This document shows, piece by piece, positions 1 through 35,567 of a stretch of DNA of 35,567 nucleotides. A program made the translations under genes and the position numbers. The stretch covers positions 1 through 35,567 of the forward strand of contig JAEUMK010000085.1 in NCBI GenBank assembly GCA_016792565.1, in the 5' to 3' direction. This DNA is from Alphaproteobacteria bacterium (GTDB lineage Bacteria > Pseudomonadota > Alphaproteobacteria > Micropepsales > Micropepsaceae). The notes beneath the pieces are model-generated. The model did no database searches and was not told where the DNA came from. It saw only the letters and a program-made list of their open reading frames with translations. Numbering within the stretch: position 1 is the first letter of the stretch; each line of letters begins with the position of its first letter.

Positions 1-704
1 GCGATCGAGGAGGGGAACACCTGCATGTCGGTGCAGCCGAGCGTGCCTGCGAACGCCATGATGTCGTCGCAGATCTGCTGGTGCACCATGGCGTTGCGGA
101 TGATGCCGCCCTTGTAGTTCTTCCGCTCAGCTTCGTATTGCGGCTTGATCAGCGCCAGCAGGTGCATGGGCGCAGCCGCCAGCGAAAGCGCTGCCGGCAG
201 CACCGCCTTCAGCGAGATGAAGCTGACGTCGATGGTGACGATCTCGGGTCGGGCGGGCAGGCGGGTGTTTTCCAGCTTGCGGATGTCGGTGCCTTCCATC
301 GACACGATCCTGGGATGGCCGTGCAGCGAGGGGTGCAGCTGGCCGTGGCCGACGTCGATGGAAAACACCATCGCCGCGCCGTTCGCGAGCAGCACCTCGG
401 TGAAGCCGCCGGTGGAGGCGCCGACGTCGAGACAGATGCGATCCTCGATTTCGATCGGGTACTGCTCCAGCGCGCCGGCAAGCTTGACGCCGCCCCGCGA
501 CACCCAGGGGTGCGCCGGCTGCGCCTGCAGCACCGCGTCGGCCGCGATGACCTCGGAAGCCTTCGAGACCGGCTTGTCGTCGGCGATGACGAGGCCGGCG
601 TCGATGGCGGCGCGGGCGCGGGCCCGGCTCTCGAACAGGCCGCGCTCCACCAGCACCACATCGGCGCGCTTGCGGATGGCTTCGCTGTTGATTCCCTTTG
701 CCAC
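1..704 (-). CDS. tlyA: TlyA-family rRNA 2'-O-methyltransferase / hemolysin-like protein (3' end outside window)
   Basis: TlyA proteins join an N-terminal S4 RNA-binding domain to an FtsJ-like SAM methyltransferase that 2'-O-methylates rRNA cytidines. The translated frame begins VAKGINSEAIRKRADVVLVE and continues with an S4-type stretch (ERGLFESRARARAAIDAGLV). The conserved PWVSRGGVKLAGAL block follows, then the SAM motif LDVGASTGGFTEVLL, then IDVSFISLK and ALIKPQYEA. The gene leaves the window on the left, so the C-terminus is missing. The GTG at 702-704 is chosen because it starts two bases after the upstream gene's TGA (TGATCGTG), which suggests translational coupling. tlyA next to dxs is a common alphaproteobacterial order; here a deoxyribosyltransferase gene lies between them. 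The family is certain. Whether this copy also has membrane-active (hemolysin-like) behaviour cannot be judged. Confidence 0.93.
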   Translation of the reverse strand, partial: MAKGINSEAIRKRADVVLVERGLFESRARARAAIDAGLVIADDKPVSKASEVIAADAVLQAQPAHPWVSRGGVKLAGALEQYPIEIEDRICLDVGASTGGFTEVLLANGAAMVFSIDVGHGQLHPSLHGHPRIVSMEGTDIRKLENTRLPARPEIVTIDVSFISLKAVLPAALSLAAAPMHLLALIKPQYEAERKNYKGGIIRNAMVHQQICDDIMAFAGTLGCTDMQVFPSSI

Positions 705-706
705 GA

Positions 707-1258
707 TCAGCCCGGCTTTCCTGCGGCGAGGCGCACGCATTCCTCGAACGCGGCGAGATCATGCCATACGTCTTCGGGCTTCTTGCGCGGCATCACCAGC
801 GGACGGCCGTGCAAATCGAGCGCATGGATCATCATCAGATTATCCGGCAGGCCGAAATCCTCAACCGTCAATCCATCGGCATCGACGAGGCGATTGTCGG
901 GCGAGCGTGTCACGGCCGTCAGGCCTGCCACGCGCTCGGCATAGGGCGTCGGGTCGTTGCAATAGGCAAGGCAGAGCTTGCCGCGTCCGGCCAGGTAGCC
1001 GAGCTCGTAAACCGTGCCGGGATCGGCGCTGGAACCGCGGAACGGGGTGAGGTTGGCGATGATCGCGTCCGCCGCATCCATCATCGCCTGATTGCCCTTG
1101 AAGATCTGCAGCGAGGAGTCCCGCGCGGCGAGGTCGACCGTATTGTCGAGGGGGTACAGGCCGGTCAGGCCGTAGCGCCTGCAAATGTCCTGCTTGCGCT
1201 GCCCGACGGCGAGAGCATCCGGCAGGAACACGTCGGGTCCCGCCAGATAGATATTCAT
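707..1258 (-). CDS. Nucleoside 2-deoxyribosyltransferase
   Basis: This 183-residue protein belongs to the nucleoside 2-deoxyribosyltransferase family. These enzymes move deoxyribose between bases, or hydrolyse deoxynucleosides, in nucleotide salvage. The N-terminus MNIYLAGPDVFLPDA is the family's first strand and substrate loop. ANLTPFRGSSADPGTVYELG carries the Asp and the presumed nucleophilic Glu (in VYELGYLAGRGK), followed by LCLAYCND. Length is slightly above the usual 150-170 residues. It is cytoplasmic, with no signal or membrane segment. It lies between dxs and tlyA on the same strand, 69 nt after dxs, with a perfect hairpin in that gap, and is followed at once by tlyA. It may be co-transcribed with both, although nothing in its role relates to isoprenoids. 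The choice between transferase and hydrolase activity is open. Confidence 0.88.
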   Translation of the reverse strand: MNIYLAGPDVFLPDALAVGQRKQDICRRYGLTGLYPLDNTVDLAARDSSLQIFKGNQAMMDAADAIIANLTPFRGSSADPGTVYELGYLAGRGKLCLAYCNDPTPYAERVAGLTAVTRSPDNRLVDADGLTVEDFGLPDNLMMIHALDLHGRPLVMPRKKPEDVWHDLAAFEECVRLAAGKPG

Positions 1259-1280
1259 GCATCACCTGGGGAGGTCCGAC

Positions 1281-1303
1281 ACCTCTCCCGAAACGGGAGA
1301 GGT
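1281..1303. repeat. Perfect 10-bp hairpin between dxs and the deoxyribosyltransferase gene
   Basis: ACCTCTCCCG, loop AAA, CGGGAGAGGT: a perfect 10-bp stem with a 3-nt loop in the 69-nt gap. A partial extra copy (GGGGAGGT) lies just upstream at about 1267-1275. There is no T-run on the dxs transcript side, so it fits a repetitive extragenic palindrome or a processing/attenuating hairpin better than a classic terminator. Related CTCTCCCG..CGGGAGAG palindromes are frequent between genes in alphaproteobacteria. It was not seen elsewhere in this window. Confidence 0.7.
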
Positions 1304-1327
1304 GGGCCGGCGTTTCCGTCTACTCGC

Positions 1328-3271
1328 TTACGCGAGCTTGACGCTCTCGGTCTTGTAGTCCTTGCCGAGCGTCTCGAACACCTTGGCGACGATGCCCTTG
1401 GCGTCGAGGCCGGCGCGCGCATACATCGCGTTCGGCGAGTCGTGGTCGAGGAACACGTCGGGCAGGATCATCGAGCGCATGCGCAGGCCGCCGTCGAGCA
1501 TGCCGTTGTCGGAGAGGTATTGCATGACGTGCGAGCCGAAGCCGCCGATCGAGCCTTCCTCGATGGTGATGAGGATCTCGTGGTCGCGCGCCAGCTTCAG
1601 CACCATCTCTTCGTCGAGCGGCTTCATGAAGCGGGCGTCCGCGATGGTGGCGGAGAGGCCATGGGCGGCGAGCTCGTCGGCCGCCTTCTCGCATTCGGCG
1701 AGCCGGGTGCCGAACGACAGCAGCGCCACCTTCTTGCCCTCGCGAATGATGCGGCCCTTGCCGATCTCGAGCGGGATGCCGACTTCAGGCATCTCCACGC
1801 CGCGGCCTTCGCCGCGGGGATAGCGCACGGCGCTCGGGCGGTCGTTGATCGAAACCTGCGTCGCCACCATGTGCACCAGCTCGGCTTCGTCGGAAGCGGC
1901 CATGATCACGAAATTCGGCAGGCAGCCGAGGTAGGCGTTGTCGAAGGAGCCGGCATGGGTGGCGCCGTCGGCGCCGACGAGGCCGGCGCGGTCGATGGCG
2001 AAGCGGACCGGCAGGCTCTGGATCGCGACGTCATGCACGACCTGGTCGTAGCCGCGCTGCAGGAAGGTGGAATAGATTGCGCAGAACGGTTTGTAGCCCT
2101 CGCTGGCGAGGCCCGCGGCGAAGGTCACCGCATGCTGCTCGGCGATGCCGACGTCGAAGGTGCGGTCGGGGAACGCCTTGTTGAAGATGTCGACGCCGGT
2201 GCCCGACGGCATCGCCGCGGTGATGGCGACGATTTTTTCGTCCTTCTGCGCTTCCTTGACCAGGCTCTGGCCGAACACGTTCTGGTAGGCCGGCGCATTC
2301 GGCTTGGCTTTCGCCTGGGTGCCGGTCGCGACGTCGAACTTGACCACGGCGTGATACTTGTCGGCGGAGGCTTCCGCCGGGCCGTAGCCCTTGCCCTTTT
2401 GCGTCACGACGTGGACCAGGATCGGCCCGGTCTCCATGTCGCGGACGTTCTTCAGAACGGGCAGCAAATGGTCGAGGTTATGGCCGTCGATCGGGCCGAC
2501 GTAGTAAAAGCCGAGCTCCTCGAACAGCGTGCCGCCGTCCATCATGAAGCCGCGGGAATACTCTTCGACGCGGTTGGCGCGGTTGGCGATGATCTTGGGC
2601 AGGCGCTTGTTGATCTGCTTGGCCGCCTCGCGCAGCGTGCGGTAGGTCTTGCCTGAATAGAGCCGCGACAGATACGCGCTCATCGCGCCGACCGGCGGGG
2701 CGATCGACATGTCGTTGTCGTTGAGGATGACGATCAGGCGGGAATTCATCGCGCCGGCGTTGTTCATGGCCTCGTAGGCCATGCCCGCGCTCATGGCGCC
2801 GTCGCCGATCACGGCGATCACGTTGTTCGTGCCGCCGGATAGGTCGCGGGCGACCGCCATGCCGAGGCCCGCGGAGATCGAGGTCGAGGAGTGGGCGGCG
2901 CCGAACGGGTCGTAGTCGCTCTCGCTGCGCTTGGTGAAGCCGGAAAGGCCGCCGCCGGTGCGCAGCGTGCGAATGCGGTCGCGCCGCCCGGTCAGGATCT
3001 TGTGCGGATAGGCCTGGTGGCCGACGTCCCAGATGAGGCGGTCGTTGGGCGTGTCGAAGAGGTGATGCAGCGCGACGGTCAGCTCGACGACGCCGAGCCC
3101 CGCGCCCAGATGGCCGCCGGTCACCGAGACGGCGTCGATGGTCTCGCGGCGCAGTTCGTCGGCCAGCTGCTTGAGCTGCGGCCGGGTCAGCGCCTTCATG
3201 TCGGCCGGACTCTTCACGCGGTCCAGCAGGGGGGTCTTCGAAACGGCGAAATCGTCGGGCTTGTCGGTCAT
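1328..3271 (-). CDS. dxs: 1-deoxy-D-xylulose-5-phosphate synthase
   Basis: Dxs condenses pyruvate and glyceraldehyde-3-phosphate to DXP, the first step of the MEP isoprenoid route and also a precursor for thiamine and pyridoxal. The 647-residue length is normal. Recognisable parts are [20 protein letters not shown] (N-terminal TPP domain), [16 protein letters not shown], the TPP/Mg site [28 protein letters not shown], the transketolase core [28 protein letters not shown], and [15 protein letters not shown]. The C-terminal transketolase domain ends with [13 protein letters not shown] and [20 protein letters not shown]. The start is an ATG at 3269-3271. It belongs to the deacetylase-xseB-ispA-dxs-tlyA block. 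In most relatives ispA abuts dxs; here about 750 bp with an opposite-strand gene separates them, so dxs probably has its own promoter in 3272-3520. Confidence 0.98.
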
Positions 3272-3519
3272 GTCACCACACGCTGCCCGCCCTTAACCCT
3301 GCGGACGCCCTATTATCGCACTTGCGAAACCGCCGCGTCGAGCCTTGTCACACATCGGCGCGACTCTCTTTGCCGCCCGCCCGCGCCGCCTTCCTGTCCC
3401 CTCTTCATCCTGAAGCGGGCGCACAACGCGCCCGTCGCACCGGACGCTCCCGACCTCCGGCCCATCGGGGGAAGGGGCCGCCAAGCGACGCAAGGAGGGG
3501 GCGGATCCTTCCTTCAGTC
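3272..3519. other. dxs upstream region with a 12-bp palindrome
   Basis: This 248-bp gap between the dxs start and the divergent promoter shows no credible gene. It holds the perfect palindrome TCGCACTTGCGA at 3316-3327, next to TATTA, which reads ATAAT on the dxs strand and could be part of a -10 box. A TTAACC element lies at 3293-3298. Both sit where dxs promoter or operator elements would be expected. No convincing -35 box was found for dxs. Confidence 0.4.
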
Positions 3520-3555
3520 TTGACATTATTCCTATAATGTGTATTTATTCCTGAC
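3520..3555 (+). promoter_or_regulatory. Promoter/operator of the first GAPPGN-motif gene; probable leaderless start
   Basis: TTGACA at 3520-3525 is a perfect -35 hexamer; 16 bases later comes TATTTA (3542-3547), which would put the transcript start at or just before the ATG at 3556. No Shine-Dalgarno sequence precedes that ATG, so a leaderless mRNA is plausible. Overlapping it is a perfect dyad CATTAT-TCCT-ATAATG (3524-3539), which contains TATAAT at 3533-3538 as an alternative -10. There is also a direct repeat TTATTCCT at 3526-3533 and 3545-3552, 19 bp apart, close to two helical turns. The AT-rich block stands out sharply from its surroundings. Confidence 0.55.
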
Positions 3556-4017
3556 ATGACAGACGCAGCTCCTGGCCCTGCCCTCGCCGACCTCCTCACC
3601 GAGAACCTCGTCACGCTGGTCCTCACCTCCCAGGCCCACCTGCTCGGCCGCAATCCGCGGATCGGCGAGGATCTGCGCTGCCTGATCGTCGAGCGCCTCG
3701 CCGCCGCCATGGCCGCGACGGCGCTGGCGATGAAGCGGCTCGGCCCGGCGGCGGCCGATGCCGCGACGGTGGCGGCGCTGGCGGCGCAGGCCGCTTCTGC
3801 CGTCGACGTTCAATTGCCGCCCGCCGCCGCAATCCCCTCGAAATCCGACGTTCAATTCGCCCCTGCCGCCAAACGCCGGCGCGGCGCGCCCCCGGGGAAC
3901 CGCAATCGCTGGGTCCATGGCCGCCGCAGCGCCGCCTTCGCCGCCGCCCGCCGCACGGCGGCGGCTCTGACCGCCGGGACCGATCGCCTCTGCGCGGCGG
4001 CGCGCGGCGCGCCCGCC
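3556..4017 (+). CDS. GAPPGN-motif protein, first copy (C-terminus uncertain; no in-frame stop before ispA)
   Basis: No function is assigned. The frame starts MTDAAPGPALADLLTENLVT, runs through a helical Ala/Leu-rich region (about residues 10-85), then a short duplicated segment: CGACGTTCAATT occurs at 3804-3815 and again 42 nt (14 codons) later at 3846-3857, giving DVQL and DVQF. It ends in the basic motif RRRGAPPGNRNRWVHGR at residues 107-123. The same motif occurs in the gene at 23.1-23.6 kb. GAPxGNxNxxxHG is known from C-termini of short phage or mobile-element proteins and from many alphaproteobacterial hypotheticals. Codons are strongly G/C at third positions like real genes here. The frame stays open past 4017 to a TGA ending at 5121, antisense to ispA and xseB. 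The true end is therefore unknown; +1 or -1 frames would stop at 3970 or 4034. A frameshift or a long overlap is possible. Confidence 0.55.
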
Positions 4018-4917
4018 TCAGGCGTCGCGGCTGACGACGAAGCCGGCAAGGCCGCGCAGCAGGTCGGCGCGGGCGTCGAAGCTCTCCAGATGGGCGGCCG
4101 CCTGGTCGGCCAGCAGCGCGGCCTGGGCGCGGGCCCGCTCCACGCCCATGAGGGTGACGAAATTGGCCTTGCCGCGCGCGGCGTCCTTGCCCCCGGCGGC
4201 CTTGCCCATGGCCTCGACATCGCCCTCGGCGTCGAGCAGGTCGTCGGCAATCTGGAAGGCGAGCCCGAGATCGTGGGCATAGCCGATCAGGGCATGGCGC
4301 TGGTGCGCCCCGGCATGGCCGAGGATCGCCCCGGCTTCGGCCGCGAAGACGATCAGCGCCCCGGTCTTCAGCCGCTGCAGGCGGGTGATGGTGGCGATGT
4401 CGGGTTCGCGGCCTTCGGTGGCGATGTCGATCATCTGTCCGGCGACCATGCCGGCCGGGCCGGCCGCCTGGGCGAGCCGGACGACCAGTTCGGCGCGCAC
4501 GAAGGGATCGGCATGAATGTCCGGCGTCGACAGCAGGCCGAAGGCCAGGGCCTGCAGCGCGTCGCCCGCCAGCACGGCGGTCGCCTCGTCGAAGGCGCGG
4601 TGCACGGTCGGCTTGCCGCGCCTCAGATCGTCGTCGTCCATGCACGGCAGGTCGTCATGGACCAGCGAATAGGCATGCAGGCACTCCACGGCCGCCGCGG
4701 CCCGCCCCAGCGCCCGCTTGTCGACGCCGAACAGGCGTCCGGCCTGGATCGTCAGGAAGGCGCGCAGGCGCTTGCCGCCGCCCAGCGTCGCGTGCCGCAT
4801 CGCTTCGAGAAGCCGCGCCTCGGGACCGTCCGGCCGCGGCAGCAGCAGATCGAGCGTCTCCTCCATGAAGGTCTGGGTTTCGAGCAGCGCCGCCTCGACG
4901 GCCGTCCGGTCCGCCAT
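4018..4917 (-). CDS. ispA: Farnesyl diphosphate synthase
   Basis: IspA condenses IPP with DMAPP and then GPP to give farnesyl diphosphate for quinones, hopanoids or carotenoids. The 299 residues match the bacterial type. Motifs are GGGKRLRAFL (IPP binding), the first Asp-rich motif DDLPCMDDDDLRRG preceded by LHAYSLVH as in E. coli IspA, LKTGALI, and the second Asp-rich motif FQIADDLLDAEGD. The Tyr five residues before the first Asp motif and the two-residue insertion within it point to C15 product length. It starts 4 nt after xseB ends on the same strand, so the two are surely co-transcribed. Downstream it converges with the GAPPGN-motif gene, whose frame runs antisense across it. Confidence 0.96.
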   Translation of the reverse strand: MADRTAVEAALLETQTFMEETLDLLLPRPDGPEARLLEAMRHATLGGGKRLRAFLTIQAGRLFGVDKRALGRAAAAVECLHAYSLVHDDLPCMDDDDLRRGKPTVHRAFDEATAVLAGDALQALAFGLLSTPDIHADPFVRAELVVRLAQAAGPAGMVAGQMIDIATEGREPDIATITRLQRLKTGALIVFAAEAGAILGHAGAHQRHALIGYAHDLGLAFQIADDLLDAEGDVEAMGKAAGGKDAARGKANFVTLMGVERARAQAALLADQAAAHLESFDARADLLRGLAGFVVSRDA

Positions 4918-4921
4918 CGGC

Positions 4922-5167
4922 TCAGCCCGCGTCGAGCTTTTCCGTGCCGGCGGGCGCGCCGCCCGGCCCCAGCACGATCTTCTCGATCCGCGCCTCGGCG
5001 TCCTTCAGCTTGCGCTCGCAATGTGCCTTCAGAGCCGCGCCACGCTCGTAGATGGCGATGGAATCCTCCAGCTCCACCCGGCCGCTCTCCAGCCGCGCGA
5101 CGATCTCTTCCAGGGATTTGAGCGCCTCCTCGAAGGAGAGCTTGTCGATGTCCGTCTTGGTCGCCAT
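4922..5167 (-). CDS. xseB: Exodeoxyribonuclease VII small subunit
   Basis: XseB is the small subunit of exonuclease VII, which degrades single-stranded DNA into acid-soluble oligonucleotides and works with the large subunit XseA (not in this window). The 81-residue protein has the family pattern [20 protein letters not shown], then [20 protein letters not shown] and [12 protein letters not shown], all helical coiled-coil sequence. The C-terminal [15 protein letters not shown] tail is short and disordered. It lies 2 nt downstream of the deacetylase-like gene and 4 nt before ispA, the usual alphaproteobacterial arrangement. Confidence 0.96.
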
Positions 5168-5169
5168 CG

Positions 5170-6099
5170 CTACGCCGCCATCAGTGCTTTCACATGCGCC
5201 GCGGCGGACGCCGCCAGCGCGTCGAGGTCATAGCCGCCCTCGAGAGTCGATACCATCCGCCCCTTGGCATGGACGTCGGCGATCTCGGCGAGGCGCCAGG
5301 TGGCCCAGGCATAGTCGGCCTCGGTGAGCCTCAGATCCGCCAGCGGATCGGCGGCATGGGCGTCGAACCCCGCCGAGACCATCACCAGTTCTGGCCCGAA
5401 CGCCTCCAGGGCCGGCAGGACCAGGCTGTCGAAGGCCTCGCGGAACTCGTCCGAGCCCGCGCGCGGCGGCAGCGGCACGTTCACCACGTTGCCGGCGATG
5501 CCGCGCTCCTGCGGCAGGCCGGTGCCGGGATAGAGCGGCCATTGATGGGTCGAGGCGAAGAACAGGTCGGCGTCCATCTCGAACGCCGCCTGCGTGCCGT
5601 TGCCGTGATGCACGTCGAAATCGACCACGGCGATCCGCCGCAGGCCGTGCGCGGCGCGGGCGTGCTGCGCCCCGACGGCGACATTGTTGAAGACGCAGAA
5701 CCCCATCGCCGTTCCGGGTTCGGCATGATGGCCGGGCGGACGCACGGCGGCGAAGGCGTTGCGCGCCTCGCCGGTCATCACCGCATCGACCGCCGCGATC
5801 ACGGCGCCGGCCGCCCGCAGCACCGCCTCGCCGGACCCCGGCGACAGCGTGGTGTCGCCGTCGATGGACTTCAGGCCGCGCTCCGGCACGCTCGACAGGA
5901 CGCGGCGCACGAAGTCGCCGGGATGGACCCGCGCCAGCGCCTCGGCCGCGGCCCGAGGGGCCTCGCCGCGCGCCAGACCGGCGAAGGCGGGCGCCTCCAG
6001 CGCCTTCAGAACGGCCCGCAGCCGCTCCGGCGACTCCGGGTGGCCCGGCGGCGTCACATGGTCGAGACAGGCGAAATGCGTGAAAAGCGCCGTCGTCAT
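5170..6099 (-). CDS. Histone deacetylase-like amidohydrolase (acetylpolyamine/acetoin utilisation type)
   Basis: Bacterial members of the arginase/deacetylase fold hydrolyse acetylated amines with a catalytic zinc. The motifs are complete: [15 protein letters not shown] near the N-terminus, [20 protein letters not shown] (catalytic His pair), [15 protein letters not shown] (zinc Asp/His), [29 protein letters not shown] (zinc Asp), and EGGYDLDAL. Starting at the ATG at 6097-6099 gives 309 residues beginning [20 protein letters not shown], which matches homologues; an upstream GTG at 6135 would add 12 residues without family support. It heads the xseB-ispA operon. Its substrate is not deducible; acetylpolyamine is the general guess for this subfamily. 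Confidence 0.92.
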
Positions 6100-6158
6100 G
6101 GGCAGACCATAGTCCGCCGCGCTCGACGCCGCCACGTCGAAGACGTTAAGACACGCCC

Positions 6159-7301
6159 ATGAAAAAGGGTCGCGGACGCTTCGTCATCATCCTGCTGTTC
6201 GCCGTGGCGGCGCTCGCCGGCCTCTCGGCCTTCTGGGTCCCGCGCTACTTCGAAGCGGCCTGGTTCCTCGAAGACGTCGCCGCCGGTCCCGGCGACAGCA
6301 CATGGAAGACCCTGCACAAGCAGCCCGTGCGCAGCGCCGTCACCTGGACGATCGACGGCCGTCCCGGCGGAGGGGATCTGTACACCCCGGCCGAAGCCGC
6401 CAAGGGCCGCATGGTCTTCGTCCCCGGCCTCATTGAGGAAGCGCGCACCGACCCGCGGGTCGTCGCCTTCGCGGAGTCTCTGGCCCGCGCCGGCTTCGTC
6501 ACGCTGGTGCCCCAGGCGGCAGCGTTCGAGGATCTGCGCGCCGGGCCTTCCGACATCGCGACGATCTCCGACGCCGCACTCTGGCTTGACGGCGCCGACC
6601 TGGGCCCGGCGCCGAAGACGGCGATCGGCATCACCGCGCTCTCCTACATGGCCGGTCCGTCGATCATCGCGGCCTCGCGCGCGCCGCTCGCCGAGCGCAT
6701 CGGCTTCGTCTTCTTCATCGGCGGCTACTACGAGGCGACCGACGTTGTGCGCTTCGTAACCACCCGCAAGTACCGCCTCAAGCCCGGCGACCCCTGGCAG
6801 GAACAGGGTCCGGCCGACTACGCGCTCTGGGCCTTCCTCAAGGCCAATGCGCTCAGCCTCGAGAACGGCGCCGATCGCGCGGCCCTCGCCGCCATCGCCG
6901 AGGCGCGGCTGAAGGACGGCGCCGCCGACATCGCGCCGCTGGTCGCCGGCCTGGGGCCGGACGGCCGGGCGGTCTACGCCCTCATCGCCAACCGCGATCC
7001 CGAGAAGGTCGAGGCGCTGATCGCCGCCCTCCCCGCCGCCATGCGCGCCCGCTTCGACGCGCTCGATCCCTCGCGGCAGGACCTCTCGGGCTTCAAGGGC
7101 GAAGCGCTACTGGTGCATGGCAAGGACGATCCGCTGATCGCCTCGACCGAGAGCGAGAAGCTGGCTGCCGCGCTCGGCGGCCGCGCCCATCTCTATCTGC
7201 TCGAACAGGTGACCCATGTGGAGGTCAACCGTCCGGCCTCGATGTGGGACCAGCTCGACCTCCTCTTCGCCGGCCGCCGTCTGCTCAGCTATCGCGAGTG
7301 A
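6159..7301 (+). CDS. Membrane-anchored alpha/beta-hydrolase-fold protein
   Basis: This 380-residue protein begins with a short basic stretch and one membrane helix (about residues 8-27, FVIILLFAVAALAGLSAFWV). The bulk is therefore probably periplasmic, or the segment is an uncleaved signal anchor. A hydrolase core follows: RMVFVPGLIEEARTDPRV (oxyanion strand), GITALSYMAGPSIIA (elbow region), LVHGKDDPLIAS (acid) and QVTHVEV (His). The elbow reads A-L-S-Y-M rather than the classic G-x-S-x-G, so catalytic status is uncertain. It is transcribed divergently from the deacetylase gene, 59 bp apart, and converges with the GNAT gene, overlapping it by 13 nt. The substrate is unknown. Confidence 0.8.
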   Translation: MKKGRGRFVIILLFAVAALAGLSAFWVPRYFEAAWFLEDVAAGPGDSTWKTLHKQPVRSAVTWTIDGRPGGGDLYTPAEAAKGRMVFVPGLIEEARTDPRVVAFAESLARAGFVTLVPQAAAFEDLRAGPSDIATISDAALWLDGADLGPAPKTAIGITALSYMAGPSIIAASRAPLAERIGFVFFIGGYYEATDVVRFVTTRKYRLKPGDPWQEQGPADYALWAFLKANALSLENGADRAALAAIAEARLKDGAADIAPLVAGLGPDGRAVYALIANRDPEKVEALIAALPAAMRARFDALDPSRQDLSGFKGEALLVHGKDDPLIASTESEKLAAALGGRAHLYLLEQVTHVEVNRPASMWDQLDLLFAGRRLLSYRE

Positions 7302-7753
7302 GCGAGCCAGACATAGCGGACATCCGGCGTGCGCTCCTCGTTCCCAGACCCGTCAGTAAACGCCTCGGCGGCGAATCCGTTCCGCTCATAGAAGCGCCGC
7401 GCCTTGGCGTTCGCCTGGAAGGTCCAGAGCCGCAGTCCCGCCGCGCCGTGGTCGCTGCGCTTGGCCGTCTCCAGCAGCGCGGCGCCGATGCCCCGCCCCT
7501 GGGCCTGCGGATGGACATAAAGGTGCTCCAGCCAGCCCGGACTGAGCGACATCATCGCGACAATGCCTCCGTCCTCCACCGCGACCCACATCGCGGTCGT
7601 CGCGAACAGGATATCGCGGATCCAGCGCGGCGCATCGGCATCGGGATGGACCATCGGTATGTCGGGCAGAAGGCCGCGCCTGGCCGCCAGAAAGACGGCG
7701 GCGATCGCCGGGCTCTCGCCGGCCTCCGCCGGCCTGACGGTCGGCCCGCTCAC
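7289..7753 (-). CDS. GNAT-family N-acetyltransferase
   Basis: This 154-residue GNAT acetyltransferase moves an acetyl group from acetyl-CoA to an unknown amine. It starts VSGPTVRPAEAGESPAIAAV. The acetyl-CoA motif is LEHLYVHPQAQGRGIGAALL, followed by LRLWTFQANAKARRFYERNGF, the usual C-terminal strand-helix. The GTG start at 7751-7753 overlaps the upstream methyltransferase stop (GTGA), so the two are translationally coupled. The 3' end overlaps the convergent hydrolase gene by 13 nt. It could act on a small molecule or protein N-terminus; the pairing with a methyltransferase is the only context clue. Confidence 0.9.
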   Translation of the reverse strand: MSGPTVRPAEAGESPAIAAVFLAARRGLLPDIPMVHPDADAPRWIRDILFATTAMWVAVEDGGIVAMMSLSPGWLEHLYVHPQAQGRGIGAALLETAKRSDHGAAGLRLWTFQANAKARRFYERNGFAAEAFTDGSGNEERTPDVRYVWLAHSR

Positions 7754-8526
7754 CGTCCGAACGCGGCCTTGCGCGTCACGACCTCGACGGGGAGTTCGCC
7801 CGGCTGATGCGTCGCGCAGCGCAGCACCACGTCGGCCCCGAAATCGAAGGGCGGTTCGTCCAGGAACAGCCCGGAACCGAACACGCCCCTTGTATCGGGG
7901 CCGGGCACGAGGTCGCGGTTGATCGCGGTGACGGAGGCCTTGGCCGGCTCGACATTGGTGACATAGGCGACCGGATAGGCGGAAAGCCGCGTCAGCAGAC
8001 GCCCGACCTGCGCGTTCGACATGTGCTGCATCACCTCGCGCACCAGCACGACGTCGGCGTCGGGCAGCGGATCGAGCGAGATGTCGGCGCACAGGAAGGT
8101 TGTCTTGGCCGAACCGAAGATCCGCGTGTTGCGGTCCACCAGTTCGGGGACGACGTCGATGCCGGTGATCGAGGCGACCGAGTCGACAAGCTGCACGCCG
8201 ACCTTGAAGTCGCCGCAGCCCAGGTCGAGCACACGCGGCTTGCGCCCCATCGCCGTAAACTCGGCGCGAAGGAAGTCCAGATAGGGCGTCGTGACCGCCG
8301 CCTCGATCGTGCCTGGCCCCGAAAAGAAGTCGCCGCCGTCGTCGCCCCATGCCTTGGTCGCATAGACCTCCGCGAAGGCCGCTTTGGGACCGCCCTTCGC
8401 CGCGCGTCCCCGGCGCAGACGGTGCTGCCAGTACTGCAGTTCGCGCACGGCGCGGCGCGGCAGGGCGGACTTGATCAGGCTGACGACGGTGCTTCGCACG
8501 GCAGAAACCCACAGGCCGGGCCTCAC
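7750..8526 (-). CDS. Class I SAM-dependent methyltransferase
   Basis: A 258-residue protein with an N-terminal basic, partly hydrophobic segment (MRPGLWVSAVRSTVVSLIKS) and a Rossmann methyltransferase core. Motif I is RVLDLGCGDFKVGVQL, motif II ITGIDVVPELVDRN, and the motif IV/post-I region DADVVLVREVMQHMSNAQVG. The C-terminal part has a beta-rich stretch (FGSGLFLDEPPFDFGADVVL). The start is a GTG at 8524-8526. It is coupled to the following GNAT gene by a GTGA overlap and is divergent from another methyltransferase gene. The N-terminus resembles glycan-locus methyltransferases, but the substrate cannot be named. Confidence 0.87.
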   Translation of the reverse strand: MRPGLWVSAVRSTVVSLIKSALPRRAVRELQYWQHRLRRGRAAKGGPKAAFAEVYATKAWGDDGGDFFSGPGTIEAAVTTPYLDFLRAEFTAMGRKPRVLDLGCGDFKVGVQLVDSVASITGIDVVPELVDRNTRIFGSAKTTFLCADISLDPLPDADVVLVREVMQHMSNAQVGRLLTRLSAYPVAYVTNVEPAKASVTAINRDLVPGPDTRGVFGSGLFLDEPPFDFGADVVLRCATHQPGELPVEVVTRKAAFGR

Positions 8527-8644
8527 ACGGCCGGGAAGGTTAATCTTTCACCGCTTGAACCCTCAAGCAAACCGGACGGCCGGCGACAGGCTCGCCAATT
8601 GACGCTAACCTTAATGGCGGCAACCAACGCCATGGAGGCGATCG
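8527..8644. promoter_or_regulatory. Divergent promoter region between two methyltransferase genes
   Basis: The 118-bp gap contains the inverted repeat AAGGTTA (8536-8542) and TAACCTT (8606-8612), one arm near each gene start. TTGACG at 8599-8604 is a possible plus-strand -35, but no convincing -10 follows. A GGTTAA element overlaps the left arm. This is a possible shared operator; nothing in the sequence names the regulator. Confidence 0.35.
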
Positions 8645-9229
8645 ATGGACGACGATCCGATCCGCCCGCCGTCCGTGCTGGCGGCGATCTGGCACGACAG
8701 CCAGAAGGCCGGCTTCAACTTCCCCTCCGACTACAAGCTGGGCGGACTGCTGCGTGTCCTTGCCGCGTCCAAGCCGGGCGGACGGTTGCTGGAAGTAGGC
8801 ACCGGCACCGGCCTCGCCGCCGCCTGGCTGCTCGACGGGATGGACGCGCGGGCGCACCTCGTCTCGATCGAGGCCGAGGGCCGGTGGGCGGCGATCGCCG
8901 CCAAGCACCTGCGCGGCGACCCGCGCCTGACCCTGCTCGACGCCGACGCCTTCTCTTGGTTCGGCGGACAACCCGCCGCCAGCTACGATCTCGTTTTCGC
9001 CGATGCGATGCCCGGCAAGTTCGACGGCTTCGAAGCGCTCTGGCGCCTCCTGAAGCCGGGCGGGCTCTACATCATCGACGATCTGATGCCGAAGGACGAC
9101 TGGCCGCCGGGTCAGGCGGCCCGGGTTCAGGCGGTCCTCGACCAGCTCGACGCCCGCTCGGATGCGCAAGTCGCCCGTCTCGCCTGGTCCAGCGACATCG
9201 CGATCGCCGCGAAGACCGAAGGGCGCTGA
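8645..9229 (+). CDS. O-methyltransferase-like class I SAM methyltransferase
   Basis: This 194-residue protein resembles small-molecule O-methyltransferases of the catechol/caffeoyl-CoA type. It has GGLLRVLAASKPGGRLLEVG leading into motif I (LLEVGTGTGLAAAWLLDG), LVSIEAEGRWAAIAAKHL (ribose-binding acid), DLVFADAMPGKFDGFEALWR (metal/substrate Asp region), and LKPGGLYIIDDLMPKDDWPP. The start ATG has AGGCGATCG upstream. It converges with the YbjN-domain gene, leaving only 4 nt between stops. Substrate unknown. Confidence 0.87.
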   Translation: MDDDPIRPPSVLAAIWHDSQKAGFNFPSDYKLGGLLRVLAASKPGGRLLEVGTGTGLAAAWLLDGMDARAHLVSIEAEGRWAAIAAKHLRGDPRLTLLDADAFSWFGGQPAASYDLVFADAMPGKFDGFEALWRLLKPGGLYIIDDLMPKDDWPPGQAARVQAVLDQLDARSDAQVARLAWSSDIAIAAKTEGR

Positions 9230-9233
9230 ACCC

Positions 9234-9794
9234 TCAGGGAGTCGGCGTCGGCGCAGCGGCCGGTGTGTTGCCGGCGACGAAGTCGCCGAACGCCGTCAGC
9301 CAATAGTCGAAATTGCCGAAGCGCTTGGCGATCCAAGCTTCGGTGACGCCGCCATTGACCCCTAGATTCATCGCCACTCCCGAACTGCCGTCCTTGTAGA
9401 GCATGCCGCGCACGCCCCAGGCCTTGCCGTTCCACTCGTTGACGCCCTTCAGCGTCACGCGCGGTGTCTCATTGAAGGAATAGCTGAGCAGCGTGAGCGA
9501 CCAGCACCGCTGTTCGCCGCTTTCCGGGCAGTCGTTGAGCGAGGCCTCGTACTTGTAGCCGTCTGCCGACTGCACCTCGAGATAATCGCCGTAGCTCCCC
9601 GAAAGCCGCTTGTATGTATAGCCGCCGGCTTTGACGATCGACTCGAGTTCGTCGATCGTGATGCCGTCCATCGTCCGCGTGCCATCGAATTCGTGGGCTG
9701 CCGACGGAGCGGCGGGCTCGCTCTGCGGGGGCGTCTGGGCGAACGCCGTTGTTGCCCCGATAAGGGCCAGTGTCAGGACAGCGCTGCGTCGCAT
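9234..9794 (-). CDS. Exported YbjN-domain protein
   Basis: The protein (186 residues) starts with a clear signal peptide MRRSAVLTLALIGATTAFA with cleavage likely before QTPP, then a Pro/Ser/Ala linker. The rest fits the YbjN-like fold: TIDELESIVKAGGYTYKRL, DYLEVQSADGYKYEASL, a Cys pair in NDCPESGEQRCWSL, VNEWNGKAWGVRGMLYKDGS, and MNLGVNGGVTEAWIAKRFGN. The ATG at 9792-9794 is chosen because it places the signal peptide at the N-terminus. YbjN proteins resemble type III secretion chaperones in fold and their role is poorly known. The disulphide-capable Cys pair fits a periplasmic location. The C-terminal tail AAAPTPTP is low complexity. Confidence 0.78.
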   Translation of the reverse strand: MRRSAVLTLALIGATTAFAQTPPQSEPAAPSAAHEFDGTRTMDGITIDELESIVKAGGYTYKRLSGSYGDYLEVQSADGYKYEASLNDCPESGEQRCWSLTLLSYSFNETPRVTLKGVNEWNGKAWGVRGMLYKDGSSGVAMNLGVNGGVTEAWIAKRFGNFDYWLTAFGDFVAGNTPAAAPTPTP

Positions 9795-9846
9795 TGAAGA
9801 CCCCCATGATCGACAAGGGAACCCTAGAGCGATCCCCCGGTCCCGC

Positions 9847-10935
9847 TCAAGCCCGGGCATAGAGATCGATGCCGTCCGCGCCCCGGGTCCGCACGACTTG
9901 CCCGCGAGCGATCAGGCAGTTGAGATGCGCCAGGCTTTCGCCCGTCGCCATGATGTAGTTGCCGCCTGTGATGCGCGTTCGGAACAGCGCGGGGAAGACG
10001 TCGACCGCTCGCCTCGGCTCGTCGAGCATCGCCAATAGCTTTCCCATGCCTTCTTCGTGCCCGTCGATGAGGTCCTGCATCCGCTTCGTGACATTGCGGA
10101 AAGGCTCATTGTGCGCGGGCAGGACCAGCGTGGACGCCGGCAGAAGATCGCGCAGCTTCAGGCAACTGTCGATCCAGTCCTGCAACGGGTTGGCATCGGG
10201 TTCGGTCGGGAAGACGCTGACATTGGAGCTGATGCGCGGCAGGATCTGATCGCCGGAAATGATAAGGCTCTCTTCCGGGCACCACAGACAGGCATGTTCC
10301 GGCGCATGACCGCGCCCGACGACGACACGCCACGTCCGTCCGCCGATGGAAATCTCGTCGCCGTCCTGTAGCCGGTGATAGGCCTGCGGCAGCCGGTAGA
10401 CGCCGAAACCGAAGCCGCCAAAGCGCTCGCGGTACTTGTCGATGGCGTCCTTGGGAAACCCGGCGGCACGATAGAAGCTGAGTCCCTCCTCAGGCGCCTC
10501 CTTGCCGGTATCCGTCACAAGCATGCGGCACATGAGATAGTCCGTTCGAGTCATGTGGAGCGGCGCGTCGAATTTCTCGCCGATCCAGCCCGCCAGCCCC
10601 ACGTGGTCCGGGTGCAGATGGGTGACAAAGACGCGCGTTACTTTGCGGCCGCCAAGATAATGCGCGAAAGCCGCCTCCCAAGCGTCCTTAGACCCCTGTT
10701 CATTGAGGCTGGTATCGACCACCGCCCAGCCGTCGCCATCCTCCAGCAGCCACACATTGATGTGATCGAGCTGCATCGGCATCTTCATGCGCAGCCACAG
10801 CACGCCCGGCGCGACCTCGATAGCGGACCCTGGAACCGGCTTTTCCTCGAACGGGTAGATCAGCCCGCGATCGTCGCGCACTCGAACCGGTAGTGGCTCG
10901 GCGTTGGCCTCGGGCAGGTCGACGGCATCGGACAT
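9847..10935 (-). CDS. MBL-fold metallo-hydrolase with C-terminal winged-helix-like domain
   Basis: This 362-residue metallo-beta-lactamase-fold hydrolase has an N-terminal strand set (APGVLWLRMKMPMQLDHINV). The metal motif THLHPDHVG gives His106, His108, Asp110 and His111. Further ligands are GRGHAPEHACLW, SGDQILPRIS and VLPAHNEPF. After about residue 290 the chain resembles the small helical domain of LACTB2-like hydrolases (HEEGMGKLLAMLDEPRRAVD, then ESLAHLNCLIARGQVVR). Related proteins hydrolyse thioesters or lactones. It lies upstream of the YbjN gene and just after an acyl-CoA dehydrogenase gene on the same strand, which would fit acyl-thioester chemistry, but that is inference. Confidence 0.9.
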   Translation of the reverse strand: MSDAVDLPEANAEPLPVRVRDDRGLIYPFEEKPVPGSAIEVAPGVLWLRMKMPMQLDHINVWLLEDGDGWAVVDTSLNEQGSKDAWEAAFAHYLGGRKVTRVFVTHLHPDHVGLAGWIGEKFDAPLHMTRTDYLMCRMLVTDTGKEAPEEGLSFYRAAGFPKDAIDKYRERFGGFGFGVYRLPQAYHRLQDGDEISIGGRTWRVVVGRGHAPEHACLWCPEESLIISGDQILPRISSNVSVFPTEPDANPLQDWIDSCLKLRDLLPASTLVLPAHNEPFRNVTKRMQDLIDGHEEGMGKLLAMLDEPRRAVDVFPALFRTRITGGNYIMATGESLAHLNCLIARGQVVRTRGADGIDLYARA

Positions 10936-11019
10936 AGTCTGGATCTCTGGATGGCGATGCCGCCAAGCTAGGCGTCCCGCACGGCCCCGTCAAAAGCCGC
11001 GGGGCCGGTCTGTGCCCTC

Positions 11020-12819
11020 CTAGTCGAACTCCGATGCGTAGAGGGTCTCCGCCCCCGATGTGACTGCCGCCACAAGGCCGGCGGCGTGGGGCAACTCGGT
11101 CTCTGCGAAGAAGCGCGCCGCAGCCAGTCGCGATGCAAGAAAGGCCCGGTCGCCCGTCCCGCTCCCAAGACCTTGCGACGCGGCGATTGCGCCCCGCGCC
11201 AGGAAGTGACCGCCGATGAGGGTGCCCATCATCTCAAGAAAGGGGGTCGCGCCGGCCAGCGCGTCATAGGGCTTTCCGCTCGCCAAGCGACCGCGCAGCC
11301 ATGCCGTCGCTCCCTGTGCCGCGTCGAGTGTCATTGCCAGGGCAGAGGCAATGACCGGCAGGGACGGCGAACCGCCGTCAGCAAGGGCGCCGATCGTGTC
11401 CTCGATGTCCGAGAAGAGCGCTTCAACCGCCGCTCCATCCTGCAGGCCGATCTTGCGCGTCACCAGGTCAATCGCCTGTATGCCGTTGGTTCCTTCATAG
11501 ATCGGAAGGATGCGTGCGTCCCGGTAGTACTGGGCGGCGCCCGTCTGCTCGATGAAGCCGGCTCCGCCATGGATCTGGACGCCCAGGCTGGCGACGCGCA
11601 CGCCCAGATCCGTCGACCACGCCTTGGCGATCGGCGTGAGGAGTTCTTCGCGCCCCTTCGCTCGCCGTCGCTCGGCTTCGTCGGGGTGGTGTCTCGCCAG
11701 ATCGATGGCGACCGCCGTAGCGAGGCAGATGGCGCGCGCCGCCTCGACGCCGGCCTGCATGGACAACAGCATGCGCCGGACATCCGGGTGCCGCAGGATC
11801 GGCACCATCTCGCTTCCTTCGTGCTGCAGGCCGAACGGCTTGCCCTGCTGCCGTTCGCCGGCATAGGCGAGCGCCTTCTGCAGCGCGCGCTCGGCAATTG
11901 CGACCCCCTGAACGCCGACATTCAGCCGGGCGCTGTTCATCATCGTGAACATGGCCGCCATGCCGCGATTTTCCTGTCCGATCAGGAATCCGATGGCGCC
12001 GTCCTGATCGCCGAACGACATCGTGCAGGTCGGACTGCCGTGGATGCCGAGCTTGTGTTCTAGCCCGACGCAGGTGAGGTCGTTTCGGGCGGCTGGTTTG
12101 CCCTGCGCATCGGGCAGATACTTGGGGACCAGGAAAAGCGAGATGCCGCGCGTTCCAGGCGGTGCGCCGGCCAGTCTGGCCAGCACCAGATGAACGATGT
12201 TCTCGGCGCAGTCATGCTCGCCCCATGTGATGTAGATCTTCTGACCTGTGATCCGGTAGGTGCCGTCTCCCGCTTTGACAGCCCGGGTCTTCAGCGCCCC
12301 GACGTCCGATCCCGCCATCGGCTCGGTCAGGTTCATGGTTCCGGTCCATGATCCGTCGATCAGCTTGGGCAGGTAGATGCGTTTCAGCTCGTCCGAGCCA
12401 TGCGCCGTAAGTGCTTCGATCGCACCGTGAGTGAGGAGCGGGCAGAGACCGAAAGCCAGATTCGAGGACTGCCAGACTTCCTCGACAGCTACCGCGAGCG
12501 TATGCGGCAGACCCTGCCCGCCAAATTCAGGATCTGCTGCAATTCCGGACCATCCTCCGGTCGCAAACGCACCGTAGGCTTCAACGAATCCGGGCGGGGT
12601 GCTGACTGCACCGTCCGCCAGTCGCGCCGGCCGGCTGTCGCCGGTCCGGTTCAGCGGGGCGAGAACGTCTTCCGCAAGCTTGGCCGCTTCGCCCAGGATG
12701 GTAGCGCCAAGCGTGGCATCATAGTCGGAGTAGGCGCTGCATGCGTTCAGTCGGCTCGCGCCAACCACAGACTCCAGCGTGAAGAGGATCTTCTGAAGCG
12801 GCGTCTTGTAGTGCGGCAT
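11020..12819 (-). CDS. Acyl-CoA dehydrogenase, DmdC-like long subfamily
   Basis: This 599-residue flavoprotein belongs to the long acyl-CoA dehydrogenase subfamily that includes 3-methylmercaptopropionyl-CoA dehydrogenase (DmdC). The N-terminal MPHYKTPLQKILFTLESV is typical of that subfamily. FAD-binding sequences are GTMNLTEPMAGSDVGALKT and GQKIYITWGEHD. SLGVQIHGGAGFIEQ follows, and the catalytic Glu442 lies in ILPIYEGTNGIQAIDLVTRK. A C-terminal helical extension of about 130 residues completes it. These enzymes introduce a double bond between C2 and C3 of an acyl-CoA, passing electrons to ETF. True DmdC function would need dmdB/dmdD partners, not present here, so fatty acyl-CoA is the safer substrate. 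A GGAG ribosome site precedes the ATG by about 10 nt. Confidence 0.92.
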   Translation of the reverse strand: MPHYKTPLQKILFTLESVVGASRLNACSAYSDYDATLGATILGEAAKLAEDVLAPLNRTGDSRPARLADGAVSTPPGFVEAYGAFATGGWSGIAADPEFGGQGLPHTLAVAVEEVWQSSNLAFGLCPLLTHGAIEALTAHGSDELKRIYLPKLIDGSWTGTMNLTEPMAGSDVGALKTRAVKAGDGTYRITGQKIYITWGEHDCAENIVHLVLARLAGAPPGTRGISLFLVPKYLPDAQGKPAARNDLTCVGLEHKLGIHGSPTCTMSFGDQDGAIGFLIGQENRGMAAMFTMMNSARLNVGVQGVAIAERALQKALAYAGERQQGKPFGLQHEGSEMVPILRHPDVRRMLLSMQAGVEAARAICLATAVAIDLARHHPDEAERRRAKGREELLTPIAKAWSTDLGVRVASLGVQIHGGAGFIEQTGAAQYYRDARILPIYEGTNGIQAIDLVTRKIGLQDGAAVEALFSDIEDTIGALADGGSPSLPVIASALAMTLDAAQGATAWLRGRLASGKPYDALAGATPFLEMMGTLIGGHFLARGAIAASQGLGSGTGDRAFLASRLAAARFFAETELPHAAGLVAAVTSGAETLYASEFD

Positions 12820-13167
12820 GCTGGCTTGCTCCGGGGACTGGCGGACGCGGTTTTCTGGCGCGATATAGACTCAAGTACAGTCCCGCGCCATTGTCGGGCA
12901 TGGATCGAAGCCGGGAGATGCGCTAACTGGCTCTCCGATGTTCCAAGCCGTCAGCCGGCCGGCGAGTTTGGACTGGGCTTCCACGGCGCTATCGTCCGTC
13001 CGAAGAAAGTCGTCAATTTGCCGCGCTTCATAGCGCGAACGGCACGCATGACGTCGTCGTTCGGCATCGATAGACTTGTCGATCTCAGGGGCCGGCGACG
13101 AGGTGACCGTCATCGTCGATGGCGAGTTCGACCACCAAGGGTCCGAGCGACAGGGGCATCCAGGGCG
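12820..13167. other. 348-bp gap between the acyl-CoA dehydrogenase and cytochrome b561 genes
   Basis: This divergent intergenic stretch has no convincing gene. An 80-codon minus-strand frame (12871-13113) and a 24-codon one (13085-13159, MPLSLGPLVVELAIDDDGHL...) exist but show no recognisable family. Base composition is lower in GC than most of the window. The part nearest the dehydrogenase gene carries the inverted repeat described separately; the rest may hold the b561 promoter, but no clear -35/-10 pair was seen. It could also contain remnants of a lost gene. Confidence 0.4.
12856..12890 (-). promoter_or_regulatory. Candidate operator/promoter upstream of the acyl-CoA dehydrogenase gene
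   Basis: TGGCGCG (12856-12862) and CGCGCCA (12884-12890) form a perfect 7-bp inverted repeat around an AT-richer core containing GATATAGACT and CAAGTACAGTC. Inside it, GACT-N7-AGTC is a second, nested dyad. On the dehydrogenase strand the core reads CTGTACTTGAGTCTATATCG, with a -10-like TATAT. Nested dyads over a promoter core suit a MerR- or TetR-type regulator of fatty-acid genes, but no regulator gene is adjacent. Confidence 0.4.
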
Positions 13168-13749
13168 ATGAGACTGACCAACTCAAAGCAGGCATTCGGA
13201 CTGATGGCCGTCACACTGCACTGGCTGATAGCGGTGGCCGTTCTGGGCATGATCTGGCTCGGCAACTACATGACCGATGCGGAGGACTACACCGCCTATC
13301 AGCTGCACAAGAGTGCCGGGATCACCATTCTGGCCTTGAGCCTGATCCGCCTTCTCCTGCGCTTCCTGGACCCGCCGCCACCGCTTCCCAGCGCCATGCC
13401 GCGCGTTGAGCGATTCGCCGCGCACCTGTCGCACTGGGCTTTCTATGCCCTGATGATAGGCATGCCGCTGTCGGGATGGGCGCTGATATCGGCCTCTCCG
13501 TCGGGCGACATGATCAAGACGCGGATATGGGGCTGGTTCGAGCTGCCGGCCCTCCCCGGTCTCAAGACGCTGGCCGACCGGGACGCGGCCGCAGACGCCT
13601 TCGAGGACGCCCATGAGTTCCTGGCTACGGCGTTGCTTGTGCTCCTGGCCCTCCACGTCATGGCGGCCCTGAAGCACCACTTCTGGAATCGCGACACCGT
13701 TCTGTCGCGCATGGTCCCCTTTCTCGCTCCGCCGAAGGATCGGCGCTGA
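13168..13749 (+). CDS. Cytochrome b561 family membrane protein
   Basis: This 193-residue protein is a four-helix di-heme cytochrome b561 that passes electrons in the inner membrane, probably from quinol or to superoxide. Helix 1 is LMAVTLHWLIAVAVLGMIWL with a heme His. Helix 2 follows YQLHKSAGITILALSLIRLL, helix 3 HLSHWAFYALMIGMPLSGW, and helix 4 ATALLVLLALHVMAALKHHF. These supply the four expected His ligands. The ATG at 13168 is picked because homologues begin about 15 residues before helix 1; the open frame extends upstream only as antisense of the dehydrogenase gene. It is divergent from the dehydrogenase gene and 105 bp upstream of sua5. Confidence 0.92.
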   Translation: MRLTNSKQAFGLMAVTLHWLIAVAVLGMIWLGNYMTDAEDYTAYQLHKSAGITILALSLIRLLLRFLDPPPPLPSAMPRVERFAAHLSHWAFYALMIGMPLSGWALISASPSGDMIKTRIWGWFELPALPGLKTLADRDAAADAFEDAHEFLATALLVLLALHVMAALKHHFWNRDTVLSRMVPFLAPPKDRR

Positions 13750-13854
13750 GACCCTCGGCACGCCCGCAAGGCTTGCCGGCCGTGGACGTTGTCGACCTGA
13801 TCCTCGGGGCGAGGTAAGCAGGCAGCGGATGCACTGGAGCGTCCGCGAAGCGCC

Positions 13855-14820
13855 ATGCCGGTACTTTCCCTCGATCCCAACGAACCCGGAGCCGGTCAGG
13901 CCATTGCGCGCGCTGCATCGGAGTTGCGCGCGGGCAGGCTGGTGGCCTTTCCCACCGAGACCGTCTACGGCCTCGGCGCCGATGCGACGAATGGCTTGGC
14001 GCTTGCCGGGATCTTCGAACGCAAGGGCAGGCCGCGGATCAACCCGTTGATCGTACATGTCCCGGATTGCGCTACCGCGCGAAGCCTGGTCGACTTCAAT
14101 GAGACCGCCGAGCGTCTGGCCGCAGCGTTCTGGCCGGGTCCCCTCACGCTGGTCCTGCCGCGCGCTATCGGCTGTCGCGTCCACGATCTTGCTAGCGCCG
14201 GCCTGCCGACGCTCGCGGTCCGGGTGCCTGACGCACCGATCGCGCAGGCGCTCATCGCGGCGTCAGGCGTTCCGGTGGCCGCTCCGAGCGCCAATCGCTC
14301 CGGTGAGCCTTCGCCCACCCGCGCCTCCGACGTCGCCGAAAGCCTGGGCGACGGAGGACTGCTCATCCTGGACGGCGGCCACTGCAAGGCTGGCCTCGAG
14401 TCGACCGTCATCGGCTTCGAAGGCGGATCTGCGGTCCTGCTTCGGGCCGGCGCACTGCCGCGTGCGGAGATCGAGGCTCTGATCGGCCCGCTTGCCGCTG
14501 CAAGGGACGATGAGGTGCGGCCGTCGTCACCGGGACGTCTGCTGCGCCACTACGCACCGCGGGCACGGATACGCCTGAATGCCGCGGCTCCGGAGGCGGG
14601 AGAGATCTTTCTGGCGTTCGGCCCGGCACCGCCGGCCACCGCGATGCTGCAACTGAGCGCCAGGGGCGACCTTCGCGAGGCGGCTGCCAATCTGTTCGCC
14701 ATGCTGCGCGAGGCCGACAGGCGCGGCGCGGCGCGAATCGCAGTTGCGCCCATTCCCGACACCGGCCTCGGCGAGGCGATCAACGACCGTCTGAAGCGCG
14801 CAGCAGCTGCACAGACGTGA
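13855..14820 (+). CDS. sua5: L-threonylcarbamoyladenylate synthase, long Sua5 type
   Basis: Sua5/TsaC makes threonylcarbamoyl-AMP from threonine, bicarbonate and ATP for the t6A37 modification of ANN-decoding tRNAs. The YrdC domain shows AGRLVAFPTETVYGLGADAT, the KxR motif ERKGRPRINPLIVHV, FWPGPLTLVL, and the SxN motif APSANRSGEPSPT. A linker SPGRLLRHYAPRARIRL leads into the C-terminal Sua5 domain, so this is the two-domain form (321 residues) and not the short TsaC. The gene is essential in many bacteria and no other tsa gene is nearby. It converges with the beta-glucan synthase gene with 3 nt between stops. Confidence 0.95.
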   Translation: MPVLSLDPNEPGAGQAIARAASELRAGRLVAFPTETVYGLGADATNGLALAGIFERKGRPRINPLIVHVPDCATARSLVDFNETAERLAAAFWPGPLTLVLPRAIGCRVHDLASAGLPTLAVRVPDAPIAQALIAASGVPVAAPSANRSGEPSPTRASDVAESLGDGGLLILDGGHCKAGLESTVIGFEGGSAVLLRAGALPRAEIEALIGPLAAARDDEVRPSSPGRLLRHYAPRARIRLNAAAPEAGEIFLAFGPAPPATAMLQLSARGDLREAAANLFAMLREADRRGAARIAVAPIPDTGLGEAINDRLKRAAAAQT

Positions 14821-14823
14821 CTG

Positions 14824-17493
14824 CTACTCGGCAGCCGCGATCTTGGCCGGCGCGGCCTCGGTCTTGGCAGGGGTCCGGCGCTCGCCGATCCTGGCCGCGC
14901 TGATGAAGGCCATTACCAGCGTTGCGACGAACGGAATCGCCTGGACGCAGAGCGTCGCCACCCAGACAATGGTGGCCGGGTCTCCAAGCCCGCGTGTCAT
15001 CGCCGTCGCCGCAACTGCGGCGGCGACGAGTGCGAGGAGCATGATCTCCTCGGAGGCGAGCAGGATCACCTGGCGAATGGGCGCCGCGTCCTCGCACTTG
15101 GGCGTGCGCAGGAACGGCATGCCGCTGGTGAACAGGCCCTTCCATACCGCCTTGCCCACGGTATGCGAGAGGGCGAGGCCGGCGATCGAAGCCTGGAAGG
15201 CGCCCTTGAACCCTGTGCCGACGCGGAAGGGATAGAGCAGCAGGGTCTTGCCGGTCTTGACCGCGAAGAGGCCGAGCGCGATCGCCGCCAGCGAGACCAT
15301 CGGCACGTCGAAGGTCTTGTCGTCCCATGCCATCAGGCCCGACCAGACAAGGGCCGCCGTCGTGAAGGCGAGCGACAGGCCGTCGGCGAGCCAGGGCAGC
15401 CAGCCGGCGATGAAGTGATAGCGTTGCGAGGACGTCAGCTGCGTCTTGCCGCCGAACAGCGCGCCGGCGTGGTGCTTCATGATCTGCATCGCGCCGTAGA
15501 CCCAGCGATAGCGCTGGTCCTTGTAGGCGGCGAGCGTGTCGGGGATGAGGCCCTTGCCGAAGCTCTGCGCCAGATAGACTGACTCATGGCCGTCTTCGAA
15601 GATGCGCAGCCCCAGTTCGGCGTCCTCGGTGATGCACCAGGTCGCCCACTTCTTCTCGTCGAGTACCGGCCGGCGCATGATCGTCATCGTGCCGTGCTGG
15701 ATGATGGCGTTGTCTTCGTTACGCTCGACCATGCCGATCTGAAAGAAGCCGGCATACTCCTGGTAGGCCATCGCCTTGAACAGATTGTCCTGGCCGTCGC
15801 GATAGTCCTGCGGTCCCTGCACGAGGGCGACCTTGGGGTTCGCGAAATGCGGGATGCAGGTCTTCAGCCAGTCCGGCGTCACCTGGTAGTCGCTGTCGAT
15901 GACGGCGACGTACTCGGCGGCAGGATCGGTCAGCTCGAGCGCCTTGTTCAGCGCGCCCGCCTTGAAGCCCGTCACGCCGTCGAAATGGAAGAAGCGGAAG
16001 CGTTCGCCGAGCTTGGCCGCATGTGCCTCGACCGGCTTCCAGACGGCGGGATCCTTCGTGTTGTTGTCGAGGATGACGACTTCGTAGTTCGCATAGTCGA
16101 GCCTGGAGAGCGCGTTCAGCGTCTCGATCATCATGTCCGCCGGCTCGTTGTAGGCCGGGACGTGGATGGAGACGCGCGGCTCGACCGTCAGGGCGGGCGG
16201 CACTGCGAGGCGGCGCTGGACGCGCCACAGGCTCTGCGCCATCTCAACGCACTCGGCAAGGATGACCGCGACGGCGAGCGAGGCGACGGGCACCACGAAG
16301 ACGAAGACGAGATAGGTCTCCCACCCCGCATACTCCAGCGATGCGCTGTCGAAGACGCCAATGAGGCCTGTGACGAGCAGGCCGGCAAGCGCGGCGAGGA
16401 AGAGTTGCCCGAAGAAGGAGAGATGCGGCGTCGTGCGCAGCAGCAACGCGCCGCCGATCATCGTGATGAGCACCGCAACGCCAGCGAACCAGGGCCAGTC
16501 CGGCAGGGACGAGAGGTGGCCCTCAAGCTCGAATTTCTGCACGCCCGCTGCGTCATAGACGCCCCAGAACGCGCCGACCGCGCCCTCGTCCTCGACCTTC
16601 CAGGGCTGGTCGTAGGCTTCGAGCAGGTAATAGTCCCAGCCCAGTTCCTTCGCTGCCGTCAGGAAGGCCCGCACGAACGCCGCCTGGTTGGCGAGACTCG
16701 GCGCGGCGCCCTGACGCTGCCGACCCTCGGACGGCCAGCCGGCTTCGCCGATGACCATCGGCATGCCGGGGAACTTGTCCTGCAGGACCTTGAGGCGGTT
16801 CTGGATGTGGCCGACGGCGCTTTCGAGCGGGATGCCTTCCCAGTAGGGCAGCATGTGCACGCCGATGAAATCGACCTCCTTCGCCAGATCGGGGTTCGCG
16901 TCCCAGACGTTCCAGGGTTCGGCCGTCGAGACCTTCACGCGGCGCGGCACCTCGCGGCGGACTTCCTTGATGTAGGCGTTGAGTTCGTCGATCGAGACGT
17001 CGCCGCGCAGGATCGCCTCGTTGCCGACGAACACGCGATCGACCGAGACCGGATTGGCGCGGATGATCTTCAGCGCCGCCTCGATCTCCTGCTTGTTGTA
17101 GTCGCGGTCGGAGCTGATCCAGATCCCCAGCGCGACCTTCATGCCCATCTCGTTGGCGATGGCCGGCAGCCTGTCGAGACCGCGCGAGACCGAGTAGGTG
17201 CGGACGCGGTTGGTCGAGCCCTTGAGCTGCGCCATGTCGGACCGGAGGCGCTCTTCGCTGTAGGTGAGGCTGTCTTCCTTGGTGTAGCCGTGGCTGGGAT
17301 TGTAGGAGAAGCCGCGGATCGGGGCGTTCCAGTCGGGCGCATCGACGGTGCGGTCGAGCGCCGCCCACGTCACCACCGTGGCGAGACAGGCGATCGCAAG
17401 CGCCGACAGGGTCCGCGCGCGGCGCGAACCGAACAAAGCGCCCGCGAGCCGTGCGAAAACGCCAGCTTTCGGCTGCGGCGTCATCCCGTCCAT
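14824..17493 (-). CDS. Membrane beta-glucan synthase: GH17 domain fused to GT2 glycosyltransferase
   Basis: This large membrane protein (889 residues from the chosen start) joins two glycan-active domains. A membrane anchor (about 27-45) precedes a GH17 domain with acid/base Glu159 in VFVGNEAIL and nucleophile Glu250 in VIGEAGWPSEG. After a helix pair (about 335-410) comes a processive GT2 domain: VPAYNEP (445-451), FDGVTGFKAGALNKAL, DSD (533-535), TED (622-624) and QRYRW (660-664). More transmembrane helices follow. Similar fusions in Bradyrhizobium (NdvB/NdvC type) and Pseudomonas make or branch beta-1,3/1,6 glucans, so GT2 likely polymerises UDP-glucose inward while the periplasmic GH17 transfers or branches. 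The ATG at 17493 has GGGAG 8 nt upstream; a GTG at 17574 lacks a ribosome site. Confidence 0.9.
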   Translation of the reverse strand: MDGMTPQPKAGVFARLAGALFGSRRARTLSALAIACLATVVTWAALDRTVDAPDWNAPIRGFSYNPSHGYTKEDSLTYSEERLRSDMAQLKGSTNRVRTYSVSRGLDRLPAIANEMGMKVALGIWISSDRDYNKQEIEAALKIIRANPVSVDRVFVGNEAILRGDVSIDELNAYIKEVRREVPRRVKVSTAEPWNVWDANPDLAKEVDFIGVHMLPYWEGIPLESAVGHIQNRLKVLQDKFPGMPMVIGEAGWPSEGRQRQGAAPSLANQAAFVRAFLTAAKELGWDYYLLEAYDQPWKVEDEGAVGAFWGVYDAAGVQKFELEGHLSSLPDWPWFAGVAVLITMIGGALLLRTTPHLSFFGQLFLAALAGLLVTGLIGVFDSASLEYAGWETYLVFVFVVPVASLAVAVILAECVEMAQSLWRVQRRLAVPPALTVEPRVSIHVPAYNEPADMMIETLNALSRLDYANYEVVILDNNTKDPAVWKPVEAHAAKLGERFRFFHFDGVTGFKAGALNKALELTDPAAEYVAVIDSDYQVTPDWLKTCIPHFANPKVALVQGPQDYRDGQDNLFKAMAYQEYAGFFQIGMVERNEDNAIIQHGTMTIMRRPVLDEKKWATWCITEDAELGLRIFEDGHESVYLAQSFGKGLIPDTLAAYKDQRYRWVYGAMQIMKHHAGALFGGKTQLTSSQRYHFIAGWLPWLADGLSLAFTTAALVWSGLMAWDDKTFDVPMVSLAAIALGLFAVKTGKTLLLYPFRVGTGFKGAFQASIAGLALSHTVGKAVWKGLFTSGMPFLRTPKCEDAAPIRQVILLASEEIMLLALVAAAVAATAMTRGLGDPATIVWVATLCVQAIPFVATLVMAFISAARIGERRTPAKTEAAPAKIAAAE

Positions 17494-17568
17494 CGATCGA
17501 TCTCCCGCGCGGCTTGCCCGACCCCACTGTCGCAGCAGCGCCTTACGCGTCTCTGAATACCACTTATG

Positions 17569-17582
17569 TTGCACCGCAGCAA
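17569..17582 (-). promoter_or_regulatory. TTGC-N6-GCAA dyad upstream of the glucan synthase gene
   Basis: TTGCACCGCAGCAA is an imperfect palindrome about 76 bp before the chosen start of the glucan synthase gene, inside the 144-bp gap after the FKBP gene. TGC/GCA-rich dyads of this kind are bound by PhaR-type or other alphaproteobacterial regulators, but the match is short and could be chance. Confidence 0.22.
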
Positions 17583-17637
17583 TTCCGGGCGCGGCGTGGG
17601 GATAATATGCCCTTCCTGAACCGCCGATGAAAGGGCC

Positions 17638-18429
17638 CTAGGGGCCGGCCGGCTGCGGCGTGGCGACCTGCAGCAGCTCGACCTGGAAGACGAGGGTCTG
17701 GCGCGGCGGAATCGGACCTCGGCCGGCGACGCCGTAGGCGAGACGGTAGGGAATCACGAACTCGAAGGTCTCGCCCTGCCTCATCAGCGGGATGCCCTCG
17801 GTCCAGCCGGGAATCAGCTTGTCGAGCATGAAGGTCGCGGGCGTGTTCGTCTTGTACGAGGAGTCGAACTCGGTGCCCTCGATGAACGTGCCCTTGTAGT
17901 GGACGGTGACCTCGCTGCCCGGCGCCGGCCTGGGGCCATCCGCGACCGCCTTGACCGCCCGGTAGCGCAGGCCGCTCGCGGTCCGCGTATAGGCGGGATC
18001 GGCATCGATCCGGGCAAGGAACGCGGCGTTGGCCTCGTCCGTCACCTTGGCGGGATCGAGCGTGTACTCGGGCGGCTCGATCGCCAGCAGGAGATCGCGC
18101 ACCACCTTGGCGGGCGGTTCGAGATCGTCCTTCAGCTTGGCGAGCCGCGCCTCGATGGCGGTGCGCAACCCGGCCTGCGAGGGGTCGGTGACGAGCTGGC
18201 CGAAATCGGCGGCGAGCGCATCCTGGCTGTTCAGCGCCCGCGCAAAACCGCGATCGAGGCCGTCGACCTTGCCCTCGATATCCTTCAGCCGCGCAAGGTC
18301 GGCGTTCGTCGCCGTGGCCTGGGCGACGAAGCCGTCGAGCCGGCCCTGCAGATCGGCCGCGTGCCGCCAGAAGAAGATGGCGGCGCCGATGCTGACCAGC
18401 GTCAGGATCCAGAGCAGGGCCGAGCGCAT
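17638..18429 (-). CDS. Membrane-anchored FKBP-type peptidyl-prolyl isomerase (distal gene of the FKBP operon)
   Basis: This 263-residue FKBP isomerase has an N-terminal signal anchor (MRSALLWILTLVSIGAAIFF). A helical region of about 110 residues, likely coiled coil, follows (ADLARLKDIEGKVDGLDRGF onward), and then a C-terminal FKBP domain. That domain has SEVTVHYKGTFIEGTEFDSS, LIPGWTEGIPLM, YRLAYGVAGRGPIPP and LVFQVELLQV, so the aromatic pocket (Tyr, Phe, Asp, Trp, Tyr, Phe) is complete. The linker VTDEANAAFLARID, with TASGLRYR, repeats the N-terminus of the neighbouring small FKBP. Such proteins catalyse prolyl cis/trans isomerisation in the periplasm. The gene begins 3 nt after the small FKBP stops and is the last of a four-gene operon. 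Confidence 0.92.
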   Translation of the reverse strand: MRSALLWILTLVSIGAAIFFWRHAADLQGRLDGFVAQATATNADLARLKDIEGKVDGLDRGFARALNSQDALAADFGQLVTDPSQAGLRTAIEARLAKLKDDLEPPAKVVRDLLLAIEPPEYTLDPAKVTDEANAAFLARIDADPAYTRTASGLRYRAVKAVADGPRPAPGSEVTVHYKGTFIEGTEFDSSYKTNTPATFMLDKLIPGWTEGIPLMRQGETFEFVIPYRLAYGVAGRGPIPPRQTLVFQVELLQVATPQPAGP

Positions 18430-18432
18430 CGA

Positions 18433-18828
18433 TCAGGCGACCTTCAGCAGCTCGACCTGGAAGACCAGCGTCTGGCGAGGGGGGATCGAGCCGCCGCCGC
18501 GCTCGCCATAGGCGAGATCAAAGGGAATCGCGAACTCGAACGTGTCGCCTTCCTTCATCAGCTGCACGCCTTCGGTCCAGCCCGAGATGACCTGGTGCAG
18601 GCCGAACGTGGCCGGCGCATTGCGCTTGTAGGAGGAATCGAACTCGCGGCCGTCGATGAAGGTGCCCTTGTAGTGCACGGTGACATTGCTGCGGGCGCCC
18701 GGCTGCTTGCCGCCGGCGGCGCCTTCGCTGACCACCTTGTAGCGCAGGCCGCTGGCGGTCTTCGAGACCCCCGGCTGGGCGTCGTAGCCGGCGAGGAAGG
18801 CCGCATTGGCTTCGTCGGTGAGAGACAT
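18433..18828 (-). CDS. Small soluble FKBP-type peptidyl-prolyl isomerase
   Basis: A 131-residue single-domain FKBP without signal or anchor, hence cytoplasmic. The domain reads NVTVHYKGTFIDGREFDSSY, VISGWTEGVQLMKEGDTFEF, FDLAYGERGGGSIPP and LVFQVELLKV, with all active-site aromatics. The N-terminal MSLTDEANAAFLAGYDAQPG aligns with the linker ahead of the FKBP domain in both membrane paralogues, showing that all three descend from one ancestor. The ATG at 18826-18828 is preceded by AAAGGAAC, a good ribosome site. It sits 11 nt after chorismate mutase and 3 nt before the third FKBP. Confidence 0.94.
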   Translation of the reverse strand: MSLTDEANAAFLAGYDAQPGVSKTASGLRYKVVSEGAAGGKQPGARSNVTVHYKGTFIDGREFDSSYKRNAPATFGLHQVISGWTEGVQLMKEGDTFEFAIPFDLAYGERGGGSIPPRQTLVFQVELLKVA

Positions 18829-18839
18829 GATCGTTCCTT

Positions 18840-19145
18840 TCAGCCGCGCTCGCGGCGCTGGATTTCCTCGTGGTGGCGGATGACTTCCTTCACGATGAAG
18901 TTGAGAAACTTCTCCGCGAATTCGGGATCGAGACGGGCGTTCTCGGCGAGGCTGCGCAGCCGCGCGATCTGGCGCTGCTCGCGTGCCGGGTCGGCCGGCG
19001 GCAGGCCGTGCCTGGCCTTGAACTCGCCCACCCGCTGCGTGCACTTGAAGCGTTCGGCGAGCAGGTGGATGAGCGCCGCGTCGATGTTGTCGATGCTCTC
19101 GCGCAGCGCCAGAAGGTCGGGCGCGATGTCGGCGCCGCCGCTCAC
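18840..19145 (-). CDS. Chorismate mutase, AroQ class, monofunctional
   Basis: This 101-residue all-helical AroQ chorismate mutase converts chorismate to prephenate for Phe and Tyr. Family residues are visible: LLALRESIDNIDAALIHLLA (first helix with active-site Arg), ERFKCTQRVGEFKARHGLP (second Arg and the Lys), PAREQRQIARLRSLAENARL, and a last helix FAEKFLNFIVKEVIRHHEEI. The GTG start at 19143-19145 overlaps the stop of the upstream FKBP gene as GTGA, so translation is coupled. There is no signal peptide, so it acts in the cytosol. Its place between FKBP genes has no obvious metabolic reason. Confidence 0.93.
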   Translation of the reverse strand: MSGGADIAPDLLALRESIDNIDAALIHLLAERFKCTQRVGEFKARHGLPPADPAREQRQIARLRSLAENARLDPEFAEKFLNFIVKEVIRHHEEIQRRERG

Positions 19146-19780
19146 TGGTCCGCCTTGATGAGTTCGATCTGGAAGACAAGCGTCTGGCGCGGCGGGATGG
19201 AGCCGCGGCCCTGTTCGCCGTAGCCGAGCTGGTAGGGCACGACGACCTCCCAGCTGTCGCCTTCCTTCATCAGCGGCAGCGCCTCGACCCAGCCCGGAAT
19301 GAGCTGGGCGAGAGGGAAGGTGACCGGACCGCCCGATGCGTAGGAGGAATCGAACACCGTGCCGTCGATGAAGGCGCCGCTGTAGTTGATGGTGACGACG
19401 CTGGCGGGGGTCGGCTGCTTGCCGCCGTCGGGGCCGGCCTTGATCACCCGGTACATCAGGCCGCTGGGCAGCTTGGTGACGCCGTCCTGCTTGGAGAAGC
19501 GGTCGAGGAATTCGGCGTTCTTCTCGTCCGTCAGGTTGGTCATGTCGATCTCGGGCGGCGGCGCGTTGTGAGTCGACTCGCGGATCATGTCGAGCACCGG
19601 GGCAAGCTCCTGGCCGAGCCCGGTCAAGGCCTTTTGCGTCTCGCCCAGCGTCCGGGTCAGCGTCTCGACCTTCTGGTTCAGCGTCTGGATCTCGCCGCGC
19701 TGGCGGTCGGTCGTGACATAGGCATAGGCGCCGGCGCCGATGGCGGCGACAAGGGCGAGAATCGAGAGGATGCGGTCCAT
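19142..19780 (-). CDS. Membrane-anchored FKBP-type peptidyl-prolyl isomerase (first gene of the FKBP operon)
   Basis: This 212-residue FKBP starts with a membrane anchor (ILSILALVAAIGAGAYAYVT). Next is a heptad-like helix (QRGEIQTLNQKVETLTRTLG), probably a coiled coil that dimerises it. The linker NLTDEKNAEFLDRFSKQDG precedes the isomerase domain VVTINYSGAFIDGTVFDSSY, IPGWVEALPLMKEG, YQLGYGEQGRGSIPP, LVFQIELIKA. Pocket residues are intact. The ATG at 19778-19780 opens the operon; a 100-bp divergent gap separates it from the Nudix gene. Topology places the domain in the periplasm, where the family folds outer-membrane and secreted proteins. Confidence 0.92.
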   Translation of the reverse strand: MDRILSILALVAAIGAGAYAYVTTDRQRGEIQTLNQKVETLTRTLGETQKALTGLGQELAPVLDMIRESTHNAPPPEIDMTNLTDEKNAEFLDRFSKQDGVTKLPSGLMYRVIKAGPDGGKQPTPASVVTINYSGAFIDGTVFDSSYASGGPVTFPLAQLIPGWVEALPLMKEGDSWEVVVPYQLGYGEQGRGSIPPRQTLVFQIELIKADQ

Positions 19781-19880
19781 CGAAGCGGTCTGTCCCGTAG
19801 TTGCGCGACCCGCCTTTAAGCATGGCGGAGGCCCGAATGCACCCCTTGGCTGGCGCCGCGCCCTGACGCAAAGAGAGGCC

Positions 19881-20312
19881 ATGACCGGCGCGCCATCTCC
19901 CCTGCCCCCTCCCATTCCCGGCATCGGCGCGGGGGCTGTCGTGTGGCGCGGCGACGAGGTCCTGCTGATCCGGCGCGGCAAGGCCCCCCGGCTCGGACAG
20001 TGGTCGATCCCGGGCGGCCGCGTCGAGCGGGACGAGACCGCGGCGGCGGCGGCGGTCCGCGAGACGCTGGAGGAGACCGGCTGCGCCATCTCGATCACCG
20101 GATTGTGCGACGTCGTCGATTCGATCGCCGATGACCACCACATGATCCTCATCGACTTCACCGCGCGCTGGCTGTCGGGCGAGCCGGTCGCCGGCGACGA
20201 CGCCATGGCGGCGCGCTTCGTGCCCTTCGCGGCGATCGGGGCCTTCGGGCTGTGGAGCGAGACGGAGCGGGTCATCGCGCTGAGCCGCGCGCAGCGGGAC
20301 GCAAATGGCTGA
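19881..20312 (+). CDS. Nudix hydrolase (ADP-ribose pyrophosphatase-like)
   Basis: This 143-residue Nudix hydrolase cleaves a nucleoside diphosphate linked to another group. The Nudix box is complete: GGRVERDETAAAAAVRETLE continuing EETG, matching GX5EX7REUXEEXGU. The N-terminus GIGAGAVVWRGDEVLLIRRG and the SIPGG preceding the box are typical of ADP-ribose/NADH-type members. The ATG at 19881 has AGAGAGG just upstream. It overlaps the following GNAT gene by 8 nt, so both are one transcript. Confidence 0.92.
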   Translation: MTGAPSPLPPPIPGIGAGAVVWRGDEVLLIRRGKAPRLGQWSIPGGRVERDETAAAAAVRETLEETGCAISITGLCDVVDSIADDHHMILIDFTARWLSGEPVAGDDAMAARFVPFAAIGAFGLWSETERVIALSRAQRDANG

Positions 20313-20853
20313 AATCGTCGCGCTGGCGACCGAGCGGCTGATCCTGCGGCCCTGGCGCGAACGCGACCGGGCGCCCTTCGCCGCACTGAACGCCGACGCC
20401 GAGACGATGCGTTTCTTTCCCGCGCCGCTGAGCCGCGCCCAGTCGGACGCGGCGATCGATGCGATGAGCGCGCGCATGGCCGAGCAGGGCTGGGGCTTCT
20501 TCGCATTGGAGCGCAAGGCCGACGGGGCCTTCGCCGGCATGACCGGACTCAATCGCCCGCGCTTCGAGGCGCCCTTCATGCCCTGCATCGAGATCGGCTG
20601 GCGGCTGCCGCGGAGCGCCTGGGGCCAGGGCTACGCCAGCGAGGCGGCGCGCGCCTGTCTCGACTTCGCGTTCGCAACGCTCGGCGAGAAGCGCGTCGTC
20701 GCCTTCACCGCCGTGGCCAATGCGCCCTCGCGGCGCGTGATGGAGCGCATCGGCATGACCCGCGTCGCGGACGGCGACTTCGACCATCCCAACGTACCGG
20801 AGGGCCATCCGCTCCGCCGCCATGTGCTCTACGAGATCGCACGAACGGCGTGA
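20305..20853 (+). CDS. GNAT-family N-acetyltransferase, RimJ/RimL type
   Basis: This 182-residue acetyltransferase has the RimJ/L pattern: ATERLILRPWRERDRAPFAA at the N-terminus, CIEIGWRLPRSAWGQGYASE (acetyl-CoA loop), EAARACLDFAFATLGEKRVV and AVANAPSRRVMERIGMTRV. This subgroup acetylates protein N-termini or small amines. It overlaps the Nudix gene by 8 nt. A 10-bp hairpin follows 12 nt after its stop. Confidence 0.92.
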   Translation: MAEIVALATERLILRPWRERDRAPFAALNADAETMRFFPAPLSRAQSDAAIDAMSARMAEQGWGFFALERKADGAFAGMTGLNRPRFEAPFMPCIEIGWRLPRSAWGQGYASEAARACLDFAFATLGEKRVVAFTAVANAPSRRVMERIGMTRVADGDFDHPNVPEGHPLRRHVLYEIARTA

Positions 20854-20865
20854 GACGCAAAGACA

Positions 20866-20897
20866 ATGGCCGGGCGCGCGATCAGCGGCCCGGCCAT
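20866..20897 (+). terminator. Hairpin after the Nudix-GNAT pair
   Basis: ATGGCCGGGC (20866-20875) pairs perfectly with GCCCGGCCAT (20888-20897) around a 12-nt loop. It starts 12 nt after the GNAT stop and precedes the Hsp70 gene. No T-run follows directly, so termination efficiency is uncertain; it may only stabilise the 3' end. Confidence 0.5.
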
Positions 20898-20994
20898 CCA
20901 ATATCCGCGCCCAGCATAGAGACAAAAAAACAGTCTGGCGAGGGGGTCTTTTCCCGCATAGCTGGGCGGCTCCGGTTTGATAAGGAGCCTTCCC

Positions 20995-22248
20995 ATGACC
21001 AACGCCTGCGGCCTCGATTTCGGCACCTCCAATTCCGCCATCGGCACGGTGCAGGGCGGCGTGCCCCGCCTCGCCGCCCTGGAGCGCGGCGGCGCGCTGT
21101 TCCCCAGCGCCATCTTCTTCGACTTCGAGCAGAACCGGCCGCTGTTCGGCGCGGCGGCGATCGAGACCTACATGATGCAGGTCGAGGGCCGCCTGATGCG
21201 GGCGCTGAAGTCGATCCTGGCGACGAAGCTGGTCAAGGAGTCGACCTTCCTCAAGACCCAGCGGATCACCTTCGAGGCGGTGATCGGCCTCTTCGTCGCC
21301 GAGATGAAGACCCGCGCCGAGGCGGCGATCGGCCAGCCGCTCGATGCGGTGGTGCACGGGCGACCCGTGCACTTCGTCGACGGCGACGAGGCCGCCGACC
21401 GCTTCGCGGAGGACACGCTGAAGGTGATCGCCGAGCGCGCCGGCTTCCGCCATGTCAGCTTCCAGTACGAGCCGCTGGCCGCCGCCCGCGCCTATGAGGC
21501 GAAGGTGAACGCCGAGACGCTGGCGCTGATCTGCGACATCGGCGGCGGCACCTCGGACTTCTCGGTCATCCGCCTCGCCCCCGAGCGGCGCGCGGCGCCC
21601 GAGCGCAAGAACGACATCCTCGCCAATTTCGGCATCCGCCTCGGCGGCACCGACCTCGACCGCCACCTGTCGCTGGAGGCGGCGATGCCGATGCTGGGCC
21701 TGGGATCGAGCCTGCACACCAAGAACCTGCCGATGCCGCGCCAGCTCTTCGCCGATCTTGCCCATTGGCCGACCATCAACCAGCTCTACACACCCGAGGC
21801 CCGGCGCATGGTGCGCGAGCTGCACGCCGACGCGGTGGAGCCGCAGAAGACGGCGCGGCTGAAGACCGTGGTCGAGAAGCAGCTCGGCCATCGCCTGGCG
21901 CTTTCCGTCGAGGCGGCCAAGATCGCGCTGTCGGCGGCCCCGGAAGCGGCGATCGGCATGGACTTCATCGAGCCGGGCCTCGCCGCCCCGGCCGACCGCG
22001 ACCGCTTCGACGACGCGGTGGCCGGCGAGCGGGCGCGCCTGGCGGCGGCGGTGCGCGAGACGCTGACGCGCGCCGGCGTCGCGCCCGATTCGGTCGGCAC
22101 GGTGTTCCTGACCGGCGGCTCCAGCCGCGTGCCGGCCCTCAGAAAGGCGATCGCCAGCGTCGTCAGCCCGTCGAAATTCGCCGGCGGCGACGACCTGCTG
22201 TCGGTGGCGCTCGGCCTCACCGAGGAGGCGCGGCTGCGATACCGCTGA
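20995..22248 (+). CDS. YegD-like Hsp70-family protein without substrate-binding domain
   Basis: This 417-residue protein is the ATPase half of the Hsp70/actin fold only. Phosphate-1 is GLDFGTSNSAIG (6-17), phosphate-2 CDIGGGTSDFSV with DIGGGTSD at 181-188, and the adenosine motif LTGGSSRVPALRKAI near residue 375. VSFQYEPLAAARAYEA, RLGGTDLD and the C-terminus AGGDDLLSVALGLTEEARLR match E. coli YegD closely. YegD-type proteins lack the peptide-binding domain of DnaK, and their role is unknown. The ATG at 20995 has AAGGAG 7 nt upstream, better than a TTG at 20977. The gene stands alone after a hairpin and is followed 83 nt later by an SDR. Confidence 0.9.
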   Translation: MTNACGLDFGTSNSAIGTVQGGVPRLAALERGGALFPSAIFFDFEQNRPLFGAAAIETYMMQVEGRLMRALKSILATKLVKESTFLKTQRITFEAVIGLFVAEMKTRAEAAIGQPLDAVVHGRPVHFVDGDEAADRFAEDTLKVIAERAGFRHVSFQYEPLAAARAYEAKVNAETLALICDIGGGTSDFSVIRLAPERRAAPERKNDILANFGIRLGGTDLDRHLSLEAAMPMLGLGSSLHTKNLPMPRQLFADLAHWPTINQLYTPEARRMVRELHADAVEPQKTARLKTVVEKQLGHRLALSVEAAKIALSAAPEAAIGMDFIEPGLAAPADRDRFDDAVAGERARLAAAVRETLTRAGVAPDSVGTVFLTGGSSRVPALRKAIASVVSPSKFAGGDDLLSVALGLTEEARLRYR

Positions 22249-22331
22249 CCCCGGCCGGCGGCGGGCGGAGCGGTTGAACGGCGCGCCGTCCCCTGCCAGT
22301 TTCGCCGGACAGAAATACGGGGAGAGACACC

Positions 22332-23117
22332 ATGGCCTACAAACCCTTCGACCTGACCGGCAAGACGGCGCTGGTGACCGGCGGCAATGGCGGCATCGGG
22401 CTCGGCTTCGCCGACGCGCTGGCGCAGGCGGGCGCGAATGTCGCGATCTGGGGCACCAACGCCGCCAAGAACGACGCCGCCGTGGCCCAGTTGCGGGCGC
22501 ACGGCACCCGCGTCGAGGCCTGGACCATCGACGTCGCCGACGAGGCGGCGGTGATCAAGGGCATCACCGAAGGCGTGCAGGCCTTCGGCGCGATCCACGC
22601 GATCTACGCCAATGCCGGCATCGGGCGCGGCGCGCGTTCGTTCCTGGACATCACGACCGAGGACTACCGCAAGGTGCTGTCGGTCAATCTGGACGGCGTG
22701 TTCTTCACGCTGCGCGAGGGCGCGCGGCACATGGTGGCGCGTCACAAGGCGGGCGACCGCTCGGGCGGCTCGCTGGTCGGGGTCGCCTCGCTGGCGGCGA
22801 TTCACGGCGCGGCCCGCAACCAACACTATGCGGCGACCAAGGGTGCGGTGATCTCGATGATCCGCGCGACGGCGGTGGAGATGGCGCGCTACGGCATCCG
22901 CGCCAATGCCGTGCTGCCCGGCTGGATCGCCACCGACATGACCTCGGGCGGCCAGGCCAACCCGAAATTCGTCGAGAACGTCATCAGCCGCGTGCCGATG
23001 AAGCGCTGGGGCGAGCCCAAGGATTTCGGCGGCATCGCGGTCTACCTGGCGAGCGACGCCTCGTCCTTCCACACCGGCGACAGCTTCCTGATCGACGGCG
23101 CCTACGCGATCTACTGA
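22332..23117 (+). CDS. Short-chain dehydrogenase/reductase
   Basis: This classical SDR (261 residues) binds NAD(P)H at ALVTGGNGGIGLGFADAL and has IYANAGIGRG (NAG motif). VGVASLAAIHGA carries the catalytic Ser. Tyr and Lys lie in NQHYAATKGAVISMIR, and NAVLPGWIATDMT follows. C-terminal VYLASDASSFHTGDSFLIDG fits glucose dehydrogenase/3-oxoacyl reductase-like members. GGGGAGA lies 9 nt before the ATG. The substrate cannot be specified. It converges with the second GAPPGN-motif gene, whose frame stays open antisense across it. Confidence 0.93.
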   Translation: MAYKPFDLTGKTALVTGGNGGIGLGFADALAQAGANVAIWGTNAAKNDAAVAQLRAHGTRVEAWTIDVADEAAVIKGITEGVQAFGAIHAIYANAGIGRGARSFLDITTEDYRKVLSVNLDGVFFTLREGARHMVARHKAGDRSGGSLVGVASLAAIHGAARNQHYAATKGAVISMIRATAVEMARYGIRANAVLPGWIATDMTSGGQANPKFVENVISRVPMKRWGEPKDFGGIAVYLASDASSFHTGDSFLIDGAYAIY

Positions 23118-23648
23118 AGCCGCCGCCTGGAAGGCGAGCGTCGCCGCCCACGCGGCGGCGGCAAGATCGTGCGCCCGCTGCGCGAGGGCCGCGATCGCCG
23201 CATGCCGCGCGGCGGTGCGCCGTGCATAGCGGCCGTGGCGGCGGCGATTGGCGTTGCCCGGAGGGGCCCCCCGGCGGCGCGGCATTGAACCGCCGATTTC
23301 GCCGTTTTCCTGCGCCAAGTCTTTGGCCCGCCTCGCCTTTCCGGCCGGCAAACGGACCGCCGCGGGGCCCTCGGCGGCTTGCGGCAGGCGGCCCCGGCGG
23401 CGCGGCGGCAGGACGAAGGCGCGGCGGACGCGGTAGGGCAGACGGGCGAGCGCCAGGGCGGCGACGGCGGCGGCCGCATTGAGGACCCCGATCAGCCGTT
23501 CGGGTTCCGGTTCGTCCGGCGGCGGCGCGAAGACATAGCGCTGGGCGAGGCCCTGCAGGGCCGCCAGATGGGCGCGCAGGGCGCGGTCGAGACAGGCCGC
23601 GCGCTTCGATTCCGCCCGCGCGGCGGCGAGCATGACCGGTTGCGCCAA
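23118..23648 (-). CDS. GAPPGN-motif protein, second copy (C-terminus uncertain; no in-frame stop before the SDR gene)
   Basis: This frame contains RRRGAPPGNANRRRHGR at residues 124-140, nearly the same basic motif as in the 3.6-kb copy. It is preceded by an Ala/Arg-rich region (RALRAHLAALQGLAQRYVFA, then VLNAAAAVAALALARLPYRV). The N-terminal halves of the two copies are only loosely alike. The start is TTG at 23646-23648 with GGGAGG 7 nt before it; an ATG at 23633 is an alternative. After the motif come about 30 Ala/Arg-rich residues. No stop occurs before the convergent SDR gene, and the frame stays open to 21786. A single shift would terminate at a TAG near the SDR stop. Function unknown; homologous tails occur in phage-related and alphaproteobacterial hypotheticals. 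It is divergent from the 70-residue gene. Confidence 0.5.
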
Positions 23649-23687
23649 ACCCCTCCCTCCCGTGCCGGACGATCCGGCGGGATGGAG

Positions 23688-23714
23688 ACTATAATCCTAT
23701 CAGCGGCGTGTCAA
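23688..23714 (-). promoter_or_regulatory. Candidate promoter of the second GAPPGN-motif gene
   Basis: On the minus strand TTGACA (23709-23714) is followed after 15 bp by TATAGT (23688-23693), inside GATAGGATTATAGTC. The spacer is short for a sigma-70 promoter. The opposite strand reads ACTATAATCCTATC, sharing the ATCCTAT/ATTCCTAT core seen before the first copy. Both GAPPGN genes thus have a perfect TTGACA beside an AT-rich element. Confidence 0.4.
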
Positions 23715-23776
23715 GGGCCGTGCCCCTAGCTTAACCGTGCCGCGCTTTCAAGCTGGACGGGCGAGAATTCATCCCT

Positions 23777-23989
23777 ATGAACGCCGTCATGTCCGAGATC
23801 GACGACAAGCACATCGCCCGCACCGCCCGCTCGCTGGTGCGCACCTATGGCGCCCGCGCGCGGTCCGAGGCGCGGGCCTGGGCCCGGCACTTCGCCGAAA
23901 CCGGCGCGCGCCACGAACGCACGGTCTGGGCCCGGGTCGCCCTGGAGCTGCGCCGCCTGACGCGCGAGCGGCGCGAAGAGGCGGCCTGA
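23777..23989 (+). CDS. Small helical protein of 70 residues, unknown function
   Basis: No family is named with confidence. The chain is highly charged and probably all helical: IDDKHIARTARSLVRTYGAR, ARSEARAWARHFAETGARHE, RTVWARVALELRRLTRERRE. Short alphaproteobacterial hypotheticals with the same layout (helix with RTYG/RRYG, then an ARHFA helix, then a W-containing helix) are common. The codons are GC-rich like true genes here, and no longer overlapping alternative exists. ATG at 23777 or 23789 could start it; neither has a strong ribosome site. It is divergent from the GAPPGN gene with 128 bp between them, and convergent with the following hydrolase. Confidence 0.7.
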   Translation: MNAVMSEIDDKHIARTARSLVRTYGARARSEARAWARHFAETGARHERTVWARVALELRRLTRERREEAA

Positions 23990-24001
23990 GGCCGGCGCAA
24001 C

Positions 24002-24733
24002 CTAGCCGCCGGCCTCGCGCCAATGCGCTTCGAGCGCCTCGGCGACCTCGTCCGGCCGCTGGCACTCCCACCAATGGCCGCAGCCTTCCAGGATGAGGGT
24101 GCGGCGGGCCCGCGTCCTGGCGGCCAGCCGGTGCGCGAAACGCGGCGCGACGTAGGGATCGTCCGCCCCGAAGATGACGAGGCCCGGCGCCTCGATGCGG
24201 GCGAGATCGCCCTCCCACTCGGCGCCGACCGTCTTCGCCGAACGGTAGAGCCTGAGGATGCAGTCCTTCATCGTGTCGTCGATGTGGCGCGCCGCCTCGG
24301 CCGCCTGCTCGGCCGGCACGCCGCCCTCGCCCAGCGCCGCCGCCATCACCTCCTCGGTCATCGCCTGCATCACGCCCTCGCCCACCGTCTCGGTCTGCCA
24401 GAGCTGCGCAGTGTCGTGCCAGACATACTCCGAATCGAGCGGCCCGCCGCCCGCCGCCCAGGAGCGGATGAGATCGCCGCGCAGCGAGACCGCCCGCAGC
24501 GCCAGGATCGCGCCCCAGTCGTGGCCGACGATGTCGACCGGCTCGCCGAGCTGTTCGATCTCGCCGATCAGCCAAGCGGCATAGGCCTCCTTGGTGGCCG
24601 CGAAACCGTCCGGCACGGGGACGCCGAAGCCCGGCAGCGACAGCGCGATCACGTCGCGCCGCGCCAGGCGGGCGAGCACGGGCGTCCAGACCCGGTGCGT
24701 GTCGGGCACGCCATGGACGAAGACGGCGGTCAT
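24002..24733 (-). CDS. Alpha/beta hydrolase with Asp nucleophile (epoxide hydrolase / haloalkane dehalogenase-like)
   Basis: This 243-residue alpha/beta hydrolase carries AVFVHGVPDTHRVWTPVLAR with the oxyanion HGVPD. The nucleophile elbow is VDIVGHDWGA, so Asp72 replaces the usual Ser. The acid region is LVIFGADDPYVAP and the catalytic His lies in LEGCGHWWECQRPDE. GHDWG is diagnostic of epoxide hydrolases and haloalkane dehalogenases; Asp attack forms an ester intermediate. Fluoroacetate dehalogenases share it, so the substrate class is open. The stop nearly abuts the convergent 70-residue gene (12 nt). The same-strand gene upstream encodes a membrane protein. Confidence 0.88.
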   Translation of the reverse strand: MTAVFVHGVPDTHRVWTPVLARLARRDVIALSLPGFGVPVPDGFAATKEAYAAWLIGEIEQLGEPVDIVGHDWGAILALRAVSLRGDLIRSWAAGGGPLDSEYVWHDTAQLWQTETVGEGVMQAMTEEVMAAALGEGGVPAEQAAEAARHIDDTMKDCILRLYRSAKTVGAEWEGDLARIEAPGLVIFGADDPYVAPRFAHRLAARTRARRTLILEGCGHWWECQRPDEVAEALEAHWREAGG

Positions 24734-24761
24734 CGAACGGTCCTTCCCGGCGCCGGCCGCG

Positions 24762-25154
24762 TCAGCCGGCGGCCTTCTTCTTCACCAGGGCGATGATATT
24801 CGCAGGCCCCCGCAGCGTCACGCCCGTCGCGCCGGCCGTCACCGTGAAGCGATCGCCGAGAAAACCGATGCCGCGCTGGTAGAGCACCGCGCCATTGGCC
24901 GCGATCCGCTGGAAGGCGCGCAGCTGCCACGATCCGCGCACCGCCGCCTCGACCGATTCCGGCGTCGCGGCGGCGATGTCGAGCGCATCCTCGCGCATCA
25001 GATAGCCGGCCGCCGAACCGCCGAGCGCCGCGCCGAGCGCCGCGCCGATCAGCGCCGAGGAGAAGCGCACGCCGCCGCCGAGCGAAAGGCCGGCGAGAAG
25101 CCCGCCGAACAGGGCGATTCCGTAGACGACCGCCTTCTGGACCGAAAAGGCCAT
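24762..25154 (-). CDS. Small glycine-rich membrane protein, unknown function
   Basis: This 130-residue protein has two N-terminal hydrophobic segments, VVYGIALFGGLLAGLSLGGG and SALIGAALGAALGGSAAGYL. They are rich in Gly/Ala and resemble glycine-zipper helices. A soluble C-terminal half follows (AVRGSWQLRAFQRIAANGAV, then RFTVTAGATGVTLRGPANII and a KKKAAG tail). No enzyme motif is seen. It lies between two hydrolase genes on the same strand with 28- and 121-bp gaps. The clean start ATG (25152-25154) and codon usage support a real gene. Confidence 0.72.
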   Translation of the reverse strand: MAFSVQKAVVYGIALFGGLLAGLSLGGGVRFSSALIGAALGAALGGSAAGYLMREDALDIAAATPESVEAAVRGSWQLRAFQRIAANGAVLYQRGIGFLGDRFTVTAGATGVTLRGPANIIALVKKKAAG

Positions 25155-25275
25155 GCGCGTTCCCGCAGAGACTGCGGGATCGAGAGTGAGGCCGGGAGCG
25201 GCGCGGCGGAACGCGTCATTCCGCCGCGAAGCCTGCGGCGGATGTGCGCACGTGACGAACCGGCAGGCCGGCGGT

Positions 25276-26010
25276 TCAGGGAAGCGCGCCGGCCAGGAAA
25301 TGGGCGACGAGCGACTGCGCCCGGGGGTTGGAGCCGATCGTGGTGTGCCCGGCGCCCGGCAGCTCGATGGCCGTCACATTGGGAGCCGGCGGCGGCACGC
25401 AGGCCTGCCACTGCACGATGCCGTCGTCCTGGGAATAGACCGCGAGCATCGGCTGCCCCGGCATCACCGGATCGCCCGAGGCGGCGGCGACGAGATCGTC
25501 GTCGAACCAGCGCTGCAGCGCCCAGACGAAGGGGGCGAGCGGCGTCGGCACCGGCAGGCGGACGGGCGAGCAGAGCGTCACCACCGCGCCGACCTTGTCG
25601 GGCATCATCTTGGCGATCTCGCGGGCGAAGACGCCGCCGAGGCTGACCCCGGCGACCGCGATCTTGCCGCCGGTCGCATCGGCGAGCGCCGCGACGCGCT
25701 CCTTCAGATTGTCGATCGCCTTGGTGCGCGGTCCCAGATTGGGGCCGCCGCGCCAGCCTTCGGCGCGATAGCCAAGACCGTCGAGCGCCCGGCGCAGCCG
25801 CGCCGTCGTCGTGTCGCTGGTCAGGAAGCCGGGGACCACAAGCACGCCCTGGCCGTGGCCGCGCGGCAGTCCGGCGGGCAGCACGACGGGCTTGTTGCGG
25901 GACGCCGAAGCCCGCGCGAAACGCGCCGTCTCGGTCAGCGCGCTGCGCATGCCGAGGCCGGACTCGCGCTGCGGCCAGACCGCGAGCGAAGGCTGGGCGT
26001 TGCGGGACAT
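25276..26010 (-). CDS. Alpha/beta hydrolase (serine type)
   Basis: This 244-residue hydrolase has VLVVPGFLTSDTTTARLRRA (oxyanion region) and the nucleophile elbow AVAGVSLGGVFAREIA. The acid lies in YSQDDGIVQWQAC and the catalytic His in LPGAGHTTIGSNPRAQSLVA. It resembles lipase/esterase-like alpha/beta hydrolases that begin with an arginine-rich segment and lack a signal peptide. The N-terminal 40 residues are variable. The start ATG is at 26008-26010, divergent from cutA with a 75-bp gap. Substrate unknown. Confidence 0.85.
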   Translation of the reverse strand: MSRNAQPSLAVWPQRESGLGMRSALTETARFARASASRNKPVVLPAGLPRGHGQGVLVVPGFLTSDTTTARLRRALDGLGYRAEGWRGGPNLGPRTKAIDNLKERVAALADATGGKIAVAGVSLGGVFAREIAKMMPDKVGAVVTLCSPVRLPVPTPLAPFVWALQRWFDDDLVAAASGDPVMPGQPMLAVYSQDDGIVQWQACVPPPAPNVTAIELPGAGHTTIGSNPRAQSLVAHFLAGALP

Positions 26011-26068
26011 GATGCGGGCGACTCCTGCTAGGATCGGCGAAGGCCGCCGGTCCGGCCCGATAGTCTAC

Positions 26069-26089
26069 ATGAAAGTGTCACCAAGATGA
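26069..26089 (+). other. Six-codon upstream ORF overlapping the cutA start
   Basis: ATG AAA GTG TCA CCA AGA TGA encodes MKVSPR. Its TGA overlaps the cutA ATG as ATGA at 26086-26089. cutA has only a weak ribosome site (AAG), so re-initiation from this leader is conceivable. It may equally be chance. Confidence 0.3.
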
Positions 26090-26415
26090 AGAATTCCGGC
26101 GATCTTGTGTTCATCTACACAACGCTGCCCGACGAAAGCGCAGCGGTGGCGATGGCCCGCGCGCTGGTGGAGCGCCGTCTCGCCGCCTGCTGCAACATCC
26201 TGCCGCCGATGCGCGCGCTCTATCGCTGGGAGGGCGCGATCGAGGAGACGCAGGAGACGGCGATGCTGATCAAGACCCGCCGCGCGCTCATCGACGAAGC
26301 GACCGCCGCCGCGACGGCGCTGCATCCCTTCGAGACGCCCTGCCTCCTGACGCTACCCATCGAGAGCGCCAACGCCGCCTATCTCGCCTGGGCGCTGGGC
26401 GAGACGGCCCGCTAG
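26086..26415 (+). CDS. cutA: CutA family divalent-cation tolerance protein
   Basis: CutA is a small trimeric ferredoxin-like protein linked to copper and other divalent-cation tolerance, though its biochemical role is unsettled. The 109 residues contain FIYTTLPDESAAVAMARALV, ERRLAACCNILPPMRALYRW (metal-binding Cys pair and the signature), EGAIEETQETAMLIKT and HPFETPCLLTLPIE. Length and motifs match the family. It converges with the pteridine reductase-like gene; both stop codons share the tetranucleotide CTAG at 26412-26415. Confidence 0.95.
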   Translation: MKNSGDLVFIYTTLPDESAAVAMARALVERRLAACCNILPPMRALYRWEGAIEETQETAMLIKTRRALIDEATAAATALHPFETPCLLTLPIESANAAYLAWALGETAR

Positions 26416-27200
26416 CCGCCGCGCACCGTGTACATGACGTCGCGCGGCTCGGCCCGCAGGCTCTGGCCGCCGTCGACGAAGATCGTCTGGCCCGTCGTCG
26501 CCTCCGCCGCGATCAGAAAGCGCAGCGCCGCGACGAGATCGTCCGGCGTCGCGCCGTAGCCGAGCGGGGCCAGCGCCTGGGCGGCATGGAACTCCGCCTC
26601 CGTCTGGTCGGCGCTCGGCAGCGTGATGCCGGGCGCGATGGCGTTGACCCGCAGGCGCGGCGCATAGGCCTGGGCCATCAGCGTCGTCGCCGTGCCGAGC
26701 GCCGCCTTGGAGAGCGTGTAGGCGAAGAAGTCCGGGTTGGGATGGGCGAGCTTCTGGTCGAGCAGGTTGACGACGAGGCCGCGCGCCTCGGCCGGCAGCT
26801 GCGCGGCGAGCGCCTGGGCGAGCAGCACCGGCGCGGCGGCGTTGACCGCGTGATTGCGGGCAAGGTGGCCGGCGGTCGTCGTCGCCGGCGTGTCGTAGTC
26901 GAAGATCGAGGCGCTGTTGACGAGCAGCGCGGCGAAGGCGGGGCCGCCCTCGGGCGGCGCCAGCAGGGCCGGCAGCGCGGCCGGATCGGCGAGATCGGCG
27001 CGGGCGAGATCGCAGCGCCCGCCGGCGGCGCGGATCGCCGCGGCGGCCGCCTCCGCCTCGGCGGCCGAGACGTTGCAGTGCAGGCGCACGAACCAGCCGT
27101 CGGCGGCCAGCGCCCGCGCAAAGGCCGCGCCGAGGCGGCGCGCGGCGCCGGTGACCAGCGCAAAGCCGCGCCGGTCGGGCGAGGCGGGACGCGCGCTCAT
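26412..27200 (-). CDS. Pteridine reductase-like SDR (FolM/PTR1 type)
   Basis: This SDR (262 residues) carries the nucleotide motif ALVTGAARRLGAAFARAL, i.e. TGxxxRxG rather than TGxxxGxG. Arg at that position is characteristic of pteridine reductases PTR1 and FolM. LVNSASIFDYD replaces the usual NAG, also as in that subgroup. Catalytic Tyr and Lys lie in FAYTLSKAALGTATTLMAQA, and VNAIAPGITLP follows. PTR1/FolM reduce dihydropterins or dihydrofolate with NADPH. The ATG at 27198-27200 overlaps the stop of a FolB-like gene (ATGA), which makes a pterin role more likely. Convergent with cutA. Confidence 0.9.
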   Translation of the reverse strand: MSARPASPDRRGFALVTGAARRLGAAFARALAADGWFVRLHCNVSAAEAEAAAAAIRAAGGRCDLARADLADPAALPALLAPPEGGPAFAALLVNSASIFDYDTPATTTAGHLARNHAVNAAAPVLLAQALAAQLPAEARGLVVNLLDQKLAHPNPDFFAYTLSKAALGTATTLMAQAYAPRLRVNAIAPGITLPSADQTEAEFHAAQALAPLGYGATPDDLVAALRFLIAAEATTGQTIFVDGGQSLRAEPRDVMYTVRGG

Positions 27201-27619
27201 GCGCCCTCGCCGCGCACGCGGTAGATCTCGACGCCCGCCCCGCCGGTCTCGTTGAAGATGTCGGGCTTGAGGATCGAGACCCGGCAGGCCTCGACCCGCC
27301 CGTCGGCGAAGCAGAGCGCGACCAGTTCCTCCAGCAGCGTCTCGATCAGATCCGTGTGGCCGCGCAGCGGCCAGGCGCGCACCGCGTCGCGGATGCGGTC
27401 GTAGTCGAGCACCGCCGCAACGCCGCTCCCGGCGAACGGGCCGTCCTGGCGGGCGAACAGCTCGACATTGACGACGACCCGCTGCGGCCGCTCGGGATGG
27501 CGCTCCCACGGGTGCAGCCCGAGGCGCACCTCGACCACCATGTCGCGCAGGATAACGCGCTGATACGAGCGCCCCGCATCCCAAAGGGCCGCTTCGCCCG
27601 TGCCCGCCGCCGCCTTCAT
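27197..27619 (-). CDS. Dihydroneopterin aldolase / FolX-like epimerase family protein (copy A)
   Basis: This 140-residue protein belongs to the T-fold DHNA family (FolB/FolX), which cleaves or epimerises dihydroneopterin compounds. It has ILRDMVVEVRLGLHPWERHP (pterin-binding Glu), ERPQRVVVNVELFARQDG, AAVLDYDRIRDAVRAW (Tyr), HTDLIETLLEELVALCFADG and CRVSILKPDIFN (catalytic Lys). About 20 extra residues precede the fold. The start ATG (27617-27619) has GGAG upstream. It overlaps the pteridine reductase-like gene by ATGA. Which copy is aldolase and which epimerase cannot be decided from sequence. Confidence 0.9.
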   Translation of the reverse strand: MKAAAGTGEAALWDAGRSYQRVILRDMVVEVRLGLHPWERHPERPQRVVVNVELFARQDGPFAGSGVAAVLDYDRIRDAVRAWPLRGHTDLIETLLEELVALCFADGRVEACRVSILKPDIFNETGGAGVEIYRVRGEGA

Positions 27620-27633
27620 GTCGCGCTCCGTTT

Positions 27634-27684
27634 CCGCCGCGTGCGATCTTGAACCATTGCCCGCTCCATGCAACGACGCGGCGG
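27634..27684. repeat. Inverted repeat between the two divergent FolB-like genes
   Basis: CCGCCGCGT (27634-27642) and ACGCGGCGG (27676-27684) form perfect 9-bp arms around a 33-bp centre, placed almost symmetrically in the 73-bp gap. It may be an operator for both genes or a structured leader; high GC makes chance possible. Confidence 0.4.
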
Positions 27685-27692
27685 TGAAGACA

Positions 27693-28097
27693 ATGCCGAG
27701 CGTCCAGCCCCTGAAGATCGCCGACGCCACGCGGGCGATCCGGCACGTCTTCGTGCGCGACCTGACGCTCGACGCCCATATCGGCGTCCACCGCCACGAG
27801 GAGGACGCCCCCCAGCCGATCCGGGTCAATATCGACCTGACCGTCGCCGAGGACGCCGCCCCGGTCGGGGACAGGCTGGAGAACGTGGTCGACTACGAGC
27901 ACGTCATCAACGGCGTCCGGGCGATCGTCGCCGAGGGCCATGTGCGGCTGGTGGAGACCCTCGCCGAGGCGGTCGCCGCCTTCGCGCTGGCCGACCGCCG
28001 GGTGCGTGCCGTCCGTGTACGGATCGAAAAACTCCAGATCATTCCTGACGCTGCGAGCGTCGGTGTCGAGATCGAGCGCCTGGCCGCCGGACCGTGA
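27693..28097 (+). CDS. Dihydroneopterin aldolase (FolB-like, copy B)
   Basis: This 134-residue DHNA-family protein shows HVFVRDLTLDAHIGVHRHEE (Glu region), PQPIRVNIDLTV, ENVVDYEHVINGVRAIVAEG (Tyr), VRLVETLAEAVAAFALADRR and VRVRIEKLQIIPDAASVGVE (catalytic Lys). This is closer to canonical FolB than copy A, whose tail diverges. The likely reaction is dihydroneopterin to 6-hydroxymethyl-dihydropterin plus glycolaldehyde, in folate synthesis. ATG 27693 is preferred because homologues start near IRHVFVRDL; GTG 27684 is another option. It is divergent from copy A, 73 bp apart. No folK, folP or folE is in the window. Confidence 0.9.
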   Translation: MPSVQPLKIADATRAIRHVFVRDLTLDAHIGVHRHEEDAPQPIRVNIDLTVAEDAAPVGDRLENVVDYEHVINGVRAIVAEGHVRLVETLAEAVAAFALADRRVRAVRVRIEKLQIIPDAASVGVEIERLAAGP

Positions 28098-28212
28098 GGC
28101 AGGAATATCGTCTGCCGATGGTCCGCACGCGGACTTTCTCACAGGCTCCGAAAGGGCGATTCCGGCGCCGAATCGGGCCGTCGCAGCACATTCTTTCCTA
28201 AACCGGCCTGGA

Positions 28213-28340
28213 AAATCCACATTTTATATATGATAATCAAAGGGTTAGATCGTTCATCGTCCAGTCATGCTAATGTTACGGCGGTGTTGCCGATCTGTCG
28301 CCGTCAAGGCGGCGAAATTAGAACCACAGAGTTATCCACA
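28213..28340 (+). promoter_or_regulatory. AT-rich uvrC leader with a perfect DnaA box and a second DnaA-like site
   Basis: The 257-bp gap before uvrC holds TTATCCACA at 28332-28340, an exact DnaA box, and AAATCCACA at 28213-28221 (7 of 9). Immediately after the latter is the most AT-rich stretch in the window, ATTTTATATATGATAATCAA (28221-28240). A small hairpin TCGCCG-TCAAGG-CGGCGA lies at 28298-28315. It could be a DnaA-controlled uvrC promoter or an origin-like region; only two sites are visible. Confidence 0.55.
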
Positions 28341-28354
28341 GGCGCGGTAGGCCT

Positions 28355-30268
28355 TTGACAGCGACTGACAATCCGCCTCCGGAGGGGCCCGAGACCGGCG
28401 CCCGGCTGATCGCCGAGAAGGTCCGGAGCCTGCCCAACGCGCCCGGCGTCTACCGGATGATCGACCGCGACGGCGAGGTCATCTATGTCGGCAAGGCGCG
28501 CGACCTGAAGAAGCGCGTCGGGGCCTACGCCAAGGGCCAGGGCCATACCGCCCGGATCGCCCGGATGATCATGGCGACCGCCGACATGGCCTTCGTCCAG
28601 ACCGCCTCGGAGACCGAGGCGCTGCTGCTCGAAGCGAACCTCATCAAGCGCTTCCGGCCCCGCTACAACGTGCTGATGCGGGACGACAAGTCGTTCCCCT
28701 ACATCCTGCTGACCGGCGACCACCCCTTCCCGCAGATCGTCAAGCATCGCGGCGCGCGCAGCCGCAAGGGCCTCTATTTCGGGCCGTTCGCCTCGGCCGG
28801 CGCGGTCGGGGGCACGCTGAACACCCTGCAGCGGGCCTTCCTGCTGCGCTCGTGCACCGATTCGGTGCTCGAGTCGCGCACCCGCCCCTGCCTGCTCTTC
28901 CAGATCAAGCGCTGCAGCGCGCCCTGCGCCGGGCGCATCGACGAGGCCGCCTATGGCGCGCTGGTCAAGGACGCCGAGGCGTTTCTCACCGGCCGCAGCC
29001 GCGCCGTGACCGAGACCCTGGGGCGGCAGATGGAAGCGGCGGCGGCGGCGCTTGATTTCGAGACGGCGGCGCGGCTGCGCGACCGCATCCGCGCCCTCGC
29101 CCATGTCCAGCAGAGCCAGGGCATCAACCCGCAGACCTTCCAGGAGGCCGACGTCTTCGCGGTCAGCGGCGCACACGGCGAGACCTGCATCCAGGTCTTC
29201 TTCTTCCGCGGCGGCCAGAACTGGGGCAATCGCGCCTATTTCCCGCGCCACGATCGCAGCGCGCCGCCGGACGAGGTGCTCGACGCCTTCCTCGCCCAGT
29301 TCTACGACGGCCGCGAGGCGCCGCGCCTGATCCTGCTGTCGCAGGACGTGCCCGGCCGGGAGCTGCTCGCCGAGGCGCTGACGCTCCGCCAGGAGCGCAA
29401 GGTCGAGGTTCTCTGCCCCCGGCGCGGGGAAAAGCGCGAGATCGCCGTCGCCGCCGCGATGAACGCCCGCGAGGCGCTGATGCGCCGCCAGGCCGAAAGC
29501 GCCGCCGAGACCGAATTGCTGCTGGGCGTCGCCGAGGTATTCGGCCTCGACGCCCCGCCGCAGCGCATCGAGGTCTACGACAATTCGCACATCCAGGGAT
29601 CGAAGCCGGTCGGCGGGATGATCGTCGCCGGGCCGCGCGGGCTGGAGAAGAGCCAGTACCGCAAGTTCAACATCAAGAGCGCCGCCGGGAACGACGATTT
29701 CGCCATGATGCGCGAAGTGCTGACCCGGCGCTTCGCCCGTCTTTCCGACGCGCCGGTGAAGGAAACCGGCGATGACGCCCACGCCCCGATCTTCGACGAA
29801 AGCGCCGCCGAGGAGACGCCCGAGCGCCCCGATCTCATCCTGATCGACGGCGGGCCGGGACAATTGTCGGCGGCCCTCGAGGCGATGCGGGCGGCCGGCG
29901 TCGAAGGCATCGTCATCGCCGGCATCTCCAAGGGGCCGGACCGCGACGCGGGGCGCGAGAACTTCCACCTGCCGGGCCGGCCCGCCTTCATGCTGGAGCC
30001 GAACCATCCGGTGCTGTTCTATCTCCAGCGCCTGCGCGACGAAGCCCACCGCTTCGCCATCGGCAGCCACCGGGCGCGGCGGTCGAAGGCCATCGCCGAC
30101 AACCCGCTGGACGCCATCGACGGCATCGGGGCGCGGCGCAAGCGGGCGCTGCTGCTGCATTTCGGCTCGGCCAAGGCGATCCGCAACGCCAGCGCCGCCG
30201 ACCTCGCGGCCGTGGAGGGCATCAGCGCCGCGCTCGCCCGTCGCATTTACGATCACTTCCGGGCATAA
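28355..30268 (+). CDS. uvrC: Excinuclease ABC subunit C
   Basis: UvrC makes both incisions in nucleotide excision repair after UvrAB find damage. The 637 residues are slightly above usual. The N-terminal GIY-YIG domain reads [20 protein letters not shown] with DLKKRV, giving the 3' cut. A Cys-rich segment [18 protein letters not shown] and the UVR/UvrB-binding helix ([20 protein letters not shown]) follow. The RNase H-like domain gives the 5' cut: [20 protein letters not shown] and [15 protein letters not shown]. Two HhH motifs close it ([34 protein letters not shown]). The start is a TTG at 28355, the best available since no ATG lies nearby upstream. A short insertion near residues 465-490 is usual in alphaproteobacteria. 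pgsA follows 33 nt later. Confidence 0.97.
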
Positions 30269-30301
30269 GGGAGCCGACTCCGCCCTCCATGCATCCGCCC
30301 C

Positions 30302-30859
30302 ATGCGCATCACCTGGCCGACCGTCCTGACCCTGCTGCGCATCGTGCTGATCCCGGTGATGGTGGCGCTGTTCTATCTCGGCGGCGACGTCGCCCGCTGG
30401 GCGGCGCTGGCGGTCTTCATTCTGGCGGCCCTGACCGACTGGCTTGACGGCTATCTGGCGCGCGTCACCAACGCCTCCTCGCGGCTCGGCGAGATGCTGG
30501 ACCCCATCGCCGACAAGCTGATCGTCTGCGCCGCGCTGGTCATGCTGGTGAAGGACGGGACGATCCACGACTACACCGTGATCGCCGCCATCGTGATCGT
30601 CAGCCGCGAGATCCTGCTGTCGGGCCTGCGCGAATACCTCGCCGCCGCGCAGGTGAAGGTCCGCGTCTCGCGCATCGCCAAGGTGAAGACGGCGATCCAG
30701 ATGATCGCCATCTGCGTGCTGATCGGCGCGCCGCCGGTGATGGCCGTCTGGCCGGCCATCGACGATGTCGGGTCGGCGGGCCTCTGGATCGCCGCCGCGC
30801 TGACGCTCTACACCGGCTGGGGCTACATGGTCGCCAGCCTCAAGCACATGGAGGACTGA
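30302..30859 (+). CDS. pgsA: CDP-diacylglycerol-glycerol-3-phosphate 3-phosphatidyltransferase
   Basis: PgsA makes phosphatidylglycerophosphate, the first committed step to phosphatidylglycerol and cardiolipin. The CDP-alcohol phosphatidyltransferase motif is complete: DWLDGYLARV, then SSRLGEMLDPIADK, with all Asp, Gly and Arg residues. Membrane helices flank it (TVLTLLRIVLIPVMVALFYL, AALAVFILAALT, YTVIAAIVIVSREILL and a C-terminal pair). Length 185 is normal. Its stop overlaps the moaD start as ATGATG-type coupling (TGATG). uvrC-pgsA-moaD-moaE is a conserved alphaproteobacterial order. Confidence 0.96.
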   Translation: MRITWPTVLTLLRIVLIPVMVALFYLGGDVARWAALAVFILAALTDWLDGYLARVTNASSRLGEMLDPIADKLIVCAALVMLVKDGTIHDYTVIAAIVIVSREILLSGLREYLAAAQVKVRVSRIAKVKTAIQMIAICVLIGAPPVMAVWPAIDDVGSAGLWIAAALTLYTGWGYMVASLKHMED

Positions 30860-31110
30860 TGCGCGTCCTCTATTTCGCCTGGGTGCGCGAGCGCGCCGGC
30901 TGCGCCGCCGAGGACGTCGCGCCCGGCGCCGGGGTGACGACGGTCTCCGACCTGGCCGACTTCCTCGCGCAACTGTCGCCGGGACACGCCGCCGCCTTCG
31001 CCGACCGCACGCGCCTGCGCGTCGCCGTCAACCAGGAGCAGGCCGGTTTCGACAGCCCGGTCGCGGCCAATGACGAAGTCGCCTTCTTCCCCCCCATGAC
31101 CGGGGGCTAG
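30859..31110 (+). CDS. moaD: Molybdopterin synthase small subunit
   Basis: MoaD is the ubiquitin-like sulfur carrier of molybdopterin synthase. The 83 residues begin MRVLYFAWVRERAGCAAEDV and end FFPPMTGG, with the terminal Gly-Gly that is adenylated by MoeB and thiocarboxylated. Its ATG overlaps the pgsA stop. moaE starts 2 nt after its stop, so the two subunits are made in equal amounts from one message. Confidence 0.96.
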   Translation: MRVLYFAWVRERAGCAAEDVAPGAGVTTVSDLADFLAQLSPGHAAAFADRTRLRVAVNQEQAGFDSPVAANDEVAFFPPMTGG

Positions 31111-31112
31111 GG

Positions 31113-31553
31113 ATGGCGGTCCGCGTGCAGAGCGAGGCGTTCGACGCCGCCGCCGAGATGGCGGCGCTGACCGCCGGGCGCGAGGACATCGGCGCGGTGG
31201 CGAGCTTCACGGGCCTGGTGCGCGGCGGCGCCATCAGGGCGATGACGCTGGAGCACTATCCCGGCATGACCGAGCGGGCGCTGGCGGCGATCGAGGCCGA
31301 GGCGCACCGGCGCTGGCCTCTGAAGGCGAGCCTCATCGTCCACCGCGTCGGCCGCCTCCTGCCGGGCGAACCCATCGTGCTGGTCGCGGCGGCGAGCGAG
31401 GGCCGCCACGCCGCCTTCGAGGCGGCGGCGTTCCTGATGGACTACCTCAAGACCGACGCGCCGTTCTGGAAGTGCGAGGAACGCGCCGACGGCACCTCCG
31501 ACTGGGTGGACGCCCGCGAAGCGGACGGCACGGCAAAGGCGCGCTGGGGCTGA
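31113..31553 (+). CDS. moaE: Molybdopterin synthase catalytic subunit
   Basis: MoaE binds precursor Z (cPMP) and, with thiocarboxylated MoaD, inserts the dithiolene sulfurs to form molybdopterin. The 146 residues show GAVASFTGLVRGGAIRAMTL, EHYPGMTERALAAIEAEAHR, IVHRVGRLLPGEPIVLVAA and the active Lys pair in MDYLKTDAPFWKCEE. The C-terminal DWVDAREADG is normal. It ends 4 nt before the convergent ilvE stop. Confidence 0.96.
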   Translation: MAVRVQSEAFDAAAEMAALTAGREDIGAVASFTGLVRGGAIRAMTLEHYPGMTERALAAIEAEAHRRWPLKASLIVHRVGRLLPGEPIVLVAAASEGRHAAFEAAAFLMDYLKTDAPFWKCEERADGTSDWVDAREADGTAKARWG

Positions 31554-31557
31554 CGCC

Positions 31558-32445
31558 TCAGGCCGCCGCGCCGCGCACCATGGCCGAGTAGTCGCCCATC
31601 AGGCGCTCGCTGATCGCCGCCGGCTTGAAGGTGTAGGGGCCGATCTCGCTGACCGGCGTCACCTCGGCGGCGGTGCCGGTGATGAAGCATTCGCTGAAGG
31701 TCGCCAGTTCCTCGGGCATGATGTGGCGCTCGATCACCTCGATCTGCAGCGAGCGGGCGAGCGCGATCACCGACTGTCGCGTGATGCCGTTGAGGAAGCA
31801 GTCGGGCAGCGGCGTGTGGATCCGCCCGTCCTTGACGAAGAACATGTTGGCGCCGGTCGCCTCCGACACATAGCCGCGATAGTCGTACATCATCGCGTCC
31901 TGGTAGCCCTTGGCCTCGGCCGCGTGCTTGGAGAGCGTGCAGATCATGTAGAGGCCGGCCGCCTTGGCGTGGCACGGCGCGCTTTCCGGGCTCGGGCGCT
32001 TCCAGTCGGAGATGTCGAGGCGGATGCCCTTCATCTTGACCGCCGGATCGAACATCGAGGGCCACACCCACGAGGCGATCGCCACATGGATGGTCGAGTG
32101 CTGGGCGCTGACCGCCATCATCTCGCTGCCGCGCCAGGCGACCGGGCGGACATAGGCGTCGGCGGCGCCGTTGGCCTTGACCACCTCGTCCTTGGCCGCC
32201 GTGATCTCGGCCTCGGTGAAGGGGATGGCGAAGCCCATCATCTCGGCCGACTTGAAGAGGCGGCTGGTGTGCTCGGCGGTCTTGTAGATCGCCCCGCCAT
32301 AGGCGCGCTCGCCCTCGAACACGCACGAACCGTAGTGCAGGCCGTGGGTGAGGACATGGATCTTCGCCTCGCGCCACGGCACCAGCCTGCCGTCGAACCA
32401 GATGAAACCATCGCGGTCGTCGAAAGGCAGTATGGCGGCGGACAT
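31558..32445 (-). CDS. ilvE: Branched-chain amino acid aminotransferase
   Basis: IlvE is a PLP fold-type IV transaminase that makes Val, Leu and Ile from 2-oxo acids with glutamate. The 295 residues have FIWFDGRLVPWREAKIHVLT, HGLHYGSCVFEGERAYGG, RPVAWRGSEMM, the PLP Lys in SAPCHAKAAGLYMICTLSK, EATGANMFFVKDGRIHTPLP, LNGITRQSVIALAR and FITGTAAEVTPVSEIG. D-amino acid or aminodeoxychorismate lyase relatives are less likely given length and the WFDG/HYG start. AGGAGAG precedes the ATG (32443-32445). It is divergent from the MarR-type gene with overlapping promoters. Confidence 0.95.
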   Translation of the reverse strand: MSAAILPFDDRDGFIWFDGRLVPWREAKIHVLTHGLHYGSCVFEGERAYGGAIYKTAEHTSRLFKSAEMMGFAIPFTEAEITAAKDEVVKANGAADAYVRPVAWRGSEMMAVSAQHSTIHVAIASWVWPSMFDPAVKMKGIRLDISDWKRPSPESAPCHAKAAGLYMICTLSKHAAEAKGYQDAMMYDYRGYVSEATGANMFFVKDGRIHTPLPDCFLNGITRQSVIALARSLQIEVIERHIMPEELATFSECFITGTAAEVTPVSEIGPYTFKPAAISERLMGDYSAMVRGAAA

Positions 32446-32483
32446 GGCGCTCTCCTGCGGCCCCCGGGCCGCGTCACGGGACT

Positions 32484-32519
32484 TGAGTTGTGCTAATATT
32501 CGCGCCTAGATATGTCAAC
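32484..32519. promoter_or_regulatory. Face-to-face overlapping promoters between ilvE and the MarR-type gene
   Basis: Plus strand: TTGAGT (32484-32489), 17-bp spacer, TAGATA (32507-32512), pointing to a transcript start at about 32519-32520, i.e. at the MarR ATG; no Shine-Dalgarno precedes it. Minus strand: TTGACA (32513-32518), 17-bp spacer, TAGCAC (32490-32495) for ilvE. The two promoters occupy the same 35 bp, so they should exclude one another. A MarR dimer bound here would affect both. Confidence 0.6.
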
Positions 32520-33032
32520 ATGACTGACTTAAAATCCGTCGACAACCGCCCCGGCAGCGCCCTGCTCTATCTGCGCGAGGACGAACTGCGCCGCGGCATC
32601 GAGCTGCTGTTCTTCGGCTATCGCGACTTCCTGTCGGATTCCGATGCGGAGCTGGCGACGATGAATCTCGGCCGCGCCCATCACCGGGCGCTGCATTTCA
32701 TCGGCCGCAAGCCGGAGCTCGCGGTCAACGACCTGCTGCAGATCCTCAAGATCACCAAGCAGAGCCTGGGGCGGGTGCTGAAGGACCTGCTGGCGCGCGG
32801 GCTGATCGACCAGCAGCCCGGCCGCCGCGACCGCCGCCAGCGCCTGCTGCGCCTCACCCCGGCCGGCGAGGCGCTGCACGCGCAATTGCTGACCCGCCAG
32901 CGGGCGCGCATCGCCCGCGCCTTCCGCGAGGCCGGGCCCGAAGCGGTCGCCGGCTTCCGCAAGGTGCTGGCCGGGCTGATCGCCGAGGACGAACGGCCGC
33001 GGGTGCTCGCCATGATCGGCGCAGGAAACTGA
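32520..33032 (+). CDS. MarR-family regulator (PetP-like)
   Basis: This 170-residue MarR-type winged-helix regulator contains LGRAHHRALHFIGRKPELAV, the recognition region DLLQILKITKQSLGRVLKDL, and the wing ARGLIDQQPGRRDRRQRLLR. LTPAGEALHAQLLTRQRARI forms the dimer helices. In Rhodobacter, petP (MarR) precedes petR (response regulator) and affects cytochrome bc1 genes; the same MarR-response regulator pair follows ilvE in other alphaproteobacteria. ATG 32520 is preferred over GTG 32490 because the promoter would place the transcript start there and homologues start near it. The response regulator follows after 1 nt. Confidence 0.9.
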   Translation: MTDLKSVDNRPGSALLYLREDELRRGIELLFFGYRDFLSDSDAELATMNLGRAHHRALHFIGRKPELAVNDLLQILKITKQSLGRVLKDLLARGLIDQQPGRRDRRQRLLRLTPAGEALHAQLLTRQRARIARAFREAGPEAVAGFRKVLAGLIAEDERPRVLAMIGAGN

Positions 33033-33033
33033 G

Positions 33034-33750
33034 ATGAGCGACGCGATCCAGTCCGTTCCCGTCGAGGGCGACGACCGCCACATCCTGGTGGTCGACGACG
33101 ACACCCGCATCCGCACGCTGCTGCAGCGCTTCCTGACTTCCAACGGCTATCGCGTGACGACGGCGGGCGACGCCGCCGAGGCGCGCCAGCATCTGAAGAA
33201 CTTCACCTTCGACCTGATCGTGCTGGATGTGATGATGCCGGGCGAGGACGGCCTCGGCCTCACCGCGTCGCTGCGCAAGACGAGCGACGTGCCGGTGCTG
33301 CTGCTGACCGCGCGCGGCGAGGCGGCCGACCGGATCGCCGGCCTCGAAAGCGGCGCCGACGACTATCTCGCCAAGCCCTTCGAGCCGCGCGAATTGCTGC
33401 TGCGCATCGCGGCGATCGGACGGCGCGCCCGGGCCGAGCGCGCGGCGCTGAAGGAGATCCGCCTCGGCGCCTTCCGCTTCGATCCCGAGCGCGGCGAGAT
33501 GACCCGCGACGGCCAGCAGGTCAAGCTGACCGGGGCGGAAACCGCGCTGCTGCGCCTTCTGGCGGCCAATGCCGGCAAGCCGATCAGCCGCCTGGAGCTG
33601 GCACAGCGCACCGGCGCCGGGCTGGAGCGGTCGATCGACGTGCAGGTGACGCGCCTGCGCCGCAAGATCGAGGACGATCCCAAGATGCCGCTCTATCTGC
33701 AGACGGTCCGCAGCGTCGGCTATGTGCTGATCCCCGACGGCGTGGCCTGA
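33034..33750 (+). CDS. OmpR-family response regulator (PetR-like)
   Basis: This 238-residue response regulator has a receiver domain, HILVVDDDTRIRTLLQRFLT, with acidic triad DDD21-23, phospho-acceptor Asp65 in DLIVLDVMMPGEDG, and LLLTARGEAADRIAGLESGA leading to Lys in YLAKPFEPRELLLRI. A winged-helix DNA-binding domain follows: GAFRFDPERGEMTRDGQQVK, LTGAETALLRLLAANAGKPI, SIDVQVTRLRRKIEDDPKMP, YLQTVRSVGYVLIPDG. It sits 1 nt after the MarR-type gene. A sensor kinase gene appears at the right edge 1.6 kb on. A perfect hairpin follows the stop. Targets cannot be seen. Confidence 0.95.
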   Translation: MSDAIQSVPVEGDDRHILVVDDDTRIRTLLQRFLTSNGYRVTTAGDAAEARQHLKNFTFDLIVLDVMMPGEDGLGLTASLRKTSDVPVLLLTARGEAADRIAGLESGADDYLAKPFEPRELLLRIAAIGRRARAERAALKEIRLGAFRFDPERGEMTRDGQQVKLTGAETALLRLLAANAGKPISRLELAQRTGAGLERSIDVQVTRLRRKIEDDPKMPLYLQTVRSVGYVLIPDGVA

Positions 33751-33767
33751 GCCGCGTCTTACGCGGC
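33751..33767 (+). terminator. Hairpin immediately after the response regulator stop
   Basis: GCCGCGT-CTT-ACGCGGC is a perfect 7-bp stem with a 3-nt loop starting at the base after TGA. A GC run and GATTT follow instead of a clean T-tract, so it is a probable but weak intrinsic terminator. Confidence 0.5.
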
Positions 33768-33807
33768 GCCGCGGGATTTAACCGAACGGCAAGCCGCCTG
33801 GGCCAGA

Positions 33808-34929
33808 GTGCGCCGGTTCCTGGGAAAGCCCGCCGTGTCCGCACGCAGCCATCGCGACCTTGCCGCTCTTGCAAGCACGGCCTCATCGAGCCGGGTGCTG
33901 AACCTCGCGCTGCTCGACCAGCTGCACGGCGAGGAAGCCGAGCACCGCGCACATCCGCTGTTCCGCAGCCGCCATCTCAACACCGCGATCATCATCAAGC
34001 ACCGCCTGCGCGCCAACGAACGGGCCGCCGCCAAGGGGGGGCGGCTGAACGCGACCAAGGTCGTGCTGCCGTTCGAGATCCGTAACCTGAGGTTGGGCGG
34101 ACAGACCTTTTTCGTCGGCGAACCCGGGCAGGAGGCGATGCTGCGCGAGACCGCCGGATTGAGCGTCGAAGACCTCAAGCACGACCAGCGGGTGCTGGCC
34201 CAGATCGACATGCTGCCCTCGCTCGATCCGTTCCTGCTGCGCGAGCAGCTGCGCCGCAACGGCTCCAGCGCGGCGAACACCTATTTCAACATCTCGCAGG
34301 CCGATCTGCAGCGCATGCTCGCCTTCGTGGCGGCCGAGATCAGGCAGCTTGTCTCGCTGGCCCTGGGCATGGGCGGCGACGAATCGGCCGGACGGCTCGC
34401 CGAGGCGCTGCTCTCCACCCATCTCGACGATCGCCTGGAGCCGCTGCGCCTGACGCTGCGCCTCGAGGGGGACGCCTTCCGCGAGGGCGTGTTCTGCTGG
34501 AAGGGCTTCCTCTACTACAAATGGATGCGCGGCGAGCTGATGGCCGACGTCGCACGGGTGGTGAAGGAGATCGACCGCCTGCGCATCACCGGGCCGCGCG
34601 ACCGGCCCTCGATGGAGTACATCGCCGCGACGCAGGAAAAGGTGCGCCAGAACCTGCGCATCGAGATGGCGGCGGCGAAGCAGTCGATCGACGACTACGA
34701 CCGCATGTTCGACGAACTCATCACCCATTCGAAGGCCAACGCCTTCCGCGACTTCCTGCTGTCGGCGCCGGCGAAGTTCGTGCAGCTCGGCGAACGGCTG
34801 GGCGCGGCGGCCCATGTCGCCAGCTTTTGGCGCTTCCGCTTTCCCGATCTCCTCAGCCTCGTGGTCACGATCGAGGAGGCGCTCGACATCCTCCAGGACT
34901 TCGAATCGGGCCTCAGCGGCGCGGCCTGA
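33808..34929 (+). CDS. Conserved-looking hypothetical protein, 373 residues
   Basis: No family is recognised. The chain is mainly helical and charged, without signal peptide or membrane segment. Visible stretches include RVLNLALLDQLHGEEAEHRA, LFRSRHLNTAIIIKHRLRAN (basic), KVVLPFEIRNLRLGGQTFFV, YFNISQADLQRMLAFVAAEI, LRLEGDAFREGVFCWKGFLY, VRQNLRIEMAAAKQSIDDYD and FPDLLSLVVTIEEALDILQD. There is no enzyme signature. Strong third-position GC and long uninterrupted frame support coding. Two starts are possible: GTG 33808 (weak site) and GTG 33835, with GGAAAG 6 nt before it. It follows the response regulator after a hairpin and converges with the ArsC-family gene (1 nt apart). Its place inside a two-component locus is the only functional hint. 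Confidence 0.82.
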   Translation: MRRFLGKPAVSARSHRDLAALASTASSSRVLNLALLDQLHGEEAEHRAHPLFRSRHLNTAIIIKHRLRANERAAAKGGRLNATKVVLPFEIRNLRLGGQTFFVGEPGQEAMLRETAGLSVEDLKHDQRVLAQIDMLPSLDPFLLREQLRRNGSSAANTYFNISQADLQRMLAFVAAEIRQLVSLALGMGGDESAGRLAEALLSTHLDDRLEPLRLTLRLEGDAFREGVFCWKGFLYYKWMRGELMADVARVVKEIDRLRITGPRDRPSMEYIAATQEKVRQNLRIEMAAAKQSIDDYDRMFDELITHSKANAFRDFLLSAPAKFVQLGERLGAAAHVASFWRFRFPDLLSLVVTIEEALDILQDFESGLSGAA

Positions 34930-34930
34930 G

Positions 34931-35284
34931 CTAGAGAAGGTCGCGCACGGTCTCGGCCGGGCGGCACAGCCTGACGCCCTTCGGCGTCTCGACGACCGGC
35001 CGCTCGACCAGCACCGGATGGGCGACCATCGCGGCCAGGATGTCGGCGTCCGCCGCCGCAGGCCCGGTCAGGCCCAGCGCCTCGGCCGGGGTGCCGCGCA
35101 GCCGCAGCCAGTCGCGCGGCCGCGCCCCGGCGCGTTTCAGCAGCCGGACGAGGGTCGCCTCGCTCCAGCCGGCTTCGAGATAGAGCACCGTTTGGGGCGT
35201 CACGCCCGCCGCCTCGATCAGCCCGAGCACGGTGCGGGAGGTGCCGCATTTCGGGTTGTGATAGATCGTGACGCCGCCGCCCAT
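34931..35284 (-). CDS. ArsC-family protein (arsenate reductase-like)
   Basis: This 117-residue thioredoxin-fold ArsC-family protein has VTIYHNPKCGTSRTVLGLIE with the catalytic Cys in KCGTSR. EATLVRLLKRAGARPRDWLR and the C-terminal HPVLVERPVVETPKGVRLCR hold the Arg residues that bind arsenate in glutaredoxin-dependent reductases. No arsR, arsB or acr3 gene is near, so arsenic resistance is not supported by context; the family also includes Spx/YffB-like proteins of other roles. It is divergent from the sensor kinase gene and converges with the 373-residue gene. Confidence 0.9.
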   Translation of the reverse strand: MGGGVTIYHNPKCGTSRTVLGLIEAAGVTPQTVLYLEAGWSEATLVRLLKRAGARPRDWLRLRGTPAEALGLTGPAAADADILAAMVAHPVLVERPVVETPKGVRLCRPAETVRDLL

Positions 35285-35351
35285 GGTTCCGCCTTCCGCC
35301 TGCCCGGCCGAGTGTTTCGCACCGGAGCCGGGATCGGTCTACACTCATCGC

Positions 35352-35567
35352 ATGACGCTCGCGACCGACCGGCCCGCCGCCGTGAAGCCGCCCGCCGCGC
35401 CGCGCGGCGCGGGGCCGGGCGAGTTGCTGCGCCGCTTCCTGCCGCGGCGGCTGTTCGCGCGCTCGCTGCTGATCGTGGTGGTGCCGATGGTGCTGCTGCA
35501 GGGCGTCGTCACCTATCTCTTCCTCGCCGACCACGAGGCGCGCACGACCGCCAATCTGACGCGCGGC
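35352..35567 (+). CDS. EnvZ-like sensor histidine kinase (3' part outside window)
   Basis: Only the first 72 codons are present. A Pro/Ala-rich cytoplasmic tail (MTLATDRPAAVKPPAAPRGA) leads to ELLRRFLPRRLFARSLLIVV and a membrane helix LLIVVVPMVLLQGVVTYLFL, then a periplasmic start DHEARTTANL. The FLP-LFARSLLI-VVPM-LLQ pattern is typical of the EnvZ-like kinase that pairs with the OmpR-type regulator downstream of ilvE/marR in alphaproteobacteria. Kinase motifs would lie beyond 35567. Here the kinase is separated from the response regulator by the 373-residue and ArsC-family genes. Confidence 0.82.
   Translation, partial: MTLATDRPAAVKPPAAPRGAGPGELLRRFLPRRLFARSLLIVVVPMVLLQGVVTYLFLADHEARTTANLTRG

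Follow-up and report, generated by a model that had tools for sequence, protein, structure and literature searches.

What kind of gene runs without a stop codon into the end of a convergent housekeeping gene, and why should the same layout occur twice on one contig? The window considered here, the whole stretch of 35,567 nucleotides that was analysed, comes from an alphaproteobacterium of the Micropepsaceae (contig JAEUMK010000085.1) and carries two such genes, copy B and, about 19 kb away, copy A (Table 1). The original prediction described almost the same motif in both copies and a stopless, convergent arrangement against a housekeeping gene. Both parts were borne out, the partner being an SDR gene at copy B and a polyprenyl-synthetase gene at copy A. 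We propose that the two copies belong to a multicopy, lineage-expanded family in which run-on past a conserved core is selected as a length or non-termination requirement, and we give this reading a probability of about 45%.

Table 1. Features of the copy B and copy A loci, in window coordinates.
Feature	Position	Strand	Basis or remark
Copy B, coding-like part before the overlap, 177 aa from TTG 23648	23118..23648	-	coding-frame model and predicted helices
Copy B, conserved motif RRRGAPPGNANRRRHGRY	23226..23279	-	
Copy B, stopless continuation, antisense codon-on-codon to the SDR gene and then to the HSP70-like gene upstream of it	21786..23117	-	
Copy B, perfect TTGACA	23709..23714	-	best -10 TATAGT 23693-23688, spacing 15, off optimum
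Copy B, Shine-Dalgarno-like GGGAGGGAGGGG, directly upstream of TTG 23648	23650..23661	-	
SDR-family oxidoreductase (PF13561), convergent partner of copy B	22332..23117	+	
Copy A, coding-like part before the overlap	3556..4017	+	
Copy A, conserved motif RRRGAPPGNRNRWVHGRR	3874..3927	+	
Copy A, stopless continuation, antisense codon-on-codon through the partner gene	4018..5121	+	
Polyprenyl synthetase (PF00348), convergent partner of copy A	4018..4917	-	

At copy B, the open reading frame 23648..21786 on the minus strand meets its first stop at 21786, with none before or within the convergent SDR gene, and the overlap between the two genes is codon on codon (phase 0). A 3-periodic Markov model called this frame coding from about 23640 to about 23130, after which the signal is that of the partner gene. 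The structure model, which is of low confidence (mean pLDDT 63), predicted N-terminal helices at 3-40 and 49-68, a disordered linker, the motif and a long C-terminal helix at 133-176. Searches of Pfam, PHROGs and PDB assigned no family to copy B. The perfect TTGACA that had been pointed out upstream of this copy is present, and the promoter scan did not call it because the best -10 element lies 15 nt away. Accordingly, a promoter composed of these two elements is possible, not compelling. On the plus strand, a perfect TATAAT at 23690-23695 also lies within this region, upstream of a 70-aa gene (23777-23989) without a Pfam match, and together with the copy B promoter it could form a divergent promoter pair.

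The open reading frame of copy A (3556..5121, plus strand) crosses the whole of its convergent partner gene, and this overlap is in phase 0 as well. The same model called the frame coding between 3556 and about 4040, and from there on the signal is that of the partner. The annotated neighbours of both copies are housekeeping genes (SDR, HSP70-like, alpha/beta hydrolase, polyprenyl synthetase and DXP synthase). The DXP-synthase gene lies on the other side of copy A at 1328-3271, and a gene for a histone-deacetylase-domain protein (5170-6135, minus strand) adjoins the polyprenyl-synthetase gene. The motif is found beyond the two copies of the window, with six strict matches in this genome and seven by profile, and the refuting case of no more than two genome-wide matches did not arise. 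Three of the six strict matches, copies A and B and L099 on contig C33, are convergent, in phase 0 and stopless. L252, at C23:22142, also faces a convergent partner, in phase 1, and stays open for 443 nt into it. L253 on contig C63 enters a same-strand gene out of frame, and L075 at C23:6204 ends at a stop of its own, 61 nt ahead of a same-strand gene.

The idea of a dispersed family was upheld well beyond this genome. When a strict DNA pattern, G-(A/G)-(P/Q)-x-G-N-x-N-xxx-H-G, was searched in 64 genomes of the same GTDB family, it gave 133 matches (0-11 per genome, with 38 of the 64 genomes carrying 1-11), and a reversed control pattern matched in none of them. With a profile, as many as 13 copies were found per genome. 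In a sample of 236 good genomes from the class, matches outside the GTDB family were sporadic and some of them chance-like, indicating that the motif family has expanded in one lineage, which is sampled mostly as MAGs. A tighter profile alignment found 5 loci in alphaproteobacterial MAGs (genome contigs). The conserved core residues are spelt by differing synonymous codons, and therefore the conservation is at the protein level. The proposal that the family targets the ends of genes, on the other hand, was not supported. The copies sit in intergenic DNA, and of 124 considered, 66 face a convergent neighbour and in 58 the next gene downstream is on the same strand, which is roughly the expectation for random orientation in intergenic DNA. 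The neighbours include genes that we take, from recognising their sequences, to be pdxJ-, panB-, dnaB-, mraZ- and rpsD-like.

The members of the family are small basic proteins with a core GAPxGNxNRxxHGRY and a following helix that probably bind nucleic acid. The shared basic nucleic-acid-binding element that was offered as a second explanation is plausible in view of the sequence and of a weak similarity to phage small terminases. Many copies carry GRPR or KRTGRPR ahead of the core, a resemblance to AT-hooks that we regard as a lead only. A second conserved stretch, (S/H/V)EVQ(L/M)GKRTG(R/G), stands just ahead of the core in many copies (e.g., L139, L140, L147 and L156). In L075, the third copy (copy C) of this genome, a similar AKIEVQIA follows the core, and it is nearly identical in genome G003 (L134). 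The tails between core and partner in L143 and L151 appear to contain translated intergenic repeats (SSPA...GKG(T/I)QV), inserted with the frame unbroken. A release-factor-like GGQ reading of the GGQPGN variants was rejected, as many copies have P for Q and only one weak eRF1 match was obtained.

The missing stop was counted in 125 of the 133 pattern-defined copies, which were picked blind to open reading frames, and genes were called with a home-made 3-periodic model seeded by GC at codon position 3. The ORF-blind pattern was used to check a suspected bias of the profile search toward long frames; in this set the run-on effect was smaller but still present. A stopless run of at least 60 nt into the convergent neighbour was found in 57/66 cases in the copy's own frame versus 46/132 in the other two frames (p = 2e-12), and the layout seen at the two loci of the window is thus statistically strong. 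With one copy per partner gene (n = 44), 39/44 were stopless and 27/44 were in phase 0 (p = 1.3e-4). Between the core and the partner gene, stops occupied 8 of 1760 codons in the own frame versus 67 of 3431 in the other frames. Ordinary convergent pairs in the same loci showed essentially no such overlap, the 10 exceptions listed being family pairs from the opposite strand. Stops were not depleted upstream of the core, indicating that the effect is directional.

The openness continues inside the partner. Copies in phase 1 and phase 2 stayed open for a median of 116 and 106 codons past the partner's stop codon, compared with 23 and 24 in controls. In the last 100 codons of phase-0 partners, TTA, CTA and TCA were used at 0 of 2676 codons versus 110 of 33300 in controls. 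Among the last 20 copies fetched, 0/7 convergent cases were in phase 0 and 4/7 were stopless; therefore, well-conserved copies may show the effect more strongly. Where a same-strand gene follows, 20 of 25 long overlaps fell in sense phase 1, the more open sense frame, and many copies in this context have a normal stop 40-66 aa past the motif. About a quarter of all copies, mostly upstream of a same-strand gene, stop 39-77 aa past the motif, indicating that run-on is not required for every copy. The distance from motif to first stop is bimodal, with 28 copies at 38-80 aa, none at 80-120 aa and the rest above 120 aa (one at 15 aa).

In two further species of the genus (L102 and L118/L158), a positional ortholog of copy B adjoins the same SDR gene, stopless and in phase 0 in each case; a third species (L159) lacks it. 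The motif lies 153 nt from the SDR gene in copy B, 186 nt in L102 and 168 nt in L118. L118 has two cores that share a frame next to the SDR gene, at 297 nt and 168 nt from its stop, and a repeated TNEC peptide surrounds both. We compared such distances for partner genes common to different species, where both frames overlap and the distances differ. The changes were multiples of three in 12 of 14 comparisons by our own count (about 8e-5 against one third), although the comparisons are few, some share ancestry and 2/14 break the rule. Ordinary orthologous intergenic controls gave multiples of three in 6/18. Past the SDR stop, the open reading frames of copy B and its orthologs end at differing distances (1332, 1080 and 690 nt). 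At four-fold sites of the partners, most changes alter an amino acid of the antisense frame. Within the final 100 codons, which are overlapped, these sites diverged as fast as elsewhere in the gene or in adjacent genes, indicating that the sequence of the antisense tail is not conserved, only its openness. Taken together, the comparison between species suggests that selection keeps the frame open although the words it encodes are not kept.

Based on these observations, we consider the following mechanism for the selected run-on. The gene would be translated, and selection would act against translation that ends within about 80-120 codons past the core. Most copies do lack a stop of their own, and their frame continues past the junction and deep into the adjacent gene without a stop, usually in whichever alternative frame of that neighbour is the most stop-free. 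In-frame length changes maintain this openness between species without conserving the encoded tail. The stop-poor antisense frame of the neighbour would then supply a sequence-free tail or run-on. The selected consequence could be a longer protein, a non-stop message, or ribosomes that cover antisense RNA. A stronger form of the proposal, which we advance only tentatively and consider less likely than not, is that members of the family systematically forgo a stop codon of their own and read into the stop-poor alternative frame of any gene they abut, as a programmed run-on under selection. It would represent either a new non-stop-encoded system, ArfA/BrfA-like but multicopy, or genes with a 3' end supplied by the neighbour.

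The run-on could instead be neutral, a reading that we disfavour and consider rather unlikely. The C-terminal tail would be unconstrained, and since the antisense codon-on-codon frame is nearly free of stops in GC-rich DNA, any gene that lost its stop would read through. The antisense stop rate is indeed just 0.28% per codon in phase 0 versus 2.5-3% in the other phases, the tail sequence is unconstrained, and a compositional phase bias is known for same-strand gene overlaps (PMC2542354). However, four observations are not expected under neutrality: phase 0 is over-represented in the ORF-blind set, stops are depleted in the gap, the frame is unusually open in phases 1 and 2, and length changes between species keep the frame.

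It is also unlikely, in our estimation, that the copies are ArfA-like non-stop genes, in which ribosomes stall on a transcript that finishes close to the junction with no stop codon reached, their product is tagged by tmRNA, and the small basic protein builds up only under overload of rescue. Stops are indeed avoided across the junction while the tail sequence is free, and long open antisense frames would be the appearance in DNA of a missing stop codon. Both tmRNA and ArfB occur here. Among working precedents, the closest is arfA, which is made from a stop-less mRNA and lies convergent, antisense and tail-to-tail with mscL (PMC10070815). ArfA and BrfA have a C-terminal KH motif in common (PMC8012679), and many copies of the family read (K/R)HG in their motif; however, the K preceding the H is not invariant. 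No terminator was found at the junctions of copies A and B, and across junctions no hairpin or terminator signal rose above controls, the fold z-scores being the same as in controls. The openness over about 100 codons past the partner's stop codon, even in unfavourable phases, exceeds what a terminator at the junction would need, and the frequent normal stops upstream of same-strand genes do not fit. The number of copies per genome is also unlike that of any known rescue factor. For copy B there was no Pfam match, and for a 20-member alignment of the core there was no rescue-factor match in Pfam or NCBIfam.

Regulation of the neighbour coupled to translation appears improbable. Here ribosomes would shield the run-on RNA from Rho, and long antisense translation or out-of-frame leader translation would tune the neighbouring housekeeping gene. 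The frame is open into the neighbour in both contexts, each time in the neighbour's most open frame, and the neighbours include the pdxJ-like and other genes listed above. However, they have no function in common, and the conservation of the protein core is left unexplained. An overprinted gene, with the antisense-encoded tail as a functional protein domain, would account for the reading frame being maintained between species but is very improbable and largely refuted, as the partners' four-fold sites are not slowed in the overlap and the frames end differently among orthologs.

Selection on long antisense frames in GC-rich bacteria is disputed. This family offers a replicated natural experiment, with dozens of independent loci that have a conserved core and the same open run-on into unrelated neighbours. 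A frame that is kept between species while its sequence is free separates selection for an open frame from selection for meaning. The family is also a hazard for annotation, as gene-finding software would predict a 620-aa antisense protein or else no gene at all.

In terms of known systems, the GAPxGNxN...G stretch of phage terminase small subunits (NF040601, TerS_not_xtmA; phrog_1889 and phrog_509) aligns with the core of the family, with a weak match in 14 of 20 members (best E 4e-4). Copy B scored 11.7-13.8 bits against NF040601, far from its curated cut-off of 120 bits, no terminase large subunit was seen near copies A and B, and tblastn against phages and plasmids gave no match. The HGGxSTG domain proteins (NF041373) are linked to the family by one copy, L105, which joins an HGG_STG domain (30.9 bits, cut-off 29) to GAPKGNKNALKHGRYT; copies A and B had no match to this domain, and the HGG part is absent from most copies. 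The long antisense genes of E. coli O157:H7 (ano, pop and others) are likewise open frames antisense to annotated genes (PMC5960689, PMC7103648, PMC9927249). However, those are single embedded frames that share no family, whereas the copies described here have a conserved core outside the partner and only their tail overlaps it. On the one hand, arfA and brfA differ from the family in that they encode a stop after a hairpin or terminator and are not multicopy. On the other hand, they resemble it in being genes for a small basic protein, and their mature message has no stop codon, as may be true of the family, with arfA lying antisense to mscL (PMC10070815; PMC8012679).
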